Below, piece after piece: positions 1 through 64,000 of a stretch of DNA of 64,000 nt. The stretch covers positions 124,001-188,000 of the forward strand of contig CAJXVS010000005.1 of NCBI GenBank assembly GCA_913061265.1. Reading direction: 5' to 3'. The notes beneath the pieces are model-generated. The model worked only from the letters and a program-made list of their open reading frames with translations, made no database searches and was not told where the DNA came from. Numbering within the stretch: position 1 is the first letter of the stretch; each line of letters starts with the position of its first letter. This DNA comes from an uncultured Halobacteriovorax sp. GTDB taxonomy: Bacteria > Bdellovibrionota > Bacteriovoracia > Bacteriovoracales > Bacteriovoracaceae. Made by a program: the position numbers and the translations under genes.

Positions 1-1
1 C

Positions 2-1510
2 CTTCATACCAATGATATTCACTCCTATTTTGATCATGTTGAGCATGATGAAGATCAAGGGGGCTATGCCCGCCTTAAGACTATGATCGAATTCTATAAA
101 GCAGAAGCTTTAAAAAAAGGAATAAAGACTATAGTCGTAGATGCCGGTGACTTTATGGAAGGAAACTTCTTTTATATGGCAAAGAATGGAAGAAGAAGCT
201 TCGAGATGCATAATAAGATTGGCTACGATATCTCAGTCATTGGAAACCATGATTATCTTATGGGTACCGATGAGATGGATTCAATCCTCAATGACGTTAA
301 CCCAAAATTTAAATATTTAGGAGCAAACTTTCACGCAGACTCTCGTTATAAAGGCATCAATAAGTTTGTTAAGCCTTACCATGAGATGACGATTGAGGGG
401 GTCAAGGTTGCCTTCTTAGGCCTTACAACAGATGAAATCGTGTTTCGCTGGAGGGTCTATAATGGAGGCATTAGAAAGCCTCTCAAAGACGGCGTTAAGT
501 TTGATAAGATCTTAAAAGACAGGGGTAATGAAGTCATCATTGGACTGACTCATATAGGCCTAGAGAAAGATAAGTTACTGGCCTCTAAAACAAAGAACCT
601 AGACCTCATCATTGGCGGTCACTCTCATGACTTTCTTTATAAGCCTCACTATGAAAAGAATAAAGATAAAAAAAGGATCCCTATTGTTCAGGCCGGGGCT
701 CACGCTGCAGTTCTCGGGCGAATGATCATCGATATAGAAAAATCAGGTTTTAAAGGTATCAAAGAATATGAACTCATTCCTATTAGAGGTGTGCAGGAAG
801 ATGAAGAGATTGCTGACGCTGTTGAAGTGGCTAGAGAAGACTTAGAAAACCAATATGGGCATAATCATCTCTACGAAGAAGTAGGATTCTCTCAACTTGA
901 AGCAGGGGATGATGCTAAGATTTGGAACGCTTATACAACTGACGCTATTTTAGAGAGTACAGGCTCTGACGTCTCCATACACACCACAAGCATGGGGGGG
1001 CCATATTTTCCAATTGGATCAGTCACTAGATTTGATCTGTATAACTCTCATCCTAGATGGTTTGATTTTAATGATGATAAGGGCTGGTTTGTTTATAGGG
1101 CCACTATTAGAGGTTATTGGATCAAATGGATGTTTAAAGCTGTCATGAACTTAGGCATTCCTTTAACATTCTCTGGGATTGATTTTGAATGGAAGAAGAA
1201 TATCTTTGGGAAGTTCACAGTAAAGAATCTCCGTATCAAGGGGAAAAAGATAAAGAGTTTTAAGAATTATGAATTGGCCTTACCAGAGGGCATTGTTAGA
1301 GGAGGCTTTAGGATTTCTCCTTTAGTAGGTCTCTTATTAAAGAAAGCTCATAGGACTCCTATCACAGTGGTTAGCGCCATAGAGAAGAAGCTCCAGACTG
1401 GGGAGCCTATTGATAAGTACTACCTTGAAGAACCTAAGTTTGAAATATTTGGAAGAAAGAAGTCGAGCACTAAAAGAGAGAGGGTCTTTTTCCCTGGAGT
1501 TAAGCGTTAG
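2..1510 (+). CDS. 5'-nucleotidase/metallophosphatase family protein (5' end outside window)
   Basis: The reading frame is already open at base 2 and encodes a DIHS metal-binding motif (LHTNDIHS) before any in-frame ATG, so the gene begins left of the window; 502 residues are visible. Metallophosphoesterase motifs follow in the usual order: GDF near base 143, GNHD near 242, GLTHIG near 543 and GGHSH near 615. These residues coordinate the two metal ions in UshA/CpdB-type enzymes. The second half has the 5'-nucleotidase C-terminal domain look (a stretch around base 920 resembling the adenosine-binding part). The family hydrolyses nucleotides or related phosphoesters, normally in the periplasm or anchored outside. 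The exact substrate cannot be told. Its TAG stop shares bases with the convergent lipoprotein stop. Confidence 0.85.
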   Translation, partial: LHTNDIHSYFDHVEHDEDQGGYARLKTMIEFYKAEALKKGIKTIVVDAGDFMEGNFFYMAKNGRRSFEMHNKIGYDISVIGNHDYLMGTDEMDSILNDVNPKFKYLGANFHADSRYKGINKFVKPYHEMTIEGVKVAFLGLTTDEIVFRWRVYNGGIRKPLKDGVKFDKILKDRGNEVIIGLTHIGLEKDKLLASKTKNLDLIIGGHSHDFLYKPHYEKNKDKKRIPIVQAGAHAAVLGRMIIDIEKSGFKGIKEYELIPIRGVQEDEEIADAVEVAREDLENQYGHNHLYEEVGFSQLEAGDDAKIWNAYTTDAILESTGSDVSIHTTSMGGPYFPIGSVTRFDLYNSHPRWFDFNDDKGWFVYRATIRGYWIKWMFKAVMNLGIPLTFSGIDFEWKKNIFGKFTVKNLRIKGKKIKSFKNYELALPEGIVRGGFRISPLVGLLLKKAHRTPITVVSAIEKKLQTGEPIDKYYLEEPKFEIFGRKKSSTKRERVFFPGVKR

Positions 1511-1818
1511 TAGTGATCTTTTTTAAACTTAACTTCAGAGTCGCTTACTTCGTGAATCTGGCAGCCAAATCTAGGGTTGTCATTTAAGATGCCAACGGCC
1601 TTCTTACCAAGGCCTCTGGCCTCAACAGTTTTATCAGTCCAGTTCACCTTAAACTTTGCAAGAGTCCTTGATTCTTTAGTCACTTCTTTACAAAAGGAGA
1701 TGCTTTGCTCTGCTACAAATAAGCAAGAGCACATCTCTTTAGCTAAGCCCATTGAGGGCGCTTCGTTGTATTTACATGAAGTGATCAAGAGGATGCTTAG
1801 GAGGAGCAGTCTTTTCAT
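1507..1818 (-). CDS. Small lipoprotein of unknown function
   Basis: A 103-residue protein with a lipoprotein signal: basic start, hydrophobic stretch and lipobox ending LITSC, so Cys15 would be lipidated. The mature part has three more cysteines (CSCLF, SFC, FGC) and no fold I recognise. Its ATG overlaps the stop of the upstream beta-lactamase-fold hydrolase by one base (TAATG), so the two are almost certainly cotranscribed and translationally coupled. Its 3' end interlocks by 4 bases with the convergent nucleotidase gene. Function unknown. Confidence 0.75.
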   Translation of the reverse strand: MKRLLLLSILLITSCKYNEAPSMGLAKEMCSCLFVAEQSISFCKEVTKESRTLAKFKVNWTDKTVEARGLGKKAVGILNDNPRFGCQIHEVSDSEVKFKKDHY

Positions 1819-3005
1819 TAGTAGACCCCTCTGCCAGATTTCTTCTTTTCAATATTAAAATCTAAGCCCATGGCATCAAAGAGAAGCTTATACATAGTAT
1901 CTCTTTTTACTTTTTGTTTTGGTTTTCTGCCATCACTTCCCATTCTTAAAATAATCATATTAAGTGAAGGAATCACGCCCATAGTTTGACCACGAAAACC
2001 CATGGCCTGATAAAGATCCTCTGGTGCATGAGGATAGGGTCGGTGTTTATTCATGGGGAGTTTATAGTTTAACCACCAATAACCACCATAGGATTCAACG
2101 TTCAACCTTCTCTGGCCTCTTTCGCGCTTAGGCCTAAACAGAGCTGGAGAAATCCTTTTTGTTGACCACTCTACCCAAGTCTTAGGCAGGAGGGATTCAT
2201 TTTCCCATTTACCATTATTAAGCATGAGAAGGCCAAGCTTGGCGTAGTCCCTTGCTGTTCCCCAACCACCAGAGCCACCAAGAAAGGTTCCTGATAGGTC
2301 TTGCTCAAAGTGAATTGATTTCATCCCAAGCTTGTCAAAGAGTTCGGTCCAAGGAAAGTCGTTATAGGTCTTTTTATTATTGATAGCTTTTTTAAGGATC
2401 CCCATGGCGAGGATAGGCTCGTGAGTACCATAATTAAACTGAGTTCCTGGCGCATGCTTCATCTTACGATTCGTTATACTTAAAGCGGCGTCGATTCTAT
2501 TGTTCTCTGAATAATAAACATAGATAGAATCACTGAGGATAATATTTAGAGGATGCTCTTCATAGAAACGAAAACCAGAGGCCATATTTAAAACATGGTG
2601 AAGCTTAACGTCCTTTGCCTTATCTCTGTTCATAGAAGGATAGTATTGATGAACATAGTCTTCAAGATTTAAGATCTTCTTCTTAATGGCTATCCCCATA
2701 AGGATATTAGTTAAACTCTTAGAGAAAGACCAAAACATATGCTTCTTATCTTTATCATGACCTCTGTCATAGCCTTCATAAACTATGTATCCATCTTTAA
2801 TGATAACAAAGGCGTCAGTCTTATACTTTGCTTCTTTATCCCAGATATAATCCATCAAGAGGTCAAATTTCTTTTGATTAATATTGAGACTATTCAGAGG
2901 CCTGCTCTTCCACTCTTTGGTGGGCCAATAATCCTGAGCAGGGCCTTCAAGAGAGGCCATTAGAATCGATGGTAGGATAAGTCCTAAGAGTAAAAGGGTT
3001 TTCAT
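1818..3005 (-). CDS. Secreted serine hydrolase, beta-lactamase (class C/6-aminohexanoate hydrolase) fold
   Basis: 395 residues beginning with a signal peptide (MKTLLLLGLILPSILMAS). The active-site SxxK motif is present as SFSK (Ser93, Lys96), in a context (FWSFSKSLTN) typical of the class C beta-lactamase / 6-aminohexanoate-dimer hydrolase superfamily. The second motif, usually YxN, appears as YGT, and a GFRGQ segment occupies the place of the KTG or HxG triad. Members include carboxypeptidases, esterases and amide hydrolases; the altered second motif makes a true beta-lactamase unlikely. It is first in a two-gene unit with the small lipoprotein. Export and cell-wall or amide hydrolysis are inferences. 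Confidence 0.8.
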   Translation of the reverse strand: MKTLLLLGLILPSILMASLEGPAQDYWPTKEWKSRPLNSLNINQKKFDLLMDYIWDKEAKYKTDAFVIIKDGYIVYEGYDRGHDKDKKHMFWSFSKSLTNILMGIAIKKKILNLEDYVHQYYPSMNRDKAKDVKLHHVLNMASGFRFYEEHPLNIILSDSIYVYYSENNRIDAALSITNRKMKHAPGTQFNYGTHEPILAMGILKKAINNKKTYNDFPWTELFDKLGMKSIHFEQDLSGTFLGGSGGWGTARDYAKLGLLMLNNGKWENESLLPKTWVEWSTKRISPALFRPKRERGQRRLNVESYGGYWWLNYKLPMNKHRPYPHAPEDLYQAMGFRGQTMGVIPSLNMIILRMGSDGRKPKQKVKRDTMYKLLFDAMGLDFNIEKKKSGRGVY

Positions 3006-3073
3006 TTAATAAGCTTATGTTAGATAAAGGCCCTATTCAAGGAAAGGGGCCCTTATTACAGGGGCAATAAGCC

Positions 3074-4066
3074 TTAGAATTCATTGAAATAAGAGACCTT
3101 TTCTAGGCCCTTATTATTGATAATCCAATGAGAAAGTGGTCTTTGTTTTCTGTCCTTAGGAGTCGTTACATCATACTTCTTAAGCATCTTATTTAGAGTT
3201 GCTTGAGACATAGGGCAGGCAAAACTTGGGTTTAACTTTGTCATTCGGGCCTTGTATTTCTTAAGACCTTTTTTGCTAGCAAACTTTGAGCAGTTAATAG
3301 ATTCATCCATGGACTCATCTATATAATCATTAAAGTCGATGGCCTTCTTTTCATTTACTACCCAGCTACCTTCAGTACAGCTTACGTAAGGACCAAGATT
3401 ATGTTCCTTGCCTAGGATGTCATCACGTTTTTGAAGGACATGATTCCAAAACCTCATGCCATTAAAATTGGCACTTAGGTCGGCGTAAGCGAAGACTCCT
3501 GTTGCTAGGATATTCCCACCTAGGATAGTTTTTTCTTTAGCGATGCCAGACTTGAGGACTCGTCTTATCTTTTTTCCTTTTAGATAATAGCTCTTAAAGT
3601 AGATCTGCCCCATTCCAAACATATGTTCTAACTTATCAACACCAATGACCTGATCACCCATTTTAATCATGGCGGTTAAAGCTAGTGGAGAGTCAGCTGC
3701 GCTCTTTTTTCCTAGAAGGTACCCGTTAAAGATGCTCCAAGTTCCATAAATTGATTCTTTTAAAGGGATGGTTCTTTTGGCAATACTATCTTCATGAAGA
3801 ATATCAATGACTAGTTTTCCTTTAGTATGATTTGAAAAATACTTAGTCAGCTCCTTATAAAGAACCTTCTCGCTTTTTACGGAATTATCACAGCTTCCAA
3901 GAGCATTTAGTTTTTGAGTGGCTATGTCTAAAGATTCATTCGCCATGGCGTTGATCTTTTGAGATTCATCTCTGAGAGGAAGGTCATTAAAAGTGTAATG
4001 ATCAGCTTCGGCAGCTGTTAATTCGCAGCTTAAAAGAAGAAAGAGAAGAGTGAATATAGATTTCAT
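3074..4066 (-). CDS. Secreted protein of unknown function
   Basis: 330 residues with a cleavable-looking signal peptide (MKSIFTLLFLLLSCELTAAEA). I do not recognise the family. A central region with an LEHMFGMGQ segment and a later aromatic stretch (FAYADLSANFNGMRFW) look like conserved core blocks, and the C-terminal half carries several cysteines that could form disulfides. It has 67 bases to the next gene on the same strand, so cotranscription with the beta-lactamase-fold hydrolase is possible. A terminator at 4169-4194 separates it from the protease upstream. Function unknown. Confidence 0.7.
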   Translation of the reverse strand: MKSIFTLLFLLLSCELTAAEADHYTFNDLPLRDESQKINAMANESLDIATQKLNALGSCDNSVKSEKVLYKELTKYFSNHTKGKLVIDILHEDSIAKRTIPLKESIYGTWSIFNGYLLGKKSAADSPLALTAMIKMGDQVIGVDKLEHMFGMGQIYFKSYYLKGKKIRRVLKSGIAKEKTILGGNILATGVFAYADLSANFNGMRFWNHVLQKRDDILGKEHNLGPYVSCTEGSWVVNEKKAIDFNDYIDESMDESINCSKFASKKGLKKYKARMTKLNPSFACPMSQATLNKMLKKYDVTTPKDRKQRPLSHWIINNKGLEKVSYFNEF

Positions 4067-4168
4067 AAATGCTCCGTTTTGATTTAAATCTTTCTAGCAT
4101 GCTTTACGCTCTATGTGTCACAATGCGTTAACAAATACAGGGCAAATATGTCAGGCCAAGAAAAGACC

Positions 4169-4194
4169 AAAAAAAAGGGCCTCATCCGAGGCCC
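4169..4194 (-). terminator. Intrinsic terminator of S1 protease copy 1
   Basis: On the minus strand a 7-bp GC-rich stem (GGGCCTC / GAGGCCC) with a 4-base loop is followed directly by a run of eight T. It lies just past the stop of the protease at 4227. Confidence 0.85.
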
Positions 4195-4226
4195 CTATAT
4201 ATTAACTCTCTCAAGCGATTAACTTC

Positions 4227-5111
4227 CTAGTCGATCAATTTCTTTAACTCTTTAACTTTTTTAATCTTGAAGACTTTCTCGTCTCCTCCATCATTAGAAA
4301 CTCTGTTGCTTACCTGGCAAAACTGAGTTGCAGATCTTACGTAGTCTCTAGCACCTTGAACAAGTATTCCTAGAACTTCACCAGTGTTTTCGTCAAAGAC
4401 AGGTGAGCCTGAGTTACCACCATAAGTATCTAGGTTGGCGTAGAAGAAGTTGATTCTCTTTTTCTTAATAGTTGCTCCGCCTGCAATCTTTAAGGGAAGC
4501 CCAGAAGGATGTCCGATAACAGCAATCTCTGTTCCTGTCTTAGGATTACCTTTCATCTTTAACTTTAAAGGCTCTCTGCCTTCAACAGCTCTATCAAGTC
4601 TAACAATGGCATAATCTTTTGTGGCAAAGATTCCCATCGTTAATTTTTGTCCTAGGACTTCAGTACATGAATAGACATTCTTTTTCGCAATCTTTTCCGT
4701 ACCGGCAGTATAATCAAAGACCCATTTATGGCCTGTACAATCATTCATGTCAGTAACACAATGACCGGCAGTAACAAGGATGTCCTTAGCTACTAAGAAT
4801 CCTGAACAACGAGGTAGAGTTGTTTGTTCAGAAAATCTCTCTTCTTTACAAATACCCATGTCTCTTAAATTTCTTTTTGGAAACCCAAAGAACTCATCAT
4901 CTAAGCTGTATAGGTTACTATTTCGAACTTGCCCAGCAACACTTTTTGCAAGGTTTACTAACTGTGCATCAGCATGATTAGCAACATCTTCTCTGTTGTC
5001 TACGCCGTAGATTAACTTGTTTTGGTTAGCCCCTGCGATAGCAAAGTTAGATGTAAGACCTGTAATGATAAGGGCCTTAGTGGCCATCAAAGCGATTTTA
5101 GTCATGCTCAT
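4227..5111 (-). CDS. Secreted trypsin-fold serine protease (S1, V8-like), copy 1
   Basis: 294 residues from the chosen ATG at 5111, preferred over an upstream in-frame start because a purine-rich site (AGGGGGAAAA) sits just before it and a signal peptide starts there. The catalytic triad is visible: His117 (VTAGHC), Asp166 (DYAIV) and Ser234 (GNSGS). GNSGS rather than GDSGG places it near the V8/glutamyl-endopeptidase branch, but the position equivalent to V8 His184 is a leucine, so Glu specificity is not implied. The mature N-terminus carries the motif YGVDNR, shared with two other proteases at 44.8 and 46.4 kb. It probably acts outside the cell or in the periplasm. A clear terminator follows. 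Confidence 0.9.
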   Translation of the reverse strand: MSMTKIALMATKALIITGLTSNFAIAGANQNKLIYGVDNREDVANHADAQLVNLAKSVAGQVRNSNLYSLDDEFFGFPKRNLRDMGICKEERFSEQTTLPRCSGFLVAKDILVTAGHCVTDMNDCTGHKWVFDYTAGTEKIAKKNVYSCTEVLGQKLTMGIFATKDYAIVRLDRAVEGREPLKLKMKGNPKTGTEIAVIGHPSGLPLKIAGGATIKKKRINFFYANLDTYGGNSGSPVFDENTGEVLGILVQGARDYVRSATQFCQVSNRVSNDGGDEKVFKIKKVKELKKLID

Positions 5112-5210
5112 TTTTCCCCCTGGAATTCTGAATATGGGGTGAACATACAACTAAATAGCACCCTGCGCAATATTGGACGTACTAATTACACAGGGCCGTA
5201 AGTGCCTAAA

Positions 5211-8192
5211 TTAAAGAGTGTTTTCCTTATGAGCTATTAGAATACGCTCTATAACAGCATCTTTGCTCATACTAGTTAAAACACCTGGGTCAACAATATT
5301 TTTAAGAACTTCTGGAAGGACTTGAACATCTTCACTAAGCCTTAGATTCTTGTTGGCGCTAACCTCATCTACTTTCTTTATAGGAGTAAAATGTGGAGTG
5401 CTAAGAAGAACTTCTGGGTTCTCATTCACTATAGTATGGATAGCTTTTAAGACATCTAAGAATGAGTCTAGTTCTTTTTTATCAAAGGATTCAGTCGGTT
5501 CAACCATCATCCCAAGTATCTCAGGGAAGGCCACAGTTGGGGCGTGAAGACCAAAGTCTAAAAAGAGCTTTCCAATCCTAGCAATGGATTGGGCCTTAGG
5601 AGTTCCTGATGCTTCAATCTTGGCAAAGGTCTCTGGTTTAATGGTTAAGATAAACTCATGCATGCGAGGAACGGATTCGGTTCCAACAGGAAGAGTAGGG
5701 TAGAGGTCTTTAATATTTTCATAAAGATACTTTGCCGCCAGAACGGCAACGGCAGACATCTTTCTTGTTCCTTCACTGCCAAGGGCCTTTAAGTAAGTAT
5801 AGCATCTGACTTTATGAGCGAAGTTTCCATAATGGCGATGAAAAGAACCAATAGATTTCTCCATACGTTTTGTTTTAAAGACGCCGTCTTCTTTTAAAAC
5901 TTGAATCCCAGGTAGATAAGGAATTAGTTTTTCGCTAACAGCTACAATAGCATCTCCTGGTCCACCGCCTCCGTGAGGTATGGTCCAAGTCTTGTGAAGA
6001 TTATTGTGAACAGCGTCTACTCCAAGAGCTCCAAGATCAACCCAACTTGCGATGGCGTTCATATTAGCTCCGTCCATATAGACAAGACCGTCAACTGAAT
6101 GGATTAGATCGGCCATGTCTTTGAAGCGCTCTTCAAAGATTCCACTAGTATTAGGGTTGGTCACCATGATGCCAGCGATTCGCGTATTATACTCTTTAAC
6201 TAAGTTTTCAAGTTCAGGGAAATTGATCTGACCCCTTTCATCAGCACCAATAGTCACAATACCTACTTGAACTCCATCAATCTTCTTTGATTCAAATCCT
6301 GCCATAGTAGCAGTGGCGGGGTTAGTACCATGGGCACTTTTAGGAATAAGGATGATGTTCTTAGTCTCTCCGTTCCCATTATCTCTGTGGTAGGCCTGAA
6401 ATAACTTAAGACCGACAAGCTCACCTTGGGCGCCAGCAACTGGTTCTGTAGTAAGCCCTGGAAGACCGGTAATGGTCTTAAAAATCTCTTGAGTTTCATA
6501 GAGAATCTCAAGAGAGCCTTGAGCGAACTCATCAGGGCATTCAGGGTGGAGATCAGTTATGCCAGGAAGTCCTGCAGCGTAGTCGTTGATATAAGGATTG
6601 TACTTCATCGTGCAAGAACCTAATGGATAAATATTATCATCAGGGCTTACGTTTTGTTGTCCTAGCTCATCATAAAAACGAGTTAGTTCTTGGTAATTGA
6701 AATTAGGCAGGCCTACAACCCCTTCTCTTAGAAGATCCTTTTTAATAGGAGAGACTTCTATTTTGTCTTTACTTGGACCATAAGTCTTTTCAAAGACTGC
6801 CACTAATTTTTTAAGATCATCATCTGTTTGAAGATCAGTTACAGTTACTAAGAGATGATCTTCTTCTATAAAAGCTCCAGGAATAATATTAGCGGCAAGA
6901 GCCTCTTTGTTTAGTTCATCAGTCTTTGTAAGCTTTAAACAAAATGAATTATAAAATGAAGTTGAATAGGCAAGTTCAACTCCTTCAAAACCTAAGAGAG
7001 TAGAAGCTAGTTCAAAAGCACTTGTTTGTCCCTTAAGGGTAGCCTCTTTCATCCCTGCTTCCCCGCGGGCCAAGATGGCCGCACCAGCAAGAGTGGCTAA
7101 GAAAGATTGATTAGAACAAATATTGCTCGTGGCCTTCTCTCTTCTTATATGTTGCTCTCTAGTAGAGAGAACCATAGCGAGGGCCTCTTTGCCTTCACTA
7201 TCTTTTGCTTTACCAACATAGCGACCAGCTGTTTGCCTGATGGAGAGCTTATCATTTTCATTGTATCTGATGCCAAAGATTCCAAGACCTGGGCCTCCGT
7301 AGTTAGGACCAATGGCCATGCCTTGTCCTTCACCAACGATCATCGTGCAGCCTGTGTCTCCCCAATCACTTGGAGGAACAAGACCCCCTGTGCTTAGGAG
7401 CATAGGATCGATAACACCAATAGAGAGGAGCTTATTCTCTACGCAGTACCTTGTCAGTTCGTGAACTTCTTCTAAGGTTCCATTATTATTTTTTTGCATA
7501 AAGATAAGTGCCGCAATGTCATCATTGGCCTCGGTTAATCTCTTTAATGCGTCTTGATCTAGAAGACCTGTTTTCTTATTAAGAGGAACTTCAATAAAGT
7601 TTAAGGCCGTCTCTTTAGCTAAAGTTTCAAGAACTTCTTTATCGCCTTTATAAAGTCCTTTTGTAACGAGAACTGTTTTCTTTGTTTTCTTAATCCTAAG
7701 TGCCGTGTTGGCCGCTTCGTAAAGACAAGTTGATCTTTCATAAAAACTTGCATTGATCGCTTCAAAGCCGGTCAGCTTTGAGAGGGCACTTGCGTAGAGC
7801 CAAAGTGTTTGTAGAGTTCCTTGGCTTCTCTCAGGTTGATATGGAGTATAGGCCGTCGTAAGACCTCTGATATCTGAAACATAGCCAACAAGATCTGGAA
7901 CTTTATAAGTTTCAAGTCCGGCACCTAAAAAATGAGGGGTGATCTTATTCTTTGCTGCTACTTCTTCAACGTGAACAATAAGGTCTTCGTAACTTAGGTG
8001 TGGACCAAAGTCTGGTGTCTTATCAAAGAGCACATCTTTATTAATATGGGTAAAGAGATCATCAAGGCTTTTAGCACCAATGTTCTGGAGCATTTCATCG
8101 ATCTCTTGATCAGAGGCGCTTATATAAAAGGGCTTAAGTTCACGTTCTAGTTCTTTAGGATTATAAGGTAGGCGTTCAAAAGGGTGACCCAT
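5211..8192 (-). CDS. gcvP: Glycine dehydrogenase (decarboxylating), P protein of glycine cleavage
   Basis: A 993-residue fused P protein: the N-terminal half resembles the GcvPA subunit (YTPYQPERSQG near residue 120) and the C-terminal half resembles GcvPB. The pyridoxal-phosphate lysine lies in HKTW, followed by IPHGGGGPG, near residue 733. The enzyme decarboxylates glycine and passes the aminomethyl group to lipoyl-GcvH. Length is slightly above the usual 950 or so. gcvT and gcvH are not next to it, so the system is split in this genome. It is transcribed divergently from rsmJ with only 77 bases between the starts. I see no room for a glycine riboswitch in that gap. Confidence 0.96.
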   Translation of the reverse strand: MGHPFERLPYNPKELERELKPFYISASDQEIDEMLQNIGAKSLDDLFTHINKDVLFDKTPDFGPHLSYEDLIVHVEEVAAKNKITPHFLGAGLETYKVPDLVGYVSDIRGLTTAYTPYQPERSQGTLQTLWLYASALSKLTGFEAINASFYERSTCLYEAANTALRIKKTKKTVLVTKGLYKGDKEVLETLAKETALNFIEVPLNKKTGLLDQDALKRLTEANDDIAALIFMQKNNNGTLEEVHELTRYCVENKLLSIGVIDPMLLSTGGLVPPSDWGDTGCTMIVGEGQGMAIGPNYGGPGLGIFGIRYNENDKLSIRQTAGRYVGKAKDSEGKEALAMVLSTREQHIRREKATSNICSNQSFLATLAGAAILARGEAGMKEATLKGQTSAFELASTLLGFEGVELAYSTSFYNSFCLKLTKTDELNKEALAANIIPGAFIEEDHLLVTVTDLQTDDDLKKLVAVFEKTYGPSKDKIEVSPIKKDLLREGVVGLPNFNYQELTRFYDELGQQNVSPDDNIYPLGSCTMKYNPYINDYAAGLPGITDLHPECPDEFAQGSLEILYETQEIFKTITGLPGLTTEPVAGAQGELVGLKLFQAYHRDNGNGETKNIILIPKSAHGTNPATATMAGFESKKIDGVQVGIVTIGADERGQINFPELENLVKEYNTRIAGIMVTNPNTSGIFEERFKDMADLIHSVDGLVYMDGANMNAIASWVDLGALGVDAVHNNLHKTWTIPHGGGGPGDAIVAVSEKLIPYLPGIQVLKEDGVFKTKRMEKSIGSFHRHYGNFAHKVRCYTYLKALGSEGTRKMSAVAVLAAKYLYENIKDLYPTLPVGTESVPRMHEFILTIKPETFAKIEASGTPKAQSIARIGKLFLDFGLHAPTVAFPEILGMMVEPTESFDKKELDSFLDVLKAIHTIVNENPEVLLSTPHFTPIKKVDEVSANKNLRLSEDVQVLPEVLKNIVDPGVLTSMSKDAVIERILIAHKENTL

Positions 8193-8202
8193 TTTCGCTC
8201 CG

Positions 8203-8251
8203 GGTAAAAGGCAATAATTTTCCCTATTTTTACCATGAAAGCCTGCCTTTT
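8203..8251. promoter_or_regulatory. Inverted repeats in the gcvP-rsmJ intergenic region
   Basis: Two inverted repeats share bases: GGTAAAA (8203-8209) with TTTTACC (8228-8234), and AAAAGGCA (8206-8213) with TGCCTTTT (8244-8251). They cannot form together. They could be an operator or mutually exclusive leader hairpins for gcvP. Only the symmetry is seen; function is a guess. Confidence 0.3.
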
Positions 8252-8269
8252 ATCTAGTAGAATTAGCTT

Positions 8270-8983
8270 ATGCACGACGTCCTTCATTGTTTGTTTAATA
8301 CGGAAATTCCCTTTGAGATCTCTCAGTACTTTACTGATATTAGAGAGGTTCACGACTCACCTGAGTCCGGTCTTTATTGGGACGGCAAGGTCCTGGCCTT
8401 TCATTGGTATGACGAGCATCATCAGAGTGAAAGGCGGGAAGTTTTTGAATTTAACCAAATCTTAACAGATCTTGCGCGCAAACTTGGACCACCGCCAAAA
8501 GAACTTCTAGGAAAGGCCCTCGGCAAGGAGGCCAAACAATTAGTTTGGGACTTAACTGCTGGAACGGGAAGAGATGGCCTTAATTTTTATTTATGGGGTC
8601 ATGACGTTCATATGTTTGAGAGAAATATTGTCATAGCGGCGCTTTTAATTGACGCTCTTCGTAGGGCCCCTGAATTAAAAGAGCGCTTACAGATAACCTA
8701 TGGTGAGGCTTCAAAGACTTCTCAATCTGAGACGCCGGACGCTATTTATTATGACCCCATGTTTAAAGAAGACGTAAAGAAATCTAGACCAAGAAAAGAG
8801 ATGGCCTTGTTTAAGATCTTAACTTCTGGAGATGATGACCAGGAAGAGGTCTTAGATTGGGCGTTAAACTCTGGGGCGAAGAGGATCATTCTAAAGAGAC
8901 CAGTCAAGGCCCAGTCTACTGAACCTAAAGCAACTGCCATCTTTAAAGGTAAGACAGTGCGCTTTGATCTCTTTCAACGTTAA
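8270..8983 (+). CDS. rsmJ: 16S rRNA (guanine-1516-N2)-methyltransferase
   Basis: 237 residues matching the RsmJ pattern. A SAM-binding loop reads DLTAGTGRDG near residue 95, then ERNIVIAALL, a catalytic-region block YYDPMF, and the family block KKSRPRKEM, ending with a KRP strand (ILKRPV). RsmJ methylates G1516 of 16S rRNA in the small subunit. The methyltransferase core is intact. It is divergent from gcvP, and its TAA stop interlocks by 4 bases with the stop of the convergent penicillin acylase family gene. Confidence 0.88.
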   Translation: MHDVLHCLFNTEIPFEISQYFTDIREVHDSPESGLYWDGKVLAFHWYDEHHQSERREVFEFNQILTDLARKLGPPPKELLGKALGKEAKQLVWDLTAGTGRDGLNFYLWGHDVHMFERNIVIAALLIDALRRAPELKERLQITYGEASKTSQSETPDAIYYDPMFKEDVKKSRPRKEMALFKILTSGDDDQEEVLDWALNSGAKRIILKRPVKAQSTEPKATAIFKGKTVRFDLFQR

Positions 8984-11310
8984 GGTTTTAAGATAAGTGG
9001 CTTTCCGGATTTAATGATCTTATCCCAGTCCATAGTCGCTTCTCTATAATCTTTTTCTAGAAACATCTCTATTTGATCATCGTAGAATCTACTAATGGGA
9101 TTCCCTGAGTTACCTGCTGGTAAAATAGAGAGGGCATCTTTTGGATTGTTAAAGTCAATCAGACGCCTTACGCTCGGTCCTAGGCTGACTGAGAAACTAA
9201 AGTCGGCCCTGCTATTGCTCATATTATCAATTTGAAAGAAGCCTCCACCGGCCTTGAAGGGGCCTCTATTAAAGACTAGATCAAGGGGTTTTTTCTTACC
9301 AAAAGGATGTGGGTATTCAAGAGTATGAATATTACCCCAACTCCATTTTTCTTGATCGCTCCCAAAGGTTGTTTCTAAAAAACTAATTGTTTGCTTTAAA
9401 CTAAGGTTGATTATCTTAGACATGGTCTCAACTTCTTTTGTCTTAATATTATCCCACCAAGTGGAATTAGGATTCTTTAAGATGGCCTTGAAGAAGTTCC
9501 AGCTATCAGCTGTTCTTGAGAAGTTAGCGTAACGAATATCACCTAATTCATCGAGGACAATATTCTTTAAAATATGAACGGTCCATAAATGATAAAAGCT
9601 ACTAGGAATTGAGTCTATATCACTTTGGCCTTGCCAGTTTTTAAGGTAACGACTAGCTATAGAAGGTGAGTTAACTTGATTGAGAAGTATAGGAATCATC
9701 CAGCTTGCCGTTGCAACGACTTGATCTGTTTGAATCTTTTTCATGTCCTTTAGAGACCATTTCTCTTTTGATTCAATAAGTTTAACAATCCTTTCATAGC
9801 GTTCACTAGGCTGATAATAACCAGGCATAGGGTGATCGCCCTCATAGATAGGAGCGTAGTTAGCGCTAGCTATAAAGCCTTCACTTGGGTTTAAAAGAGA
9901 AGGGTTATCCTTTTGATTCATATAGCCTAGGTATTCATGCTTTCCGCTCCAGCCTTCTAGGACTTCTTTACTATTGGTCCCCTTAGCTCTGATGGGAATA
10001 AGGCCCATAATCTTCCAAGCAATATTGCCTGAAGAATCGGCCCAACTTAGATTTAGCGCCGGAGCCGCACCATAGGAGACGGCCCTAAAAAAATCATCGA
10101 CTTTATTTGCTTTACTAAGAAGATAGAGGGCCCTAACTGTATCATTTTTTTCGTGATGAAAACTCCACTTGATAGCGAGGTTCTCGCCTTCTTTAGCAAA
10201 TTGTGTATTGTTCAAGATAGGCCCATGAGGGGTTGAGAGTAGTTTAAAATGATGATCTTTATCGCCCTTGATCTTAATGACCTCTTCTTCAATCTTAAGA
10301 TCAACAAGCTTGTTCTTATAATAAACTTGATCACCAACTAGCTTTTCATAGTAAAGATCGAGGTCATCTATTTCTGCCATAGTTACGGCCCAACCAACTT
10401 CTTTATTGTGACCCATAGGCGTGTATGGAGAGAGAGGAACATAATGACCATAGAGTTCCATTTGAGGCGTCTTTATATGAGCTTCGTACCAGATACCAGG
10501 GAGGCTAAAGGCCACATGAGGATCATTGCAAAGAAGAGGCTTTCCACTCTTGGATCTTTTAGAGCTTATGACCCAACTATTAGAGCCGTGAAAAAGACCA
10601 AAGGTTTCCTCTAAGGGAAGAAGCGCCTCTCGCATATTTCTTTGATAACTGGTTTTTATTCTAGGCAGAATAGAATTCTTATCAGCTTTTGTTTCTATAA
10701 AGAGCTCTTCAAGTTTTTCTGGGGAGAGTTCATCCTTTAAGTCTGTGAACAAGGGGTCTACTAAGAGGCCTTCAGCAAAAGAGAGGGCCATATAGCCGCT
10801 GATTGCGATACTGTCTTCGATTGTAAAAGGGGCAGGTTTAGTCCCAAGGATAATAAATTCTATGGGAAGTGGCATAGTTGCGGCGTACTCATTTACCCCT
10901 TCCATAAAAGCTTTTGTTTCTTTTTTTAGTTCAAGGGGCCAGGAAGATTGACTACGTTTAATAATTTCACTTGCTGTCTTTCTTAGCCTTAGGCTTCGAA
11001 GGAGAAGATCTGTTTTTAAAAGATCTGGTCCAAGAAGTTCACTTAAGCTCCCACTTCCTATTCTTCTTAATAATTCCATTTGAAAGAGACGGTCACTGGC
11101 CTGAAGAAAACCTAAAGCTCTATAAGCATCTTCATTATTAGAGGCTTGAATATGTGGCACGCCGTATTCATCACGGTAGACTTCAACTTTATCTTTTAGG
11201 TTATTTAGTTTTAACTCGCCGCTTGTTGGCATCTCTGTGCGGTAGAGGAAAAAGATGGCCGTTAAGCATAGGCCTACAAAAAGGATGAAAAGGGACATGA
11301 GGATCTTCAT
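8980..11310 (-). CDS. Penicillin acylase family N-terminal-nucleophile hydrolase
   Basis: 776 residues. The N-terminus is a hydrophobic export or anchor segment. The family signature HGSNSWV appears with Ser243 placed to become the N-terminal nucleophile of the beta chain after self-cleavage; NDPH and GIWYEAH blocks follow as in penicillin G acylase, cephalosporin acylase and AHL (quorum-signal) acylases. About 240 residues of alpha chain and spacer precede it. The natural substrate cannot be told: N-acyl amides such as acyl-homoserine lactones or peptidoglycan-derived amides are possible. It acts in the periplasm or outside. It lies 19 bases downstream of the PilZ membrane gene, so the pair may be an operon. 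Confidence 0.88.
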   Translation of the reverse strand: MKILMSLFILFVGLCLTAIFFLYRTEMPTSGELKLNNLKDKVEVYRDEYGVPHIQASNNEDAYRALGFLQASDRLFQMELLRRIGSGSLSELLGPDLLKTDLLLRSLRLRKTASEIIKRSQSSWPLELKKETKAFMEGVNEYAATMPLPIEFIILGTKPAPFTIEDSIAISGYMALSFAEGLLVDPLFTDLKDELSPEKLEELFIETKADKNSILPRIKTSYQRNMREALLPLEETFGLFHGSNSWVISSKRSKSGKPLLCNDPHVAFSLPGIWYEAHIKTPQMELYGHYVPLSPYTPMGHNKEVGWAVTMAEIDDLDLYYEKLVGDQVYYKNKLVDLKIEEEVIKIKGDKDHHFKLLSTPHGPILNNTQFAKEGENLAIKWSFHHEKNDTVRALYLLSKANKVDDFFRAVSYGAAPALNLSWADSSGNIAWKIMGLIPIRAKGTNSKEVLEGWSGKHEYLGYMNQKDNPSLLNPSEGFIASANYAPIYEGDHPMPGYYQPSERYERIVKLIESKEKWSLKDMKKIQTDQVVATASWMIPILLNQVNSPSIASRYLKNWQGQSDIDSIPSSFYHLWTVHILKNIVLDELGDIRYANFSRTADSWNFFKAILKNPNSTWWDNIKTKEVETMSKIINLSLKQTISFLETTFGSDQEKWSWGNIHTLEYPHPFGKKKPLDLVFNRGPFKAGGGFFQIDNMSNSRADFSFSVSLGPSVRRLIDFNNPKDALSILPAGNSGNPISRFYDDQIEMFLEKDYREATMDWDKIIKSGKPLILKP

Positions 11311-11329
11311 GTCCCATATTATATGGGCT

Positions 11330-12082
11330 CTAAGCCGCTAACGCGATTTTTTCTTCAAATTTATTTGCTTTAGCAATGGCCTTGATGAGTCGCTTCATCT
11401 TGATACGATCCCAATAGCTTTCATAGATAAATTGAATCCCCATACCCATACTTCCGCCAAAGGCATGGTTGCTCACTTTTTCAGCTTTGATGCTTAAATA
11501 AACATTATCAAAGCTTAGGTTAACCATCATATGCTGACCATCTTCAACGATCCCTTGATGATTGATAAAAGCACCGGAGAGGCTGATATTTAGGGCATAG
11601 GCATCAATAAGTTTATTAGGGTTTACGATGCTAAAGGTACAAGGAAAGACTTTATTATATCTTCTATGATGTTCCCACCAGCGCACATCTTTATCAAAGA
11701 AAGGCTTCCGAACATGAGGGAATAAAAAGTAGATGATCATAATGGCATTAATGCTTAAGAGGATAAGGCTCCCAAGAAAAGGAGTCTCAGCGACATAAGG
11801 CCAAGTGAATTTCTCATAGGTAAAATGAATATAAAGGCTATAGGCCTGTATTCCTACAAAGAGGGGATGAGACCATTTCTTAACACTGATAAGAGCAAAG
11901 CCCGCAATGGGGAAGAGCAGCCAAAAGTGAAAGACATCAAGGGGGGATTTAACGGCCAGTATATTAGTGGCCACAACGGCCCAATCAAAACCAGTTGAGA
12001 GCTTAAAATAAAGCATCTTGAACATAGGTTCGATAATATGGAGCAGACCTAAAACAATAAAGATAAAGGGTTTCTTTTTCAT
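11330..12082 (-). CDS. Membrane protein with C-terminal PilZ domain
   Basis: 250 residues. The first 135 contain several hydrophobic helices (around residues 8-25, 52-70, 75-90 and 103-122). The soluble tail has the PilZ pattern: a basic HHRRYNK element resembling RxxxR, then NISLSGAF for the (D/N)xSxxG motif, and a closing GMGIQF strand. PilZ domains bind cyclic di-GMP, so this is a candidate membrane effector of that messenger. The RxxxR element is not canonical, so binding should be treated as likely but unproven. The gene starts opposite the secreted-protein run at 12256, with a palindrome between them. Confidence 0.75.
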   Translation of the reverse strand: MKKKPFIFIVLGLLHIIEPMFKMLYFKLSTGFDWAVVATNILAVKSPLDVFHFWLLFPIAGFALISVKKWSHPLFVGIQAYSLYIHFTYEKFTWPYVAETPFLGSLILLSINAIMIIYFLFPHVRKPFFDKDVRWWEHHRRYNKVFPCTFSIVNPNKLIDAYALNISLSGAFINHQGIVEDGQHMMVNLSFDNVYLSIKAEKVSNHAFGGSMGMGIQFIYESYWDRIKMKRLIKAIAKANKFEEKIALAA

Positions 12083-12134
12083 AACGACCTCTTAAAAACG
12101 CATGCCGATATTATAGCATAGTTCCTTTTAGTCC

Positions 12135-12152
12135 AAGTTATTTCAATAACTT
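12135..12152. promoter_or_regulatory. Perfect 8-bp inverted repeat, candidate operator
   Basis: AAGTTATT-TC-AATAACTT lies between the divergent starts of the membrane PilZ gene (12082) and the secreted protein (12256). Symmetry, length and position fit a dimeric repressor or activator site. It is AT-rich, so chance is not excluded. Confidence 0.35.
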
Positions 12153-12255
12153 ACCAGTTTGCTTTCCTCGGGCTTTTTTACAGGGTCATGGACAGTAAGG
12201 TCTTTGCTGGGTAAAACCTTTTTAATTCAATGCGTTGGAATCCTCGGAGGATCCT

Positions 12256-13434
12256 TTGGTTAAATTGGTTATTCTCTTAACTCTTTTATTCACCTTTAGC
12301 TCTCAAGCTGAAGATTCTTTGGACGCCTATAAAAAGCGTTTTAGAATTATTCGTGAAGAAGAAGGGCGGGCCTTAAGGATTATCGATAAAAGCCTACATA
12401 CGAGGCTTAGCTTTAAAAATTTCTCTCAAACATACTTTGATTGGTTTATTAAAGAGTCACCTGTTCTTAGCATGGCCTCTGAGTTTATATCACCTTCAGC
12501 TGAAGTTGAGTCAGTAGAAATCAACAGGCAATTAAACTCAATCTTAGAGACCGTGAGAAAGTATCAACTTGGGGTTCTTATCAAGAGTAATGCTTTTAAA
12601 AAGATTAACCTCTTTCTTAGTTCTGAGTTTAAGAAAGTTTCAACAGTAGGTTTTAGAACAGTCTCTAATCTAGAAAATACCACCTTCTTTTATCAGAATA
12701 AGCACTATAGAAAAATTGAAGGCGCGACTTTAAAAGAAGTAAGCAAGTATTTTCCTAGCATCAAAGATGAGTCAGTTGTTGCTTACCTGGTGAAAAGATA
12801 TATTGGTTTTCTTAAGGATTCTAGAACCTATCATCAATCTATCTTGCTTCATTACTTAGTTAACTTTAAAGCAAAAGACCTTGGGATGAGTGACTTAGAG
12901 GTTGGTAAGGCGGTTAGCTCAATCTTAGAAGGGGATATTAAAAAGCATAATATCCTTAGCCGCAGAAGACTTTCCAAGAACTGGGATAGTTATGGGAAGA
13001 AGAAGTTAATCGAGATTAGAAGAGACTCTCTGAAAATAGTTGTGGAATTTGGCGAGCTTTATGATCATTCACCTTATTTTGCTAACCCTTATTTTGCCAA
13101 AACAAAAATGAAGCGCGGTGAAGAAGTTTGGATAAATCCTTATTATCAAAACAAGGCTCTAGATAATACGCCTTCTTTAAGTTTTGATTTTTCAAGACCC
13201 AACTTTGTTTATAAGAAAAGACGTTATTATGAACTTCTTCTTTTTGCAGAGGTTCAAAGTGGTAAAGATAGTAAGATAAAGAAATACTTTACTCACTTAA
13301 GATTCAGAAGACAGATGCTAAAAGAAGGAATGCTGGCGGGGTATTATGAGTCAAAGGGAAATAGCTCTATGATGAATAAAATCTTAAGGCAGAGCCTAAA
13401 CCCCTTAGAGCTCTTCTTCAATCTCGCTCCATAG
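12256..13434 (+). CDS. Secreted protein of unknown function
   Basis: I place the start at TTG 12256, because GGAGG lies 5 bases upstream and the protein then begins directly with a signal peptide (VKLVILLTLLFTFSSQA, cleavage before EDS). An upstream in-frame TTG at 12235 would put extra polar residues ahead of it. The 392-residue product is rich in Lys, Arg, Tyr and Phe and largely helical in appearance, with no motif I recognise and no cysteine in the mature part. It is the first of three secreted unknowns on this strand. Function unknown. Confidence 0.65.
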   Translation: MVKLVILLTLLFTFSSQAEDSLDAYKKRFRIIREEEGRALRIIDKSLHTRLSFKNFSQTYFDWFIKESPVLSMASEFISPSAEVESVEINRQLNSILETVRKYQLGVLIKSNAFKKINLFLSSEFKKVSTVGFRTVSNLENTTFFYQNKHYRKIEGATLKEVSKYFPSIKDESVVAYLVKRYIGFLKDSRTYHQSILLHYLVNFKAKDLGMSDLEVGKAVSSILEGDIKKHNILSRRRLSKNWDSYGKKKLIEIRRDSLKIVVEFGELYDHSPYFANPYFAKTKMKRGEEVWINPYYQNKALDNTPSLSFDFSRPNFVYKKRRYYELLLFAEVQSGKDSKIKKYFTHLRFRRQMLKEGMLAGYYESKGNSSMMNKILRQSLNPLELFFNLAP

Positions 13435-13531
13435 AGAGCAAATCTTAGTCAAAGAAATTTCTTATGCCTAAAAGGGCGTATTCTTCATTTTCCTCTTGGC
13501 CATCAAGGTACATTACGAGATAATATCGACT

Positions 13532-14359
13532 ATGAAACTTCTTAAGAATTCTCGCATTATTTTGTTTATTACCCTTTGTGCTTTTAGTGGCCCTGGGTTT
13601 ACTAAGACCTTTAATTGTAAATTAAAGGTGGCTGGACTAATTGAAGGCTTTGTCTTTGATACTGAAAAGCATGGCAGCGGAACTGGAGGAAGTTTTAACG
13701 ACTTCGTTTATTTCTTAGGGATTAGAGACAAGAAAATTTCGGTAAAGATTCAAAACACAAAGAATGCTTCTCAAGCTCAGTCTATGTATTCACTTTCGAG
13801 AGATGAGTTTGAGATTTCTCTAACTCCAGGTTGGGATTTAGCCTGCACTAAGGAAAAAGAAATCAAGCCGGCCGTAGAGATTAAAGAAGTTAAGAAGCTA
13901 GTTCTTGATGATCTAACCCCACTTGAAGAATTTCAAGCAGACATAAGCTTTACGGCTCAGTCTGCTATCAAGGTGCGCTATAATGTTTCAACGGCGAAGC
14001 AAAGAATGCGGGCCGTGATCTTTCAAAAAGGAAGGCTTTATACAACTGATGATGATGTCAAAAGAGATCTAAGTGGTAATTGGTGTATCTTGCAGGTGAA
14101 CTTAGAGTTGGATCAAGACACCATGATCAAAGAAGGTCATAACTGGCAAACCGTTCAATACAATACCTTAAACAATTCCTCGAGCCACACAGTCTATGCT
14201 TGGAGCTTCGTGGATCCCGCTCAGGGAAAGGTCTCTCAAAGATTCAAGCGCTATGTGCCTTTTAATATGGCCTGCCAAATTAAAAAAGGAGAGGTCCTCA
14301 ACCGTAAGATGTGGCGCGAAATTACAGGTGATCGAGTAAAGCTTTACTATAATCCCTAG
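13532..14359 (+). CDS. Secreted protein of unknown function
   Basis: 275 residues from ATG 13532. That start puts a signal peptide (MKLLKNSRIILFITLCAFSG) at the N-terminus; an upstream TTG start at 13496 would add 12 residues before it. The ribosome binding site is weak for either. The mature part looks beta-rich, with a few scattered cysteines (FNC, LAC, NWC, MAC), which fits a disulfide-bonded exported protein. It is followed after 13 bases by the repeat protein at 14373, so the two are very probably cotranscribed. Family and function unknown. Confidence 0.65.
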   Translation: MKLLKNSRIILFITLCAFSGPGFTKTFNCKLKVAGLIEGFVFDTEKHGSGTGGSFNDFVYFLGIRDKKISVKIQNTKNASQAQSMYSLSRDEFEISLTPGWDLACTKEKEIKPAVEIKEVKKLVLDDLTPLEEFQADISFTAQSAIKVRYNVSTAKQRMRAVIFQKGRLYTTDDDVKRDLSGNWCILQVNLELDQDTMIKEGHNWQTVQYNTLNNSSSHTVYAWSFVDPAQGKVSQRFKRYVPFNMACQIKKGEVLNRKMWREITGDRVKLYYNP

Positions 14360-14372
14360 TCAGGAGGCTTTA

Positions 14373-14756
14373 ATGAAATCACTTTTAATCACACTACTTT
14401 TAGTACTTAGCGCTAATGCCAATGCAGATATCTTTCTTTCAAGTTGTCATAATTATGCTAACGGAAGAGACGCCGTAGGTTATAGTTACCAATTTTGTCT
14501 CAATAATAATTTCAGGGCCATTGAAAGAGAAGTAGAGGGAAACCTCTTTCTTAGCAATTGTTCTAATTATGGTGAGACTGTCTCATTTTCTTTCACTAGT
14601 TGTGTCCAAAGAAATTTTAGAGAGATTGAAAGGGCCCTAAGAGCTACAAATGTTTTCTTAAGTTACTGCTCAAACTTTAGTAGAGATAGCTTAGATTTTA
14701 GTTTTACGAATTGTGTAAATAGCAATTGGCGTTCTGTTGAACGTGCTCTTCGCTAA
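14373..14756 (+). CDS. Secreted protein made of three ~36-residue Cys repeats
   Basis: 127 residues with a signal peptide ending in ANANA and a strong ribosome binding site (AGGAGG) upstream. The whole mature protein is three tandem repeats, roughly residues 20-57, 58-93 and 94-127. Each reads FLSxCxN(Y/F), then a variable serine-rich stretch, then SFxxC(V/L)xxN(F/W)RxxER. Each repeat therefore carries two cysteines and ends in a basic, amphipathic helix-like stretch. I know no named domain with this pattern. It closes the secreted-unknown run begun at 12256 and its stop interlocks with the convergent lytic transglycosylase. Confidence 0.8.
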   Translation: MKSLLITLLLVLSANANADIFLSSCHNYANGRDAVGYSYQFCLNNNFRAIEREVEGNLFLSNCSNYGETVSFSFTSCVQRNFREIERALRATNVFLSYCSNFSRDSLDFSFTNCVNSNWRSVERALR

Positions 14757-15496
14757 GGATTGAATTGATTGAGGGCGTGAGCCCTTTTCATGACCTTTTC
14801 AGCATAGATTTGGGCCCTACCGTCAGGTTCACCATTGTACCTAGCAAGGGCCCTTAAAAAGAGCTCCTCTTTAGTCACATCATTTCTCTCTTGCCAGAGT
14901 TGAGATTGTCTTCCCCAGTAGAGTTTTAACAAAAGAGCGCCATAAGCTAGGCTTAATGCTGGGTCTCTTTTGATGATCTTCTTTTGATAGGCCTTTCTTT
15001 CATCCTCATTTAAATGAAGGGTTCGTCTCCAAAGAGGCACCCACTCAGGGTCGATACAATCTGTGAAGATAATCTTCCAGAACTTTATCGTAGAGGTGAT
15101 AGCTCCGTGCTTACCGCGTTCACCTAGTTGATCGTGAACCTCTCTTACTCCAATATTAGTAAATTGAGTGAAGCCAACTGCCCCAGTATTACTGGTGGCA
15201 TTATTATTAAAGAAACTCTCGGTATGAATAAGCCCTGTAAGGATATGCGGATCGATACCAAAGCAAGCACTTGTATGAAGGATCTCTTTTGCTAGTCTAT
15301 TGTTATCGATAAGTTCTTGAGACCTACCTGAGGCCATCTTTGAAATATACTTTGTGAGGTTTGCTTCCGTCGGGGCCACATCGAAAAGCATGGCTTCTGG
15401 CTCGAAGTACCTATGCGGCACTCTAAATCCGGGATCAGATGCTACTGCATTGTTTAATAGAAAAAAGGCCACGAAGCCTATGAATTTAAAGATCAT
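14753..15496 (-). CDS. Lytic murein transglycosylase (SLT domain), exported
   Basis: 247 residues with a signal peptide (MIFKFIGFVAFFLLNNAVAS). The SLT lysozyme-like domain is recognisable: catalytic Glu93 in LIHTESFF, then GAVGFTQF, and near the C-terminus the substrate-groove block ALARYNG. Such enzymes cleave the MurNAc-GlcNAc bond of peptidoglycan with formation of a 1,6-anhydro end. In a predator it could serve either the cell's own wall growth or prey wall remodelling; the sequence does not decide. A 7-bp inverted repeat lies just upstream of the start (15510-15534). Confidence 0.88.
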   Translation of the reverse strand: MIFKFIGFVAFFLLNNAVASDPGFRVPHRYFEPEAMLFDVAPTEANLTKYISKMASGRSQELIDNNRLAKEILHTSACFGIDPHILTGLIHTESFFNNNATSNTGAVGFTQFTNIGVREVHDQLGERGKHGAITSTIKFWKIIFTDCIDPEWVPLWRRTLHLNEDERKAYQKKIIKRDPALSLAYGALLLKLYWGRQSQLWQERNDVTKEELFLRALARYNGEPDGRAQIYAEKVMKRAHALNQFNP

Positions 15497-15572
15497 AGGC
15501 CGTTTTAGATTTATTGGCCTTGAGAGTCAATAAACAGTTGGAAATCGGGAATCTTTACATCGACCTTATGCG

Positions 15573-16064
15573 TTATAGCGCCAAAGGTTCGATACTTACT
15601 TCATCTCCAGTAAGCCCCATTTCACCTAGGTGATTCTCAAGAAGTTGCCTTTTCTTTGTATTAGGTCCCCAAGTCATCTGTCCCTTTTCTTCTAGTTTAA
15701 AATCAAGAGTTCCGAGGTAGGAGAGTTTTCCGTTTTGAACTGTAAAGGTAGATCTTGGATCGTCTAATTTATAGTAATAAAAAGCTCCGCAGTTGAGCTC
15801 TTGAAGGTTGGCCATACCAGCACCTAGAGGAAGGGCGTAGTTGTAAGCTCCTTCTTTGAGGGGCATTTGATAGGACGTATTATTGTGACGAATATAGAGC
15901 TTACAGCTTTGTCCGCGTTTAATTTTACCATCAGTGTCGAGATCGATTGTGAGTAGGGCTCCGGTCTTATTGACCTTAACTGTATTAAAATTTGAATTCA
16001 AGACTGTTTGCTTTGAGGCGCAGCTAGTAAGAACTAGAAGGGCCATAATTAAGATAGATTTCAT
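15573..16064 (-). CDS. Lipoprotein of unknown function
   Basis: 163 residues with a lipoprotein signal (MKSILIMALLVLTSC, Cys15 lipidated). The mature part looks beta-rich, with aromatic clusters (GAFYYYK) and two further cysteines (GQSCKL and ELNCGAF) that could form a disulfide. No family is recognised. It lies about 40 bases downstream of the PilZ-like gene on the same strand, so cotranscription is possible. Confidence 0.65.
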   Translation of the reverse strand: MKSILIMALLVLTSCASKQTVLNSNFNTVKVNKTGALLTIDLDTDGKIKRGQSCKLYIRHNNTSYQMPLKEGAYNYALPLGAGMANLQELNCGAFYYYKLDDPRSTFTVQNGKLSYLGTLDFKLEEKGQMTWGPNTKKRQLLENHLGEMGLTGDEVSIEPLAL

Positions 16065-16105
16065 CCATAACTCCTTAGTGTGTGAAGTTATGGTAACAGA
16101 TTAAG

Positions 16106-16786
16106 TTACTCCTCGAAAAGCTCTGAGAAGCATAAAAGGTTAAGGTTTTTTGTAAACTCGAGCCCAAGCTTAATTCTTTTAAAGTGAACCCCTTTATCAA
16201 TAAAGTCGAGAGTCCCTAGGTGTTTAACCTGCGCTCTTAAAGGGATCATTAAATTGGTTTGTCCAAGTTTGTGGATATGGATTATATCTCCAGCTTGAAA
16301 GATTGATTCTTCATGAGGGCTAATATTTAAAGCAAGTCCACCAGGGGAGATATCAAAGATGCTGAAGAGAAGGTCATAATCTTTTGAGTTCTTTGTAAAA
16401 CTAAGCTGGGTAAAATGATTTGAATGCCAACCAAAAGAAGTCCTCTCAACTCCTCTTCTATCGTACATATTAACTTTTTCAGGTATATCTAAAACTACCG
16501 TATCGCCCATGGAGAAGATCTTTTTTTGTCTAAAGAGAACGCTCTTCTCCTTTCCTTTTATATAGACGGTAGCTTCTTTATTTTTAAGAAAATGAAACCC
16601 AAGAGATGATTCTTTTAGTTTGATCTGACCCTTAGCAGAGTCAATTTCCCACCCCGTTGACTGGCGTGCCTTTGAGCTTTGCCCCTTGGCCCAGATACTC
16701 ATGGCCGAGCCATCAGTTCTGATCTCTTCTAAGACATTTAAAATTTCGTTCCAGTCATGACAACTGCGTAGTGCTTGATTTCCCAT
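16106..16786 (-). CDS. Cytoplasmic PilZ-domain protein
   Basis: 226 residues without signal peptide or membrane helix. From about residue 110 the PilZ pattern appears: YDRRGVER matching RxxxR, then DISPGGLAL matching (D/N)xSxxG, and KLGLEF as the closing strand. An N-terminal part of about 100 residues precedes it, in the manner of YcgR-type proteins, although I cannot confirm a YcgR_N fold. Both binding motifs look more canonical here than in the membrane PilZ protein at 11330, so cyclic di-GMP binding is likely. Target unknown. Confidence 0.72.
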   Translation of the reverse strand: MGNQALRSCHDWNEILNVLEEIRTDGSAMSIWAKGQSSKARQSTGWEIDSAKGQIKLKESSLGFHFLKNKEATVYIKGKEKSVLFRQKKIFSMGDTVVLDIPEKVNMYDRRGVERTSFGWHSNHFTQLSFTKNSKDYDLLFSIFDISPGGLALNISPHEESIFQAGDIIHIHKLGQTNLMIPLRAQVKHLGTLDFIDKGVHFKRIKLGLEFTKNLNLLCFSELFEE

Positions 16787-16887
16787 TAGCGAATACTAAG
16801 AGCAATCGAAAATAGAGTAAAAAATTACCTAAATACGGTGCCTTACTAATGCTAAGCCCTAGGCAGATTGCCCATAAAATAGGTCTT

Positions 16888-17433
16888 TTATTTAGTCTTC
16901 TTCTTAGCTTTCGTGGTCTTAGAAGTCTTTTTTGTAACCTTCTTTGCGGTCTTCTTTGCTACTTTTTTTTCAGTCTTCTTAGCCACTTTTTTAGCGGTTT
17001 TCTTCGCTACTTTCTTCTCAGTCTTTTTGGCTACTTTCTTTTTAGTCTTCTTATCAGCATCGCCCTTCGTCACTTTATCAACGGCCTTAGCAACCTTCTT
17101 AATGGCGGCCTTTGCTTTAGGGTTCTTCTTAGCTGTTTGTTCTGCTTTTTTTACAAGATCTTGACCAGTGGCGTAAAGCCTCTCTTGGGCAGTTCCTTGA
17201 AGTGATTTTAATTCGTTAACTAATTGAGCATAGAAGCCTTGAATCTTTTTCTTTTGGATATTGGCCTTATCGTATTGTGAGTTGAATATTCTATTTAATT
17301 TTTGATACTTCTCTTCGTTAATTAACTTAATTTGAGAGAGTACTTTTTGGCACTTCTCTTTGAATGCCACTGGGTCAAAGGCCTTACCTTTCTTGTCTTT
17401 CTTTTGCTTACTTAAAAAATCTGGAAATGCCAT
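16888..17433 (-). CDS. Lysine-rich histone H1-like protein
   Basis: 181 residues in two parts. Residues 1-120 look helical, mixed charge. Residues about 120-181 are a tandem array of KKVAKKT(E/A)K units ending in a Lys/Thr tail, like the C-terminal tails of eukaryotic histone H1 and bacterial HC1/HC2-type nucleoid proteins. Such tails bind and condense DNA. A role in nucleoid compaction, perhaps in a non-growing attack-phase cell, is inference. The N-terminal domain is not one I recognise, so it could instead be a surface or phasin-like protein with a basic tail. Confidence 0.7.
   Translation of the reverse strand: MAFPDFLSKQKKDKKGKAFDPVAFKEKCQKVLSQIKLINEEKYQKLNRIFNSQYDKANIQKKKIQGFYAQLVNELKSLQGTAQERLYATGQDLVKKAEQTAKKNPKAKAAIKKVAKAVDKVTKGDADKKTKKKVAKKTEKKVAKKTAKKVAKKTEKKVAKKTAKKVTKKTSKTTKAKKKTK
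16890..17075 (-). repeat. Tandem array coding KKVAKKTxK units
   Basis: Degenerate 24-27 base units rich in AAGAAA/GTAGCC on the coding strand repeat about seven times within the histone-like gene. They encode alternating KKVAKKTEK and KKVAKKTAK blocks. Such arrays often change copy number between strains. Confidence 0.7.
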
Positions 17434-17559
17434 TACTTACCTCGAATTAGAATTTCTCTTATTTTAAGCGGAAGGCAATAGATGGGTCAATTAACCTATT
17501 GTTACTATTCGGCATTTGAGGTAATTTGGACCCCAACTTTAGTAAAGGAATGACTCACA

Positions 17560-18552
17560 ATGAAAAAGCATCATGTATATGGAATTGGGAACGCTCTTGT
17601 TGATATGGAAATTGAAGTAGAAGCTTCATTTTTAAAGGATCAGGGCATAGATAAAGGACTAATGACACTTGTAGAGCAAGATCGTCAGGAAGAGCTTTTA
17701 GCCTCCGTTTCTGGTCAGGTGCATAAACGTTCATGTGGTGGTTCTGCTGCTAATACTATGATTGCAGTTAGTCATTTAGGTGGAAGAGGCTTTTACTCAT
17801 GTAAAGTCGCTAACGATGAAACTGGAGATTTTTATTTTACTGATCTAGTTGAATCTGGTGTTCAAACAAATCTTCATGGAGATAGAGAAGCTGGCATCAC
17901 TGGAAAGTGTATGGTCTTTGTTACTCCAGACGCCGATAGAACAATGAATACCTTCTTGGGTATTACTCAAAATTTTTCAAATAAAGAAATTATTGAATCA
18001 GAATTAAAAGATAGTGAGTGGCTCTATATGGAAGGCTACTTAGTGACTTCTCCTACAGGTAAGGCAGCAGCCATTAGTGCTTATAATATAGCTAAGGATG
18101 CTGGCGTAAAAACGGCTATCACTCTAAGTGATCCAGGAATGGTTGAGTACTTTGGCGACGGTCTTAAAGAGATGATCGGTGAAGGAGTTGATCTTCTTTT
18201 TTGCAATGAAGACGAAGCCTTAAAATTCAGTAAGAAAGAAAACCTAGACGATGCTCTAGAAGAATTGAAAAAGGTGGCCAAGGCCATTGCTATTACAGCG
18301 GGGCCTAAAGGCGCACTTCTCTTTGATGGGAATAAGAATATTTCTATCGAAGCCACTAGTGTTAAAGCGGTAGATACAAATGGAGCAGGAGACCTCTTTG
18401 CTGGATCTTTTCTTTACGCCCTAACTAATGGTCACGACTTTGAAAAAGCTGGAAAGCTTGCTTGCCGCGCGGCTAGTGAATTAGTAACAGCTTTTGGTCC
18501 AAGACTTGGAAAAGATAAATTAATGACAATTAAGTCAGAGGTATTAGGTTAA
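17560..18552 (+). CDS. PfkB-family carbohydrate kinase, probably adenosine kinase
   Basis: 330 residues with both PfkB signatures: a glycine-rich N-terminal block (CGGSAANT near residue 60) and the C-terminal anion-hole and catalytic-base block DTNGAGD near residue 270. The start VYGIGNALVDMEIEV and the overall spacing match the adenosine kinase/ribokinase-like proteins of many proteobacteria. Such an enzyme phosphorylates adenosine (or a related sugar) with ATP and serves purine salvage, useful to a cell that recycles prey nucleotides. The gene is 2 bases upstream of asnS, so they share a transcript. Confidence 0.85.
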   Translation: MKKHHVYGIGNALVDMEIEVEASFLKDQGIDKGLMTLVEQDRQEELLASVSGQVHKRSCGGSAANTMIAVSHLGGRGFYSCKVANDETGDFYFTDLVESGVQTNLHGDREAGITGKCMVFVTPDADRTMNTFLGITQNFSNKEIIESELKDSEWLYMEGYLVTSPTGKAAAISAYNIAKDAGVKTAITLSDPGMVEYFGDGLKEMIGEGVDLLFCNEDEALKFSKKENLDDALEELKKVAKAIAITAGPKGALLFDGNKNISIEATSVKAVDTNGAGDLFAGSFLYALTNGHDFEKAGKLACRAASELVTAFGPRLGKDKLMTIKSEVLG

Positions 18553-18554
18553 TT

Positions 18555-19973
18555 ATGACTGCTCGGTTATCAATAAAGAAAGTATTTGAAGGCTCTAAAG
18601 TAGGAGATGAAGTTAAGATCGCAGGATGGATTCGTTCTGTGAGAAAGAATAAAAGCTTCAGTTTTATCGTCCTTAATGATGGTTCTTGCCAAGATAATCT
18701 TCAAGTTGTGATCAACGATGATCTTCCTGAGTATGATAAGGCGAGTAACCTTCTTACTGGTTCTGCTTTAGCTGTTATTGGTAAGGTGGTTGAGTCTGGC
18801 GGTAAAGGTCAAAGCATAGAGCTTCAGGGTGCAAGTATTGAAATCTATGGCGAAGCCGATAATACTTATCCTCTTCAAAAGAAGGGAACTTCTTTAGAGT
18901 TCTTAAGAGATAATGCTCACCTTCGAGTTCGAACAAACCTCTTTGGGGCCATTTTTAGAATCAGGCATACCCTTGCCATGGCCACGCACCAATTCTTTCA
19001 CGAGCAAGGTTACTACTATTTAAACTCACCAATCATTACGGCCTATGATGCTGAAGGAGCGGGGGAGATGTTTTCAGTCTCTACCCTAGACCCTCAGAAA
19101 CTACCGACCAATGATAAGGGTGAGATTGATTACTCAAAAGATTATTACGGAAGAAAATCATTTTTGGCCGTGACTGGGCAACTAGAAGCTGAATGTCATG
19201 CTATGGGACTCGGGGGAGTTTATACCTTCGGACCTACTTTTAGATCAGAGAATTCAAATACTCCAAGGCATCTCTCGGAATTTTGGATGGTAGAGCCTGA
19301 AGTGGCCTTTGCTGACCTTGATGATGTAGCCGAGCTTGCGAGTGAGTATATTAAGAGGTTGATCTCTGAGGCCTTAGAAAAGAATAAGGCAGAGTTAGAC
19401 TTTCTTAAGCAGTGGCGTAAGTGGCAAAAGATCGAAGATAATAACCATCAAGAAACACTTAAGCATGTAAGAGATAGTAAATTTAAAAAAATAACTTACA
19501 CTGAAGCGATTGAGATCTTAGCTGCTTCTGGTGAGAAATTTGAATTTAGGCCAGAGTGGGGCGCAGAGCTTCAGACTGAGCACGAAAGATTCTTAGCTGA
19601 AAAACACTTCAATGTTCCGGTTATCGTTACTGATTATCCAAAGTCATGCAAAGCTTTCTATATGAAGCAAAATGCTGACGAAGAAGCGGGTAAGGAAACT
19701 GTTCGCGCCATGGACGTCCTAGTTCCTGGTGTTGGAGAGTTAATTGGTGGATCTCAACGTGAGGACTCTTTAGAAAAGCTAGAGGGTAGGATCGATGAGA
19801 TGGGTATGGATAAAGATGTTCTTTGGTGGTACCTAGACCTTAGAAAGTACGGATCAGTTCCACATGCAGGCTTTGGGCTTGGCTTTGAAAGGGCCGTGAT
19901 GTACGTAACAGGAATGAAGAATATTAGGGATGTGATTGCCTTCCCTAGAACACCTAAAAGCGCGGATTTTTAA
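18555..19973 (+). CDS. asnS: Asparaginyl-tRNA synthetase
   Basis: 472 residues, class II aminoacyl-tRNA synthetase. The N-terminal OB-fold anticodon-binding domain runs to about residue 115 (VKIAGWIRSVRKNKSFSF). The catalytic domain shows motif 2 (FGPTFRSENSNTPRHLSEFWMVEPE) and motif 3 (GLGFERAVMYVTG) and ends in FPRTPKSADF, typical of AsnRS. It charges tRNA-Asn. A separate asnB (free asparagine synthesis) is present at 53.3 kb, so the cell appears to use direct charging. It sits between the PfkB kinase and a small gene whose start overlaps its stop. Confidence 0.97.
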   Translation: MTARLSIKKVFEGSKVGDEVKIAGWIRSVRKNKSFSFIVLNDGSCQDNLQVVINDDLPEYDKASNLLTGSALAVIGKVVESGGKGQSIELQGASIEIYGEADNTYPLQKKGTSLEFLRDNAHLRVRTNLFGAIFRIRHTLAMATHQFFHEQGYYYLNSPIITAYDAEGAGEMFSVSTLDPQKLPTNDKGEIDYSKDYYGRKSFLAVTGQLEAECHAMGLGGVYTFGPTFRSENSNTPRHLSEFWMVEPEVAFADLDDVAELASEYIKRLISEALEKNKAELDFLKQWRKWQKIEDNNHQETLKHVRDSKFKKITYTEAIEILAASGEKFEFRPEWGAELQTEHERFLAEKHFNVPVIVTDYPKSCKAFYMKQNADEEAGKETVRAMDVLVPGVGELIGGSQREDSLEKLEGRIDEMGMDKDVLWWYLDLRKYGSVPHAGFGLGFERAVMYVTGMKNIRDVIAFPRTPKSADF

Positions 19974-20191
19974 TGGCCGATATAAAACTAAAAGATATTA
20001 CTCAACTTGGTTCTTGGAATCCTAAAGAGCTCAGAAAACTTAGAATGGTTGCTAATAACCGTATTGGCACCTTAGAGAAATCTGATAACGCCAAAGAGCT
20101 TCCTGAATCTCACCCTCTAGCAAAGATGGATATTGGGGCGATCAAAGAACTCTTAGTAAGAGTTCATAAAGCAGAAAAATCTCAATTATAG
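19973..20191 (+). CDS. Small protein of unknown function, coupled to asnS
   Basis: 72 residues, soluble, charged and probably helical, with no signal peptide or cysteine. Its ATG overlaps the asnS stop by one base (TAATG), a typical arrangement for translational coupling, which supports it as a real gene. Its 3' end overlaps the convergent sbcC by 10 bases. I recognise no family. Confidence 0.6.
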   Translation: MADIKLKDITQLGSWNPKELRKLRMVANNRIGTLEKSDNAKELPESHPLAKMDIGAIKELLVRVHKAEKSQL

Positions 20192-23100
20192 ACAAACGCT
20201 GTCGTTGATTCTCCAAGACTAGTCTTTTGGAGAGTCAGGTTAACTGGGATCCTATCAGTTAGGGCCCTTACATGGGAGATGATCCCAATTTGTTTCCCGC
20301 GGTTTTGAATATTCATCAAGACTTCTAAGACCTCTTCAATACTGTCCCCGTCAAGATGACCAAAGCCTTCATCGATAAAGAATGAATCAATCTCATTTTG
20401 ACCTCTGGTAAGTTCTGCTAGTGCCAAGGCCATAGCTAGTGAGGCCAAGAAAGTCTCTCCTCCAGAGAGGGTGTCGATCTTCCTAAGGATTGATTCTCTC
20501 CATTGATCAGAGACAAAGAACTCCATCTGACCTCCGCGGCCAGGAAGAAGCTTCAATTGGTACCTACCATCACAAAGCTCATCCAGCTCAGCGTTAGCAC
20601 CCATGACAAGTTCCTCTTCTAAGAGCCCAAGGGCGTAGCTTCTAAATTCATCTTTACCAAAGACTTCTGCCAGCCTCTTTTTGAGATCTAGAGACTTCTT
20701 AAGCTTCTCGAGAGCTTCCTCAAGAGAGGCGCGGCCTTCAAGTTTTTGATTGTATTCAACAATTCTTGATTTATTAGTTTGAACGCTTGTTTTTAAGTCT
20801 AAGGAAACTTCAGAGATCTTTTCGTTTAATTCATTCCATGTGGTCTCAAGTCTTGATTCAATAATAGGGAGTAATTCTAGTGAAGTGGTTCCCTGAGGAA
20901 GGTCTATCCATTTTGCTGAGGACTTAAAGACATCATGGCAAGAGTTGTAAAGAGGGTAGGATTCTGGAATCTTCGAAGAATACTGACCTAGTTCTTTAAA
21001 GATAGTCTTTAATCTTTTTATATAAGAGTTTTGTAAATGCTGAAGATCAGCAATTTGCTCTTCATAGATGCGAAGGGACTGTTCTTCTGCTGACTTACTT
21101 TTCTCTATGCGGTTAAATTCTTCTTGGGCATTTTGAAACTTAGTTTGAGAGGTTCTTTCATGCCTTTCAAGTGACTCTAGAAGCTCGATGGGATTGCGCC
21201 CATCACATATTTCTTTGAGCTTTATTTGTAACTCATTTATGGTTTTATCAAGTTCGACTTTAATCTTCTTATCAACTTCTAACTTAAGAGTTAGTTCAAC
21301 AGATCTAGTGCTTTCTGTTCCTATGGATTCTAATAGTGATTCATGCTTTTGATCGAACTGTATATTTTGATTGAAGACTTCTAAGTCTTTTTCAAATTCA
21401 ATGAGGACGGAGGCGGGCTCCATTTTTTTAGGGAGGATCTCTTTCCAGTTGTTCATAAAGAGTTCAACGAGATGATTAGTCTTTTTAAGCTCCTCATCAA
21501 GGCTCGATATTTCAATTGAGTTTTTCTTGAGGTTAGCCTCAAGCCCAGTGACCTCTAGTTTTAGTGAGGCTAGGGCCTTTAACGATTCTTGTTTGTGTAA
21601 GTTCCTTGATAAGCTCTCTTGATGCATCTCTTTAAGGATCTTTAGCCCTAGGTCGACTTCGGAAGAATTAGTCCAATCAATCTTCTTATCAAAGCCTTTA
21701 AAGAGATTAAGGCAGATTTTATTGATCATCTCTAAAGTTGATTTGATCTTAATCTTGTTAAGTTCAACCTTCTTATTGTCAGCTTCCCTCTGAAATTTGA
21801 GCTTTGAGACCTCTTCTTCAAGGTCCTTTAAACCGTCTTTTGAAACTTTTAAAGTACCTTTATGATTCTCAAGTGAGGATAGTTCGCTACTCTTACAAAC
21901 AGGGCACTCGCCATTCTTTCGAGCTTCTTCGGCGCATTCATCAACGGCCAAACTAAGGCGTTCATTTTCTATCTTTAAATAAAAGTTTTCTAATTTTGTT
22001 TTTAATAAGTCAAAGCTATCGCTTGAGCTTAAGAGTTTACTAGTGACTTCCTGATTTTCTTGCATAAGAATGGAGAGCTCAGTAGAGGCTCGATCCATCT
22101 GGCTGAAGAGGTCTAAGTTAGCCTCTCGCTGCCTTCTTAGATTATCTAGGATAAGATTACTATTAGTTGCTAAATCTAGTTTTTCAATATTCTTAGCCTC
22201 TAGTTCTTTTTTCAACTCATCAATTTCAAGAGAAATCTTTTCTACTTGAGTTTTATACAGGCCATATTCTGTTCTATTCTTTTTTATCTCTTCAGCATAT
22301 TGCTTTAACTTGATGAGGTCTTCCTTGAATGAATAGATCTGATTATTAGTTTTCTCTAAAAAGAGTTTCTTATTGGTATAGGAAGCCTTTAGCTTAGACA
22401 ATTTTTGAGTAACTTCTTCTTTTTGCTTTGTTTTTTCTAGAATAATTTTCTTTGAATGACTTAATGAGGCATTAGCATCGCTTAGGCCTTTTTCAAGAAT
22501 CACTAGCTGTTTAGTCGAACTATCAAGATTGGTCTTATGCTTGATGGCCTCTCTAAGTTTAGGGGAATCGTTAGTCGAATTACTCAATGCTTTTTCATAT
22601 TCTTTTTTAAGGCCCTGAAGATTCTTTTTCGATTCATTCCAGTTATTTGTTAGCTTCTCTAAACTTACTTTAGAGAGAGCTACTTTTTTTTGATAATCAT
22701 CTTCCTCAATTAGTTTTTGATGGAGATGATTGAGGTCAGTGAAAGCTGGGTTAAAGAGCTTGGTTAGCTCCTCATGGGTCTTAAGGAGTTCCTGATTTTG
22801 ATTAAGATCCTTTTTAATTATCTTTATTTCCTCCTCAGTGTAGGGAAGTGCTTTTTCGAAATGGGCCAGGGTGAGCTCTAGCTCATGCTCTTCTTTTTTA
22901 ATCTTCTCTTTAAGGATCTTTCCAAGTTCTGAGAGTTCACCTGTTCTATAGAGTTTTTCAATGATGTCTTTTCTTTCTTTAAAAGAAGAATGTAAGAACT
23001 GTGCGAACTGACCTTGGTTTAAAATAATGGTTTTACAAAATTGATCAAAGTCTAGTCCTAGGATCTCCGAAGCATTAGCATTTTCTAAGGCAATTCCTTC

Positions 23101-23445
23101 ACAGATGATCTCCCTTGAAGGCTTTGGGGCCTTAATGGGGTCACCATTTTTCTTTAAAGTCTTGATGCTCCATTTAGCGGAATAATTCTTACCCGCGAGG
23201 GTAAAGTCGATGGCGGCCATGGCATAGGCTTCACCGGTAGTGACAAAGTCATTGGCCGATAAAGAGCCTTTATAGGTTCTTCCATAAAGGGCCAAGGAAA
23301 TGGCGCTTAGGAGGGATGACTTCCCAGATCCCGTTGGGCCAGTAATAGCAAAGAGTTCTTCACCCTGAAGTGAGTCAGCTAGATTGATCTGATGCTTTCC
23401 TCGAAGTGAGGTTATGTTCTCTATCTCTATGGATTGAATCCTCAC
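20182..23445 (-). CDS. sbcC: Exonuclease SbcCD, ATPase subunit SbcC
   Basis: 1087 residues with Rad50/SMC layout. Walker A GPTGSGKSS lies near residue 35 and a Q-loop region (LNQGQFAQFL) near 140. Two long coiled-coil arms flank a zinc hook CPVC at about 513-516, and the C-terminal half has the ABC signature LSGGE and Walker B (FIDEGFGHLD). With SbcD it forms an ATP-dependent nuclease that opens DNA hairpins and processes double-strand ends. The start overlaps the sbcD stop by 4 bases (ATGA), so the subunits are translationally coupled. It is the last gene of a long minus-strand operon. Confidence 0.96.
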   Translation of the reverse strand: MRIQSIEIENITSLRGKHQINLADSLQGEELFAITGPTGSGKSSLLSAISLALYGRTYKGSLSANDFVTTGEAYAMAAIDFTLAGKNYSAKWSIKTLKKNGDPIKAPKPSREIICEGIALENANASEILGLDFDQFCKTIILNQGQFAQFLHSSFKERKDIIEKLYRTGELSELGKILKEKIKKEEHELELTLAHFEKALPYTEEEIKIIKKDLNQNQELLKTHEELTKLFNPAFTDLNHLHQKLIEEDDYQKKVALSKVSLEKLTNNWNESKKNLQGLKKEYEKALSNSTNDSPKLREAIKHKTNLDSSTKQLVILEKGLSDANASLSHSKKIILEKTKQKEEVTQKLSKLKASYTNKKLFLEKTNNQIYSFKEDLIKLKQYAEEIKKNRTEYGLYKTQVEKISLEIDELKKELEAKNIEKLDLATNSNLILDNLRRQREANLDLFSQMDRASTELSILMQENQEVTSKLLSSSDSFDLLKTKLENFYLKIENERLSLAVDECAEEARKNGECPVCKSSELSSLENHKGTLKVSKDGLKDLEEEVSKLKFQREADNKKVELNKIKIKSTLEMINKICLNLFKGFDKKIDWTNSSEVDLGLKILKEMHQESLSRNLHKQESLKALASLKLEVTGLEANLKKNSIEISSLDEELKKTNHLVELFMNNWKEILPKKMEPASVLIEFEKDLEVFNQNIQFDQKHESLLESIGTESTRSVELTLKLEVDKKIKVELDKTINELQIKLKEICDGRNPIELLESLERHERTSQTKFQNAQEEFNRIEKSKSAEEQSLRIYEEQIADLQHLQNSYIKRLKTIFKELGQYSSKIPESYPLYNSCHDVFKSSAKWIDLPQGTTSLELLPIIESRLETTWNELNEKISEVSLDLKTSVQTNKSRIVEYNQKLEGRASLEEALEKLKKSLDLKKRLAEVFGKDEFRSYALGLLEEELVMGANAELDELCDGRYQLKLLPGRGGQMEFFVSDQWRESILRKIDTLSGGETFLASLAMALALAELTRGQNEIDSFFIDEGFGHLDGDSIEEVLEVLMNIQNRGKQIGIISHVRALTDRIPVNLTLQKTSLGESTTAFVYN

Positions 23446-24650
23446 GAAGTACCTCTGGCCTCAGTAAGCAGGTCATTAAAAAGGTTCTTAAGCTCTATAG
23501 GAAGATTGTTTTCGCCTTCATATTTGTTGAGATAGAATTGCTCAAAGAGTTCTTCAGCCGAGATATCTTTAGAATCTCTCATTTCTTTGTCAGCTTCTTT
23601 ATGGCCTGTGATCTTTGTCTGAAGAGAGAGGAGCTTTATAGGGGATTGCTCTATTAAGGATCTAATCTCATCACTAATTCCTTTGAGTGGAATATTTGAT
23701 TTGATTTGCACTTCAAGGAAACTCTCTAATTTTTCTTCACTCTGGTTTTTTACCAACTCTAGAAGGTTCTCTTTATAGTTCTCTGGAGTAAGCTTTAATT
23801 CATAGAGCTGCCTAAAGACGGGAATAGCTAGTTCTTCTACTTCTAGATTTTGATTCTCAAGAGAGACCATGTTCATTTTTTTATTCTTTCGTTCACTAAA
23901 ACGAAAGGAAATAGGACTTCCAGAATAGCAAACAATAGGATCCGTTCTTGATAGGTATTGATGATTATGAAGATGCCCAAGAGCGACGTAATCAAATCTT
24001 TCTTTTAATAAGGATAGAGGGATACTTTCTAATCCTGAAAGAGAGAGCCCTAGTTCAGAGCCGGAGAGCTCCCCGTTGCCAAAGAGATGATGGGCCAGAA
24101 GAACATTCTTTTGTCCTTCTTTAAACTCAAAGAGGCTATCTACAAGTTTATTTAAAAGACCTATTGTCTCAGAAGTTGCATCTGCCTTTTCAATCGCCCC
24201 AAGCTCTTCAGGGAAATTTGTGCGAGCGTAGTTATAAAGTTCATGACTTCTAAAGTAGGGAAAGAGGTGATAGCTAACCCCCTCTCTATGATAGCTATAA
24301 GTTCTTTTCTGCCCTTCAAGAGATCCTACAATATGAATAGATTGATCTTTTAAAAAGGGAATAGGGGCTTCAAGGAAGCGGCCGCTATCATGATTCCCAG
24401 AGATGATAAAGATCTCTAACTCATTTTCACTAACGGCCTCTTTTAAGAAACCATAATAGAGCGCCTGAGCCTCAGATGAGGGATGGGGCGTATCAAAGAT
24501 GTCGCCACTTATGCAAAGGACATTAGGTTTTTCTTTTTTGATCTGGACCAAAAGCCAAGAGAGGAAGGCTTCTTGTTCTGGAAGCCGAGACTCTTTGAAG
24601 AGCTTCTTGCCCAAATGCCAATCGGATGTATGAAAAAAACGATGGGACAT
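23442..24650 (-). CDS. sbcD: Exonuclease SbcCD, nuclease subunit SbcD
   Basis: 402 residues, Mre11-type calcineurin-like phosphoesterase. Motifs are in order: DWHLG near residue 10, SGDIFD near 49, SGNHDSG near 85, and ALGHLH around residue 220, which bind the two manganese ions. The C-terminal part is the SbcC-binding and capping region. It is 11 bases downstream of the ricT-like gene and overlaps sbcC by 4 bases. Confidence 0.95.
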   Translation of the reverse strand: MSHRFFHTSDWHLGKKLFKESRLPEQEAFLSWLLVQIKKEKPNVLCISGDIFDTPHPSSEAQALYYGFLKEAVSENELEIFIISGNHDSGRFLEAPIPFLKDQSIHIVGSLEGQKRTYSYHREGVSYHLFPYFRSHELYNYARTNFPEELGAIEKADATSETIGLLNKLVDSLFEFKEGQKNVLLAHHLFGNGELSGSELGLSLSGLESIPLSLLKERFDYVALGHLHNHQYLSRTDPIVCYSGSPISFRFSERKNKKMNMVSLENQNLEVEELAIPVFRQLYELKLTPENYKENLLELVKNQSEEKLESFLEVQIKSNIPLKGISDEIRSLIEQSPIKLLSLQTKITGHKEADKEMRDSKDISAEELFEQFYLNKYEGENNLPIELKNLFNDLLTEARGTS

Positions 24651-24661
24651 GGGAAGTCTCC

Positions 24662-26221
24662 TTAGCTTTCTGTGCTTCCTCCAGAAGTATCGCCACCTGT
24701 CTTAGTCTCAGCTGGCTTATTTCTGTTTCTATTGCGGTTCCTGTTTCTGTTACGGTTCCTATTCCTGTTATTGCTTGATCCCTCTTCCCCTTCCTTTTTC
24801 TCAGTAGGAGCGCCGTCTTTATTTTGATTTGGATTAGAACGGTTCTTGTTATGAGGTTTCTTAGTGTTTTTCTTTTTCTTATTATTTGGATTGTTTCTAT
24901 TATTGCTGTTTGGATTACTTCTTCCGTTTCCACGGTTTCCGAGTCGCTTGTTATCTCTGGCATCAATCTCTTCAGACGTATTGAACTCTTCTTTATTAAA
25001 GTTTGGTTCATTATCTTCCACTTCATCCTCGTAAGGATCAGCTTTTGCTTTTACTTCTTCTTGAGATTTAGTCGGTGTTTGCTCTGTTGTTTCTTTCTTT
25101 TCTTCTGTCATTTCTTCGGTACCACTTGAGAGAGAGTCGAGGTAGACCTCGGCATCAAAATCCTCAGCATTCTCATAGTAGAGTTCGCCTTTAACTATAT
25201 CGTCTTTAACAAGCCCGATGATCTCTGAGGTTTCATTAGTAATATGATCGAACCTGTCAGGGAACTTCCAATCATCAGGAAGTTTTAAGGCACTATCAAA
25301 CTGATTGAGAGCGTATTTCTTAAACACGCCTTTATCTGTAAGCATTTCAAATTGTTCAATAAGAATATGAAGACGGGTAACTTTACCTCTGTCTCCGTTG
25401 GCCGCAACAATAAAAGAATGTTCTCTAGGGAGGCGCTTTCTTTTTTCTGAATAAACATTATCTTCGTATTTAATACAGCATTTAATCTGACCACAAACAC
25501 CGTTGAGCTTACTTGGGATAAGGGCGAGGTTTTGGTTCTTGGCCATCTTAATGCTTACGTTTCCATAGTTCTTTAAGAAGCTCGAACAACAAGTTTGAAG
25601 CCCACAAGAGCCAATGGCCCCTAGGGCAGCCGTTCTATCCCTAACTGAGATCTGACGTAATTCTATTCTCATCTTAAGCTCACCAACAAGAGACTTAACT
25701 AAGTTTCTAAAGTCGACTCTGGCTGGGGCATTAAAATAAAAGACGGCTTTCTTTCCAAATTGAATGAACTCAACATGGGTTATATTCATCTCTAATTTAA
25801 ATTCTTCAATAAGTTTCTTACAGGCGTTTTCAGCCTTTTTTTCTTGATTCGTAAAACTTCTTTGCTCGACGATATCCTCTTCAGAGGCGACCTTTGAGAT
25901 GCTCTTTAGAGGGAGCATGTCTTTTCTAAAGGTCATGTCGTAAGGAAAGGAGTTGATATAACCCACGGTCATTCCGCGATCACTCATGGCCAAGACTTTT
26001 TGGCCGTATTGAAAGTAGCGGGTTCCCACTAGAAAGGGCTGGCTCTTTGCATTTCCTGGGAATCTTACCCGAACAAATGTTAGAGGGTCACCTTCGTTAT
26101 AACGAGAAGACTTACCGGATTCGGTATCGTCTTCACCAGTGTTTATTTCTGTATTTTCACTTTCTTGAGGCATCTCTACTTCTTCAGGAGTAGCCTCTTC
26201 AGTTTCTGTATTATTTTGCAT
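24662..26221 (-). CDS. ricT: PSP1-domain protein of the RicT/YaaT family with a long low-complexity tail
   Basis: 519 residues from ATG 26221; a TTG five codons upstream (26236) is an alternative start. The central PSP1 domain is clear, with the conserved cysteine blocks GSCGLQTCC and CGQIKCC. In Bacillus, RicT (YaaT) forms the RicA-RicF-RicT iron-sulfur complex that affects RNase Y and mRNA maturation. Acidic residues precede the core. The last 150 or so residues are dominated by Asn, Arg, Lys and Gln, including about eight consecutive NR dipeptides. Such a tail may bind RNA; this is inference. The order tmk-holB-ricT is the same as in Bacillus and supports the assignment. Confidence 0.85.
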   Translation of the reverse strand: MQNNTETEEATPEEVEMPQESENTEINTGEDDTESGKSSRYNEGDPLTFVRVRFPGNAKSQPFLVGTRYFQYGQKVLAMSDRGMTVGYINSFPYDMTFRKDMLPLKSISKVASEEDIVEQRSFTNQEKKAENACKKLIEEFKLEMNITHVEFIQFGKKAVFYFNAPARVDFRNLVKSLVGELKMRIELRQISVRDRTAALGAIGSCGLQTCCSSFLKNYGNVSIKMAKNQNLALIPSKLNGVCGQIKCCIKYEDNVYSEKRKRLPREHSFIVAANGDRGKVTRLHILIEQFEMLTDKGVFKKYALNQFDSALKLPDDWKFPDRFDHITNETSEIIGLVKDDIVKGELYYENAEDFDAEVYLDSLSSGTEEMTEEKKETTEQTPTKSQEEVKAKADPYEDEVEDNEPNFNKEEFNTSEEIDARDNKRLGNRGNGRSNPNSNNRNNPNNKKKKNTKKPHNKNRSNPNQNKDGAPTEKKEGEEGSSNNRNRNRNRNRNRNRNRNKPAETKTGGDTSGGSTES

Positions 26222-26290
26222 TGTATTATTTCTCAATGATTTAGAAGTGACTATTTTGGTTTCTTTTGATCCAAAAGTCTAGGCATGCCG

Positions 26291-27136
26291 TTACGAGTTA
26301 AGCACCATGAGTAGACCAAGGGATCTTTCCCAACCTGCGTTATTAAAAGTCTTACTTTTTTCAAACCACTGCAATTCTTGGCAAAGACGCTCTTTTTGAG
26401 TAACTCGCCCTGGGCGGTCTGATTCATATTCACTTACAAGGCCGCTTATCTCTAAATCAGATCCTGTCGTTGTTTTTAGTTTTTCAATTAATTCACCAAG
26501 GCCTTGGTCGTTATCAATATAATTCACAAGAAGGCCCTTTAAATCATCAGATCCTAGAAGGAGAGGGTAGTACTCCTTACGCTCTTCTAGCCAGAGACTA
26601 GTCTTAATTTCTGTGGGTCTTGGTTTCCACTTTGGGCTATTACCTTCTTCAAAGAGAGTGAGCTCTAAGGCCCTTGAGTGAATGGTTTCAATAAACTGCT
26701 CATCCGTATTATTTAAAAAGAAGACTGAGGTATTGGCCGCTGGCTCTTCTAGGGTTTTTAGTAATTTATTTAAATAAGCTGAAGATAGTTTATGGGGATC
26801 TTCAATGACAGCAAAGCGCCAAGGTAGTTCCATGGCACCATATTCCATAAAGCGAAAGAGCTCACCTAGTTCATTATCCTTAAGGCTATAGTTCTTCTTT
26901 AGATCAGCTCGAATAGGCCAGAGAAAGTCTGCGTGACCATTATTGACGAGAGAGAGGCATTCTTCGAACGAAGCATCTCTGCTCTCAAGCAGAACCTTAG
27001 TGAGGAAAGTCTTCATGGAGTTCTCTAAGAAGGTGCGAGGATCAGATGAGCCCGGGCCTGCTTTGAGAATATAAAAGGGTGAAAGTCTTTGGGCCTTATA
27101 GCCTTTTAAGAGGATGCTTGCGAGATCGTTGCTCAC
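26291..27136 (-). CDS. holB: DNA polymerase III delta' subunit-like clamp-loader protein
   Basis: 281 residues with the clamp-loader AAA+ pattern. The P-loop position is degenerate (AGPGSSDPRTF), as expected for delta'. A conserved block YLNKLLKTLEEP and then FFLNN and IHSRAL (sensor 1 and the SRC-like motif) identify the DnaX/HolB family. Delta' is the stator subunit of the sliding clamp loader. The usual zinc-binding cysteines are not seen, and the sequence is divergent, so the call rests partly on position: its ATG overlaps the tmk stop (ATGA), and ricT follows. Confidence 0.8.
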   Translation of the reverse strand: MSNDLASILLKGYKAQRLSPFYILKAGPGSSDPRTFLENSMKTFLTKVLLESRDASFEECLSLVNNGHADFLWPIRADLKKNYSLKDNELGELFRFMEYGAMELPWRFAVIEDPHKLSSAYLNKLLKTLEEPAANTSVFFLNNTDEQFIETIHSRALELTLFEEGNSPKWKPRPTEIKTSLWLEERKEYYPLLLGSDDLKGLLVNYIDNDQGLGELIEKLKTTTGSDLEISGLVSEYESDRPGRVTQKERLCQELQWFEKSKTFNNAGWERSLGLLMVLNS

Positions 27137-27828
27137 TTGTTGGCCTCTTGGCGGCTTTGGGCCAAGGATTCTAGTCTCTCACAGATAGCTTCTTGAACGG
27201 CTTCAAAGGATTGCTCGCCATCAATTGTTGAGATGCGATCAGGAAAAAGCCTAGCAGCTTCTTCGTAGCCTTCTATCAGAAGTTTATAGAAATCATCCCC
27301 TTGGGATTCAAAATAATCCTTTGGAATATTTCTTAACTTTTGCCTGCTATGTGAGGTTTCTAAACTAATCTTTATATAAAGAGTAAGGTGGGGCACTAGG
27401 TTTAAAGGAAAGTGCTTGTGAAGCTCTAGAATGGTCTGTGTTCCTAAGTTTCGTGCTTTTCCTTGATAGGCGATAGTTGAATCTAGGTAACGGTCTAAGA
27501 TGACAACAGTGCCCGGTGTGCTTAACTCTTTTAAGGTAACTTCTTGAAGGAGTTGAGCTCTTGATGAACAAAAGAGGTGGGCCTCTGCTAAAGGATTGAT
27601 TGGCTCTTTAGATTCAAGGATGCTCTTTCTTAATTTTTCACCAAAACTTGTTCCACCTGGTTCTCTAAGAACTAGGACCCGAAAGCCTTTTTCTTCTAAG
27701 AACTCTTTGGCATGTTTAAGTTGTGTTGATTTTCCCGCGCCTTCAATACCTTCAAAGCTAAGAAAAAAGCTTCCAGGAAAAGCAGGGGGGCGAAAACAAT
27801 CTAGGAGTTCTTTTGAAATTTCAGACAT
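27133..27828 (-). CDS. tmk: Thymidylate kinase
   Basis: 231 residues with all TMPK landmarks: P-loop EGIEGAGKST, the DR(Y/H) block LDRYLDST, and LREPGGT after strand 2. It phosphorylates dTMP to dTDP. It is slightly longer than the usual 205-215 residues, with extra length at both ends. It is translationally coupled to holB downstream and lies 26 bases after the unknown TM protein upstream. Confidence 0.95.
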   Translation of the reverse strand: MSEISKELLDCFRPPAFPGSFFLSFEGIEGAGKSTQLKHAKEFLEEKGFRVLVLREPGGTSFGEKLRKSILESKEPINPLAEAHLFCSSRAQLLQEVTLKELSTPGTVVILDRYLDSTIAYQGKARNLGTQTILELHKHFPLNLVPHLTLYIKISLETSHSRQKLRNIPKDYFESQGDDFYKLLIEGYEEAARLFPDRISTIDGEQSFEAVQEAICERLESLAQSRQEANK

Positions 27829-27854
27829 GGGAGATAGAATATCTCTCGAATGAA

Positions 27855-28859
27855 CTATTCGTAAAGTGCTTCGAAGGCCTTTTCAGGGTCTTCTTCAGAA
27901 TCAAATTCAGATGCTGGTTCTCTAGGTGCGTCATCTTCACGCATATAATCATCTAAGTTTTCATCATCTTCTGGGTCAAAGGTCTCTTTAGAGATCTTTG
28001 ATCTAATAGGGTCTAGTTCAACAGGGTCTGTTCCGTCGTCATAGTAATAATCATCCGGATCTTCAACGACTGGCTTTACTATTTTCCGAGCTGGTTTTCT
28101 AGGAGCTCTATTAGTGAAGGCCTTAGATTTAGTAAAGGAGGGTGACCTCTTTCTTGCCTTAATAACTTTCTTTGCCGTAGGTCTTACTCTTTTTGAGGCA
28201 ATTCTTCTCGCCGGCTTATTAACTTTCTTCACCGAAGCTTTTCTCTCTTTAACTTCAGTTTTATTTGACGCCAATTGTTCTGGCGAAGAGTTGAAGAGAT
28301 AGATGATTCCGATAAGGGCGAAGCTTAGGACTGCTCCCCAAATATAAGTTTCTTTCTTAGGTGATTTCTTTTCAAAGATAACGGGCTCAATCTCGGGATG
28401 ATCAGGCATCTCACTATTAAGCTGTTCTTTTAATTTATACTTATCATCACTGTACTGAGCTTTTTTGCCACTATTGATTTGCCCAATATAAGCAAGTCCT
28501 GCCATGGCCTCTTTCTCAACAAAGGTATCATTCTCTTGTGTTAATTTTTCTTCAACTTCTTTATCTGAGGCTACAAAAGAATTGACCCCTGGAAGGCCAG
28601 GAAGTTCTTCATCGTGAGCGAGCCTTCTATCAAAGCCGTTAAATTGAAAGAGCTGATACCAGTTGCTTCCATCGAGTGAAGCATATTCAGTGATAAGGAT
28701 TGATTTATTTTTAATTTTTTCAATGATCTGATCCTTTTGAAAGGCCTCAGATCTTTGAGCGTCTATAAGAAGATATATCTTTGCATCTTCAGAAACATCA
28801 AGTCGAAGCTCACTGGCCTCTAATGTTCTTCTGTTGCTATTTTTATTCTTATCCTTCAT
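27855..28859 (-). CDS. Single-pass membrane protein with charged tail; N-terminal GYF_2-like domain suspected
   Basis: 334 residues. The N-terminal 80 (AKIYLLIDAQ, then DQIIEKI and DGSNWYQLFQF) resemble the small GYF_2/DUF4339-type domain that is often found in bacterial membrane proteins; the match is by eye only. One hydrophobic segment lies near residues 172-188. It is followed by a strongly basic Lys/Arg/Ala/Pro stretch and then a strongly acidic C-terminus rich in Asp and Glu. The charge switch suggests an extended region in the periplasm. It is the first gene of the tmk operon. Function unknown. Confidence 0.65.
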   Translation of the reverse strand: MKDKNKNSNRRTLEASELRLDVSEDAKIYLLIDAQRSEAFQKDQIIEKIKNKSILITEYASLDGSNWYQLFQFNGFDRRLAHDEELPGLPGVNSFVASDKEVEEKLTQENDTFVEKEAMAGLAYIGQINSGKKAQYSDDKYKLKEQLNSEMPDHPEIEPVIFEKKSPKKETYIWGAVLSFALIGIIYLFNSSPEQLASNKTEVKERKASVKKVNKPARRIASKRVRPTAKKVIKARKRSPSFTKSKAFTNRAPRKPARKIVKPVVEDPDDYYYDDGTDPVELDPIRSKISKETFDPEDDENLDDYMREDDAPREPASEFDSEEDPEKAFEALYE

Positions 28860-28964
28860 AGGTTCTCCGCAAAGAACTCATCGGGAAGCTTAAGTAAGAA
28901 TTAAATGACTCAGGTATTTAGGTGTGTCTTTTGGTAATTATTTCCGGATTACTAAGAAAAAGGA

Positions 28965-28993
28965 CAAAAAAAAGCCGGACCTAAGTCCGGCTT
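28965..28993 (-). terminator. Intrinsic terminator of the 29 kb beta-barrel gene
   Basis: A perfect 9-bp stem (AAGCCGGAC / GTCCGGCTT) with a 4-base loop is followed on the minus strand by a run of T (the A-run at 28965-28971 on the plus strand). It lies 28 bases past the stop codon at 29021. Confidence 0.88.
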
Positions 28994-29020
28994 CTTATAT
29001 ATATGCTTTTGAAGGGTTTA

Positions 29021-29860
29021 CTAGAAAGCACTCCAGTAAACATTTGCACCGTAACTAAAACCTTGTGTCCAGTTGCTAGCAATAAGCTTTCCATCATATG
29101 CTTGGAAAGGAGCTCCACCAACAGATACACCGGCGTAAACAGATGGTGATAATTGCTTACCAACTTCCATAGTAATATCAACATTACCTTGACCACCTCT
29201 TAGGTTGTCTTGGTTCTTGTTGTAACTCTGAAAGAATTCTTCAGTAAGAGAAACTGACCAGCTGTCATTGATTGAATATGATTGAGTTAATACAACATAA
29301 CCATAATGAGTGCTTGTGCTATGGTCACTAGTGTCGATTCTGTCTCTAACGGCACCGTAAATAGTTCCACTTAGATTAACAGCACCAAAACTACGGCTCA
29401 TAGAAGCTGAAAGTCTGTTAAGACCGTATTGGTTAATTGCATTTCTGATATCTTTGTCTGGGTAAAAACGTTTTTCTAAGTTCATAGAAAGGTTAATACC
29501 GTGATCAGCTTGATTTAAGATTCCGCTTCTTGTGTACTTGATAACTGAACGAGCAAATGAATGATCTGCTTCTGTCATGTCAGCAGTCTTTTCAGACGTA
29601 TAACGTGTTTCAAGTTGAAGCCTATCTTTTGGAGTAATTTGATACTTAAGATAAGCGATGTGAGTTTGCTTTGATCCCACAGTCTTATTAGATCCTGTCT
29701 TTTTTCTTGCATCTACTGCATGAAGTAAAGAGAGTCCTAGTGGTGAACTACGAAGCATCTTACGAGCCTCAGAAAAGTTCATTAAACTTTTACCTGCAGC
29801 CATTGCAGATGTCCCTAATGTTAGCCCTGCCAAAGCTACGATTACTAATTTTGCGTTCAT
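29021..29860 (-). CDS. Outer-membrane beta-barrel-like protein
   Basis: 279 residues with a clear signal peptide ending SAMAA. The mature sequence shows alternating polar and hydrophobic stretches with many Tyr, Ser and Thr, and it ends in an aromatic phenylalanine (YWSAF), the usual C-terminal signal for insertion by BamA. Strand-like segments repeat about every 20 residues, fitting a 10-12 stranded barrel. A strong ribosome binding site (AAGGAG) and its own terminator suggest a monocistronic, well-expressed gene. Pore or structural role unknown. Confidence 0.72.
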   Translation of the reverse strand: MNAKLVIVALAGLTLGTSAMAAGKSLMNFSEARKMLRSSPLGLSLLHAVDARKKTGSNKTVGSKQTHIAYLKYQITPKDRLQLETRYTSEKTADMTEADHSFARSVIKYTRSGILNQADHGINLSMNLEKRFYPDKDIRNAINQYGLNRLSASMSRSFGAVNLSGTIYGAVRDRIDTSDHSTSTHYGYVVLTQSYSINDSWSVSLTEEFFQSYNKNQDNLRGGQGNVDITMEVGKQLSPSVYAGVSVGGAPFQAYDGKLIASNWTQGFSYGANVYWSAF

Positions 29861-30106
29861 GTTAACTCCTTCAAAAGTTTTGTTGTAATTCTTTATATTG
29901 ATGAAAGTCAGTCATCAGTTAAATATTTCGACTTCGTGAAAATACGTTAAGTTTGAATAATCTCAACTAAAAAAGTCGGATGTTGAAACATTTACCGGAG
30001 AAAGTAAGTTTAAGTAAGAAATCGCTGTGTCATTTAAAGGAATATCAGCTATCTAGCCACTTGCATTCCCTCATGAGACAATCTGACACTAGCAAGTATT
30101 TGATTC

Positions 30107-31414
30107 ATGGAACGAAAAAACTTTATCTTTATACTCTATTTACTTCAAACCTTCAGGTGCCTTATTGGGCCTCTCCTCATCGTTATTGGTTATCCTCTAA
30201 GCGCTAAAGTGAGAGATCGCCTCAATTTTGAAGTGAAGAATTTCTTAAAAGATCCTGACCCAAAAAGATCAAATGCCTATATGGCCTTTGAGGTAAGTTC
30301 TGAAGGGGAGTTTGAACAGGTCCGTCCTTTGATTGACCATCTCCTAGGAAAGGGCCTTATCGTTGAAGTTATCTACGCCTCGGAGTCCTTAGAGGACAAG
30401 ATGCTCTCTTTGACTGAGAAGGAAGCTGGCTTTCGCTCTCTACGATTACCCGTGATGAGCTTTAGTGCCTTTTCAAATAGTTTTACTCTTAGTCAAAATA
30501 TAAAAAGTTTCCTAACGGCGCCGCGCTTAGTTCTGTGCCGTTACGACTTTTATCCAGAACTCCTTCTATATGGTCTCAAAAAGAATGTTCAATTCTCCTT
30601 AGTTTCTGCCACTTTAAAAAATAAAGAAAAACCTTCATGGTTCCTAAGGCAAGTTTATAAGAGCTTTGATTCAATCCTCTGCACTAGTAAGAGTGATCAA
30701 ACCCTTATGCAGGAACTTGCTTCTAAAGACGCGAGAGTGGAAACCTATGAGTTTAGAGTGCCTCAGATTATGGAGCGGATTAAAAACAGGGAAGAGTCTC
30801 TTTTAAAGATTAAGGAGATCCTTAGTTGGATTTCAGAAGTGCCAAGGGCCGGAAGGATTGTTTTTGGCTCTGTATGGGAGAATGAAACTAAAGTCTTTAA
30901 TGACCCTGAGTTTTGCCAGTCCATCGAAAAGGGAGAGTTAAGAGTTGTTCTTCTTCCCCATCAATATGACCCCCAAATTAGAGCTTCTATAAAGACAGTG
31001 AAAACTTACCTCTATAATGAGGGCGATGACTTAAACTCTCTTTTAGCCCAGTTTAAAGAGAGCCCCGGAGTCTTAGTCCTTAATATTCGCGGTATACTTT
31101 GTGAGATTTATTCTTATTTTGGTCATAGTTATATTGGAGGTGGTCACGGCAGAAGCGTTCATAGTGTTCTAGAGCCTTTCTTCAGTGGCTGCCATATCTA
31201 TTGTGGACCTAAGGTTCACCGCTCTACGGAGATCGACTTTGTCATGGCAAATTCTCCCGAGGACCTTAATGTCATTCATGAGTTAGGGGGTTTTTATAAG
31301 ACCTTTAGAGCAACTCCTGCTTTAGATAAAACAGAGGCTCGCCATAAACTAGGGATGGCCCTATACTCAGATTTTGAAAGAATTGTTAACCTCTTGCTTG
31401 AGACAGATGTATGA
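30107..31414 (+). CDS. Kdo transferase-like glycosyltransferase (WaaA/KdtA family)
   Basis: 435 residues. An N-terminal hydrophobic segment (residues 5-27) anchors it to the inner membrane, as in WaaA. The FEVSSEGEFEQVRPL block matches the WaaA acceptor-site motif with its catalytic Glu, and the C-terminal half has the donor-site pattern YIGGGHGRSVHSVLEP and CGP. WaaA transfers Kdo from CMP-Kdo to lipid A precursors. The middle is divergent from typical WaaA, so the sugar or acceptor may differ. It overlaps the next gene by 4 bases (ATGA), and that unknown is likely its functional partner. Confidence 0.75.
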   Translation: MERKNFIFILYLLQTFRCLIGPLLIVIGYPLSAKVRDRLNFEVKNFLKDPDPKRSNAYMAFEVSSEGEFEQVRPLIDHLLGKGLIVEVIYASESLEDKMLSLTEKEAGFRSLRLPVMSFSAFSNSFTLSQNIKSFLTAPRLVLCRYDFYPELLLYGLKKNVQFSLVSATLKNKEKPSWFLRQVYKSFDSILCTSKSDQTLMQELASKDARVETYEFRVPQIMERIKNREESLLKIKEILSWISEVPRAGRIVFGSVWENETKVFNDPEFCQSIEKGELRVVLLPHQYDPQIRASIKTVKTYLYNEGDDLNSLLAQFKESPGVLVLNIRGILCEIYSYFGHSYIGGGHGRSVHSVLEPFFSGCHIYCGPKVHRSTEIDFVMANSPEDLNVIHELGGFYKTFRATPALDKTEARHKLGMALYSDFERIVNLLLETDV

Positions 31415-32802
31415 TTGAAAAAGAATTAGATATGGCCCTTGTGGGTAAGAACTATCTAAGCTTTTTATTAGGGCTCGAATTACTTGAAAGGAAGCAAGTT
31501 GTCCTTCTTCTAGATGATGACCGATTAAGTTACGGACAACTCTATAGTGATTCTCTTCCTCAACTTGAAGTCGATTTCTTAAGAATTTGGGGGGAAGATA
31601 AAGATATCCTTCCTCTTATCAATATTGATACTTACCTTGTTAATAAGCCGCTTACTTTTGTTGTTGGAATCGAGCGAATAGTTCTAGGGGGAAGACCTAG
31701 TCATAACTTTTGCGAGATTGTGAGAAAACTTCCTGAGATCTTACCAAAGGGATTAGAGATAACTTGGCCTTTTGAAACAATTGAAGGTCAAAAAGAATTT
31801 GATGAGGCCTTCGTCGCCTTTTCTAAAAGAGTGGCCCAGAATGCTTTTAGGTATAAGTCCGTTCAAAGCTTTAACACCAATGTTTTTCTCACTCACTGTC
31901 CTCCAGATATAAAGACTTGTTTTGAATCCTTTGAAGAGATTTTCAATGCCATGAATAGTGGAGAGTATTCAGACTACTTAACTGAGCTTACTTTCTTCTT
32001 TATGGCTCGCGGTAAGTTTCAAAAGAAGTTCTCAATGGACCTCAGTCGTTTTGAACTGTTTCATCTCTTCTTAACTCTCTTAAGTCCGCTTTACGAACTA
32101 GACCAGGACCATCTTCTTGAAGACCTAGAAGAGGTTTTGGTATCCCGTGGCGGGATGTTTAAAAGAACCAGGATTAGAGAATGGAGGTTTCACAAGTCTA
32201 AGCCTTGGTCTCTAGAGCTTGCTAGTTACGATGGAATCATTCACCCCAAGAATATCTCTCTTCTTGGGGCTGATCCTTCTGGGCTTTCAATCAGGCTTGA
32301 TAACTTAGGCCAAAGTTATGGCTGCTTAAAGATTAATTATAACTATAAAGATGGAGCGACTATCCCATGGAAAGGCTCTAAATTTCTAAGAAGCAAAAAA
32401 GAGATGCTTGGAACTAGTGGTCCCCTTTGGGAAGCTGTCTTCTTTGAAGACTTCTTGCAAGTTAGGTATTTCGTAAAAAAATTAAAAGGCTCTAAGATAG
32501 AGTTTCATAAGAACCATATTGTAGATCTTTTAAAAGTTGACCTTGAAGGCCTTTTCCCAGGTCTTGGGATCGACCTAGGTGAACCCTCATTAGAATGGGG
32601 TCCTGAAGTATGGATTGAAGGGGAGAAGGGAAATATCAAAGGTGATATTCCTTTTCCAAAGTCTGTATCAGTAACGAATGTAAAAGAGCCCTTAATCGAA
32701 GAGCGCTTAAGTCAGGTCTATTACTTTGGACCTTATAAAGAAGGGCCTTTAGGGCTACTTTCTAGCTTAATGGAGATTAAAGACGGGCAACAATTTCTGT
32801 AG
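31411..32802 (+). CDS. Protein of unknown function with Rossmann-like start
   Basis: 463 residues, translationally coupled to the Kdo transferase-like gene by an ATGA overlap. The first 40 residues (MALVGKNYLSFLLGLELL, then a charged DDD) look like a Rossmann beta-alpha-beta unit in the manner of amine oxidase or carotenoid-desaturase proteins, but the glycine motif is degenerate and I see no second cofactor motif. No signal peptide. It could be a degenerate NAD(P)/FAD-binding oxidoreductase acting with the neighbouring glycosyltransferase. Function unknown. Confidence 0.6.
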   Translation: MIEKELDMALVGKNYLSFLLGLELLERKQVVLLLDDDRLSYGQLYSDSLPQLEVDFLRIWGEDKDILPLINIDTYLVNKPLTFVVGIERIVLGGRPSHNFCEIVRKLPEILPKGLEITWPFETIEGQKEFDEAFVAFSKRVAQNAFRYKSVQSFNTNVFLTHCPPDIKTCFESFEEIFNAMNSGEYSDYLTELTFFFMARGKFQKKFSMDLSRFELFHLFLTLLSPLYELDQDHLLEDLEEVLVSRGGMFKRTRIREWRFHKSKPWSLELASYDGIIHPKNISLLGADPSGLSIRLDNLGQSYGCLKINYNYKDGATIPWKGSKFLRSKKEMLGTSGPLWEAVFFEDFLQVRYFVKKLKGSKIEFHKNHIVDLLKVDLEGLFPGLGIDLGEPSLEWGPEVWIEGEKGNIKGDIPFPKSVSVTNVKEPLIEERLSQVYYFGPYKEGPLGLLSSLMEIKDGQQFL

Positions 32803-32838
32803 GAAATACCGCTACTCTTTTTTTTGTATTATAAAGAT

Positions 32839-33072
32839 ATGAATAAACTGCTTAATCAAGATCATGGTCAAACTGTCGTCGAATACATTCTTTTGATGTT
32901 TGTCATGGTTGTTGTGATCATCTCTGGCATGGGTCAGGTTAAGGAGTGGTTCTTGGCCAATTCTGATAATTGTAACGGAAATACCAAGTCTTTCGTCTGT
33001 AAGATGGATAATACCTTCAACGGAACCTTCAATAGCTACGGCTCAATGAGGTATTTTACCATAAGAAGATAG
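32839..33072 (+). CDS. Flp/Tad-type prepilin-like protein
   Basis: 77 residues from ATG 32839; a TTG 15 bases upstream is less likely. The N-terminus carries a type IVb prepilin signal: a short basic leader ending at Gly10, then QTVVEY, so the conserved Glu would be at +5 after cleavage, followed by a 20-residue hydrophobic helix. The mature part has two cysteines (DNCNGN, SFVCKM), unusual for a major Flp pilin and more like a minor pseudopilin. No tad or prepilin-peptidase gene is nearby, so it is an orphan. Assembly into a pilus is inference. Confidence 0.6.
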   Translation: MNKLLNQDHGQTVVEYILLMFVMVVVIISGMGQVKEWFLANSDNCNGNTKSFVCKMDNTFNGTFNSYGSMRYFTIRR

Positions 33073-33162
33073 TCTAAGTGTAAGTAATCACATGGCTAGA
33101 CTGTCTGTTTCCTAACACAACCTGTAATTTATACATCCTCTAAGAAAAATAAATGAAATTAT

Positions 33163-33191
33163 TTATCAGATTGTTATGATGTTTTTATATT
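33163..33191 (+). promoter_or_regulatory. Possible sigma-70-type promoter of the 33 kb outer-membrane protein
   Basis: TTATCA (33163-33168) and TATATT (33186-33191) are separated by 17 bases. They match the housekeeping -35 and -10 at 4 and 5 of 6 positions. A start near 33198 would put a hairpin at 33218 inside the leader. The region is AT-rich, so confidence is low. Confidence 0.3.
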
Positions 33192-33217
33192 GACTCAAAG
33201 TGTTAAGAAAAAAAAGT

Positions 33218-33233
33218 GTCCAGCTTGCTGGAC
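33218..33233 (+). promoter_or_regulatory. Leader hairpin upstream of the ribosome binding site
   Basis: GTCCAGC-TT-GCTGGAC forms a 7-bp stem (the closing pair would open to enlarge the loop). It ends 4 bases before the AAGGAG site of the outer-membrane protein at 33250. See the matching leader hairpins at 47567, 50181 and 53267. Confidence 0.55.
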
Positions 33234-33249
33234 CATGAAGGAGACTAAA

Positions 33250-34296
33250 ATGAAAACGATCAAAACGAACAAACAAAAGATCAAGGCATTGTTAATTACA
33301 ATGACTCTGGTCGCTAGCCCGGCAGTTGTTTTTGCCCAAGATGATGATCTTCTTGCAGGAACAGATGACGTTCTAAACTCAGAACAGATTGATATCGATG
33401 GAGCTTACGACAGACGTGAGTCAGCCTCTGATAGAATCGCAAAACTTCGTAAAAGGCTTGAAGCTCAAAACGAAGAGATGATGCACAAGAAAATTGAGAA
33501 TGAAAGAATCAAGTCTGAAAAGAAACTTGAGAAAAAGTTAAGACGCGCCTTTACTGGTGGCGGATCTGACAGAGTCGTTGTTAGACAAGCAGCTCCACAA
33601 AGAATTGCTGCTCTTGCACCAGTTGCTATTAAGACTCTAAAGAAGACTTCAATTACTCCAAGCATAGGTAAGTCCTCAACTGGAGATGAAGGATATGAAT
33701 CTAAGATTGACTTAGGTTTGAATGTTGACCACGCTGTTCATGAAAACTTTTCAGTCGGCGCTGGGATTAAGTACTCTAAGACTGAATATGAAACAAAGAA
33801 TAATAATTTCTTCGTTATTCAGCCAGCTAACACAGAGAGTGAGAGCGATTATGAGTACTCAAGATTAAATTTAAATATTAATTCAAAGTTCTTTTTTACA
33901 GGACTTGATAATAAGTTCCGTCCTTATCTTGGAGCGGGAGTTGGTTACAATAGAGTAACAATTTCTGATACAAATCCAGCGGATGATAACTTTAATACAA
34001 ATGGTTTTGGTGGTGGATTTCAAATTCAAAACCCAGAACAAGAAACAGAACTAACTGATAGCCTTTATTCAGCAACTGCTAATCTAGGGGCGAATATCCT
34101 CTTTAATGACGTAGTAGGAATGAACTTGAACCTATCTTATACAAAGTTCTTAAACTCAGCCTTTACTGATACTGATGATACCAATGCCTTTAATACTCAG
34201 TTCAACTCTAACGAAAATGCACTTCGTCAGCAGGGGAACTCTTTATCAGAAGATAGTGTTGCAGGTTTCAGTCTTGGAGTAGTAGTCAATTTCTAA
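33250..34296 (+). CDS. Outer-membrane beta-barrel protein with N-terminal coiled-coil linker
   Basis: 348 residues from ATG 33250, chosen because AAGGAG lies 7 bases upstream and the signal peptide (to VVFAQ) is then in place; a further upstream TTG is possible but would precede a hairpin. After the signal comes a charged, helical stretch of about 70 residues (RIAKLRKRLEAQNEEMM and following), then a barrel domain from about residue 145 with alternating strands and acidic loops, ending in VVVNF. This resembles small 8-stranded OmpA/OmpX-type barrels with a periplasmic coiled coil at the N-terminus. Strong terminator follows. Role unknown. Confidence 0.75.
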   Translation: MKTIKTNKQKIKALLITMTLVASPAVVFAQDDDLLAGTDDVLNSEQIDIDGAYDRRESASDRIAKLRKRLEAQNEEMMHKKIENERIKSEKKLEKKLRRAFTGGGSDRVVVRQAAPQRIAALAPVAIKTLKKTSITPSIGKSSTGDEGYESKIDLGLNVDHAVHENFSVGAGIKYSKTEYETKNNNFFVIQPANTESESDYEYSRLNLNINSKFFFTGLDNKFRPYLGAGVGYNRVTISDTNPADDNFNTNGFGGGFQIQNPEQETELTDSLYSATANLGANILFNDVVGMNLNLSYTKFLNSAFTDTDDTNAFNTQFNSNENALRQQGNSLSEDSVAGFSLGVVVNF

Positions 34297-34390
34297 ACCA
34301 ATTAGAACAGGTATAGCGAGGAGTGATTCTCCCTATACCTAAGTTTTCTTCTCAAAATAGGGGTTTTGTCGTTTTCCCTTGTTTTATTGG

Positions 34391-34420
34391 ACGCCGCGTT
34401 TAAAAACGCGGCGTTCCTTA
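34391..34420 (+). terminator. Intrinsic terminator of the 33 kb outer-membrane gene
   Basis: A perfect 10-bp stem (ACGCCGCGTT / AACGCGGCGT) with loop TAAA is followed by a T-rich stretch. It lies about 95 bases past the stop. Confidence 0.8.
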
Positions 34421-34522
34421 TTTTGGGGTAAGTAAGTTCCCCTTTACCCAGCTCTTTTCATTAGGCCATAAACCACCGATAATTTAGACCTCATTAATTT
34501 TAAGGAAGCCAAGGAGGTCTCC

Positions 34523-35809
34523 GTGAGAGACGTTTATATTGTTGATGCAAAAAGAACACCTCAAGCAAAATCAGGAGCTGATCTAAAGGATGTAGCCGCA
34601 CCATATCTAGGGGCCTACTTAGTCAGAAATATCTTAGACAATACTAGTATTCCAACAGACGCCATTGATGAAGTGATCTTCGGAAATACAGGAGCGCCAG
34701 CCAAGTACCCAAATGTTGGGAGAGTCATAGGACTTGAAGCCGGTCTTCATAAGCATACCTCAGGTTATACAGTTCATAGAAACTGCGCCTCAGGTATGGA
34801 GGCCCTTAGTCAGGGCTTCTTAAAGATCGCCTCGGGAAGATCTAACGTAATCTTCGTGGGTGGTATTGAGAATATGAGTCAGATGCCTTTGATTTATTCT
34901 AAAGAGATGACTGATCTTTTTATCAATGTCATGAAGGCAAAAAAATTACCAGATAAATTAAAGGCGCTAAGTTCTTTTCGCCCACCATACCTCTCTCCAG
35001 TCATCGCTATTGAACAGGGTCTTACAGATCCTTTTTGTGGCCTTAACATGGGACTGACTGCAGAGCTTCTGGCCCGTGAGCTAGGTATTACTAGAGAACA
35101 ACAAGATGAATTCGCTAACCGCTCTCATTCCCTGGCCATAGCGGCTACTAATGAAGGCCGTTTTAAAGATGAGATTGTTCCTATTTTAACTGGTGAAAAA
35201 CTAGATAAGCTTCTTAGCGTTGATGTTGGTCCACGTGCCAACTCTACTGTTGAAGGTCTTGGAAAGATGAAGCCTTATTTTGAGAGAGGATCAGGAACCG
35301 TTACTGTTGGTAATGCTTGTCCTATCACTGATGGTGGATCGGCCCTTCTTTTATGCGACGAAGAAGCGCTAAAGAAATACAACCTAACTCCAATGGCAAG
35401 AATTGTAGATTATCATTTTGCAGGACTTGAGCCAGAAAGAATGGGAATGGGTCCACTTCGCGCTATGGACGGTGTCTTTAAAAGATCTAATCTTAAGATG
35501 GATGATATGGACCTAGTTGAAATCAACGAAGCCTTCGCAGCTCAGATCATTGCTGTAAGAAGAGGCTTTACTGATAAGAAGTGGGCTCAAAAATTTGATG
35601 TTGATACTCTTTACGGAGATGTTCCTGATGAGAAATTCAATGTTAACGGTGGCGGGATTGCTCTTGGTCACCCTGTTGGTTCTACTGGTTCAAGGTTGAT
35701 TGTTACCTTGGCCCATGAACTTAAGAAGCGTAAAGCAAAGTACGGGATTGCCTCACTATGTATTGGTGGCGGTCAAGGCGGAGCTACCATAATCGAAAAT
35801 TTAGTTTAA
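34523..35809 (+). CDS. fadI: Acetyl-CoA acyltransferase (thiolase), beta-oxidation
   Basis: 428 residues from GTG 34523, with a strong AAGGAGG site upstream. Thiolase landmarks are all present: nucleophile Cys in RNCASGM, the GGGIALGHPVG block with the active-site His, and the second Cys in LCIGGGQGG. The length and the neighbouring multifunctional alpha subunit match the FadI type rather than biosynthetic acetoacetyl-CoA thiolase. It cleaves 3-ketoacyl-CoA to acetyl-CoA. fadJ follows after 13 bases, so the two form an operon; prey lipids would be the obvious fuel in a predator, which is inference. Confidence 0.92.
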   Translation: MRDVYIVDAKRTPQAKSGADLKDVAAPYLGAYLVRNILDNTSIPTDAIDEVIFGNTGAPAKYPNVGRVIGLEAGLHKHTSGYTVHRNCASGMEALSQGFLKIASGRSNVIFVGGIENMSQMPLIYSKEMTDLFINVMKAKKLPDKLKALSSFRPPYLSPVIAIEQGLTDPFCGLNMGLTAELLARELGITREQQDEFANRSHSLAIAATNEGRFKDEIVPILTGEKLDKLLSVDVGPRANSTVEGLGKMKPYFERGSGTVTVGNACPITDGGSALLLCDEEALKKYNLTPMARIVDYHFAGLEPERMGMGPLRAMDGVFKRSNLKMDDMDLVEINEAFAAQIIAVRRGFTDKKWAQKFDVDTLYGDVPDEKFNVNGGGIALGHPVGSTGSRLIVTLAHELKKRKAKYGIASLCIGGGQGGATIIENLV

Positions 35810-35822
35810 AGAGGATTAGATA

Positions 35823-37946
35823 ATGACCAACAAAAGAATTAGTTTTGAAATTAAAGATTCGATCGCTTATATCGGGTTTGGTTACAACTGTGAAAAATCA
35901 ATGACTGTCCTCGATGAGGAGTCCCTTGTTGAGTTAAGAGATACAGTTGATGATCTTCATGGAAAAGCAAAAGAACTCAAGGGTGCAATCTTTTTTACAC
36001 ATAAAGAGAAGTGCTTCTTAGCTGGAGCTGATATTAAGCTTATCGCTGGGATGAAGACTGAATCTGAAGGGGCTCATGGAGCCGAGCAAGGTCAATTGAT
36101 CTTTAATAAGATTGAAGATCTTAAGATCCCTACAGTCGCCTGTGTTCACGGTGTCTGCCTTGGTGGTGGAACAGAACTTATCTTAAGTTGTAATACAATT
36201 ATAGCCTCAAGTGATAACGCTACAGTAATGGGTCTACCAGAAGTTAAGCTAGGAGTTATTCCTGGTTTTGGTGGTACTTATAGAATGCCAAGAAGAATTG
36301 GTTTACCAAAGGCGCTAGATCTTATTTTATCTGGAAAGATGGTTAAGGCGAAAAAAGCTAAGAGATTAGGTCTTGTTGATGGTGTTTTCCCAAAAGAGAG
36401 GCTTCTTGAGCAGGCCGTTATACATTTTGATAAAAGAAAGAAGGCCGAAGGTCTTATGGAGAGTTTAGAGAATTTTGCCAGTGAAAACTTTCTCTCAAAG
36501 AAGATTATCTTTCAAAAGGCTAGAGAATCTGTTCTTAAAAAGACTAAAGGCTTCTATCAAGCTCCTCTGAAAATATTAGATGTAATGGAAGCAGGAATGA
36601 TGAAGGGAAGATCAAGTTATCTTTCTTCAGAGTCTCAGGCTTTTGGTGAGCTTTGTGTAAGTGAGCAAAGCAAGAATCTTCAGCATATCTTCTTCATGAC
36701 TGAAGAAGCTAAGAAGTTTCCTGGTGGGGAGACTACTGAAAATGTTCCTAGCTTAAAAAGAGGCGCTGTCTTAGGCGCTGGAACAATGGGTGGCGGAATT
36801 GCATGGCTTATGTGTAATTCAGATATGGCCCCTATTATGAAAGATCTTAATGAAGACGCTCTTGTCTTAGGCTTAAAGCAGGCCAGCTCTAATTTTAAAG
36901 GGGCCATGAAGAGAAAAAAATTATCTGAAGATGACTTTCAAAGGAAGATGAGAAGTATTTCTCCTCAATTAGATTTCTCAGGTTTTCAAAAAACCGACCT
37001 TGTTATTGAAGCTGTAGTAGAGAATATGGATATCAAAAAGTCAGTCTTTGCTGAAGCTGAAAAGCATGTCAGCGAAACTTGTCTTTTAACGTCTAATACT
37101 TCTTCACTTAGTGTTGAAGAGATGGCCACGGCCCTTGAAAAACCAGAGAGGTTTGCAGGTCTTCATTTCTTTAACCCAGTACATATGATGCCTTTAGTAG
37201 AGATCATCACTCATTCAAAAATGAGTAACGATACCGCTAAGGCCCTTTATGATTGGTGTCTTGCTTCAAAGAAAACTCCTGTCATCGTTAAAGATGGCCC
37301 AGGATTTTTAGTCAATAGAATCTTAATGCCTTACCTCAATGAAGCAGGCTTTCTTCTCGAAGAAGGCGTGTCGATGAAAGACATTGATGATGCTTGTTTA
37401 AACTTTGGTATGCCAATGGGCCCTTGTAGGCTTCTTGATGAAATCGGAATTGATGTTGGTGTTAAAGTCGCCAAGATCCTTCATGATGGTCTCGGCGACA
37501 GGGCTAAGGCCTCAGGAGCTTCAGATCTCTTAGTAGATAAAGGCTTTTTAGGGAAGAAGACTAGCGCTGGTTTTTATCTTTATGATGAAAATGGAAAAGT
37601 AGCTGGACCTAATGAGGAAGTAACTAAGTTGTTACCTAGTCAAAGAAAGAAAATGGATGAAACTGAGATTCAGATGAGAGTTGTACTTCCGATGATTAAC
37701 GAAGCTTCAATCATTCTTGAAGAGGGAATTGTAAAAACTCCCGCAGAAGTTGATCTCGGTCTGATCTTCGGAATAGGCTTTCCTCCTTTTAGAGGCGGGC
37801 TTTTAAAGCATGCTGATAGTGAAGGTTTAGAAAGAATACTTTCCGCTATAGAAAAATTTAGCAAAGAAGTTGATTTTGATCGGTATCAGCCAAGTGGCTA
37901 TCTAAAAGACTTAGTCGATCAAAAGAAAAAGTTCTACGAAGCTTAG
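35823..37946 (+). CDS. fadJ: Fatty-acid oxidation multifunctional protein (enoyl-CoA hydratase / 3-hydroxyacyl-CoA dehydrogenase)
   Basis: 707 residues with two modules. The N-terminal crotonase domain has GADIKLIAGM and VCLGGGTEL (oxyanion hole and Glu pair). The C-terminal dehydrogenase has an NAD loop GAGTMGGGIA near residue 317 and the catalytic block FFNPVHMMPLVE. Length is close to E. coli FadJ (about 714). It hydrates enoyl-CoA and oxidises 3-hydroxyacyl-CoA, passing the product to the upstream thiolase. The LolC/E-type permease gene begins 8 bases downstream. Confidence 0.93.
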   Translation: MTNKRISFEIKDSIAYIGFGYNCEKSMTVLDEESLVELRDTVDDLHGKAKELKGAIFFTHKEKCFLAGADIKLIAGMKTESEGAHGAEQGQLIFNKIEDLKIPTVACVHGVCLGGGTELILSCNTIIASSDNATVMGLPEVKLGVIPGFGGTYRMPRRIGLPKALDLILSGKMVKAKKAKRLGLVDGVFPKERLLEQAVIHFDKRKKAEGLMESLENFASENFLSKKIIFQKARESVLKKTKGFYQAPLKILDVMEAGMMKGRSSYLSSESQAFGELCVSEQSKNLQHIFFMTEEAKKFPGGETTENVPSLKRGAVLGAGTMGGGIAWLMCNSDMAPIMKDLNEDALVLGLKQASSNFKGAMKRKKLSEDDFQRKMRSISPQLDFSGFQKTDLVIEAVVENMDIKKSVFAEAEKHVSETCLLTSNTSSLSVEEMATALEKPERFAGLHFFNPVHMMPLVEIITHSKMSNDTAKALYDWCLASKKTPVIVKDGPGFLVNRILMPYLNEAGFLLEEGVSMKDIDDACLNFGMPMGPCRLLDEIGIDVGVKVAKILHDGLGDRAKASGASDLLVDKGFLGKKTSAGFYLYDENGKVAGPNEEVTKLLPSQRKKMDETEIQMRVVLPMINEASIILEEGIVKTPAEVDLGLIFGIGFPPFRGGLLKHADSEGLERILSAIEKFSKEVDFDRYQPSGYLKDLVDQKKKFYEA

Positions 37947-37953
37947 GGCCTAG

Positions 37954-39117
37954 GTGCAAGCTTCGTTTACTCGCTATTTTTTTAAGTACATCTTTTTCGC
38001 TAAGACTCGGCAGAGGCTTTTGTTTCTGGCGATTCTTGGTCTTATCATCTCATCCTTCGCCCTCTTGGTTCTTCAAAGCACTATGGGGGGGCTCCAAGAT
38101 AAATTAATTGGCCGCTCTAAGAGCGTTAATGGAAATGGTGTCTTATTTATAAATGAAGGCGGCTATGCTAAGGCGCGAGAAGTTAAGCGTTATTTAAAAA
38201 CCAAGAAAATCAAAGGCTATATAGAGCAAGAGTTAGAACTTCTTCTTAAAAACGGAAACTATCTGGCTCCTGTTATAGTTCACGGTCTTGATGATAAGTC
38301 AGATCTTCCCCCTTACTTTGAAGATGTTAAGTTACGCGAGGTCCTTTTATCTCCTTCTTTAGCGAGGAGGGTGAACCTTGATCTTGGCGATCAGGTAAGG
38401 CTTATTTCTCCGGCTCATACTGATTCGATTATGGGAGATATTCCAAGAACAATAACTCTTTATTTAGAAGATTATCTAAGCACCGACGTGCCTGAAGTTG
38501 ATCACTATCATCTTTGGGTTCGCCTAAAAGTGCTACAAAACATGATGAGAAAGAAGGCGGCCAATAGGGTTCGCTTCTTTCAAGAAGTCGACTTTGATGA
38601 ATTACGATTAGGACTTAAGGAAACCTTTGGCCCTAGCATTGAATTAAAATCATGGAATGAAATGAATAGCACTCTGGTTTGGGCCTTAAGCTTAGAGACC
38701 ACTGTAATGGTCTTTCTTTTTGCCGCCATGACCCTCTTAGTATCTCTTTGCATAACCTCTGGACTGCTTATCTTCTTTGGAAAAGTTAAAGGAGATTTAG
38801 CCAGCTTTTGGATTATGGGCGGCTCTAAAGCAGATTTAGAGAAATCAACATCTATCTTTTTATTATTGATGAGTACCGGTGCGGTCATTATAGGCCTTCT
38901 TCTAGGGCTTATTGTTCTTTATTTCTTGGAGCATTACGGGGTAGAGATCATGCCTGAAGAATTTGTTGATAGAAAGATTCCTATTAAGATCACCTCTATG
39001 GGTGTCTTCATCAGTTTTATTGTTCCTACTTCAATTTCAATGGCCTTTAGCCTTATGAGTTTCTCTCAGTTTAAAAAAGAAACCAACTTTCTCGATTATG
39101 TCAGAACAATCGGTTGA
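37954..39117 (+). CDS. FtsX/LolC-E-type ABC transporter permease
   Basis: 387 residues from GTG 37954; the ribosome site is weak. Topology matches LolC/LolE: one membrane helix near residues 22-45, a periplasmic domain of about 200 residues, then three helices near 250-270, 300-325 and 350-372. The cytoplasmic MGGSKADLE segment between helices resembles the MGA motif of this family. LolC/E extracts lipoproteins from the inner membrane with the ATPase LolD. No lolD is adjacent, so it may pair with a distant ATPase or belong to another FtsX branch. It overlaps the next gene by 20 bases. Confidence 0.78.
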   Translation: MQASFTRYFFKYIFFAKTRQRLLFLAILGLIISSFALLVLQSTMGGLQDKLIGRSKSVNGNGVLFINEGGYAKAREVKRYLKTKKIKGYIEQELELLLKNGNYLAPVIVHGLDDKSDLPPYFEDVKLREVLLSPSLARRVNLDLGDQVRLISPAHTDSIMGDIPRTITLYLEDYLSTDVPEVDHYHLWVRLKVLQNMMRKKAANRVRFFQEVDFDELRLGLKETFGPSIELKSWNEMNSTLVWALSLETTVMVFLFAAMTLLVSLCITSGLLIFFGKVKGDLASFWIMGGSKADLEKSTSIFLLLMSTGAVIIGLLLGLIVLYFLEHYGVEIMPEEFVDRKIPIKITSMGVFISFIVPTSISMAFSLMSFSQFKKETNFLDYVRTIG

Positions 39118-40093
39118 TATTCTCGTCGTTGGTGACGGCGTCAGTGCAAAGGCCCTTCTCTGGGAACTTGAACAGCAGATTAGTGAAAAAAAAATACTTC
39201 AAGTAAGCTCTGATAAACTTTTTCCAAAAACAAGTCTTTCAAGCACTGCTATCGTGGCAAAGCATGGAATGAGAACTGGTGTTAGCCCCTTAGGGGATCT
39301 CCTGTGTCAGGGTGTTGAGCATTTTATGAAGAATGTTTATAGCACTGGTCTTATGGGAATGGAGAAGTCCTCTTTCTTTGACCTCTCTCATAAAACAGAT
39401 CTTGAAAAGCTTGAATCAAGGTATGGAAAGGTTGAGCTTTGTGAACCTGGTTGTCTTCCTTATGGTCAGACTCAACCAGATGTTTATTTTACTTTAGAAG
39501 ATTGCATTTTTATCAACCCGAAGGTTTTCTTGAGCTCACTTGATGAACAGTTCAATATTCCTTTAAAGAATAAAACCCTAATAGGAGTTGAGGATCATTG
39601 TGCTTTTTTTCTCGGAGGCGATAAAATTCACTTTAAGAAATTAATTCTTTGTCATGGTATAGGTCTTACCCAACTTTCGGGTCTTGGTATTAAAACAGAA
39701 AAAACAATTAAAGAAGTGCCAGGCGCTTTTCTAAGATGGAAAATTAACCTAGATGTTAAGAGTTTCGCTTATGGATTAGGAGGGTCAAACTTAGTTTATA
39801 GAAAAGATGATCAAAGTCTAATGCTCGGGGGGAGTACTCAACAAAAAGAAATCTTCAGTGCTGATCACGAAGCATTAAAAAGCTTTTATAATAAAGCATT
39901 AAGCTTTGGCCTTGATTGGATCCCTTCATTAGAAACTGCTGAGGTTTTAATAGGCGCTAGAGTGAAGGGTCCTAAAAGGACGCCTCTTTTTGAAGAAATT
40001 AAAGATGATGTGTTTATCTTAGGAGCGGCTTATAAGAACGGTTGGTCTCAGGCCTTTTGGGGCGCTAAGAAAATCTGCAGTGAATTACTCTGA
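39098..40093 (+). CDS. FAD-dependent oxidoreductase (DAO-like)
   Basis: 331 residues starting with a dinucleotide-binding fold (DILVVGDGVSAKALLWEL). The glycine pattern is GxGxxA, a slightly relaxed GxGxxG. The remainder fits a glycine/D-amino-acid oxidase-like architecture, including a C-terminal block (DDVFILGAAYKNGW) that would close the FAD site. The substrate is unknown. It overlaps the permease gene by 20 bases and the convergent Kazal lipoprotein gene by 9 bases. It may simply be carried by the permease operon. Confidence 0.72.
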   Translation: MSEQSVDILVVGDGVSAKALLWELEQQISEKKILQVSSDKLFPKTSLSSTAIVAKHGMRTGVSPLGDLLCQGVEHFMKNVYSTGLMGMEKSSFFDLSHKTDLEKLESRYGKVELCEPGCLPYGQTQPDVYFTLEDCIFINPKVFLSSLDEQFNIPLKNKTLIGVEDHCAFFLGGDKIHFKKLILCHGIGLTQLSGLGIKTEKTIKEVPGAFLRWKINLDVKSFAYGLGGSNLVYRKDDQSLMLGGSTQQKEIFSADHEALKSFYNKALSFGLDWIPSLETAEVLIGARVKGPKRTPLFEEIKDDVFILGAAYKNGWSQAFWGAKKICSELL

Positions 40094-40306
40094 GCATTCA
40101 CCCTTGGTGTATTTAACTTTTTCGCAATTTGCTTGGCAGCTATTTGAATAAGTCTTTCCATCCTCACCGCAAACTGGTGCGTACTCTTCAGTACATATAC
40201 AGAGGTTATTCTCTTCAACTATACCTGAAGGATTCTTTTCTTGGTTGCATGAAGTTAGTGAGAATAAAAAAAGGAAGGAGCACAATATTATTTTCAATGG
40301 TCTCAT
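40085..40306 (-). CDS. Kazal-type protease-inhibitor lipoprotein
   Basis: 73 residues: lipoprotein signal (lipobox LTSC, Cys20) and a short linker, then a compact Kazal domain (residues 36-71). The six cysteines are 36, 38, 46, 57, 61 and 71. The core spacing C-x7-C-x6-Y-x3-C-x3-C is exact, with PVCGEDGKTY as the signature; the last spacing (9) is shorter than in classical Kazal domains. Aligned with ovomucoid domain 3, the P1 residue is Glu40, which would favour proteases that cut after acidic residues. Such inhibitors protect the cell surface or its own secreted enzymes; the target is not known. Confidence 0.88.
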   Translation of the reverse strand: MRPLKIILCSFLFLFSLTSCNQEKNPSGIVEENNLCICTEEYAPVCGEDGKTYSNSCQANCEKVKYTKGECSE

Positions 40307-40345
40307 CTTTTTCCTTAATTTATGGGGTTTAAACTGATAAAAAAA

Positions 40346-40422
40346 TGGTGGCTTCGGGCAGAGTTGAACTGCCGACCTATGGGTTATGAATCCATCGCTC
40401 TCACCAACTGAGCTACGAAGCC
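40346..40422 (-). tRNA. tRNA with CAU anticodon, probably elongator tRNA-Met
   Basis: Read on the minus strand, a 77-base cloverleaf with encoded 3' CCA: acceptor GGCTTCG/CGAAGCC with discriminator A, D stem GCTC/GAGC, anticodon loop TTCATAA (CAU), T arm GGCAG-TTCAACT-CTGCC. The anticodon stem ATGGA/CCCAT has one A-C mismatch at 31-39. CAU can mean Met or lysidine-modified Ile2. Acceptor position 4 is U (paired to A69), like E. coli elongator Met and unlike the C4-G69 that TilS prefers, so Met is more likely. tilS itself starts 80 bases away on the other strand. Confidence 0.9.
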
Positions 40423-40502
40423 GCGATCCTCTTTTTATGACCGCAGTTTAATTATAAACCCATGAGACTGTCAACAAGTCTCTCAAAGAATATTAGTGAC
40501 TT

Positions 40503-41861
40503 ATGGAAGAATTAGATCAAATTTACAACCACCCCCGTTTAAAAACCCTTTGCCGCTATGTGGGCGAGTTCATGGATGATCGAAATCTATGGCCTAAGTC
40601 CAAAGAAGCGGCTGTTGCCGTATCTGGCGGTGCCGATAGCATCTTGCTCTTAATGGTCATGGCCCGCTTCGTTCAAGATGGCAGGTTAAAATCTCTCAAA
40701 GCGGTGCATATAAATCACGGTACTCGAGAGGCCAATTATGAAGAAGAGGACCTTGTAGCAGAGTTTTGTTACAGAATTGGGGTTTCTCTCAAAATTGAAA
40801 TATTGGATCTCTCTCACTATAAAAGTAACTTTGAATTCATCGCTAGAAAAGAGAGATATAAAGTCTTTAAGTCTCACCTCAATAAAGGTGACTCACTTTT
40901 TCTAGGTCATCATATCGACGACTCAATTGAATGGTCACTCTTGATGCAGTCAAAATCAGGAAGCCTAAAACCAAGTCTTGGGATCCCTGTTATTAACGGC
41001 GCATATGTCCGTCCTTTTATGTGTCTCTCAAGAGCGCAGATTGAAGGTCTCTGTAAAGACTTAGATCTTCCTTATGTAAATGATCCAACTAATCTTGAAT
41101 TAAGATTTGAAAGAAACTTTATCCGCCATGAAATCTTACCTAAGTTGAAAAAAAGATTCCCGGGTTTCATCCGCCATTATGTTTCTCGGCAAAATGACCT
41201 GGCCTATAAGTTAAGGGCCGCCAGGCTTGGGAAGAGAAAAATTGTTGATTTCAAGATTAAGGCTGATAATTTTGGAGGTAAGATTCTTTACCGCGAAGAT
41301 TATAAGAATGATTTTAAAGGATCTAAGCAAGATATTATTAAGATTGTAAAAGAACTCTCAGACGCTCCAAGAGGGGTCCTCCAGTCTCAAGCAGATAAGA
41401 TGATCCGCGCGCAGTTTAAAGGCAAGCAAGGTCCTTTTATTTTCTCTGGTGGCGTCTTTGGTTATATGGGCCAGGGAACTCTATATTTTATCCCAAGGGA
41501 TAAGGTTAAGACCTTTAAGGAAATTGACCGCGTCCTTCTTCATTCTTTAAGAAAAGCTTCAACTTCGCAGATTCCTAATGTACCAACTAAGAACCTAGCC
41601 GGACGGATGAACACTGATCCTTTTCCTTTTCTCTTTTTTACTCGAATAAAAGAAGGCACTGAAAAATCAATGGGATTGCCGCCCAGCAGGAAGAGGCCAC
41701 ACCCACTTCTCCCTCAAAGTACGGCCTTCGCCCTTCGTAATGGGCTTTATATAGGGGAGCTTCCGCGTTTACTGACTAAGGACGCAGGTAAAAGACTCAA
41801 GTATGAACTGCCTCTCATAAAGATTGATTCATGGCCTACAGCGGCGAATCCTAAGGATTAA
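40503..41861 (+). CDS. tilS: tRNA(Ile)-lysidine synthetase
   Basis: 452 residues with the N-type ATP pyrophosphatase loop SGGADS near residue 41. Further TilS blocks follow: GHHIDDS, the KPSLGIP-type insertion, LPYVNDPTN and RNFIRHEILPKL. TilS attaches lysine to C34 of tRNA-Ile2(CAU) so that it reads AUA codons. Some catalytic-loop positions differ from E. coli (HHIDDSIEW for HHLDDQAET). The tilS-ftsH-folP order that follows is common in bacteria and supports the call. Confidence 0.93.
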   Translation: MEELDQIYNHPRLKTLCRYVGEFMDDRNLWPKSKEAAVAVSGGADSILLLMVMARFVQDGRLKSLKAVHINHGTREANYEEEDLVAEFCYRIGVSLKIEILDLSHYKSNFEFIARKERYKVFKSHLNKGDSLFLGHHIDDSIEWSLLMQSKSGSLKPSLGIPVINGAYVRPFMCLSRAQIEGLCKDLDLPYVNDPTNLELRFERNFIRHEILPKLKKRFPGFIRHYVSRQNDLAYKLRAARLGKRKIVDFKIKADNFGGKILYREDYKNDFKGSKQDIIKIVKELSDAPRGVLQSQADKMIRAQFKGKQGPFIFSGGVFGYMGQGTLYFIPRDKVKTFKEIDRVLLHSLRKASTSQIPNVPTKNLAGRMNTDPFPFLFFTRIKEGTEKSMGLPPSRKRPHPLLPQSTAFALRNGLYIGELPRLLTKDAGKRLKYELPLIKIDSWPTAANPKD

Positions 41862-41868
41862 ATGCTGG

Positions 41869-41908
41869 AAAACCTTGGGATATCTTGTAAAGAAGGGCCC
41901 TAGGTTTT
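41869..41908 (+). terminator. Possible weak terminator downstream of tilS
   Basis: An 11-bp stem with one mismatch (AAAACCTTGGG / CCCTAGGTTTT) and an 18-base loop lies 8 bases past the tilS stop. The stem ends in TTTT and no further T-run follows, so it may only attenuate. Confidence 0.35.
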
Positions 41909-41975
41909 AAAATAGAGCCAATGTTATTTTCAGGGAATGAAGATAGCTGATTACTAAATGCTTAAGGAAAAGCCT

Positions 41976-43895
41976 ATGAAACCGCAGCAGAAAACTTTGA
42001 CCTTATGGATTGTTGTCATCTTGATGATGGCCTTGGTAGCGAAAGTCGCTTCCGAACAAAAAACAGTTCGTAAAAAAATCACATATCCTGAATTCATACA
42101 GGCCGTAGAAACTAAGAAGATTGAAAAAGTAGTTTTTAAGGGCAAGAAAGAAATCATCGGTAAGTTCATGACTGACTACGAAAGTGGAAGAAGTTTTAAC
42201 TTAACGGGTGATACTGGTGAAGTCACTTTTAAGATCCTTCGAGAAAATGGAATAACTCCCGAGTATGAAGAAGAAGAAAAACAAACATTCTTTGTTAGCC
42301 TTCTTGTTAACTGGGGACCTATGATCCTCTTGATTGTTATCTTCTATTTCTTCCTCCGTCAGATTCAAGCCGGTGGTGGAAAGGCCATGAGCTTTGGTAA
42401 GTCTAAAGCTAAGATGCTCTCTGCTAATGATAAGAAAGTGACCTTCTCTGATGTCTCTGGCGTTGAAGAAGCAAAAGAAGAATTAGTGGAAGTTGTCGAC
42501 TTTCTAAAAGATCCTAAAAAATACACTGCGCTTGGTGGGAAGATTCCAAAAGGGGTTATCCTTGTTGGTCCTCCTGGGACTGGTAAGACTCTTCTTGCTA
42601 GGGCCGTCGCTGGTGAAGCTGATGTTCCTTTCTTTTCAATTTCAGGTTCTGACTTTGTAGAGATGTTCGTAGGTGTTGGTGCTTCTAGAGTAAGAGACTT
42701 GTTTGAACAAGGTAAGAAACACGCTCCTTGTATTATCTTTATCGATGAGATCGATGCCGTTGGTAGGCATAGAGGTGCCGGTATGGGCGGTGGACACGAT
42801 GAGAGAGAGCAAACTCTTAACCAACTCTTAGTCGAGATGGATGGTTTTGAATCAAATGAAGGCGTGATCTTAATCGCCGCTACTAACAGAATTGATGTAT
42901 TAGATCCGGCTCTTTTAAGACCGGGTCGTTTTGATAGAAGAGTGACTGTAGGGCCTCCAGATGTTCGTGGACGCCTTGGAATCCTAAAGGTTCACTCTAA
43001 GAAGACACCTCTTGCTGATGATGTTGAACTTCAAACTATTGCTCAAGGAACTCCTGGCTTTACAGGGGCTGACCTTGCCAACTTAGTTAACGAAGCCGCC
43101 TTGAACGCAGCAAGATATGATAAGAAGAAATTAGAGATGGTTGATTTTGAATCAGCTAAAGATAAGGTTCTTATGGGACCTGAGAGAAAGTCTCTTGTGA
43201 TCAGTGATAAAGAAAAAAGACTGACAGCTTTTCACGAAGCTGGGCATACATTAGTAGGTCACTTTCTTCCTGAAGCAGATCCTATTCACAAGGTATCAAT
43301 TATGCCTCGTGGTGGAGCTCTTGGGATCACTATGCAGCTTCCAAAAGAAGACCGCTTATCGATGACAACTAACTATGCTCTTAATCGTATTGCTATCCTA
43401 ATGGGTGGGCGTTGCGCCGAAGAGCTTGTCTTTGATGACGTAACTTCTGGGGCTTCAAACGATATCCAAGTAGCGACTTCAATGGCGCATAAGATGGTGT
43501 GTGATTGGGGAATGAGTCGTCTGGGTCCTCTTAGATTTCATCGCTCAAGTCAGACTGCTTTTTCAGCACCTGGAACTGAGGGCATGAATTACTCTGAGGA
43601 AACCGCGGAGAGGATTGACCAAGAAGTTAAAAGAATTGTAGATGAAAACTATGTCGTGGCCATGGACATCTTGGTTAAGCATAGAGATATCCTGGATAGA
43701 GTTTCTGAAGCTCTGATCGTTTGGGAAACTCTTGATAAGAATCAAGTTCAAGATCTAGTCGATGGTAAGGATATTGGGAAACCAATCTTTACTGTAGAGA
43801 AAAAAGATAAAGACGAAGAAAAGAAAGAAGAAGCCGTTGTTAAAAAAGAAGAAACACCAGATAAGGATCCTTCAGATGATCCTGTTATGGCCTAA
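41976..43895 (+). CDS. ftsH: ATP-dependent zinc metalloprotease FtsH
   Basis: 639 residues from ATG 41976, preferred to an in-frame ATG 18 bases upstream because AAGGAAA lies 5 bases before it. Two membrane helices (about 8-25 and 108-128) bracket a periplasmic domain of about 80 residues. The AAA+ module has Walker A GPPGTGKT (198-205), FIDEIDAV, and second region of homology RPGRFDR; the protease site is HEAGH (420-424). The last 45 residues are a Lys/Glu-rich tail. FtsH degrades membrane and short-lived cytosolic proteins. folP starts 4 bases after the stop. Confidence 0.96.
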
Positions 43896-43899
43896 GTAA

Positions 43900-44748
43900 A
43901 TGTCTAAAAAGAATTTTAAGATGATGGGGGTGATTAATATCACCCCCGATTCTTTTTCAGACGGTGGCCAAAACTTGACTCCTCAGAAGGTCCTCTCAAA
44001 TTGCCTTAAAATGACAAAGTTAGGTGTAGATTGCTTTGATTTCGGAGCAGAATCCACGGCTCCCTTCAATGAAAAAATTTCAATAGATTCTGAGCTTAAC
44101 CGTTTTGAGGAGAACCTCTTCCCAGTCTTAGAAGAGATTCTTCATTTAAATAAAACCATCAGTATCGATACCTATAAGCCTGAGATTTTTAGAGAAGTAG
44201 CTTCGAGGGTCTATAAGATTAATTCTAAGGCACAGCTTATTTGGAATGATGTAAGCGGCTCTGTAGATGATTCTCTAAAAGAAACCTTAAAGGAGTATCC
44301 AAGATGCACCTATGTTCTCTCTCATAACCTCGCCCCGTCTAGATTCCTTACAAGTGATCATATGAATTACCTTGAAGAAGACCTTGATTTAAAGAGTTTC
44401 TTCGAGAGGGGAGTTCAGTCACTTAGCTTTCATCAAGAGGTTTTTTTAGATCCCTGTTTCGGTTTTTCTAAGACCTTTGATCAAAATTGGGAGCTCATTC
44501 AAAAACTTCCAGATTTAGTTAAAAGTTTTGATAAAGGCTGGGTCTTAGGTGTTTCAAAGAAGTCATTTTTAAAGTCAGTAGCTAAAAAAGTGGCCAGTCC
44601 AGGGCCGAAAATGACAGAACTCTTACACCTAGGAATCCTCCTTAATTGGCAAGAAAACCTACCGATAAACCCCTATTATTTAAGAGTTCACGATGTCGCA
44701 CTTGGTCATTTTCTTACACTTGGCCAACAAGAACTTACATTTGGCTGA
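43900..44748 (+). CDS. folP: Dihydropteroate synthase
   Basis: 282 residues with the DHPS first signature MGVINITPDSFSDGG at residues 9-23, DFGAEST for the second, and SIDTY as the substrate-binding strand. It condenses the pterin pyrophosphate with p-aminobenzoate in folate synthesis. The rest is divergent, notably the C-terminal RVHDV block, but the family is secure. It is cotranscribed with ftsH. S1 protease copy 2 starts 89 bases further on the same strand. Confidence 0.92.
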   Translation: MSKKNFKMMGVINITPDSFSDGGQNLTPQKVLSNCLKMTKLGVDCFDFGAESTAPFNEKISIDSELNRFEENLFPVLEEILHLNKTISIDTYKPEIFREVASRVYKINSKAQLIWNDVSGSVDDSLKETLKEYPRCTYVLSHNLAPSRFLTSDHMNYLEEDLDLKSFFERGVQSLSFHQEVFLDPCFGFSKTFDQNWELIQKLPDLVKSFDKGWVLGVSKKSFLKSVAKKVASPGPKMTELLHLGILLNWQENLPINPYYLRVHDVALGHFLTLGQQELTFG

Positions 44749-44837
44749 AAACCGAGTATTCCTTATAGATGCGAGGGGTCAATTGCTGGCATATTCTATC
44801 CTATTAGATAGTGTGCCTCAAGAGATCGGGGAGATTT

Positions 44838-45842
44838 ATGAAAACACTTATTACCACTATTACCTTACTAGCCTGTATGAACGCCTTTGCCACAGATAAG
44901 GTCATCTACGGAAACGACGACAGAGACCATTTAAATGAAAGTGAAATGGCAGCCTATAAAGAGCTGGCCCGAAGCACTGCTGGTATGATTCCAACATCAA
45001 AGTTAGAAAGTCAGTTTGACGGACTCTTAACACTTATTAAAGGCAGAACATTAGAGCAAACTCAAAGAGTCTGTAAGGATGAGAAATTTAGCCAAGTCAT
45101 GACGGCCGCCAATTGTAGTGGGTTTCTTGTTGGTAAAAATAAAATAGTAACGGCAGGGCATTGTATTAAAGATGAGTTCGCTTGTGCCAATAATAAATGG
45201 GTCTTTGATTTTAGACAAGATCTTGTCCCCGAAGGCGAGGATCAACTCTTTGTAAATTCTGATAATGTTTATGGTTGTAAGAAGATCATCTCTCGCGCTT
45301 TAAGCCGTAATAGTCAGAATGATTACGCTCTTATTGAACTAGATAGAGATGTAACAGACAGAGAAGTTCTTAAATTTAGAACTGAAGGAAAGATTGAAGA
45401 TAATGATCCATTAGTTGTTATTGGTCACCCATCAGGGCTTCCAACAATTATCGCAGGTGGAGCTAATGTTAGAACAAATACCAATGATTTTTTCTTTCAA
45501 GCTAACCTAGACACTTTTGGTGGCAACTCAGGATCAGCTGTCTTTAATGCAAAAACAAATACTGTTGAAGGAATCCTTGTAAGAGGGGAAACCGACTATG
45601 CTTATGACTCTGAATCAGGTTGTTACAGAGTCTTTAAATGTAAAGATGATGAATGCCGAGGGGAAGATGTAACAAGAATCACGGTTATCCCTGAGCTTGT
45701 TCCTGGAATGACTCCTGTTGAGCCAATCGCCACTGAAGTAGAAGAGGAAGAAAATCCTTTTGCTTTCCCAGGATTTTCCTTTGATGGCATTGGTGAGCTT
45801 GACTGTAATCCGGTTATCCCAGGTGATTGTTTAGATTTCTAG
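44838..45842 (+). CDS. Secreted trypsin-fold serine protease (S1, V8-like), copy 2
   Basis: 334 residues from ATG 44838, which has GGGGAG upstream and starts the signal peptide; an upstream GTG would precede it. Triad: His in VTAGHC, Asp in NDYALI, Ser in GNSGS. After the signal the mature start reads YGNDDR, as in copies 1 and 3. The body closely resembles copy 3, including the ILVRGETDY and CRGEDVTRI segments. It differs by an extra C-terminal tail of about 50 residues that is acidic and proline-rich and ends with two cysteines. The tail may be a localisation or inhibitory extension; this is inference. Confidence 0.9.
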   Translation: MKTLITTITLLACMNAFATDKVIYGNDDRDHLNESEMAAYKELARSTAGMIPTSKLESQFDGLLTLIKGRTLEQTQRVCKDEKFSQVMTAANCSGFLVGKNKIVTAGHCIKDEFACANNKWVFDFRQDLVPEGEDQLFVNSDNVYGCKKIISRALSRNSQNDYALIELDRDVTDREVLKFRTEGKIEDNDPLVVIGHPSGLPTIIAGGANVRTNTNDFFFQANLDTFGGNSGSAVFNAKTNTVEGILVRGETDYAYDSESGCYRVFKCKDDECRGEDVTRITVIPELVPGMTPVEPIATEVEEEENPFAFPGFSFDGIGELDCNPVIPGDCLDF

Positions 45843-45860
45843 AATAAAGCCTATCTATAA

Positions 45861-45896
45861 CCTGTCATTATTCATTAATGGCAGGATTTCTCTTTT
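45861..45896 (+). terminator. Probable intrinsic terminator after S1 protease copy 2
   Basis: CCTGTCATT pairs with AATGGCAGG (one G-T pair) across a 7-base loop, and the hairpin is followed by ATTTCTCTTTTT. Moderate strength. Confidence 0.5.
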
Positions 45897-45913
45897 TCCC
45901 TTATAATAAAAGA

Positions 45914-46273
45914 ATGAACTTTAGAACAGTCACCCTAGAGGCAAAGGATGTGCCCTCAACTGTCAGTTACCTCTCAGAGCTACTCGAGCTTGAGATCCTG
46001 CCCATAGGCGTTGATGAGATCCTACTGAAGAGTGAGCACGTAGAATTCAAAGTTGTTCCAGGGGCCAAGACTAAGAGCCGCGGCAATACTGTTTTTGATC
46101 TAACAGTAAATGAAGTTGAAGATCTCGAAGAACTTTCTCAAAAAGCCCAGTTTCTTCATTATAGATTCGGTGAAAAATGCAGCTTTAGTGAAAAATTTGA
46201 AGATGATCTTCATAAAGAGCTTGAATTATCTGACCCTGACGGAAGAGTTTGGCGTTTTAGAGTTTGTCATTAA
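45914..46273 (+). CDS. VOC/glyoxalase-fold-like small protein
   Basis: 119 residues from ATG 45914; an upstream start at 45878 would add residues that look like terminator read-through. The pattern VTLEAKDVPSTVSYLSELL, then DEILLKSEHVEFKVV and a closing DPDGRVWRFRV, resembles a vicinal oxygen chelate (glyoxalase/bleomycin-resistance) fold. I cannot identify the metal ligands with confidence. It is isolated between two S1 protease genes. Substrate and role unknown. Confidence 0.55.
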   Translation: MNFRTVTLEAKDVPSTVSYLSELLELEILPIGVDEILLKSEHVEFKVVPGAKTKSRGNTVFDLTVNEVEDLEELSQKAQFLHYRFGEKCSFSEKFEDDLHKELELSDPDGRVWRFRVCH

Positions 46274-46369
46274 GCGTTAGTTGCGTCGTGTAATCCTATT
46301 GTTTTCATTCAAGTTTTCACAAGCTTTCGTCACAAAAGTTTTATGACTTGCATTGTAAGAAGTTGTAAG

Positions 46370-46386
46370 TTGGCAATACCTTAGCA
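46370..46386 (+). promoter_or_regulatory. Candidate sigma-54 promoter of S1 protease copy 3
   Basis: TTGGCAATACCTTAGCA has GG at 46372-46373 and GC at 46384-46385 with exactly 10 bases between, the spacing that RNA polymerase with RpoN requires. Flanking bases match the consensus partly (TGGCA yes, TTGC only partly). The predicted start is near 46397, about 45 bases before the gene. Confidence 0.4.
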
Positions 46387-46442
46387 CTTTGGTTTTATGG
46401 CTCAACGAAAAAAACGGCAATACAAACTAAAAGGACAATTCA

Positions 46443-47330
46443 ATGACATTAAGGACGATTTCAGCATTATTGGTTTCTATGACTCTTAGCTTTTCAGTAA
46501 TGGCAGGCGACAAAGTTGTTTATGGTGATGATGATAGACTAGACCTATTCGAAGCAACGAATGCTTTACACCTTGATCTTGCAAAATCAACAGCTGCAAT
46601 GATCTCACACTCAAAATTAACAGATAACGGAGACGGTACTACTTCAATCAGTGGTGGAGCTCTTTCTTCAAGAGGAATTTGTAAGTCAGCTAAGTTTGCT
46701 GATCAAATGACTGCTGCTAATTGTTCAGGTTTCCTAGTAGGTAAAGACCTTCTCGTAACGGCCGGACATTGTATCACTAGCATGTCAGCTTGTAAGAGCA
46801 GCGCTTGGGTATTTGACTTCGCAGTTGAAACTTCAGATGACGATGCTAAAGCAGTTCCAACAACTTCAGTATATAAGTGTGTTGAGATCATCTCTAGAGA
46901 TCTTAACCGTGGAACAAAAGATGATTACGCTCTAATCAGACTAGAAAGAAATGTTGATGACCGTGACGCTCTAACAGTTCGTACTTCAGGAAAAGTTGCT
47001 GATGGTACAAAACTTGTTGTTATCGGACACCCTACAGGTCTTCCTTCAAAGATCGCAGCCGGTGCAGTAGTTAGAAATAACAACGGACCAGTATTCTTTA
47101 ACTCAAACCTTGATACTTTTGGTGGTAACTCAGGATCAGCAGTATTTGATTCAGAAACTGGAACAGTAGAAGGGATCCTAGTTAGAGGTGAGACTGATTA
47201 TGTATACGATAGCACTAGAGGATGTAGAGTTCCTAAGCAGTGTACAAACGAAGGTTGTCGTGGTGAAGATGTGACTCGTATCACAAACATCAAAGCCCTA
47301 ATGACTCTAGTAGAAGAAAACAACAAATAA
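46443..47330 (+). CDS. Secreted trypsin-fold serine protease (S1, V8-like), copy 3
   Basis: 295 residues with a signal peptide ending VMA and the mature start YGDDDR, the third copy of this motif in the window. Catalytic residues: His (VTAGHC), Asp (DDYALI) and Ser (GNSGS). The C-terminal GCRGEDVTRI block matches copy 2, so copies 2 and 3 are closest relatives and probably a local duplication. It has its own upstream sigma-54-like site and two terminators downstream, so it is likely expressed alone. The codon pattern looks like that of a highly expressed gene (few rare alternatives), which is an impression, not a calculation. Confidence 0.92.
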   Translation: MTLRTISALLVSMTLSFSVMAGDKVVYGDDDRLDLFEATNALHLDLAKSTAAMISHSKLTDNGDGTTSISGGALSSRGICKSAKFADQMTAANCSGFLVGKDLLVTAGHCITSMSACKSSAWVFDFAVETSDDDAKAVPTTSVYKCVEIISRDLNRGTKDDYALIRLERNVDDRDALTVRTSGKVADGTKLVVIGHPTGLPSKIAAGAVVRNNNGPVFFNSNLDTFGGNSGSAVFDSETGTVEGILVRGETDYVYDSTRGCRVPKQCTNEGCRGEDVTRITNIKALMTLVEENNK

Positions 47331-47345
47331 TCTACAAATTAAAAT

Positions 47346-47376
47346 AAGAGGCGACGTATGAGCGCCTCTTCTTTTA
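47346..47376 (+). terminator. Terminator 1 of S1 protease copy 3
   Basis: An 8-bp stem (AAGAGGCG / CGCCTCTT) with a 9-base loop is followed by CTTTTATATA. It lies 16 bases past the stop. Confidence 0.7.
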
Positions 47377-47396
47377 TATATGCAGAGAATGTAAAG

Positions 47397-47422
47397 AAGC
47401 CCCCAAGGATTGGGGGCTTTTT
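47397..47422 (+). terminator. Terminator 2 of S1 protease copy 3
   Basis: A 9-bp stem (AAGCCCCCA / TGGGGGCTT) with a 5-base loop is followed by a T-run. It lies just after terminator 1, giving a tandem stop. Confidence 0.85.
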
Positions 47423-47536
47423 GCGTTTTAGGGGTCTATACCTAAAATTGAATAACACTCCATAACGCTCAGGGACTAAACTCCACTAGGGCCACCTTAC
47501 CGCCACCTTAAACCCTTGAAATTCAGAGATTCAATC

Positions 47537-47555
47537 ACGGCACGGTCCTTGCTTT
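47537..47555 (+). promoter_or_regulatory. Near-consensus sigma-54 (RpoN) promoter of subtilase 1
   Basis: CGGCACGGTCCTTGCTTT matches the -24/-12 consensus TGGCACGnnnnTTGCw at every fixed position except the first. GG lies at 47539-47540 and GC at 47551-47552, 10 bases apart. The predicted start is near 47563, right before a leader hairpin and 47 bases upstream of the subtilase. Control would need an enhancer-binding activator, not seen in this window. Confidence 0.75.
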
Positions 47556-47566
47556 ATATATAGGTA

Positions 47567-47586
47567 TGAAGACAAGGATGTCTTCA
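47567..47586 (+). promoter_or_regulatory. Leader hairpin of subtilase 1
   Basis: TGAAGAC-AAGGAT-GTCTTCA, a perfect 7-bp stem with 6-base loop, lies almost at the predicted 5' end of the mRNA and 12 bases before the ribosome binding site (AAGGAAG). Confidence 0.6.
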
Positions 47587-47609
47587 GAAGTATCACTCAA
47601 GGAAGAGCG

Positions 47610-49145
47610 ATGAAGAACTTAAGCTACTATGCATGGCTTGGCCTTTTTTTATGGGTCATGGCCTCTTATTCCTCGGCCGCTGTTGGCGGCATGAAACCCA
47701 GACTAATTGTTAAGCGAAAGATCCCTGCGAGGGGAGTCATGCGCGAGGCCTTCAAGGTGTCCGATAAAGAAGTGCATTCTTTTGATGATGCCCGTGCCCT
47801 AGAGGAAGCGAAAGCTCGCTTCGAAGGCGATAGCGAGATTGAATGGGTTGTTGAGGATAAGGCCATGGCCCACTTTTTTGAACCAGGAGATAATGGAACA
47901 ACTCAAGATCAACTTTGGTTCTCACAGTGGCATTCTCATGATGCTTTAAGTGGAATCAATCTTCCGGCCGCTTGGGATCTCACCTTTGGTGAAGAAGTGG
48001 TTGTGGCCGTTGTTGATACTGGCATCACAAATCATTCGGATTTAAATTCAAAGATTCTTTTTGGGGCCGACCTGGTAACAGATCCTGCTATGTCTAATGA
48101 TGGGGACTCTAGAGATAATGACCCCTCTGATCCAGGGGATTGGGTTACGGCAGGAGACCCTTGTTATAATGGAAGCTTTCATAGCTCAAGCTGGCACGGC
48201 ACCCATGTGGCCGGAACAATCGCGGCAAAAACTGGAAATGGAACTGGAGTAGCAGGAATTAGTTTTAACGCTAAGATTGTTCCCGTAAGAGTGCTTGGCA
48301 AATGTGGGGGCTGGGCCTCTGATATTGCTGATGGTATTAAGTGGGCGGCAGGAATTCCTGTGTCTGGAGTTGCTAACAATCCAAATCCCGCCCGCGTGAT
48401 TAATCTAAGCCTTGGTGGCCGAGGATCTTGTTCGGCCATGATGCAAGAGGCAGTAGACGGCGCCAATGCAGCCGGCTCTTTGGTTGTAGTAGCGGCAGGG
48501 AATAGTAATCAAAATATTGATTTTAATCATTACTCCCCAGCTAACTGTAAGGGAGTTGTCACAGTGGCTTCAACAGATCATGAACAAAACAGAAGCTTCT
48601 TCTCTAACTATGGAGAGTTCATCGATATTGCCGCTCCTGGTGGCGGCGGGGTTGGGGTTATGTCTACCATTAATAGTGGAAGCACAACTCCTTCAACTGA
48701 AGATTATAAGCAGATGAGTGGTACTAGCATGGCAGCTCCTCATGTAACGGGTGTTGCCGCTTTAATGGCAGGAGTGAATCCTGATCTCTCAAACTCTCAG
48801 TTAAGACAAATCCTTATTGATTCTGCCCGCAGCTTTGATTCAAGTAGTAATTGCGATAGCTCCATCTGTGGCGATGGATTATTAGACGCTGAAGCAGCAG
48901 TAAATATGGCCATGAGTACAGTAGGGGATCCAGACTTTGTTTTTAGTGAGCCTTTTTTAGGAAGTGACTCTGGCAATAGAACTAATACTTGGATCACGCC
49001 TTCTTATGACGATGAGGGCGGTGCTTGCGGTACGGTAGATATGGATGGAGGCAGAGGAGGTCCTGGCGGCTTTATGTTAAGCCTTCTCTTTGGACTACTT
49101 TTAAGTATCCTAGCGCCACACCTCAGGATTCACAAAAGCTGGTAG
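47610..49145 (+). CDS. Secreted subtilisin-like protease (S8) with prodomain and CTERM-like tail
   Basis: 511 residues: signal peptide to about 24, a prodomain of about 70 residues, then the S8 domain with Asp136 (VVDTG), His196 (HGTHVAG) and Ser373 (GTSMAAPHV), and the oxyanion Asn in AAGNSN. Four or more cysteines in the catalytic domain suggest disulfides. The C-terminus is distinctive: one Cys, a Gly-rich stretch (GGRGGPGG), a hydrophobic helix of about 18 residues, then a short basic tail. This is the three-part layout of CTERM sorting signals. It is preceded by a sigma-54 promoter and overlaps the convergent dehydrogenase by 36 bases. Confidence 0.92.
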   Translation: MKNLSYYAWLGLFLWVMASYSSAAVGGMKPRLIVKRKIPARGVMREAFKVSDKEVHSFDDARALEEAKARFEGDSEIEWVVEDKAMAHFFEPGDNGTTQDQLWFSQWHSHDALSGINLPAAWDLTFGEEVVVAVVDTGITNHSDLNSKILFGADLVTDPAMSNDGDSRDNDPSDPGDWVTAGDPCYNGSFHSSSWHGTHVAGTIAAKTGNGTGVAGISFNAKIVPVRVLGKCGGWASDIADGIKWAAGIPVSGVANNPNPARVINLSLGGRGSCSAMMQEAVDGANAAGSLVVVAAGNSNQNIDFNHYSPANCKGVVTVASTDHEQNRSFFSNYGEFIDIAAPGGGGVGVMSTINSGSTTPSTEDYKQMSGTSMAAPHVTGVAALMAGVNPDLSNSQLRQILIDSARSFDSSSNCDSSICGDGLLDAEAAVNMAMSTVGDPDFVFSEPFLGSDSGNRTNTWITPSYDDEGGACGTVDMDGGRGGPGGFMLSLLFGLLLSILAPHLRIHKSW

Positions 49146-50075
49146 AGGTTTCTTATTAAGTCCGGCTAAGATATTCTTGGCGGTTAATAAACTCATGGCA
49201 TCTCTTGTTTCAATATCAGCGCTTCCTATATGAGGCGTGATGAGAACTCTCTCTATTCCAAGTAGTGGAGAGTTTGGATCGATAGGCTCAGGGGCCGTGA
49301 CGTCTAGGCCAACTCCAAAAAAATGACCTTCTTTTAAAACCTTAATTAAATCATCCTGAACAATAACTTCACCGCGAGCGGTGTTGATTAAGATGCAATC
49401 TTTCTTTGTAAGTTTTAATTTATCATAGCCTAGGAGTTGATTAGTCTCTTCATTCAAAGGGCAGTGTAGACTGATGACATCACTTTCTTTGAGAAGAGTG
49501 TCTAGAGATGTTTTATTAAAGCCTTGTTTTTCTGATTTTGAATAATGAATAAGCTTCATGCCAAAGCCATCCCTGCAGCGCTTGGCAAAGGCCATGCCTA
49601 TTCGGCCAAGACCTATGACACCTAAGGTTTTTCCCTTTAAGCTTTTTCCAAGAAAGCCCAGTGGCTCCCACTTTTCCCAATGACCTTCATGAACACTATA
49701 ATTTGATTCGCGTATTCTTCTAGAGAGTGAAAGAAGAAGGGCCATGGCCAAGTCGGCGGTGGCGTCTGTTAAGACGTCAGGGGTGTTTCCGACTGCGATA
49801 GAGTTCTTTGAAGCCGCTTCAATATCAATATTATTGTAACCAACTGCGTAATTAGAGATGACCTTTAACTTAGGACAAGCTTCTATAAGCCCTTTATCTA
49901 TCTTGTGCCCAAGCATGCTAATGAGGCCGTCACAGTCCTTGAGGACAGCTTTAAGCTCTTCAGTGCTAATAGGGTTATCATAGCTCCAAACTTCCACTTC
50001 TACGCCCTGAGAGCGTAAGAGATCGAGACCTTGGGAGGGGATATTTTCTGTTACATAGACTTTAAAATTGCTCAT
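49110..50075 (-). CDS. D-2-hydroxyacid dehydrogenase, glyoxylate/hydroxypyruvate reductase-like
   Basis: 321 residues with an NAD(P)-binding loop GLGRIG near residue 155 and the catalytic residues of the family: Arg in NTARGE, Glu in DVTAPEP and His in TPHIGSA. The WEPLGFLG block just before the cofactor domain is typical of the glyoxylate reductase (GyaR/GRHPR) branch. It would reduce glyoxylate or hydroxypyruvate. The 36-base overlap at its 3' end is with the coding end of the subtilase, including that protease's hydrophobic tail. Confidence 0.88.
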   Translation of the reverse strand: MSNFKVYVTENIPSQGLDLLRSQGVEVEVWSYDNPISTEELKAVLKDCDGLISMLGHKIDKGLIEACPKLKVISNYAVGYNNIDIEAASKNSIAVGNTPDVLTDATADLAMALLLSLSRRIRESNYSVHEGHWEKWEPLGFLGKSLKGKTLGVIGLGRIGMAFAKRCRDGFGMKLIHYSKSEKQGFNKTSLDTLLKESDVISLHCPLNEETNQLLGYDKLKLTKKDCILINTARGEVIVQDDLIKVLKEGHFFGVGLDVTAPEPIDPNSPLLGIERVLITPHIGSADIETRDAMSLLTAKNILAGLNKKPLPAFVNPEVWR

Positions 50076-50180
50076 TATTTAGTCTAGCCTTTTAGTGACA
50101 GAAAAAGAAAGAAACAATCCTTGGACCTTCTCTCTATAGCGCAGTTTAATTTCACATCTTAATTATTGTTTAAAACGCTC

Positions 50181-50196
50181 GGTCTCTAAAAAGACC
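50181..50196 (+). promoter_or_regulatory. Leader hairpin of subtilase 2
   Basis: GGTCT-CTAAAA-AGACC, a perfect 5-bp stem, lies 8 bases before the AAGGAGG ribosome binding site of the gene at 50216. Short, but placed like the hairpins at 33218, 47567 and 53267. Confidence 0.45.
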
Positions 50197-50215
50197 ACCT
50201 TTGCAAGGAGGCAAA

Positions 50216-51568
50216 ATGAAACTTATAAAAACACTTTTAGCCACAGCATTTTTAGTTAGTGCTATGGCCCAGGCGACGACTCTCGCAGTTATCGATTCTG
50301 GAACTGATACTCTTCACAAAGATCTACTAGCTAGTCTATGGATCAACCCAATTGAGGGTGAAATCTCTAATGACCGTGATGAAGATCAAAATGGTTATCA
50401 AGATGATATCTACGGATGGAACTTCGCTGAAGGAAACAATCTTGTTATCGATCCTAAGTACAGAAACTCTCTTACTCCAGACATCCGTAAGTTCTTCGCC
50501 CTTCAGGCAAAGTCTTTTTACGGAACAATTACTGAAGAAGAAAGAGAATGGATCAAGACAAAGCTTGGTGAGCAAGAATTCCTTAAGTCAATTCAGGTTT
50601 ATGGAAACTTCATGCACGGAACTCACGTAGCTGGTATTACAGTTGCTAATAACCCTACGGCTAAGATTCTTTCAGTTAAGTTAATTCCAACTGAAGTTGC
50701 TCTTCCTGGTCAAAAAGAAATTGAAATGGCCGCTTCTCAAAAAGGTCTTGGACTGACTCTTGCTAAATTAGCTCTAGGTCAACTTGCTAAGGCTCAGATT
50801 ACTCAGATGAGTGAGATTGCAGCTTACGTAAACTCTCATAAAGCTAGAGTGGCTAACGGATCTTTCGGAACTGGTTACCCACAAGCAAGAATGATTGCTG
50901 AGTTAATCGGTGGACCATTCAAGCTTACTGAAGAAGAAATTGTTGAAGTTGCTAAGCATTTCCTAGGAACTCTTAATAAAGAAGGCGTACACTTTGTTGG
51001 TGAAGCTCGTAATACTCTCTTTGTATTCGCAGCTGGTAACGATGGTCTTTCAAATGATGAGTTTGGATCATTCCCGACTAATATTGATGCTGACAACGTA
51101 ATCTCTGTTGCTGCTACTATCGGTTCAGGGAAGCTTGCTGGTTTTTCTAACTTCGGTAAGAAGACTGTAGATGTTGCCGCTCCTGGAGTTGCTATCAATT
51201 CAACTGTTCCAGATAATATGTACCTAAAGGTTTCAGGAACTTCTCAAGCGGCTCCTTACGTGGCCAATATTGCTGCAAGAATCTCTGAAACAAATAGCGA
51301 GCTTCTAGCGATCCAAATTAAAAAGATCATTATGAAGACTGTTGATAAGAGACGTAGTTACGAAGCCACTGTGAAAGCAGGCGGAGATGTAAATATGGAT
51401 CGTGCAGTTCAAGCTGCAGAAAATACACTTAAAATGAACCTTGATGAAGCTATTGATTTATCTCATAAGCAAATCAAGACCACGGATTCGGAAAAAGGTC
51501 TTTCCAAGGATGGAGCTCTGTACGAAGGTTATGTATTGCCGATGCCTAGCCCATTTGTTTTAAAGTAA
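50216..51568 (+). CDS. Secreted subtilisin-like protease (S8) without a prodomain
   Basis: 450 residues from ATG 50216 (strong AAGGAGG upstream; an in-frame start at 50201 adds 5 residues before the signal). The signal peptide runs to about 20 and the first catalytic residue, Asp27 (VIDSG), follows almost at once. His134 (HGTHVAG), Asn in AAGNDG and Ser343 (GTSQAAP) complete the site. An acidic NDRDEDQNGYQDD loop after Asp27 looks calcium-binding. The I9-type prodomain that most subtilases need for folding is absent. The spacing between Asp and His is long, with a Glu/Lys-rich insert. Monocistronic, with its own terminator. Confidence 0.9.
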   Translation: MKLIKTLLATAFLVSAMAQATTLAVIDSGTDTLHKDLLASLWINPIEGEISNDRDEDQNGYQDDIYGWNFAEGNNLVIDPKYRNSLTPDIRKFFALQAKSFYGTITEEEREWIKTKLGEQEFLKSIQVYGNFMHGTHVAGITVANNPTAKILSVKLIPTEVALPGQKEIEMAASQKGLGLTLAKLALGQLAKAQITQMSEIAAYVNSHKARVANGSFGTGYPQARMIAELIGGPFKLTEEEIVEVAKHFLGTLNKEGVHFVGEARNTLFVFAAGNDGLSNDEFGSFPTNIDADNVISVAATIGSGKLAGFSNFGKKTVDVAAPGVAINSTVPDNMYLKVSGTSQAAPYVANIAARISETNSELLAIQIKKIIMKTVDKRRSYEATVKAGGDVNMDRAVQAAENTLKMNLDEAIDLSHKQIKTTDSEKGLSKDGALYEGYVLPMPSPFVLK

Positions 51569-51609
51569 TGCTTTAGAATTAATGTGACAGAATTTTAAGA
51601 TCATAAGAG

Positions 51610-51632
51610 AGCCGCTCATTGAGCGGCTTTCC
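51610..51632 (+). terminator. Intrinsic terminator of subtilase 2
   Basis: AGCCGCTC-ATT-GAGCGGCT is a perfect 8-bp stem followed by TTCC and other T. It overlaps the last codons of the convergent TPMT gene, so the coding sequence there also serves as a terminator. Confidence 0.7.
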
Positions 51633-52278
51633 TATTTAAGAGGTAGGCTTTTTGAGAGGCCTTAGAAACACCGGCCTTTATCATTCTTGGGTTTCCAATT
51701 TCAATCTCAGAATCTTCAATAAGTTCAATATCAAAATCATTCTTAAAGTATTTAGTGACTAAGTTCTCTTCTACTGAAAACGGAGGTCCTTCGCACTTTG
51801 ACTGATCATATTCAAAGCAGAGCACTAGGGCCTTTGCGGTAGGGACTAAGAGATCGCTATGCTTTTGAGCATATCTTTGTCTATCTTTAGGATCTAAGGC
51901 GACGATAGCGGCGCGGTCATATAAATATGAGGCCTTGTTCGTAAGCTCTAACTTAAAATAATCTCCGCAGTAAAGAGTGATCATTTTACTTTCAAAGACC
52001 TTGAAGTCGCCTTCAGTTTTCATTTGGAAATCGATATTGTTTTCCACAAAGAAATCTTTGCAGGCAACTTCTGAGAATTCTGAGCCAATGACTTTGAAGC
52101 CTTTTTCTTTAAGAAAGATCATATCTAAGGTCTTGCCGCAAAGAGGAACGAGGATAGTTTTCTCTAAACCTTTCGTTTCAAGACAATCAATACGTTTAAC
52201 TAAGAGGGGGTGATAACTAGATTGATGAAAGCCGATGGAGTTTTCTGTCCACTTATCTAACCAAAATTCTTTTTCCAT
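51616..52278 (-). CDS. tpm: Thiopurine S-methyltransferase family protein
   Basis: 220 residues matching bacterial TPMT: WLDKWTENSIGFHQ at the start, LVPLCGKTLDM for the SAM loop, GSEFSE, and YDRAAIVALDP followed by RQRYAQ. The family methylates thiols; bacterial members are linked to selenium and tellurium detoxification, and the natural substrate is uncertain. It lies 9 bases downstream of the secreted HExxH gene, so they may share a transcript. Confidence 0.9.
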   Translation of the reverse strand: MEKEFWLDKWTENSIGFHQSSYHPLLVKRIDCLETKGLEKTILVPLCGKTLDMIFLKEKGFKVIGSEFSEVACKDFFVENNIDFQMKTEGDFKVFESKMITLYCGDYFKLELTNKASYLYDRAAIVALDPKDRQRYAQKHSDLLVPTAKALVLCFEYDQSKCEGPPFSVEENLVTKYFKNDFDIELIEDSEIEIGNPRMIKAGVSKASQKAYLLNRKAAQ

Positions 52279-52287
52279 GAATGATTC

Positions 52288-53001
52288 CTACTGAGATTTT
52301 TTAAAGTTTTCAAATTCTTCTTTGAATTTCTCTAAATTAACAGGAATCTTAGATTTTAGCCATTTTTTGATTAAGCCAGGGTGATTATCTTTTATTGAAA
52401 TGATAAACTTGATCTCTTCGGGTGTTAGGTATTCACGTCTTTTTGTTTTTAGTTCTTTTTCATTGAGAAGTGGGTATTGAAAGGCCTTGTAGGCGAGGAG
52501 TCCACTGCCGTAACCAAGCATTATGGTTTGAAGGTCAGTCTTTCTTTCATACTGAGCGCGGCTTTTTTTTCTAGATACTTTCAGTCCTATAGGGATGATG
52601 GATCTAATCGTTGATCCATTGTAATAATCTCTTGAATGAACAAGCTCATGAACAAGAACACCCTCGAGTGCGAGGTCATTGATTTCTTTTTCAAAGATTA
52701 TAGGATTGACTCCGATTCTGTACTTAGGGACACCAAAGAAGAATCTTCCTATTGTGAAGTTTGATTCAAGAAAGTATTTAGAGCTTTTTATAGTATGGAA
52801 CTTGAGTTTGTATTTACGGGATCTATTATTAACTTCGTTATCTAGTGAAGGCATGGATTTCTTAATAATCCTTGAAGTCACTTCCTTTAATCTTACTATT
52901 TGTTGATCCGTCAATTTTGGTCTTGATGAGCCAGCAAAGACAAGAGTTGGAATAATAAGGCAAAGTAATGTTGCCAAGAGTGTTTTGAGTATTAGTTTCA
53001 T
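52288..53001 (-). CDS. Secreted HExxH protein, putative zinc metallopeptidase
   Basis: 237 residues with a signal peptide (to about VFAG). A zincin core HELVH (118-122) sits on a hydrophobic helix (ALEGVLVHELVH) followed by an SRDY segment, and a later ERKTDLQ helix could carry the third ligand. The third ligand is not certain, so activity is unproven. No family name recognised; M48-like peptidases and DUF proteins with exported HExxH domains are the nearest thing. It is upstream of tpm on the same strand. Confidence 0.65.
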   Translation of the reverse strand: MKLILKTLLATLLCLIIPTLVFAGSSRPKLTDQQIVRLKEVTSRIIKKSMPSLDNEVNNRSRKYKLKFHTIKSSKYFLESNFTIGRFFFGVPKYRIGVNPIIFEKEINDLALEGVLVHELVHSRDYYNGSTIRSIIPIGLKVSRKKSRAQYERKTDLQTIMLGYGSGLLAYKAFQYPLLNEKELKTKRREYLTPEEIKFIISIKDNHPGLIKKWLKSKIPVNLEKFKEEFENFKKSQ

Positions 53002-53304
53002 AGGGCTTTAACTGCAAGTCTGATGCCTTCAATTTGACGTTTTTTTGGCGTTTTATAATGGTTGTTTGCATAGATTGCCTATAAAGCGCCTAAGAAATAG
53101 ACAGAATTGATTGAAGGATCTCTATATATATGGGCCCTTATTAAATTATCTTAAAACTAGGCCCCTTGTGTGAGGTCTAAATTAACATATCTCAAAAAAT
53201 AGCCTAATAGCATAAATAATCATCAATAAAATACCGATTTAGAGGTAGGATTACTAACAGATCGGGGATATTCATAAAGAATATCTACTAATAGGAGAGT
53301 CTTT
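53002..53304. other. Intergenic region between the HExxH gene and asnB
   Basis: About 300 bases without a convincing gene. It is AT-rich and must hold the promoters of the divergent HExxH gene and asnB. A TTGACG (53034) and TATAAT (53054) pair is only 14 bases apart, too close for a normal promoter. The leader hairpin of asnB is at 53267. I see no riboswitch. Confidence 0.6.
53267..53285 (+). promoter_or_regulatory. Leader hairpin of asnB
   Basis: GATATTC-ATAAA-GAATATC, a perfect 7-bp AT-rich stem, ends 7 bases before the AGGAG site of asnB. Fourth leader hairpin of this kind in the window. Confidence 0.5.
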
Positions 53305-54981
53305 ATGTGTGGTATTTTAGCAGTTTTTGGGGCGAGTCAAGTTGAGCCAACTTTAGAGAAGGCGCTTAAGGCTTCAAAGAAGATCTCCCATAGAGGACCA
53401 GATGAAAGTGGTCATATAGTAACAGCTTCTGGGGCCATCCTCTGTCATGAGAGGCTTTCTATTGTTGATCTAAAAACCGGGAAGCAGCCCATTAAAAGTG
53501 AAGATGAAAGCTACCTGGTTCATAACGGTGAGATCTATAATCATAAAGAACTGAGGGCCTCGCTTAGCCGAGAATATAAAAGGCAAGGCCTCTCTGATAG
53601 TGAGGTCATTCTTCATGGCTATCTAGATAAAGGCGTAAGCATCGTAAAAGAACTTGATGGCGTCTTCTCTTTTATCATCTCACATAAAGATAAAGTTCTA
53701 GTCGCTAGAGACCCTATTGGTGTTAAGCCGCTCTTTTTTGGCTCAGATCCTGAAGGCGCTCTATGGTTCGCTAGTGAAGCAAAGTCCCTTGAAGATATTT
53801 GTGAAACAGTAGAGAGTTTTCCTGTTGGACATTATTATACTAAAGAAGAAGGCTTCGTTCGCTACTTCGCCCCTAAGTGGTGGACTGGAGAAGAGAAGCC
53901 TATAAGAGATGCCTCTAAGATTAGAGAGCTTTTAACAAAGGCCTGCACTAAGAGGCTTATGAGTGATGTTCCTGTGGGAGTTCTTCTCTCAGGTGGACTT
54001 GATTCTTCACTTGTCTCTTCTATCGTGGCACGTGAGTTAAAAAAAGAAGGCCGAACCGTTAAGAGTTTTTCAATTGGATTAAATAAAGACAGTAAAGATT
54101 TAGTAAAAGCCAGAGAAGTGGCAGAGTTTCTAGGAACTGAACATCATGAGATAACCTATACCGTTGAAGAAGGCATCGCTTATATGAGGGAGCTTATCGA
54201 AAAGGTTGAGACTTATGATGTAACGACGATTAGGGCCAGTACCCCTATGTACATAATGACAAAGTATATAAGAGAGCAAGGCGTAAAGGTTGTCCTCTCT
54301 GGTGAAGGAGCGGATGAAATGTTTGGTGGTTACCTCTATTTTGGTAACGCCCCAACAAGTTCTGAGTTTCACGATGAGACAGTAAGAAGAGTTAAAAGAC
54401 TTCATACTTCTGACGTTCAAAGAGCTGACCGCTCCACAATGGGGGCAGGCGTTGAGGCCAGAGTACCTTTCTTAGACCTAGAATTCCTAGATGAAGTCAT
54501 GAGCCTAGATCCAGAGCTAAAAGTCATTAAGGCCGGCGAGAAGATGGAGAAGCATGTTCTTCGTAAGGCCTTTGATACGCCAGAGGATCCTTATCTTCCA
54601 GATTCAATCCTTTGGAGGCAAAAAGAACAATTCTCTGATGGAGTTGGTTATTCTTGGGTTGATTCATTAAAAGAGTTTGCTGAAGAATGTGTCACCGATA
54701 TTGAATTTGCGAAGCGTGAAAAACTTTTTCCACACAATACTCCTTTAACAAAAGAAGCTTTTCTTTATAGAAAGGTTTACGCTTCTATCTTCAAAAATAA
54801 GTCTATGGTGAAGCTTGTGAAAAGATGGATCCCACGCTGGCAAGATTATGATATTGATCCGTCTGGGCGAGCTAACGCCGCTCATACTCAGACCTATCAT
54901 GGTGAAGGGGTAGCAAGTAAAAAAGCTGAAAGAGATGAAATGGAGGCCCTTGAAGGGGACCTCCTTGAGGTTGCATTATAA
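53305..54981 (+). CDS. asnB: Asparagine synthase (glutamine-hydrolysing)
   Basis: 558 residues, close to E. coli AsnB (554). MCGI at the N-terminus exposes the Cys nucleophile of the glutaminase domain (RHRGPDE, RLSIVD and HNGEIYNH blocks). The C-terminal synthetase domain has the PP-loop SGGLDSS near residue 230 and the GEGADE block. It makes asparagine from aspartate, glutamine and ATP. Some AsnB relatives sit in natural-product clusters as amidotransferases; its closeness to the lipid-type cluster invites that thought, but the sequence looks like the ordinary enzyme. A terminator separates them. Confidence 0.94.
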   Translation: MCGILAVFGASQVEPTLEKALKASKKISHRGPDESGHIVTASGAILCHERLSIVDLKTGKQPIKSEDESYLVHNGEIYNHKELRASLSREYKRQGLSDSEVILHGYLDKGVSIVKELDGVFSFIISHKDKVLVARDPIGVKPLFFGSDPEGALWFASEAKSLEDICETVESFPVGHYYTKEEGFVRYFAPKWWTGEEKPIRDASKIRELLTKACTKRLMSDVPVGVLLSGGLDSSLVSSIVARELKKEGRTVKSFSIGLNKDSKDLVKAREVAEFLGTEHHEITYTVEEGIAYMRELIEKVETYDVTTIRASTPMYIMTKYIREQGVKVVLSGEGADEMFGGYLYFGNAPTSSEFHDETVRRVKRLHTSDVQRADRSTMGAGVEARVPFLDLEFLDEVMSLDPELKVIKAGEKMEKHVLRKAFDTPEDPYLPDSILWRQKEQFSDGVGYSWVDSLKEFAEECVTDIEFAKREKLFPHNTPLTKEAFLYRKVYASIFKNKSMVKLVKRWIPRWQDYDIDPSGRANAAHTQTYHGEGVASKKAERDEMEALEGDLLEVAL

Positions 54982-54990
54982 TTATTGTTA

Positions 54991-55017
54991 GGGAGGCGCC
55001 TATGCCTCCCTTTTTTT
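54991..55017 (+). terminator. Intrinsic terminator of asnB
   Basis: GGGAGGC pairs with GCCTCCC across a 6-base loop, followed by seven T. It lies 10 bases past the stop and abuts the convergent gene. Confidence 0.88.
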
Positions 55018-57694
55018 ATAAGATCTCTATAATTCCTGTCTCGCCATTCATTCTAATCTTCATCCCTGTCTCTAATCTTTTGGTTAGGCCTTTGATAGAA
55101 ACAATTGTGGGAAGACCCATTTCTCGCGCCACGATTGCAGAGTGAGAAAGAAGACCGCCACGTTCAACTAAGAGTGCCTTAGCTGAAGGGTAGAGAGGAA
55201 TCCAGCCCGGATCAGTTCTTTTAGTAACGAGAATCTCGCCATTAAGAACCATATCATCGTTAGGATCAAGAATAACTTTTACGATGCCTTCAATATCTCC
55301 AGGGCAACAAGGGATACCACGCATCTGATTTTCTGCTAGTTCAATATCTTCAAGAACATGCTCTTCAACTGGAAAGTGTTGATTTTGCCAATAACAAGGG
55401 CCTCTCGTATAAAACCTTGGGGCCGGCTCTTCTCCTTCTCCGTAAGCGTCGTATTGTTTGCGCCTTTCGTTGATAATGGATTTTAAGTCTTGAGTCGTTA
55501 GAGTTCCATCCATTGAACCTTTAAGTTCTTCTAGGTTTAAATAAAAGATGTCTTCTTTAGCATCAATGATCTTCCTTGCTGTAAAGTCTCGTCCAATGCC
55601 ATAGAACATTGATCTTACAATTCCATAAACCCTTGTACGGCAAAACCTTGTGTTCTCTCTATTCATAACGGCTTTTCTGGCATGCTTTAAAGACCAGCTA
55701 TAGATCAGTTTTCTAAAACCACTAATATTTTGATTAAGAAGGGCCTCAGCCTTTTCTTTGATTTCTTTTTCTCGTTTTTCAAAGACTTCAAGATCCGTTT
55801 GACCGGCGTTGATAAGATTCTTTAAAAAGACAAAGAGAAGAGAAGGGTCTTGATGAAGATCTTTTTGCTCTAATTTCATCTCACTCATGCAGCGAAAGCC
55901 AAAGAGGTCGATATATTCTTTAACCTCGTTATAAAAGTCTTGGTATTCGCTTTGATTAAGGCTCTCGAGACAGTCCGCGTTTGGAGTCTCAAGAATGATC
56001 TTCTTAAGGCCTTCAATCTTTGAGACCTTACCTGACATAATGATAAGCCTCTTGGTAGGTTCTGCTGATTCAAGATTTCCATTCCCGGCCAAAAGGTCGT
56101 TATGAAAAGATTCTCCTAAGTGGTGGAGCCATTTCTCAGTCAATTTCTTGAAAATTCCATAGTGAACCATGGTTAAAAAATCATTTATAATAGGAGCATG
56201 CCATTTCCATAGCATTTGTTTTTCCATTTCTTGATAATGCTCATAGATTTCATCTGCTGGCATATGGTCAAAGTTTAATTTTCTAAATTCATTGTACTTT
56301 TTATAAAAATAGGCCAGAAAATCATCGACCACAGTTTGAATCCTGTAGTGAAAGTAGAGAAACTTAAAGCCTACAATGAATCTTCTTAAGGTAGCGCCAA
56401 AAGTATGATGAAAGCTCGGCGGCTTTACCCTTTCAGCGATCTCATCTTGAAGCGCTTCATCTGTTCCCATCATAGTTTCCATAAAGCCTCTGTTATATTT
56501 ATAGCCCGGAAGGATAGAGGTTAATTTATACCAATTGAGAAGGTTGTAATAAACTCTTCCATAAAAGAGTCCTAACATGTCTTTAAGAAAATGATCCATT
56601 TGTCTAATCTGTTTAGCGGGAACCAGAAGGATCTCACAAAACTGAACATAGACTTGATGATAGACATAGTGAGCGAAACCAAAGGTTAGTGGCATTGTGA
56701 TGCCGCCATAAGACTCTACAATATTTGAGTTATCCCAAACAAAGAGCCTGCCTTTGCCTGACTTAACTTCTGTTGTGACTGGTCTTGATTGAAGCAGGTA
56801 GAGTTCACCGTCAGCGATGGCCCATTCAACGTCTTGAGGAAAGCGGTAGAGGTCCTCTATTGTTTCACTAAGGTTAGCTAATTCTGTTAGTTCACTTTCG
56901 CTTAGTGAACTAACGTTTACTAAGCTAGCTTCAACATCGACTTCTTTTGGTTCTTGTTTTTCTATATCTTGAACCAACATCTTTGGCTTATCAGTTATTT
57001 CTTGTTCAATTACTTTCTTTGTCTCTTTACTGAGCTTGTAGTTGTCTGCATCAAAGAGACCAGAGACCAGTCCTTCACCAACGCCGTAGACGGAGTTGAT
57101 TAAAAGATGTTCAGGATCTTCATTAATAGGATCACAAGTAAAGAGGACTCCAGATTTATCAGGACAGATCATCTCTTGTAAGACGACAGCGACCTTAATG
57201 TCATTAGCTGATAGCTTATTCTCAGATCTATAGACTAGGCCTCTCTCACTATAAGCACTGGCCCAGCATTTCTTAACAGACTCTAAAACATTCTCAACTG
57301 ATTGAACGTAGAGGTAAGAAGATAATTGCCCCGCAAAAGAATGAGAACTTCCATCCTCATCTAAGGCGCTTGATCTAACGGAGATTAAATCTCGGCTTAG
57401 ATCTTTAAAAGATTTAGAGATAAACTCTTCAACCGCTTTTGGTAGGGGAGTCTTTAGGATTAATTCCTCTATGGCAGCTGCCATCTCTTTAGCGGTCCTG
57501 TCTGACTCCTCTATGTTCTTAAACTCTTCTTCAATGCCGGAGAGGCTTTTAAAGTTATCAAAGGTATCAGAACCTAGAACAACCCATTTAGGGACCTTAA
57601 GGCCCGCCTTGGTCATGACATAGAGGTTAAAGCCTTTGCCTCCAGCATTTCTAGAGGCGTAGTTTCTTTCAGAGTTTTCACTAATTAAAAGCAT
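55016..57694 (-). CDS. PEP-synthase-like phosphotransferase lacking the PEP barrel (rifampicin-phosphotransferase-like layout)
   Basis: 892 residues. The N-terminal 320 form the ATP-grasp domain of PEP synthase/PPDK (GGKGFNL, VRSSA, DGSSHSFAG, VLQEMI, WAIADGELYLLQSRPV). The C-terminal 130 form the swivelling phosphohistidine domain: GGLLSHSAIVARE with His851 and GLPTIV. The middle, about 430 residues, is not the PEP-binding TIM barrel, and nothing follows the His domain. This is the layout of rifampicin phosphotransferases, which pass a phosphate from ATP through the histidine to a hydroxyl of a small molecule. Last gene of a five-gene operon, 2 bases after UbiA. Substrate unknown. Confidence 0.85.
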   Translation of the reverse strand: MLLISENSERNYASRNAGGKGFNLYVMTKAGLKVPKWVVLGSDTFDNFKSLSGIEEEFKNIEESDRTAKEMAAAIEELILKTPLPKAVEEFISKSFKDLSRDLISVRSSALDEDGSSHSFAGQLSSYLYVQSVENVLESVKKCWASAYSERGLVYRSENKLSANDIKVAVVLQEMICPDKSGVLFTCDPINEDPEHLLINSVYGVGEGLVSGLFDADNYKLSKETKKVIEQEITDKPKMLVQDIEKQEPKEVDVEASLVNVSSLSESELTELANLSETIEDLYRFPQDVEWAIADGELYLLQSRPVTTEVKSGKGRLFVWDNSNIVESYGGITMPLTFGFAHYVYHQVYVQFCEILLVPAKQIRQMDHFLKDMLGLFYGRVYYNLLNWYKLTSILPGYKYNRGFMETMMGTDEALQDEIAERVKPPSFHHTFGATLRRFIVGFKFLYFHYRIQTVVDDFLAYFYKKYNEFRKLNFDHMPADEIYEHYQEMEKQMLWKWHAPIINDFLTMVHYGIFKKLTEKWLHHLGESFHNDLLAGNGNLESAEPTKRLIIMSGKVSKIEGLKKIILETPNADCLESLNQSEYQDFYNEVKEYIDLFGFRCMSEMKLEQKDLHQDPSLLFVFLKNLINAGQTDLEVFEKREKEIKEKAEALLNQNISGFRKLIYSWSLKHARKAVMNRENTRFCRTRVYGIVRSMFYGIGRDFTARKIIDAKEDIFYLNLEELKGSMDGTLTTQDLKSIINERRKQYDAYGEGEEPAPRFYTRGPCYWQNQHFPVEEHVLEDIELAENQMRGIPCCPGDIEGIVKVILDPNDDMVLNGEILVTKRTDPGWIPLYPSAKALLVERGGLLSHSAIVAREMGLPTIVSIKGLTKRLETGMKIRMNGETGIIEIL

Positions 57695-57696
57695 AA

Positions 57697-58629
57697 TTAA
57701 TTCCAGTAGAACTTGCGAAGGACGTAGTTAGCGATCACTCCAGCGTAGATAATAACAATATAAACTTCACTAAATTTTCTAAAGAGGTTTCCTGTTAGGG
57801 GCTTTTTGCCAATCAGGTAGGTGGTACTTACGAGGAGTAAAATCCCGATGGCAACAGCTTGATAGGCCTGCATAAAAAAGAAATCAATCGTCGAGATCAA
57901 TAAACTCAAGATACCCACTCCAATGGCGTGAACTAGAATAAGGACTGTCGCGCCAAATTTTCCCCAGATACTTGAATAAGTATCAACGCCTTCTCTTTCT
58001 TCACAAGGCTGATAGATCTTTCTGCCAAGCTCAAAGATGTTAAAGAGAAGCCAGCTCATGATCGCAAAATAATAAAAATCAGGCTCGTGATCCCATGGGT
58101 AATAACGACTAAGGGCCGAGAAGATAGCTATTGATAAGAAGATAGTAACGATTGTATGGCTAGTAGCGTAGGTCGTTAGGTGAGGCCGAATCTTTTCGCC
58201 TATGAAGAACTCTCTATACATAAGAAGTGAATATGAAATTGCGATGAGAATTGCGACGAACCCAGGCATTCCACAAGAGGTGAAGAAAATAATCTCGAGA
58301 ATGATACAATGCTCAATCCCTTTTTTCATATCAAAGTCTTTTAAGAGGCCTCTTGGAAGTGGGCGGGTTGGATTAAAAGTAACGTCGGTCTCATAATCTT
58401 TAATTTCATCATAAAAGCGAAGCTTCATAAAAAAGGCAGCTGTTCCTAAAGTAACCCAGGCTAAATGAATAGGCTCTAAGATGACATACTTACTAGCGTC
58501 AGCGACTAGGTAGTGCGCTCCAAAGAAAAGGGCGATCATAAAGAAGTGGCTTAATGGTTCAAACCTTTCACTAGTAAACATCCACCATTTGGAAAGATGT
58601 TTAAACCTCTCTTTTACATAATTACTCAT
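57697..58629 (-). CDS. UbiA-family membrane prenyltransferase
   Basis: 310 residues with about seven to nine membrane helices. The first Asp-rich metal site is RFYDEIKDYETD followed by NPTRPLPRG, characteristic of a UbiA subgroup in which DEfKD replaces the usual NDxxDxxxD. A second Asp-rich loop near residue 210 (REGVDTYSSIWG) matches the second metal site. These enzymes move an isoprenoid from its pyrophosphate to an acceptor, making quinones, ether lipids or prenyl sugars. It overlaps the ligase upstream by 4 bases and is 2 bases from the phosphotransferase. Acceptor unknown. Confidence 0.83.
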   Translation of the reverse strand: MSNYVKERFKHLSKWWMFTSERFEPLSHFFMIALFFGAHYLVADASKYVILEPIHLAWVTLGTAAFFMKLRFYDEIKDYETDVTFNPTRPLPRGLLKDFDMKKGIEHCIILEIIFFTSCGMPGFVAILIAISYSLLMYREFFIGEKIRPHLTTYATSHTIVTIFLSIAIFSALSRYYPWDHEPDFYYFAIMSWLLFNIFELGRKIYQPCEEREGVDTYSSIWGKFGATVLILVHAIGVGILSLLISTIDFFFMQAYQAVAIGILLLVSTTYLIGKKPLTGNLFRKFSEVYIVIIYAGVIANYVLRKFYWN

Positions 58630-60422
58630 GAGTTCTCCTGAAGCTTTTCGCGGAGCACTTGGTATTCAACCTTGCTTTGGTGTCTAGCATCTAGGGGAAT
58701 TGAGTCAGTTAAAAGAATCTTATCGCAAGTGACAGAGTTCTTCTCCATGACTCTTTTTATCTCTGTGATCCATTCAGCTTCATCTCCACTGGCCCCTTCT
58801 CTTTTAGTAAAGACAGCATAGGTCTTCTCACCAAGGTCAGCATCAGGCATACCGAGGTAGGCGGCGTATTCAACGAAGGGAAGCTTCTTCATGATAACTT
58901 CTGCCCTTACAGGAAAGAAGTAACTCCCGCCTCTATTGATAGCGTTATGAATCCTTCCCATGAACCATAGATCGCCGTGTTCATCAACTCGGCCGATATC
59001 TCCTGTCCGGTGCCAAACGATTCCTTCATGATCTTTAATCTTTGATTTTTTAAAGGCTTCAGCATTATTATAATAATTCTGGCAAACATGCTCACCGCTA
59101 ACGATGATCTCTCCAGGTTTGCCTTCTTCTACTTCAAGATTCTTCCAATCTGTATCTGAGTCAACGGTAAGGGGGCCCTTGTTTATTTTTAAGTATTTTA
59201 CTTTCAGTCCAGAATCAAAGCGGCCTACATTAACCCCTTCGTCTTCCCACTCGGGATCAGGATTGTTCTTTCTCGCAATCATGTCTTTAGCTTCAATATG
59301 CGCCATAGGCTCTACTTCTGTTGAGCCATAGAGAACAAGGACTTCAGCATTTGGAGCTATCTCGGTGGTCTTAATAAGGTCGTCTCTAGAGATAGGCGCG
59401 CCGCCGGTGATGATTCTTCTTAGAAAGGGAATCTTTAAATTATTTTCTAAACAGTAAGTATAAACATGCCTAAGAAGGCTAGGGGAAAGAGTCGTCGTGG
59501 TGACTCCAGCAGATTTCATTTGAGCGATAAGAACTAAGGCGTCTTTATCTCCAGATTGCCCTACGTCAATGGCAGGCAAGACTGTAGTCACACCAGCGGC
59601 TAAATTATTTAAAGAGAAAATAGGAAAGACAGGTAGGTCTTGATCGCTACTTTCAAAAGGAAGATGCTTATCGAGAGCGTAGTGCTGAGCTGCTAAAAAG
59701 CGATGAGTTCTGTCGGCGCCCTTAGGGGTTCCAGAGGAGCCCGTGGTAAAAGTAATAAGAGCTGTATGTTCTTTTTCAACAGGTTCAGTTTGAGATCTTA
59801 TAAGCCCTTTCATTAGGGCCTCAATGCTAGCGTCGTATTTCTTTACTGTTTCACCAATAGAGATCTTTAAAGGGATCTTTCCAATCTCTGGAAGGTCTCC
59901 CATATAATCAAAGGCCTTCTCTACTGATATAAAGGCCTTCGCCCCAACTACTTTGGCCGCTACATCCATTTGATCTCGTCTTGCCCAGCCGTCAAGAAAG
60001 GTAGCAATTGCACCAATCTTTTGAAGAGCAAACATAGCGGCGTATAGGTATAAACACATAGGGACAAAGATGATGACTCTGTCGCCTTTTTTTATGCCAA
60101 GCTTCTTAAAGCCGGTGGCGATGACGGCCACTAGATGATCAAGTTCTTTTACTGTTACTGAATCATGGGGAAGAGGGTCGTCTATATTATAGCTCCACTC
60201 TTTTAATTTATCAGGATGAACCCAACTAAGAATAGGACGATCAGGGATGGTTTCTAAGTGCTGAGTTAAAAAGGAGGCTACATTATTTAAAGATGAACTT
60301 CCTTCATGATAACCAAATGACTTGGCCTCGGATAACTTTTGCCCATTGAGTTCAAGAGGAAAACCAGCAGGTCTTTTTGAGATCTTACCAAGTAAGGTTA
60401 TCAACAAGTTTTTGAAACTCAT
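58626..60422 (-). CDS. AMP-forming acyl/aryl ligase, OleC-like
   Basis: 598 residues. The ATP loop FTTGSSGTPKG near residue 228 and the YGSTE block near 370 give the AMP-binding core; HRTGDIGRVDEHGDLWFMGR is the hinge. The FPIFSLNNLAAGVTTVLP stretch resembles the fatty-acyl ligase OleC (beta-lactone synthetase in olefin biosynthesis) and the related PRK09274 group more than classical acyl-CoA ligases. It would activate a carboxylic acid as an adenylate. The start overlaps the hydrolase gene by 38 bases, an unusually long overlap. Substrate and partner are inference. Confidence 0.82.
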   Translation of the reverse strand: MSFKNLLITLLGKISKRPAGFPLELNGQKLSEAKSFGYHEGSSSLNNVASFLTQHLETIPDRPILSWVHPDKLKEWSYNIDDPLPHDSVTVKELDHLVAVIATGFKKLGIKKGDRVIIFVPMCLYLYAAMFALQKIGAIATFLDGWARRDQMDVAAKVVGAKAFISVEKAFDYMGDLPEIGKIPLKISIGETVKKYDASIEALMKGLIRSQTEPVEKEHTALITFTTGSSGTPKGADRTHRFLAAQHYALDKHLPFESSDQDLPVFPIFSLNNLAAGVTTVLPAIDVGQSGDKDALVLIAQMKSAGVTTTTLSPSLLRHVYTYCLENNLKIPFLRRIITGGAPISRDDLIKTTEIAPNAEVLVLYGSTEVEPMAHIEAKDMIARKNNPDPEWEDEGVNVGRFDSGLKVKYLKINKGPLTVDSDTDWKNLEVEEGKPGEIIVSGEHVCQNYYNNAEAFKKSKIKDHEGIVWHRTGDIGRVDEHGDLWFMGRIHNAINRGGSYFFPVRAEVIMKKLPFVEYAAYLGMPDADLGEKTYAVFTKREGASGDEAEWITEIKRVMEKNSVTCDKILLTDSIPLDARHQSKVEYQVLREKLQENS

Positions 60423-61086
60423 CAGTCACTCCTTTTGTATGGGTCCATGGAAGAGCATGTCCTCCTTCTGGGATTATCACTTCAGAGAAATCAATATGAT
60501 TTTTTAGAAGCTTAAACTGATCTCCATCGCCGGAGGTCTTATCAGAGTCCCCGCGAATAACGAGGACTGGGATGGGTAGGTTCTTTAATTCTTTTAAGTT
60601 CTTAACAATGCTTTCAGTAGGGATGTCTTTTTCAAACATAGCAGGCTTTAGAACATTCGGGTTAGTAAAGACTTGTTCATTTGGCTTATAGCTTGTTGGA
60701 ACCTCAGAGGGATAAGATGAATCCACCATCATCTTGGCGATGCTTGAAGGGGCCATCTTTGAAAGAAGTAAGTTTCCAACTATGGGTAAGCTAAGGATTG
60801 TTTTTATAGCAGGGGACATCTTCTTACTGACAAAGAGGTAGGGACTAATAAGAACTACGGCCTTTGTAAGACTTGGGTTCTCAAGAGCGCTCTTTATCGC
60901 TTCGACGCTACCCCAACTATAACCAACGTGGATGACCGCGCCTTCCGGTTGTCTGGTTGGGTTTTGATAGCGATCCAGGCAGATCCACTTTGATGCAGGA
61001 AGGAGTTTTTGAATCTCTTCATAGTCTGCTGGAGTTCCTGGGGATCCATGGTGTCCGATAAAGGTTAATTTCTCTAAGTTAGTCAT
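60385..61086 (-). CDS. Alpha/beta hydrolase
   Basis: 233 residues of alpha/beta hydrolase fold. The oxyanion strand HHGSPG is near residue 12, the nucleophile elbow is GYSWG (Ser57), the acid is in RGDSD (Asp180 or 182) and the base is in GGHAL (His210). The lid region (about 95-150) is hydrophobic, as in lipases and esterases. It overlaps the ligase start by 38 bases and the formyltransferase stop by 4, so translation of the three is coupled. In Ole clusters the hydrolase OleB partners the ligase; here the nucleophile is Ser rather than the OleB Asp, so the chemistry must differ. Confidence 0.85.
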   Translation of the reverse strand: MTNLEKLTFIGHHGSPGTPADYEEIQKLLPASKWICLDRYQNPTRQPEGAVIHVGYSWGSVEAIKSALENPSLTKAVVLISPYLFVSKKMSPAIKTILSLPIVGNLLLSKMAPSSIAKMMVDSSYPSEVPTSYKPNEQVFTNPNVLKPAMFEKDIPTESIVKNLKELKNLPIPVLVIRGDSDKTSGDGDQFKLLKNHIDFSEVIIPEGGHALPWTHTKGVTDEFQKLVDNLTW

Positions 61087-61856
61087 AGAACAAAGCCTTG
61101 GTTTATAAATTCTTTTATTTGTTTCTTAGTAGGGTTCTTAGTGAATACTTTTTTCTCTGCAGTATTGGGCTTACCTTGTGGGAACTTGCCTTCATTTTCT
61201 ATCTCTAGGCAAAGATCATAGAGGGCCTTAGCCTCTAGAGGGGCCGTCTTCTTTAAGTAATTTAAATACGAATACTTGTTTTCATTTTTTATATCTTCTT
61301 TAGAAGCAACAGGGATAACTTTATGAAGTTTTCCTGCATCAATCTTCTCCACCATTTCGTGAATACTGAATCCGGCTTCTCTTCCTTCAGTAAGGGCGTA
61401 GAGGTCGCAAAAGGTCCCTCTATATTCAGGCAATAACCCATGATGAACATTAAGGCAGCCAATCTTAGCTGCAGTAAGAATCTCTTTTTTATAGATGCAT
61501 CTCGTTCGAAGATTAACGATTAGATCTATCTTATTCTTAGAGACATAATCTAAGGCCTCTTCACTATTCATAGAATCCCAAGTTAGAACTGGGATCTTGT
61601 AATTCTTGAAAAGATTTTCACGCCTCTTTAAAGGAAGTTCAATAATATTTCTTATAAGTTGAAGACCAATTTTCTTAGCTCCTAAAAAGGGAAGGCCTAT
61701 ACTCTGAAGAGTTGTTTTAGTGTCAAGGTTATCAAGCAAAACGAGTCCAGAGACCCAACTTGAGTTGAGCTTTAGGAATTCTTCGAAGAGTTCTAAATAG
61801 TTATCTGGCATATAAGTCACGCGGCTGGTGACAAACAAAACCCTAAGATTTGCCAA
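61083..61856 (-). CDS. Stand-alone formyltransferase-like enzyme
   Basis: 257 residues of the GART/FMT catalytic fold. The triad is visible: Asn136 and His138 in NVHHG followed by LLPEYRG, and Asp173 in EKIDAG. It lacks the second domain of methionyl-tRNA formyltransferase. It therefore probably N-formylates (or carbamoylates) a small molecule such as a sugar amine or amino lipid with a folate cofactor. It is the first gene of the operon. Upstream, an inverted repeat (61902-61943) lies between it and the divergent lipid kinase. Confidence 0.8.
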   Translation of the reverse strand: MANLRVLFVTSRVTYMPDNYLELFEEFLKLNSSWVSGLVLLDNLDTKTTLQSIGLPFLGAKKIGLQLIRNIIELPLKRRENLFKNYKIPVLTWDSMNSEEALDYVSKNKIDLIVNLRTRCIYKKEILTAAKIGCLNVHHGLLPEYRGTFCDLYALTEGREAGFSIHEMVEKIDAGKLHKVIPVASKEDIKNENKYSYLNYLKKTAPLEAKALYDLCLEIENEGKFPQGKPNTAEKKVFTKNPTKKQIKEFINQGFVL

Positions 61857-61901
61857 CTTGGGCCCTCCTTGGCCATATTATTCATATTTCAAAGCCTTAA
61901 T

Positions 61902-61943
61902 AATACAGGAAAAATCGTCAAAAATCCCAACAGTCCCTGTATT
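61902..61943. promoter_or_regulatory. Spaced inverted repeat between divergent lipid genes
   Basis: AATACAGG (61902-61909) and CCTGTATT (61936-61943) form a perfect 8-bp inverted repeat, 26 bases apart. It lies between the starts of the formyltransferase operon and the lipid kinase and could be a shared operator. Function not shown. Confidence 0.35.
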
Positions 61944-62025
61944 TTCTACACGGCGCAGCATATAGAGTCGTGGCGAACCTCTCAAAGGGCTACACTTGAG
62001 TATTCAACTTAGAGGAAAATGAAGA

Positions 62026-62997
62026 ATGCAAAACATCAGCGTCTATTTAAACCAGCGAGCAGCAAATACTGATCTAGATTATTGGAAAGGTCGTATTACG
62101 CGTAGTCTCTTTCGTTCAAAGCTGAATTTCCGCACTCCTGATAACTTAGAAGAACTTCACAGGGACCTTAAGGCCGATATAGACGCCAAGGTAGACGCTG
62201 TTGTGAGTGTTGGAGGGGACGGAACTGTTAATACCTTGATTCAAAACTTGGCCAATAAAGACATAGGCCTCTTAGTTATTCCTGGTGGAACAGCTAATGA
62301 CCTAGCTTCAGAGTTAGGTATGAATGAAAATATCAAGAAGATTTGCCAATGCATTCGAAATCAACAAGTTAAGAAAATTGATCTTATACGTATAAATAAT
62401 AGGTTAATGGCAACTAATGGTGGAATTGGTCTTGGTGGTGAAGTCGCTAAAAAAATCAACAGCATAAGACGTAAGTATCCTATCTTTAAAAGCATCATGA
62501 AGGCCTCTGGAAAATCAATCTATAGTTTTTTTGTGGCCCAAGAGCTTTTGAGTGTAAATTTTGAGCAGTATCATTTAGATATTACTTCAAAAGAATTCAC
62601 AGGAAAGATCAAGACTTCATGTATCTTAGTTAATAACCAACCAATGCTTGCGGGTACTTTCAATATTGCGCCAAAAACTAACAACTCAGATGGGAAGTTT
62701 AACGTAAGCATTTTGACTCATGATTCAAGACAAAAACTTATCCAATGTATTCTTCAAATAGCTAAAGGCACCTTACCCATCAACGATCCAAACTTTATCA
62801 GCTTCGAGTCTGAAAAAGTAAATATCAAGAACCTCTCTTCAAATAAGACACCTCAGTTCTTTGGAGATGGCGAAATCTTACATTCAGAGGAGACCGACTC
62901 TTTTGATATTGAAATTGAAAAGGATGCTTTAAAGGTTTATTCCGCTCAAGTCGGGACCGATTTAGTAGACCTAGTCAACGACGTCAGCCTATCTTAG
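62026..62997 (+). CDS. Diacylglycerol-kinase-fold lipid kinase (YegS/DgkB-like)
   Basis: 323 residues. The ATP-binding GGDGTVN (63-69) and IPGGTANDLA near 90 are the DAGK catalytic motifs; the C-terminal beta-sandwich contains the family FGDGE block. Members phosphorylate diacylglycerol, sphingoid bases or related lipids. It lies divergently next to the formyltransferase operon and 9 bases before an SDR/acyl-reductase-like gene, so it very likely acts in the same lipid pathway. The exact lipid cannot be told. Confidence 0.88.
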   Translation: MQNISVYLNQRAANTDLDYWKGRITRSLFRSKLNFRTPDNLEELHRDLKADIDAKVDAVVSVGGDGTVNTLIQNLANKDIGLLVIPGGTANDLASELGMNENIKKICQCIRNQQVKKIDLIRINNRLMATNGGIGLGGEVAKKINSIRRKYPIFKSIMKASGKSIYSFFVAQELLSVNFEQYHLDITSKEFTGKIKTSCILVNNQPMLAGTFNIAPKTNNSDGKFNVSILTHDSRQKLIQCILQIAKGTLPINDPNFISFESEKVNIKNLSSNKTPQFFGDGEILHSEETDSFDIEIEKDALKVYSAQVGTDLVDLVNDVSLS

Positions 62998-63006
62998 AAT
63001 AGAGTC

Positions 63007-64000
63007 ATGAAATTATTTTTAACAGGAGGGACTGGCTTCTTAGGAAGTGAGCTCGTAGAGAGACTGGCCCCCCATTTTGAAAAAATTTATCTTCTTTGCA
63101 GAAAGCCTTCTAAAAGAATGGAGCTCAGGTTTGAGAACTTATCTAATATTGAATTAGTTAAGGGAGATATCTCTGGACCTGATATTGTTGAAGAAGCTGG
63201 TGTTCTAAAGAAAATAAAAGAAGAAGTTGATGTGATCTTTCACGGAGCTGCTTATTACGATATTGAAGGTCCCTATAGCAGTTGTTTTATGTACAACGTT
63301 GTGGGTACTCAGAATATTCTCTACCTTGCTAATCAATGCGAAAATTTAAAACACATTCATTATATAAGCACCATTGCTGTTGCAGGAAATTTCTCTGGAC
63401 TCTTTAGTGAGGATTCTCTTAAAGAAGGTCAAAAGTTTAGCAACCATTATGCCAAAACAAAGTATGATGCTGAGGCCATGGTTAGGGCCTATGAGTTTAA
63501 GGGAACTAAGCATATATACCGTTTAGGCATCCTTGTTGGTGATTCAAAGACGGGCAAGATGCCCAAAGTTGATGGTCCCTATTACTTCTTTAAATTCTTA
63601 AGTAAGGCAAAAGGGAAGTTCAAACATTTAAATAAGCTAAAGTACTTACCTCTGCCTTTTGATGAAAAAGCTGTCATGCCTTTTATCCCTGTAGATGAGG
63701 CCGCAAATATCCTTGAAGAGGCCATGGCCAATCCAAGAGATGGAGAGCTTAATTGTTATCATGTCATAGGGGATTCCCCTCCTAATGTGGCCACTTTTGT
63801 AGAGGATTCTCTAAAAGCTTTTGGGATCGATCTAGCAGTAGTGCCTCTTCCTCATTCACCACTTTATAAGATGATTCTTCCTAAAGTTGGTCTGCCTTCT
63901 GAGCTGCTTCTTTATATGTATGGCAAGTGCCAATACGAAACAAGCCATCTTATAAATGACTTCTCAAAAGTGCCTAGAAAGTCATATCAAAATTATTCAT
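63007..64000 (+). CDS. Extended SDR, acyl-reductase/epimerase-like (3' end outside window)
   Basis: 331 codons are visible from ATG 63007 and no stop occurs before the right edge, so the gene is cut. TGGTGFLG at residues 6-13 binds NAD(P); catalytic residues are Ser/Thr in YISTIAV and YxxxK as YAKTK (near residue 158). The RLGILVGDSKTGKMPKVDGPYY block is typical of thioester or fatty-acyl reductase type SDRs rather than sugar epimerases. With an upstream ligase it could reduce an activated acyl group, or be an OleD-like reductase. Starts 9 bases after the lipid kinase, so cotranscribed. Confidence 0.85.
   Translation, partial: MKLFLTGGTGFLGSELVERLAPHFEKIYLLCRKPSKRMELRFENLSNIELVKGDISGPDIVEEAGVLKKIKEEVDVIFHGAAYYDIEGPYSSCFMYNVVGTQNILYLANQCENLKHIHYISTIAVAGNFSGLFSEDSLKEGQKFSNHYAKTKYDAEAMVRAYEFKGTKHIYRLGILVGDSKTGKMPKVDGPYYFFKFLSKAKGKFKHLNKLKYLPLPFDEKAVMPFIPVDEAANILEEAMANPRDGELNCYHVIGDSPPNVATFVEDSLKAFGIDLAVVPLPHSPLYKMILPKVGLPSELLLYMYGKCQYETSHLINDFSKVPRKSYQNYS

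What the first reader, a model, noticed from the sequence alone, without database searches (positions are those of the whole stretch)
14373..14756. Unnamed 36-residue Cys repeat
Three tandem FLSxCxN...SFxxC..NFRxxER units make up the whole mature protein. Two cysteines per unit and a basic helix-like end suggest small disulfide-stabilised modules that may bind a surface ligand. I know no domain with this pattern.
Basis: partly seen in the sequence, partly recalled or inferred. Interest (0 to 1): 0.5.

Follow-up and report, generated by a model that had tools for sequence, protein, structure and literature searches.

The report
Unnamed three-unit cysteine protein, predatory bacteria
A small, apparently exported protein made of three copies of a cysteine-containing unit belongs to an unnamed family seen mainly in the Bacteriovorax group, which includes predatory bacteria; computer models give it a well-defined fold, but what it does is unknown.

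Summary
The repeat is real. ORF 14373-14756 encodes a signal peptide and three similar units (38, 36, 34 aa); 0 of 5000 shuffles reach the observed unit similarity. It is a family: a profile finds it in 41 of 368 genomes of the phylum, 38 in the window's own family. A DNA pattern over a species-genome collection gave 28 loci; 22 encode a member, 17 of them titled Bacteriovoracaceae, Bacteriovoracia, Bacteriovorax or Halobacteriovorax, including cultured predators DB6_IX and BSW11_IV. The readable intact members have three units; all but one (L096) keep six cysteines.

AlphaFold2 gives the three units one well-defined fold (pLDDT 94.5, pTM 0.88; similar with a divergent member first): in each unit one Cys in coil, one in a helix. 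For the window protein no Pfam or NCBIfam model passes its cut-off. Foldseek finds nothing significant in the PDB. VIA-align's top rows, the BARA domain of Vps30 (Z 7.6) and a human PI3KC3-C2 chain (Z 5.9, tied with the next row), are too weak for membership.

Best guess: a disulfide-stapled, non-enzymatic binding protein of the periplasm or prey interface. No ligand is known.

The parts
14362..14367 (+). Shine-Dalgarno sequence AGGAGG
   Evidence: read by eye
14373..14756 (+). whole gene, 127 aa
14373..14426 (+). Sec-type signal peptide MKSLLITLLLVLSANANA (cleavage by eye; no lipobox Cys)
   Evidence: no signal-peptide program was available
14430..14543 (+). unit 1 (Cys 25 and Cys 42), Cys spacing 16
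14544..14651 (+). unit 2 (Cys 63 and Cys 77), Cys spacing 13
14652..14753 (+). unit 3 (Cys 99 and Cys 114), Cys spacing 14
13532..14359 (+). upstream exported-looking 275-aa protein of unknown family, 13 bases before the gene; possible operon partner, adjacent only in the three genomes of this genus

Best explanation
An exported, disulfide-stapled protein built from three homologous units, each a coil segment carrying one Cys followed by a helix carrying the second, that fold together. It most likely acts without catalysis, as a small binding or plugging protein in the predator's periplasm or at the predator-prey interface. Shown by sequence: three units, conserved Cys pairs, a signal-peptide-like start, more synonymous than non-synonymous change in the few pairs that could be measured. 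Shown by model only: one fold with three helices. Inferred: oxidation in the periplasm, disulfide pairing (probably within a unit), a binding role, any role in predation.
For: Six Cys columns are invariant in 29 members. Of 22 members read from named contigs, with the starts I chose, 18 have exactly six Cys and 4 a seventh inside the signal peptide. Cys-to-Cys spacing within a unit is 13-16 residues in 69 of 69 units. DsbB and VKOR homologues over the curated cut-offs in the genome. Two AlphaFold2 models, pLDDT 94.5 and 94.6, pTM 0.88 and 0.86, three helices each in matching places. The best conserved columns are Cys, Asn (64 and 68 of 69 units), Ser, aromatic, and Arg (54 of 69); no His, Lys or acidic column comes near that. 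dN/dS 0.07-0.30 in the 4 of 10 closest pairs where it could be computed, one of them with saturated dS 3.9.
Against: No ligand, expression or localisation data. Neighbours differ between genera, so context gives no function. One paralogue (L096) has lost one of the six Cys. Only 38 of 126 genomes of the order have a unit match (29 of 73 of the good-quality ones), so it is not needed for predation in general. Cys-Cys distances in the models could not be measured, so pairing is a guess. The two models share the same 23 sequences and are not independent.
Confidence: 0.45

Rival explanations
1. A secreted inhibitor or self-protection protein, for instance against the predator's own secreted proteases or wall enzymes: small, disulfide-stapled, non-catalytic, with a conserved core and variable remainder.
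For: An SLT-domain transglycosylase is an immediate neighbour in 4 of the 23 loci compared: convergent in the window, L065 and L066, and downstream on the same strand in L067, a different SLT protein that BLAST did not cluster with the first. The window also holds three trypsin-like and two subtilase genes.
Against: Three of the four SLT cases are one genus. The other neighbours scanned are diverse, among them LepB-type signal peptidase, GroEL, SerRS, aldolase, transporters, and many without a Pfam family (42 neighbours, 19 families).
Confidence: 0.15
2. A small effector released into the prey during attack.
For: Exported-looking; concentrated in a lineage with known predators; present in the cultured obligate predators DB6_IX and BSW11_IV.
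Against: No toxin or effector relative reached a cut-off; pI varies from 4.2 to 9.4, unlike a membrane-active cationic peptide; no match in most genomes of the same order.
Confidence: 0.12
3. Independent ligand-binding repeats strung together.
For: The units are alike in sequence, and units of one protein resemble each other more than units paired across proteins (0.456 against 0.414; 0 of 20000 permutations).
Against: No intact member read has another number of units; no frame with more than three unit matches in 126 genomes; the three-unit models are confident.
Confidence: 0.12
4. A divergent fibronectin type I domain (Pfam PF23003, Fn1_2).
For: Sub-threshold matches in 17 of 29 members, best E 7e-4, and in 11 of 23 mature sequences.
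Against: 18.4 bits against a cut-off of 27 in the window protein; the model is helix plus coil without strands, whereas fibronectin type I modules are beta-sheet (recalled).
Confidence: 0.02

Closest known systems
BARA domain of Vps30/Atg6 and Beclin 1 (PDB 3vp7; probably 9zpc chain D)
   Same: A beta-alpha repeated domain; [quoted passage not shown] Top VIA-align row on both models: 3vp7, Z 7.6, 109 residues, rmsd 3.4, next row 4.4; human PI3KC3-C2 chain D, residues 270-445, Z 5.9, 90 residues, rmsd 3.2. That chain D is Beclin 1 is my inference from the residue range.
   Different: No strands in our models, smaller, secreted and Cys-paired, 10-13 % identity. On the second model the next row (alpha-actinin, Z 5.2) is tied and 3vp7 does not appear. 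Z is under the 8 (13 for helical proteins) below which the tool warns of a merely common arrangement.
Pfam PF23003 Fn1_2
   Same: Weak sub-threshold match
   Different: Below cut-off, and the predicted fold is helical
Small secreted disulfide-rich proteins in general (recalled as a kind)
   Same: Signal peptide, paired Cys, short length
   Different: Fixed triplication, helix in each unit, concentrated in one lineage

Membership tests
BARA (Apg6/Beclin) domain | beta-sheets together with alpha-helices, three of each | tested here: not met
   three helices but DSSP finds no strands in either predicted model
BARA (Apg6/Beclin) domain | fold match | tested here: inconclusive
   top VIA-align row on both models, Z 7.6 and 5.9, the second tied with the next row; Foldseek E 3.6 for 9zpc_D
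BARA (Apg6/Beclin) domain | sequence match to the family's Pfam model | tested here: inconclusive
   no such family among the 25 of 34 listed at E up to 10 for 23 members; 9 were not shown
BARA (Apg6/Beclin) domain | part of a coiled-coil subunit of a PI3-kinase complex | tested here: not met
   stand-alone 127-aa bacterial protein with a signal peptide
Fn1_2 (PF23003) | score above the curated cut-off (27 bits) | tested here: not met
   18.4 bits full length, 19.2 bits mature, window protein
Fn1_2 (PF23003) | beta-sheet fold | tested here: not met
   models are helix and coil; that fibronectin type I is a beta fold is recalled
The unnamed family described here | three units with C-x13-16-C, Asn two after the first Cys, mostly C-[VI]-N-x-N-F at the second Cys, behind a signal peptide | tested here: met

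The most novel reading that the evidence does not exclude
A previously undescribed fold: a pseudo-threefold, disulfide-stapled (coil-helix)3 domain invented in the Bacteriovoracia, whose variable outer surface recognises something in the prey envelope, evolving under selection that keeps the three units alike.
Probability: 0.15. Interest if true: 0.7.

Novelty: new variant of a known kind. Interest (0 to 1): 0.42.

Why it matters
An exported protein of a predatory lineage with no family name here gains a clean signature, a confident model and members in cultured predators, so structure and function can be tested directly. If the fold is confirmed it adds a small three-unit disulfide scaffold, of interest for repeat-protein evolution and as an engineering frame.

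Tried and rejected
Weak second hit in the same genome (G000 C7, E 0.04, inside a 1496-aa frame): taken as chance. A recalled lead that the C..N..C pattern resembles a cyanovirin-type (CVNH) domain was dropped: not among the Pfam families shown (25 of 33, 25 of 34) and the model is helical; the absence excludes nothing. Six of the 28 pattern loci (L069, L070, L071, L074, L075, L084) gave no family protein and were dropped as chance. L022 was left out of alignment A1 because its frame has no ATG; one search shows a stop inside that match, so its signal peptide may be broken. G088's single unit match is half a unit in a 72-aa frame with no second unit beside it: a remnant or chance. L106 and L108 showed no unit, so two of the five out-of-family rows fall away. 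Tblastn of the window protein against phage and plasmid records: no match; one exact pattern in viral contigs: none. PDB sequences: none and one row at E 0.93. Foldseek: lowest E 1.4 and 2.0 in PDB, 0.55 in viral models. Codon sharing between units (523 of 1040 identical-residue pairs, 491.7 expected) gives no strong sign of recent gene conversion. Upstream gene: homologues in 27 of 126 genomes, beside this gene only in the three genomes of the window's genus (coordinates). Literature: five searches on these bacteria or on Cys-rich proteins (listings) and passages of PMC11656739 showed no such family; subscription papers are mostly not held. Searches were for BARA; passages of PMC7326497 and PMC8235419 were seen.

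Full report
Observation. The ORF 14373-14756 is as described: 127 aa, a signal peptide, then three similar Cys-pair units and nothing else. Units share 43, 41 and 58 % identity; the summed alignment score is 255.5 against at most 51 in 5000 shuffles. The unit profile finds three places in the 3.97 Mb genome, all in this gene.

Family. The mature window sequence against 129 genomes of the order gave 62 genomes at E up to 1, many of them weak rows with stops. A profile of 29 members found 44 of 368 genomes of the phylum at E up to 0.01; a broader profile of 28 found 41 of 368 at E up to 0.001: 38 in the window's family (one of them, G095, only as broken pieces) and 3 in two other families. The unit profile found 38 of 126 genomes of the order, one of which (G088) proved to be half a unit. 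A DNA pattern over the species-genome collection gave 28 loci, of which 22 encode a member: 17 titled Bacteriovoracaceae, Bacteriovoracia, Bacteriovorax or Halobacteriovorax, two Oligoflexia, one 'Bdellovibrio sp.' bin, one Deltaproteobacteria, one 'bacterium'. That pattern finds 22 of 29 close members' loci but, apart from three repeats of known proteins, none of 13 distant loci (3 of 16), so outside this phylum only close relatives were looked for. DB6_IX and BSW11_IV are cultured obligate predators (passages of PMC4511183). The data sets overlap heavily and should not be added up.

Anatomy. In 69 units from 23 proteins: both Cys in all, by construction of the segments; Asn two after the first Cys in 64; Asn four after the second Cys in 68; Phe next to it in 61; Arg ten after the second Cys in 54; Cys spacing 13-16. 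Whole proteins, free of that construction: 18 of 22 have six Cys, 4 have a seventh within the signal peptide. In distant members and paralogues, 16 ORFs of 15 loci (L090-L104; L100, L101 and L103 repeat proteins of the earlier set) have three unit matches, some of them weak singly; L096 has lost one Cys; L105 is broken by stops; L107 is a doubtful relative; L106 and L108 showed nothing.

Structure. AlphaFold2 on the mature window protein with 22 relatives: pLDDT 94.5, pTM 0.88, helices at mature residues 19-35, 54-70 and 91-108, no strands. With the L062 member first: pLDDT 94.6, pTM 0.86, helices 14-30, 48-64 and 82-100. By position, the first Cys of each unit lies in coil and the second in a helix. 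Foldseek against PDB: best E 1.4 and 2.0; against viral models 0.55. VIA-align's top row: for the window model Vps30/Atg6 BARA (3vp7), Z 7.6, 109 of 109 residues, rmsd 3.4, next row 4.4; for the L062 model human PI3KC3-C2 chain D, Z 5.9, 90 residues, rmsd 3.2, with alpha-actinin at 5.2 tied and 3vp7 not listed. Residues 270-445 fall in the BARA range given for Beclin 1 (266-450, passages of PMC8235419). I claim a possible likeness of arrangement only.

Evolution. dN/dS was 0.07 to 0.30 in the 4 of 10 pairs where it could be computed; the others gave no value. Units at the same position in different proteins average 0.43-0.47 identity, and the nearest unit of another protein has the same position in 52 of 69 cases, so the three-unit layout is old. 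Units within a protein are more alike than units paired across proteins (0.456 against 0.414, 0 of 20000 permutations); relatedness is not corrected for.

Context. In the window's genus the gene follows an exported-looking 275-aa protein by 9-13 bases and faces an SLT transglycosylase. Another SLT protein follows the gene in L067. Of 42 neighbours scanned, the window's upstream gene not included, SLT is the commonest family with 4, then signal peptidase 3, chaperonin 2, a transporter family 2, and 15 families once. The genome has DsbB and VKOR homologues above the curated cut-offs.

Function. Export, Cys pairs, a triplicated body and no conserved catalytic set point to a binding or inhibitory protein; this is inference. 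The patchy spread within the order argues against a core predation role.

Noticed in passing
window 13532-14359 (+): Exported-looking 275-aa protein without Pfam or NCBIfam match at E up to 10; homologues in 27 of 126 genomes of the order.
   Followed up: partly
window 14753-14756; L067:2700-3314: The gene's stop overlaps by 4 bases the convergent end of an SLT transglycosylase gene (14753-15496, -); a different SLT gene follows the family gene in L067. Whether this means anything was not resolved.
   Followed up: partly
window 4227-5150 (-), 44811-45842 (+), 46443-47330 (+), 47610-49145 (+), 50201-51568 (+): Three trypsin-like (PF13365) and two subtilase (PF00082) genes in one 64 kb window.
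   Followed up: partly
window 16888-17433 (-): Lysine-rich protein with a repeated KKVAKKTEKKVAKKT tail, histone-H1-like by eye.
   Followed up: no
L093 (two copies); G061 (three places): Paralogous copies of the family, in L093 side by side.
   Followed up: partly
L107: A possible distant relative with three C-x12-C units and about 65 further residues after them; profile E 0.005 only.
   Followed up: no

Follow-up and report, generated by a model that had tools for sequence, protein, structure and literature searches.

A conserved nine-gene locus of Halobacteriovorax with the gene content of a possible N-formylated envelope amino-lipid pathway

What is made by a group of genes in which a formyltransferase, a hydrolase, an acyl ligase, a UbiA-type membrane enzyme, a phosphotransferase, a lipid kinase and an acyl reductase lie side by side? 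Such a group stands at the end of the 64,000-nucleotide stretch of DNA analysed here (the window). A preliminary description saw in it a seven-gene cluster for a membrane lipid or meroterpenoid with an activated acyl group, an N-formyl group, a prenyl group and a phosphate. A lipid-type product that bears an N-formyl group and involves a step of acyl or prenyl activation is still the best guess. The grouping is real, but its extent was drawn too short: the plus-strand operon passes the window edge, so that the locus comprises nine genes, seven in the window and two just beyond it, arranged as a divergent pair of tightly coupled operons. No described pathway was known to contain this gene set, and our search of the open-access literature on lipids, UbiA, DUF3419 and Bdellovibrionota likewise found no publication on it.

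The ORF listing of the window reproduces the coordinates, gene order and junctions of the five minus-strand and two divergent genes, and the family assignments hold. On the minus strand a 2-base gap separates the PPDK-type gene from that for UbiA, followed by overlaps of 4 bases between UbiA and ligase, 38 bases between ligase and hydrolase and 4 bases between hydrolase and formyltransferase. Direct reading of the sequence places 169 bp of intergenic DNA (61857-62025) between the operons. On the plus strand 9 bases lie between the lipid kinase and the SDR, and contig coordinates show two further coupled genes behind them.

The formyltransferase (61083-61856, minus strand, TTG start) is of the 10-formyl-THF type (PF00551, 3.7e-12), and its triad of Asn136, His138 and Asp173 is invariant in 38 relatives. 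The plus operon opens with a diacylglycerol-kinase-type lipid kinase (DAGK) of the YegS/BmrU group (62026-62997; PF00781, 4.1e-19), whose GGDGT motif is conserved in 40 relatives. The SDR that follows, of the fatty-acyl/thioester reductase type (63007-64000 in the window, ending at window-equivalent 64038; PF07993, 4.6e-41), matches PRK07201 when its full 343 residues are compared (9.3e-55). The two members that tell most about the product lie beyond the edge, also on the plus strand. One is an acyl-thioester reductase of the PigE/acyl-ACP-reductase type (L038:2035-4092, window-equivalent 64035-66092), with an invariant Cys613 and matches to the reductase part of PigE (1.3e-47) and to PDB 4ppm; this part alone is present (residues 313-675), the class-III aminotransferase of PigE being absent. 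Matches to this reductase on Thioclava and Methylocystis plasmids seemingly belong to prodigiosin-type clusters that are without UbiA. The other is a BtaA-like DUF3419 protein (L038:4080-5189, window-equivalent 66080-67189; PF11899, 1.8e-34) in which G42, G44 and D62 of the SAM site are invariant in 44 relatives. From its assignment to Pfam DUF3419 it is likely to be a SAM:aminocarboxypropyl transferase, as BtaA is in betaine lipid synthesis (PMC10491745).

At the far end of the minus operon, the 892-residue PPDK/rifampin-phosphotransferase-type protein (55016-57694) consists of an ATP domain, a family-specific middle domain and a C-terminal phospho-His domain (PF01326, 1.3e-79; PF00391, 1.6e-21). 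Its His851 is invariant in 64 aligned relatives, and a DNSNIVESY motif is conserved. It scores 1085 bits on NF004881 (cut-off 883), which NCBIfam names "phosphoenolpyruvate synthase", and its nearest PDB entry, 5fbs (4.6e-79), bears the same title, despite which we take it to be rifampin phosphotransferase. Equivalog cut-offs are not reached for rifampin phosphotransferase (RPH, 337 of 999 bits), PigC (380 of 1300) or RedH (393 of 1350). Identity as a PEP synthase was ruled out on domain make-up, the Pfam scan giving PPDK_N and PEP-utilizers only and no C-terminal PEP/pyruvate-binding barrel.

The neighbouring integral membrane transferase (57697-58629, minus strand) is missed by PF01040 and found by PRK13592 (9.5e-15), and UbiA profile A1 matches the DGGGP synthase 6m31 (1.3e-7). 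Its AlphaFold2 model (pLDDT 88.9) has another DGGGP synthase, 7bpu, as top PDB fold, and the top five folds are all UbiA-type; profile and predicted fold thus both place the protein in the UbiA superfamily. The first Asp-rich motif is present as DExKDxxxD, with D74, E75, K77, D78 and D82 invariant in 67 relatives. The second (DxxxD) is absent, its site bearing the variant motif E200xxR203K204 ... E211 ... Y218; E200, R203 and K204 are invariant, E211 is nearly so, and the fold is unaffected. UbiA enzymes require a diphosphate donor, usually allylic, and the nine-gene locus holds no prenyl synthase.

Between these genes and the formyltransferase lie an AMP-forming acyl ligase of the wider PRK09274/OleC group (58626-60422, minus strand; PF00501, 3.4e-40; 347.8 bits on PRK09274, below its cut-off of 478) and an alpha/beta hydrolase (60385-61086, minus strand; PF12146, 1.8e-8). 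Alignment with nine stand-alone relatives shows the P-loop and catalytic Lys584 of the ligase conserved and Ser57, His210 and Asp182 of the hydrolase invariant; the two proteins form a single ORF in 31 related loci.

The preliminary description suggested looking for these genes together elsewhere, with ligase and UbiA as seeds, and the linkage proved strong both in Bdellovibrionota and outside. Far from being scattered in close relatives, the same genes stand in the same order in more than 25 genomes of the order and are contiguous in distant families of the phylum, a recurrence that shows the arrangement not to be due to chance. Orthologous UbiA was found in 37 of the 129 genomes searched in the order, all 37 of which carry the reductase and BtaA-like genes; these two co-occur across the 129 with a Fisher p of about 1e-25, a statistic that ignores kinship. 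Across the phylum, 369 genomes were searched and 150 of them have a UbiA of the window group. A single co-directional run, DAGK-SDR-reductase-BtaA-FMT-HYD-LIG-UbiA-PPDK-ABC-FtsX-LolA-like, occurs in L086 and L088 (the same genes also in L085 and L114) and ties together both operons and the export genes. The Lol-type ABC transporter and LolA-like carrier follow the gene set in some families of the phylum; they are absent from the window locus, and the LolA-like query gave no match in this genome.

Outside the phylum, a core of UbiA, PPDK-type enzyme, BtaA-like protein and AMP ligase forms one operon in Alphaproteobacteria (including marine ones), Gammaproteobacteria, Bacteroidota and Rhodothermota, with the BtaA-like gene directly after PPDK and accompanied by HMG-CoA reductase (HMGR) and a GNAT-like protein. 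The genome scan was run with PPDK alignment A5, UbiA alignment A2 being too divergent for it. Among 136 loci, 35 have the formyltransferase (FMT), 93 the GNAT-like protein and none both, and locus L117 represents an exchange of one for the other nested within the FMT-type PPDK clade. This exclusivity is as expected if both proteins act on the same amine; since the ligase and UbiA types are swapped along with them, it mostly reflects one module exchange rather than many independent events. DAGK and X439, and likewise reductase and HMGR, are also mutually exclusive, but confounded with phylum. X439 is a membrane protein of the alphaproteobacterial operon whose motifs, we assume, resemble those of a CTP-dependent lipid kinase; Pfam and fold searches gave no match, which leaves the idea a lead.

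How else might the locus be read? The label "OleC-like" first given to the ligase would fit an Ole-type olefin or beta-lactone cluster, as ligase and SDR both match the corresponding models, OleC (beta-lactone synthetase) at 204 bits (cut-offs 850/900) and OleD at 54 bits, though below cut-off. The same genome, however, has its own oleA-B-C-D run on L203, where OleD reaches 385 bits and whose OleC shares 27% identity with the window ligase. That OleC, at 484 bits, is itself below cut-off, so the contrast between the two ligases weighs more than the cut-off. ORF, Pfam and neighbourhood readings found no OleA-type thiolase at the window locus. The separate cluster indicates that the window ligase is not an Ole enzyme and rules out the Ole pathway here, making this reading highly improbable; by sequence, the label keeps its meaning as distant kinship within the wider group and loses its Ole role. 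We give hardly any credence to a chance assembly of primary-metabolism genes (PEP synthase, quinone UbiA, fatty-acid CoA ligase): the PPDK-type protein does exceed the NCBIfam cut-off, but it lacks the PEP/pyruvate domain, UbiA and ligase both fall below the cut-offs of primary-pathway models, and synteny spans families and phyla.

A secreted or pigment-like product deserves more attention, namely a meroterpenoid or alkaloid-like small molecule for which UbiA would prenylate an acyl or amino-acid scaffold and the PPDK-type enzyme would condense as PigC and RedH do in prodiginines. Its scores on those two models, the likeness of the reductase to the PigE domain and to 4ppm and the P450 genes of variant clusters are in keeping with this, but the scores lie far under the cut-offs (850 for PigE), and the locus lacks a ketosynthase, a carrier protein and any aminotransferase domain. 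A lipid is indicated by DAGK and the BtaA-like protein, and in relatives also by the Lol-type export genes; we consider the small-molecule reading unlikely. Two unrelated neighbouring pathways, a plus operon for a betaine or ether-type lipid and a minus operon (FMT to PPDK) for something else, would explain why the operons stand apart in genus g15 (L053 and L112). The invariable presence of the plus-operon reductase and BtaA-like genes in genomes with the minus-operon UbiA, the co-directional runs of other families and the position of BtaA behind PPDK outside the phylum speak against such a division, which appears distinctly improbable.

We therefore prefer, at slightly less than even confidence, to see the nine genes as one biosynthetic unit making a single membrane-associated amino-lipid. 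The pathway is best read as dedicated to one envelope amino-lipid, derived from SAM and N-formylated; product and step order are what we infer. The analysis shows which genes are present, that they are linked and co-occur, that their catalytic residues are kept and that the Ole pathway is excluded, whereas each proposed step is deduced from the chemistry of the families. The acyl-thioester reductase and SDR would take an acyl thioester through the aldehyde to the alcohol, and the DAGK-type kinase would phosphorylate the lipid alcohol. The BtaA-like enzyme may transfer the 3-amino-3-carboxypropyl group of SAM to the lipid, as in betaine lipids, giving an amine that the formyltransferase could N-formylate. 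An alkyl or prenyl unit would be activated by the PPDK-type enzyme, through ATP and phospho-His, and joined by UbiA in the membrane, while ligase and hydrolase may activate and edit a carboxylic acid for assembly. In several relatives the product is probably carried to the outer membrane by the adjoining Lol-type transporter and LolA-like carrier. A bolder version, which we hold as doubtful, is a new envelope lipid class: an N-formylated (N-acylated in GNAT variants) homoserine-type ether lipid, its chain joined by UbiA once a PPDK-type enzyme has activated it. Such a lipid would be exported to the outer membrane, and predatory Bdellovibrionota and many marine Alphaproteobacteria would produce it.

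The pathway recurs in the order and phylum, with its core in several other phyla, yet has no product assigned to it in the open-access literature searched. It would bear on how predatory bacteria construct their unusual envelopes, lets PPDK-type enzymes, UbiA and DUF3419 proteins be annotated in a common context, and is a well-delimited group of genes open to deletion and lipidomics.

Set beside known systems, the PPDK-type enzyme has the domain order and catalytic His of rifampin phosphotransferase, PigC and RedH, but a middle domain and DNSNIVESY and YYNLxNWYK motifs of its own. With the OleABCD pathway the locus has in common a PRK09274-group ligase, an alpha/beta hydrolase and an SDR, without OleA. 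Archaeal digeranylgeranylglyceryl-phosphate synthase, an ether-bond-forming lipid enzyme, is the best profile and fold match of UbiA, at 18% identity in the structural match and with the second Asp motif replaced in the window protein. The ebo operon (EboC, UbiA-297) is likewise a widespread bacterial operon built around a UbiA-type enzyme and is largely uncharacterised (PMC5133447, PMC9235831); its EboA-F set is not matched by the window locus and includes neither a PPDK nor an AMP ligase nor a BtaA-like protein. Betaine lipid (DGTS) synthesis by BtaA and BtaB has the DUF3419/BtaA-like protein in common with the locus. No second methyltransferase, as the N-methyltransferase BtaB would be, was recognised adjoining the BtaA-like gene in the L038 neighbourhood; the companions of that gene are instead the formyltransferase (in variants replaced by the GNAT-like protein), together with UbiA, PPDK, the ligase and the reductases. 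By this analogy, the chemistry that the two systems likely share is a head group of SAM-derived aminocarboxypropyl.

Five minus-strand genes at the right edge of the window, identified by ORF reading and family matches, encode a PPDK/rifampin-phosphotransferase-like enzyme (PPDK, 55016-57694), a UbiA protein (57697-58629), an AMP-forming acyl ligase (58626-60422), an alpha/beta hydrolase (60385-61086) and a formyltransferase (61083-61856). From a 169-bp gap a second operon diverges on the plus strand, beginning with a diacylglycerol-kinase-type lipid kinase (DAGK, 62026-62997) and an acyl-reductase-type SDR (from 63007, the window ending inside the gene), identified likewise. Positions and junctions are those of the preliminary description, and its family names agree in broad terms with the family matches. 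An asparagine synthase B gene (53305-54981) is convergent with the PPDK gene, as in about ten related loci.

All seven genes of the cluster as first proposed are present, but the locus is larger, with two more genes past the SDR on the contig (L038). A 685-aa protein follows with a 4-base overlap; its residues 313-675 resemble the reductase portion of PigE (1.3e-47) and, less strongly, an acyl-ACP reductase model (2.9e-14), and Cys613 is invariant. After a 13-base overlap comes a 369-aa DUF3419 protein (PF11899, 1.8e-34), from the family to which BtaA belongs. In betaine lipid synthesis, BtaA moves the 3-amino-3-carboxypropyl group of SAM (PMC10491745). The reductase N-terminal domain (about 310 aa, no assigned function) has a 42% identical stand-alone paralogue at G000:C5:220886-221803 (L204:8887-9843).

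Of 129 genomes searched in the order, 37 encode a UbiA orthologue (E at most 1e-36), around which formyltransferase-hydrolase-ligase-UbiA-PPDK and divergent DAGK-SDR-reductase-BtaA are preserved; the reductase and BtaA-like gene are found in all 37. In 31 loci the hydrolase and ligase are fused into one polypeptide of about 800 aa, with which their 38-base overlap here is in keeping. Across the phylum, a profile search recovers this UbiA group in 150 of 369 genomes, and the expected co-occurrence in other Bdellovibrionota was borne out, the whole set being contiguous in other families. About 16 loci have ABC/FtsX/LolA-like genes close to the cluster; the locus in the window has none, and searching its genome with a LolA-like query gave no match.

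Outside the phylum, a genome scan with the PPDK alignment found at least 80 loci, the matches listed including Rhodobacterales, other Alphaproteobacteria, Gammaproteobacteria (Legionellales, Coxiellaceae), Bacteroidota, Rhodothermota, Verrucomicrobia and Hydrogenedentota. Most of those listed read HMGR-UbiA-PPDK-BtaA-X439-GNAT-ligase in one direction, HMG-CoA reductase (HMGR) being assigned by PF00368. A Roseinatronobacter plasmid carries UbiA-PPDK-DUF3419-X439-GNAT-like-ligase, preceded by the apparent end of an HMGR gene. X439 (L118 to L202), encoded after BtaA, is a conserved multi-pass membrane protein of roughly 439 aa with no convincing Pfam or PDB fold match; motifs that recall lipid kinases make it a tentative candidate for one. 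Several Rhodobacterales (L123-L202) have, next to the HMGR-UbiA-PPDK-BtaA operon and encoded on the other strand, a sulfotransferase-family gene and a P450 (for example L128:6638-7804 and 5391-6638).

Parts of the cluster are exchanged. Of 136 loci that span at least 12 kb and carry both UbiA and PPDK, 35 have the formyltransferase, 93 a GNAT-like protein, 8 neither and none both; within the phylum the formyltransferase is in 35 and the GNAT-like protein in 22. 'GNAT-like' is our own reading of a protein with no Pfam match and a weak NCBIfam match to an acetyltransferase (0.0064). In a quick-method PPDK tree the formyltransferase type forms one clade (41 rows, support 100), within which a single GNAT locus, L117, is nested, so that this exchange happened beside a formyltransferase-type PPDK. 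Ligase and UbiA types change along with it, making the exchange a module swap. Variant II has a shorter ligase, a different UbiA (fused to the ligase in five loci), the GNAT-like protein and often a P450, and keeps the same DAGK-SDR-reductase-BtaA; variant III has an aminotransferase-reductase fusion. DAGK and X439 are mutually exclusive in the 136 loci, as are the reductase and HMGR; both splits follow the phylum boundary, apart from L073, where HMGR fused to an APH-type, kinase-like domain (6009-8351) adjoins UbiA, PPDK, BtaA and a ligase.

The best-supported reading, a tentative one, is that the whole locus forms one pathway for one amino-lipid. In the proposed scheme, whose substrates and step order are provisional, a thioester would be reduced to an alcohol, a phosphorylation would occur, a SAM-derived head group would be transferred, N-formylation would take place, the ligase would supply an activated acid, and UbiA might act in joining after PPDK-type activation. 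That two unrelated pathways are simply neighbours is improbable. The two halves lie apart in genus g15 (L053, L112), which speaks for it; against it, in other families of the phylum, L086 and L088 carry DAGK-SDR-reductase-BtaA-FMT-HYD-LIG-UbiA-PPDK-ABC-FtsX-LolA-like in one direction (FMT, formyltransferase; HYD, hydrolase; LIG, ligase), L085 and L114 having the same gene content. A meroterpenoid-type small molecule is a rather unlikely product. The UbiA predicted structure (pLDDT 88.9) has archaeal DGGGP synthase as its best fold match, and its profile gives the same best match. In line with a single amino-lipid pathway, the families tested keep their key catalytic residues.

Every protein family in the cluster is already known; no description of the gene combination was found in open-access papers. 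The likeness of the ligase to OleC, proposed earlier, was set aside as an Ole assignment because a separate, complete oleD-C-B-A run lies outside the window in the same genome (L203:8344-12807, G000:C9; OleD model 385 bits, PRK09258 396 bits, PRK09274 605 bits), which is likely the true olefin/beta-lactone cluster. In the UbiA here the second Asp motif is replaced by E/R/K/E residues, and the PPDK, which has its own middle domain, lacks the PEP/pyruvate domain in a Pfam scan.
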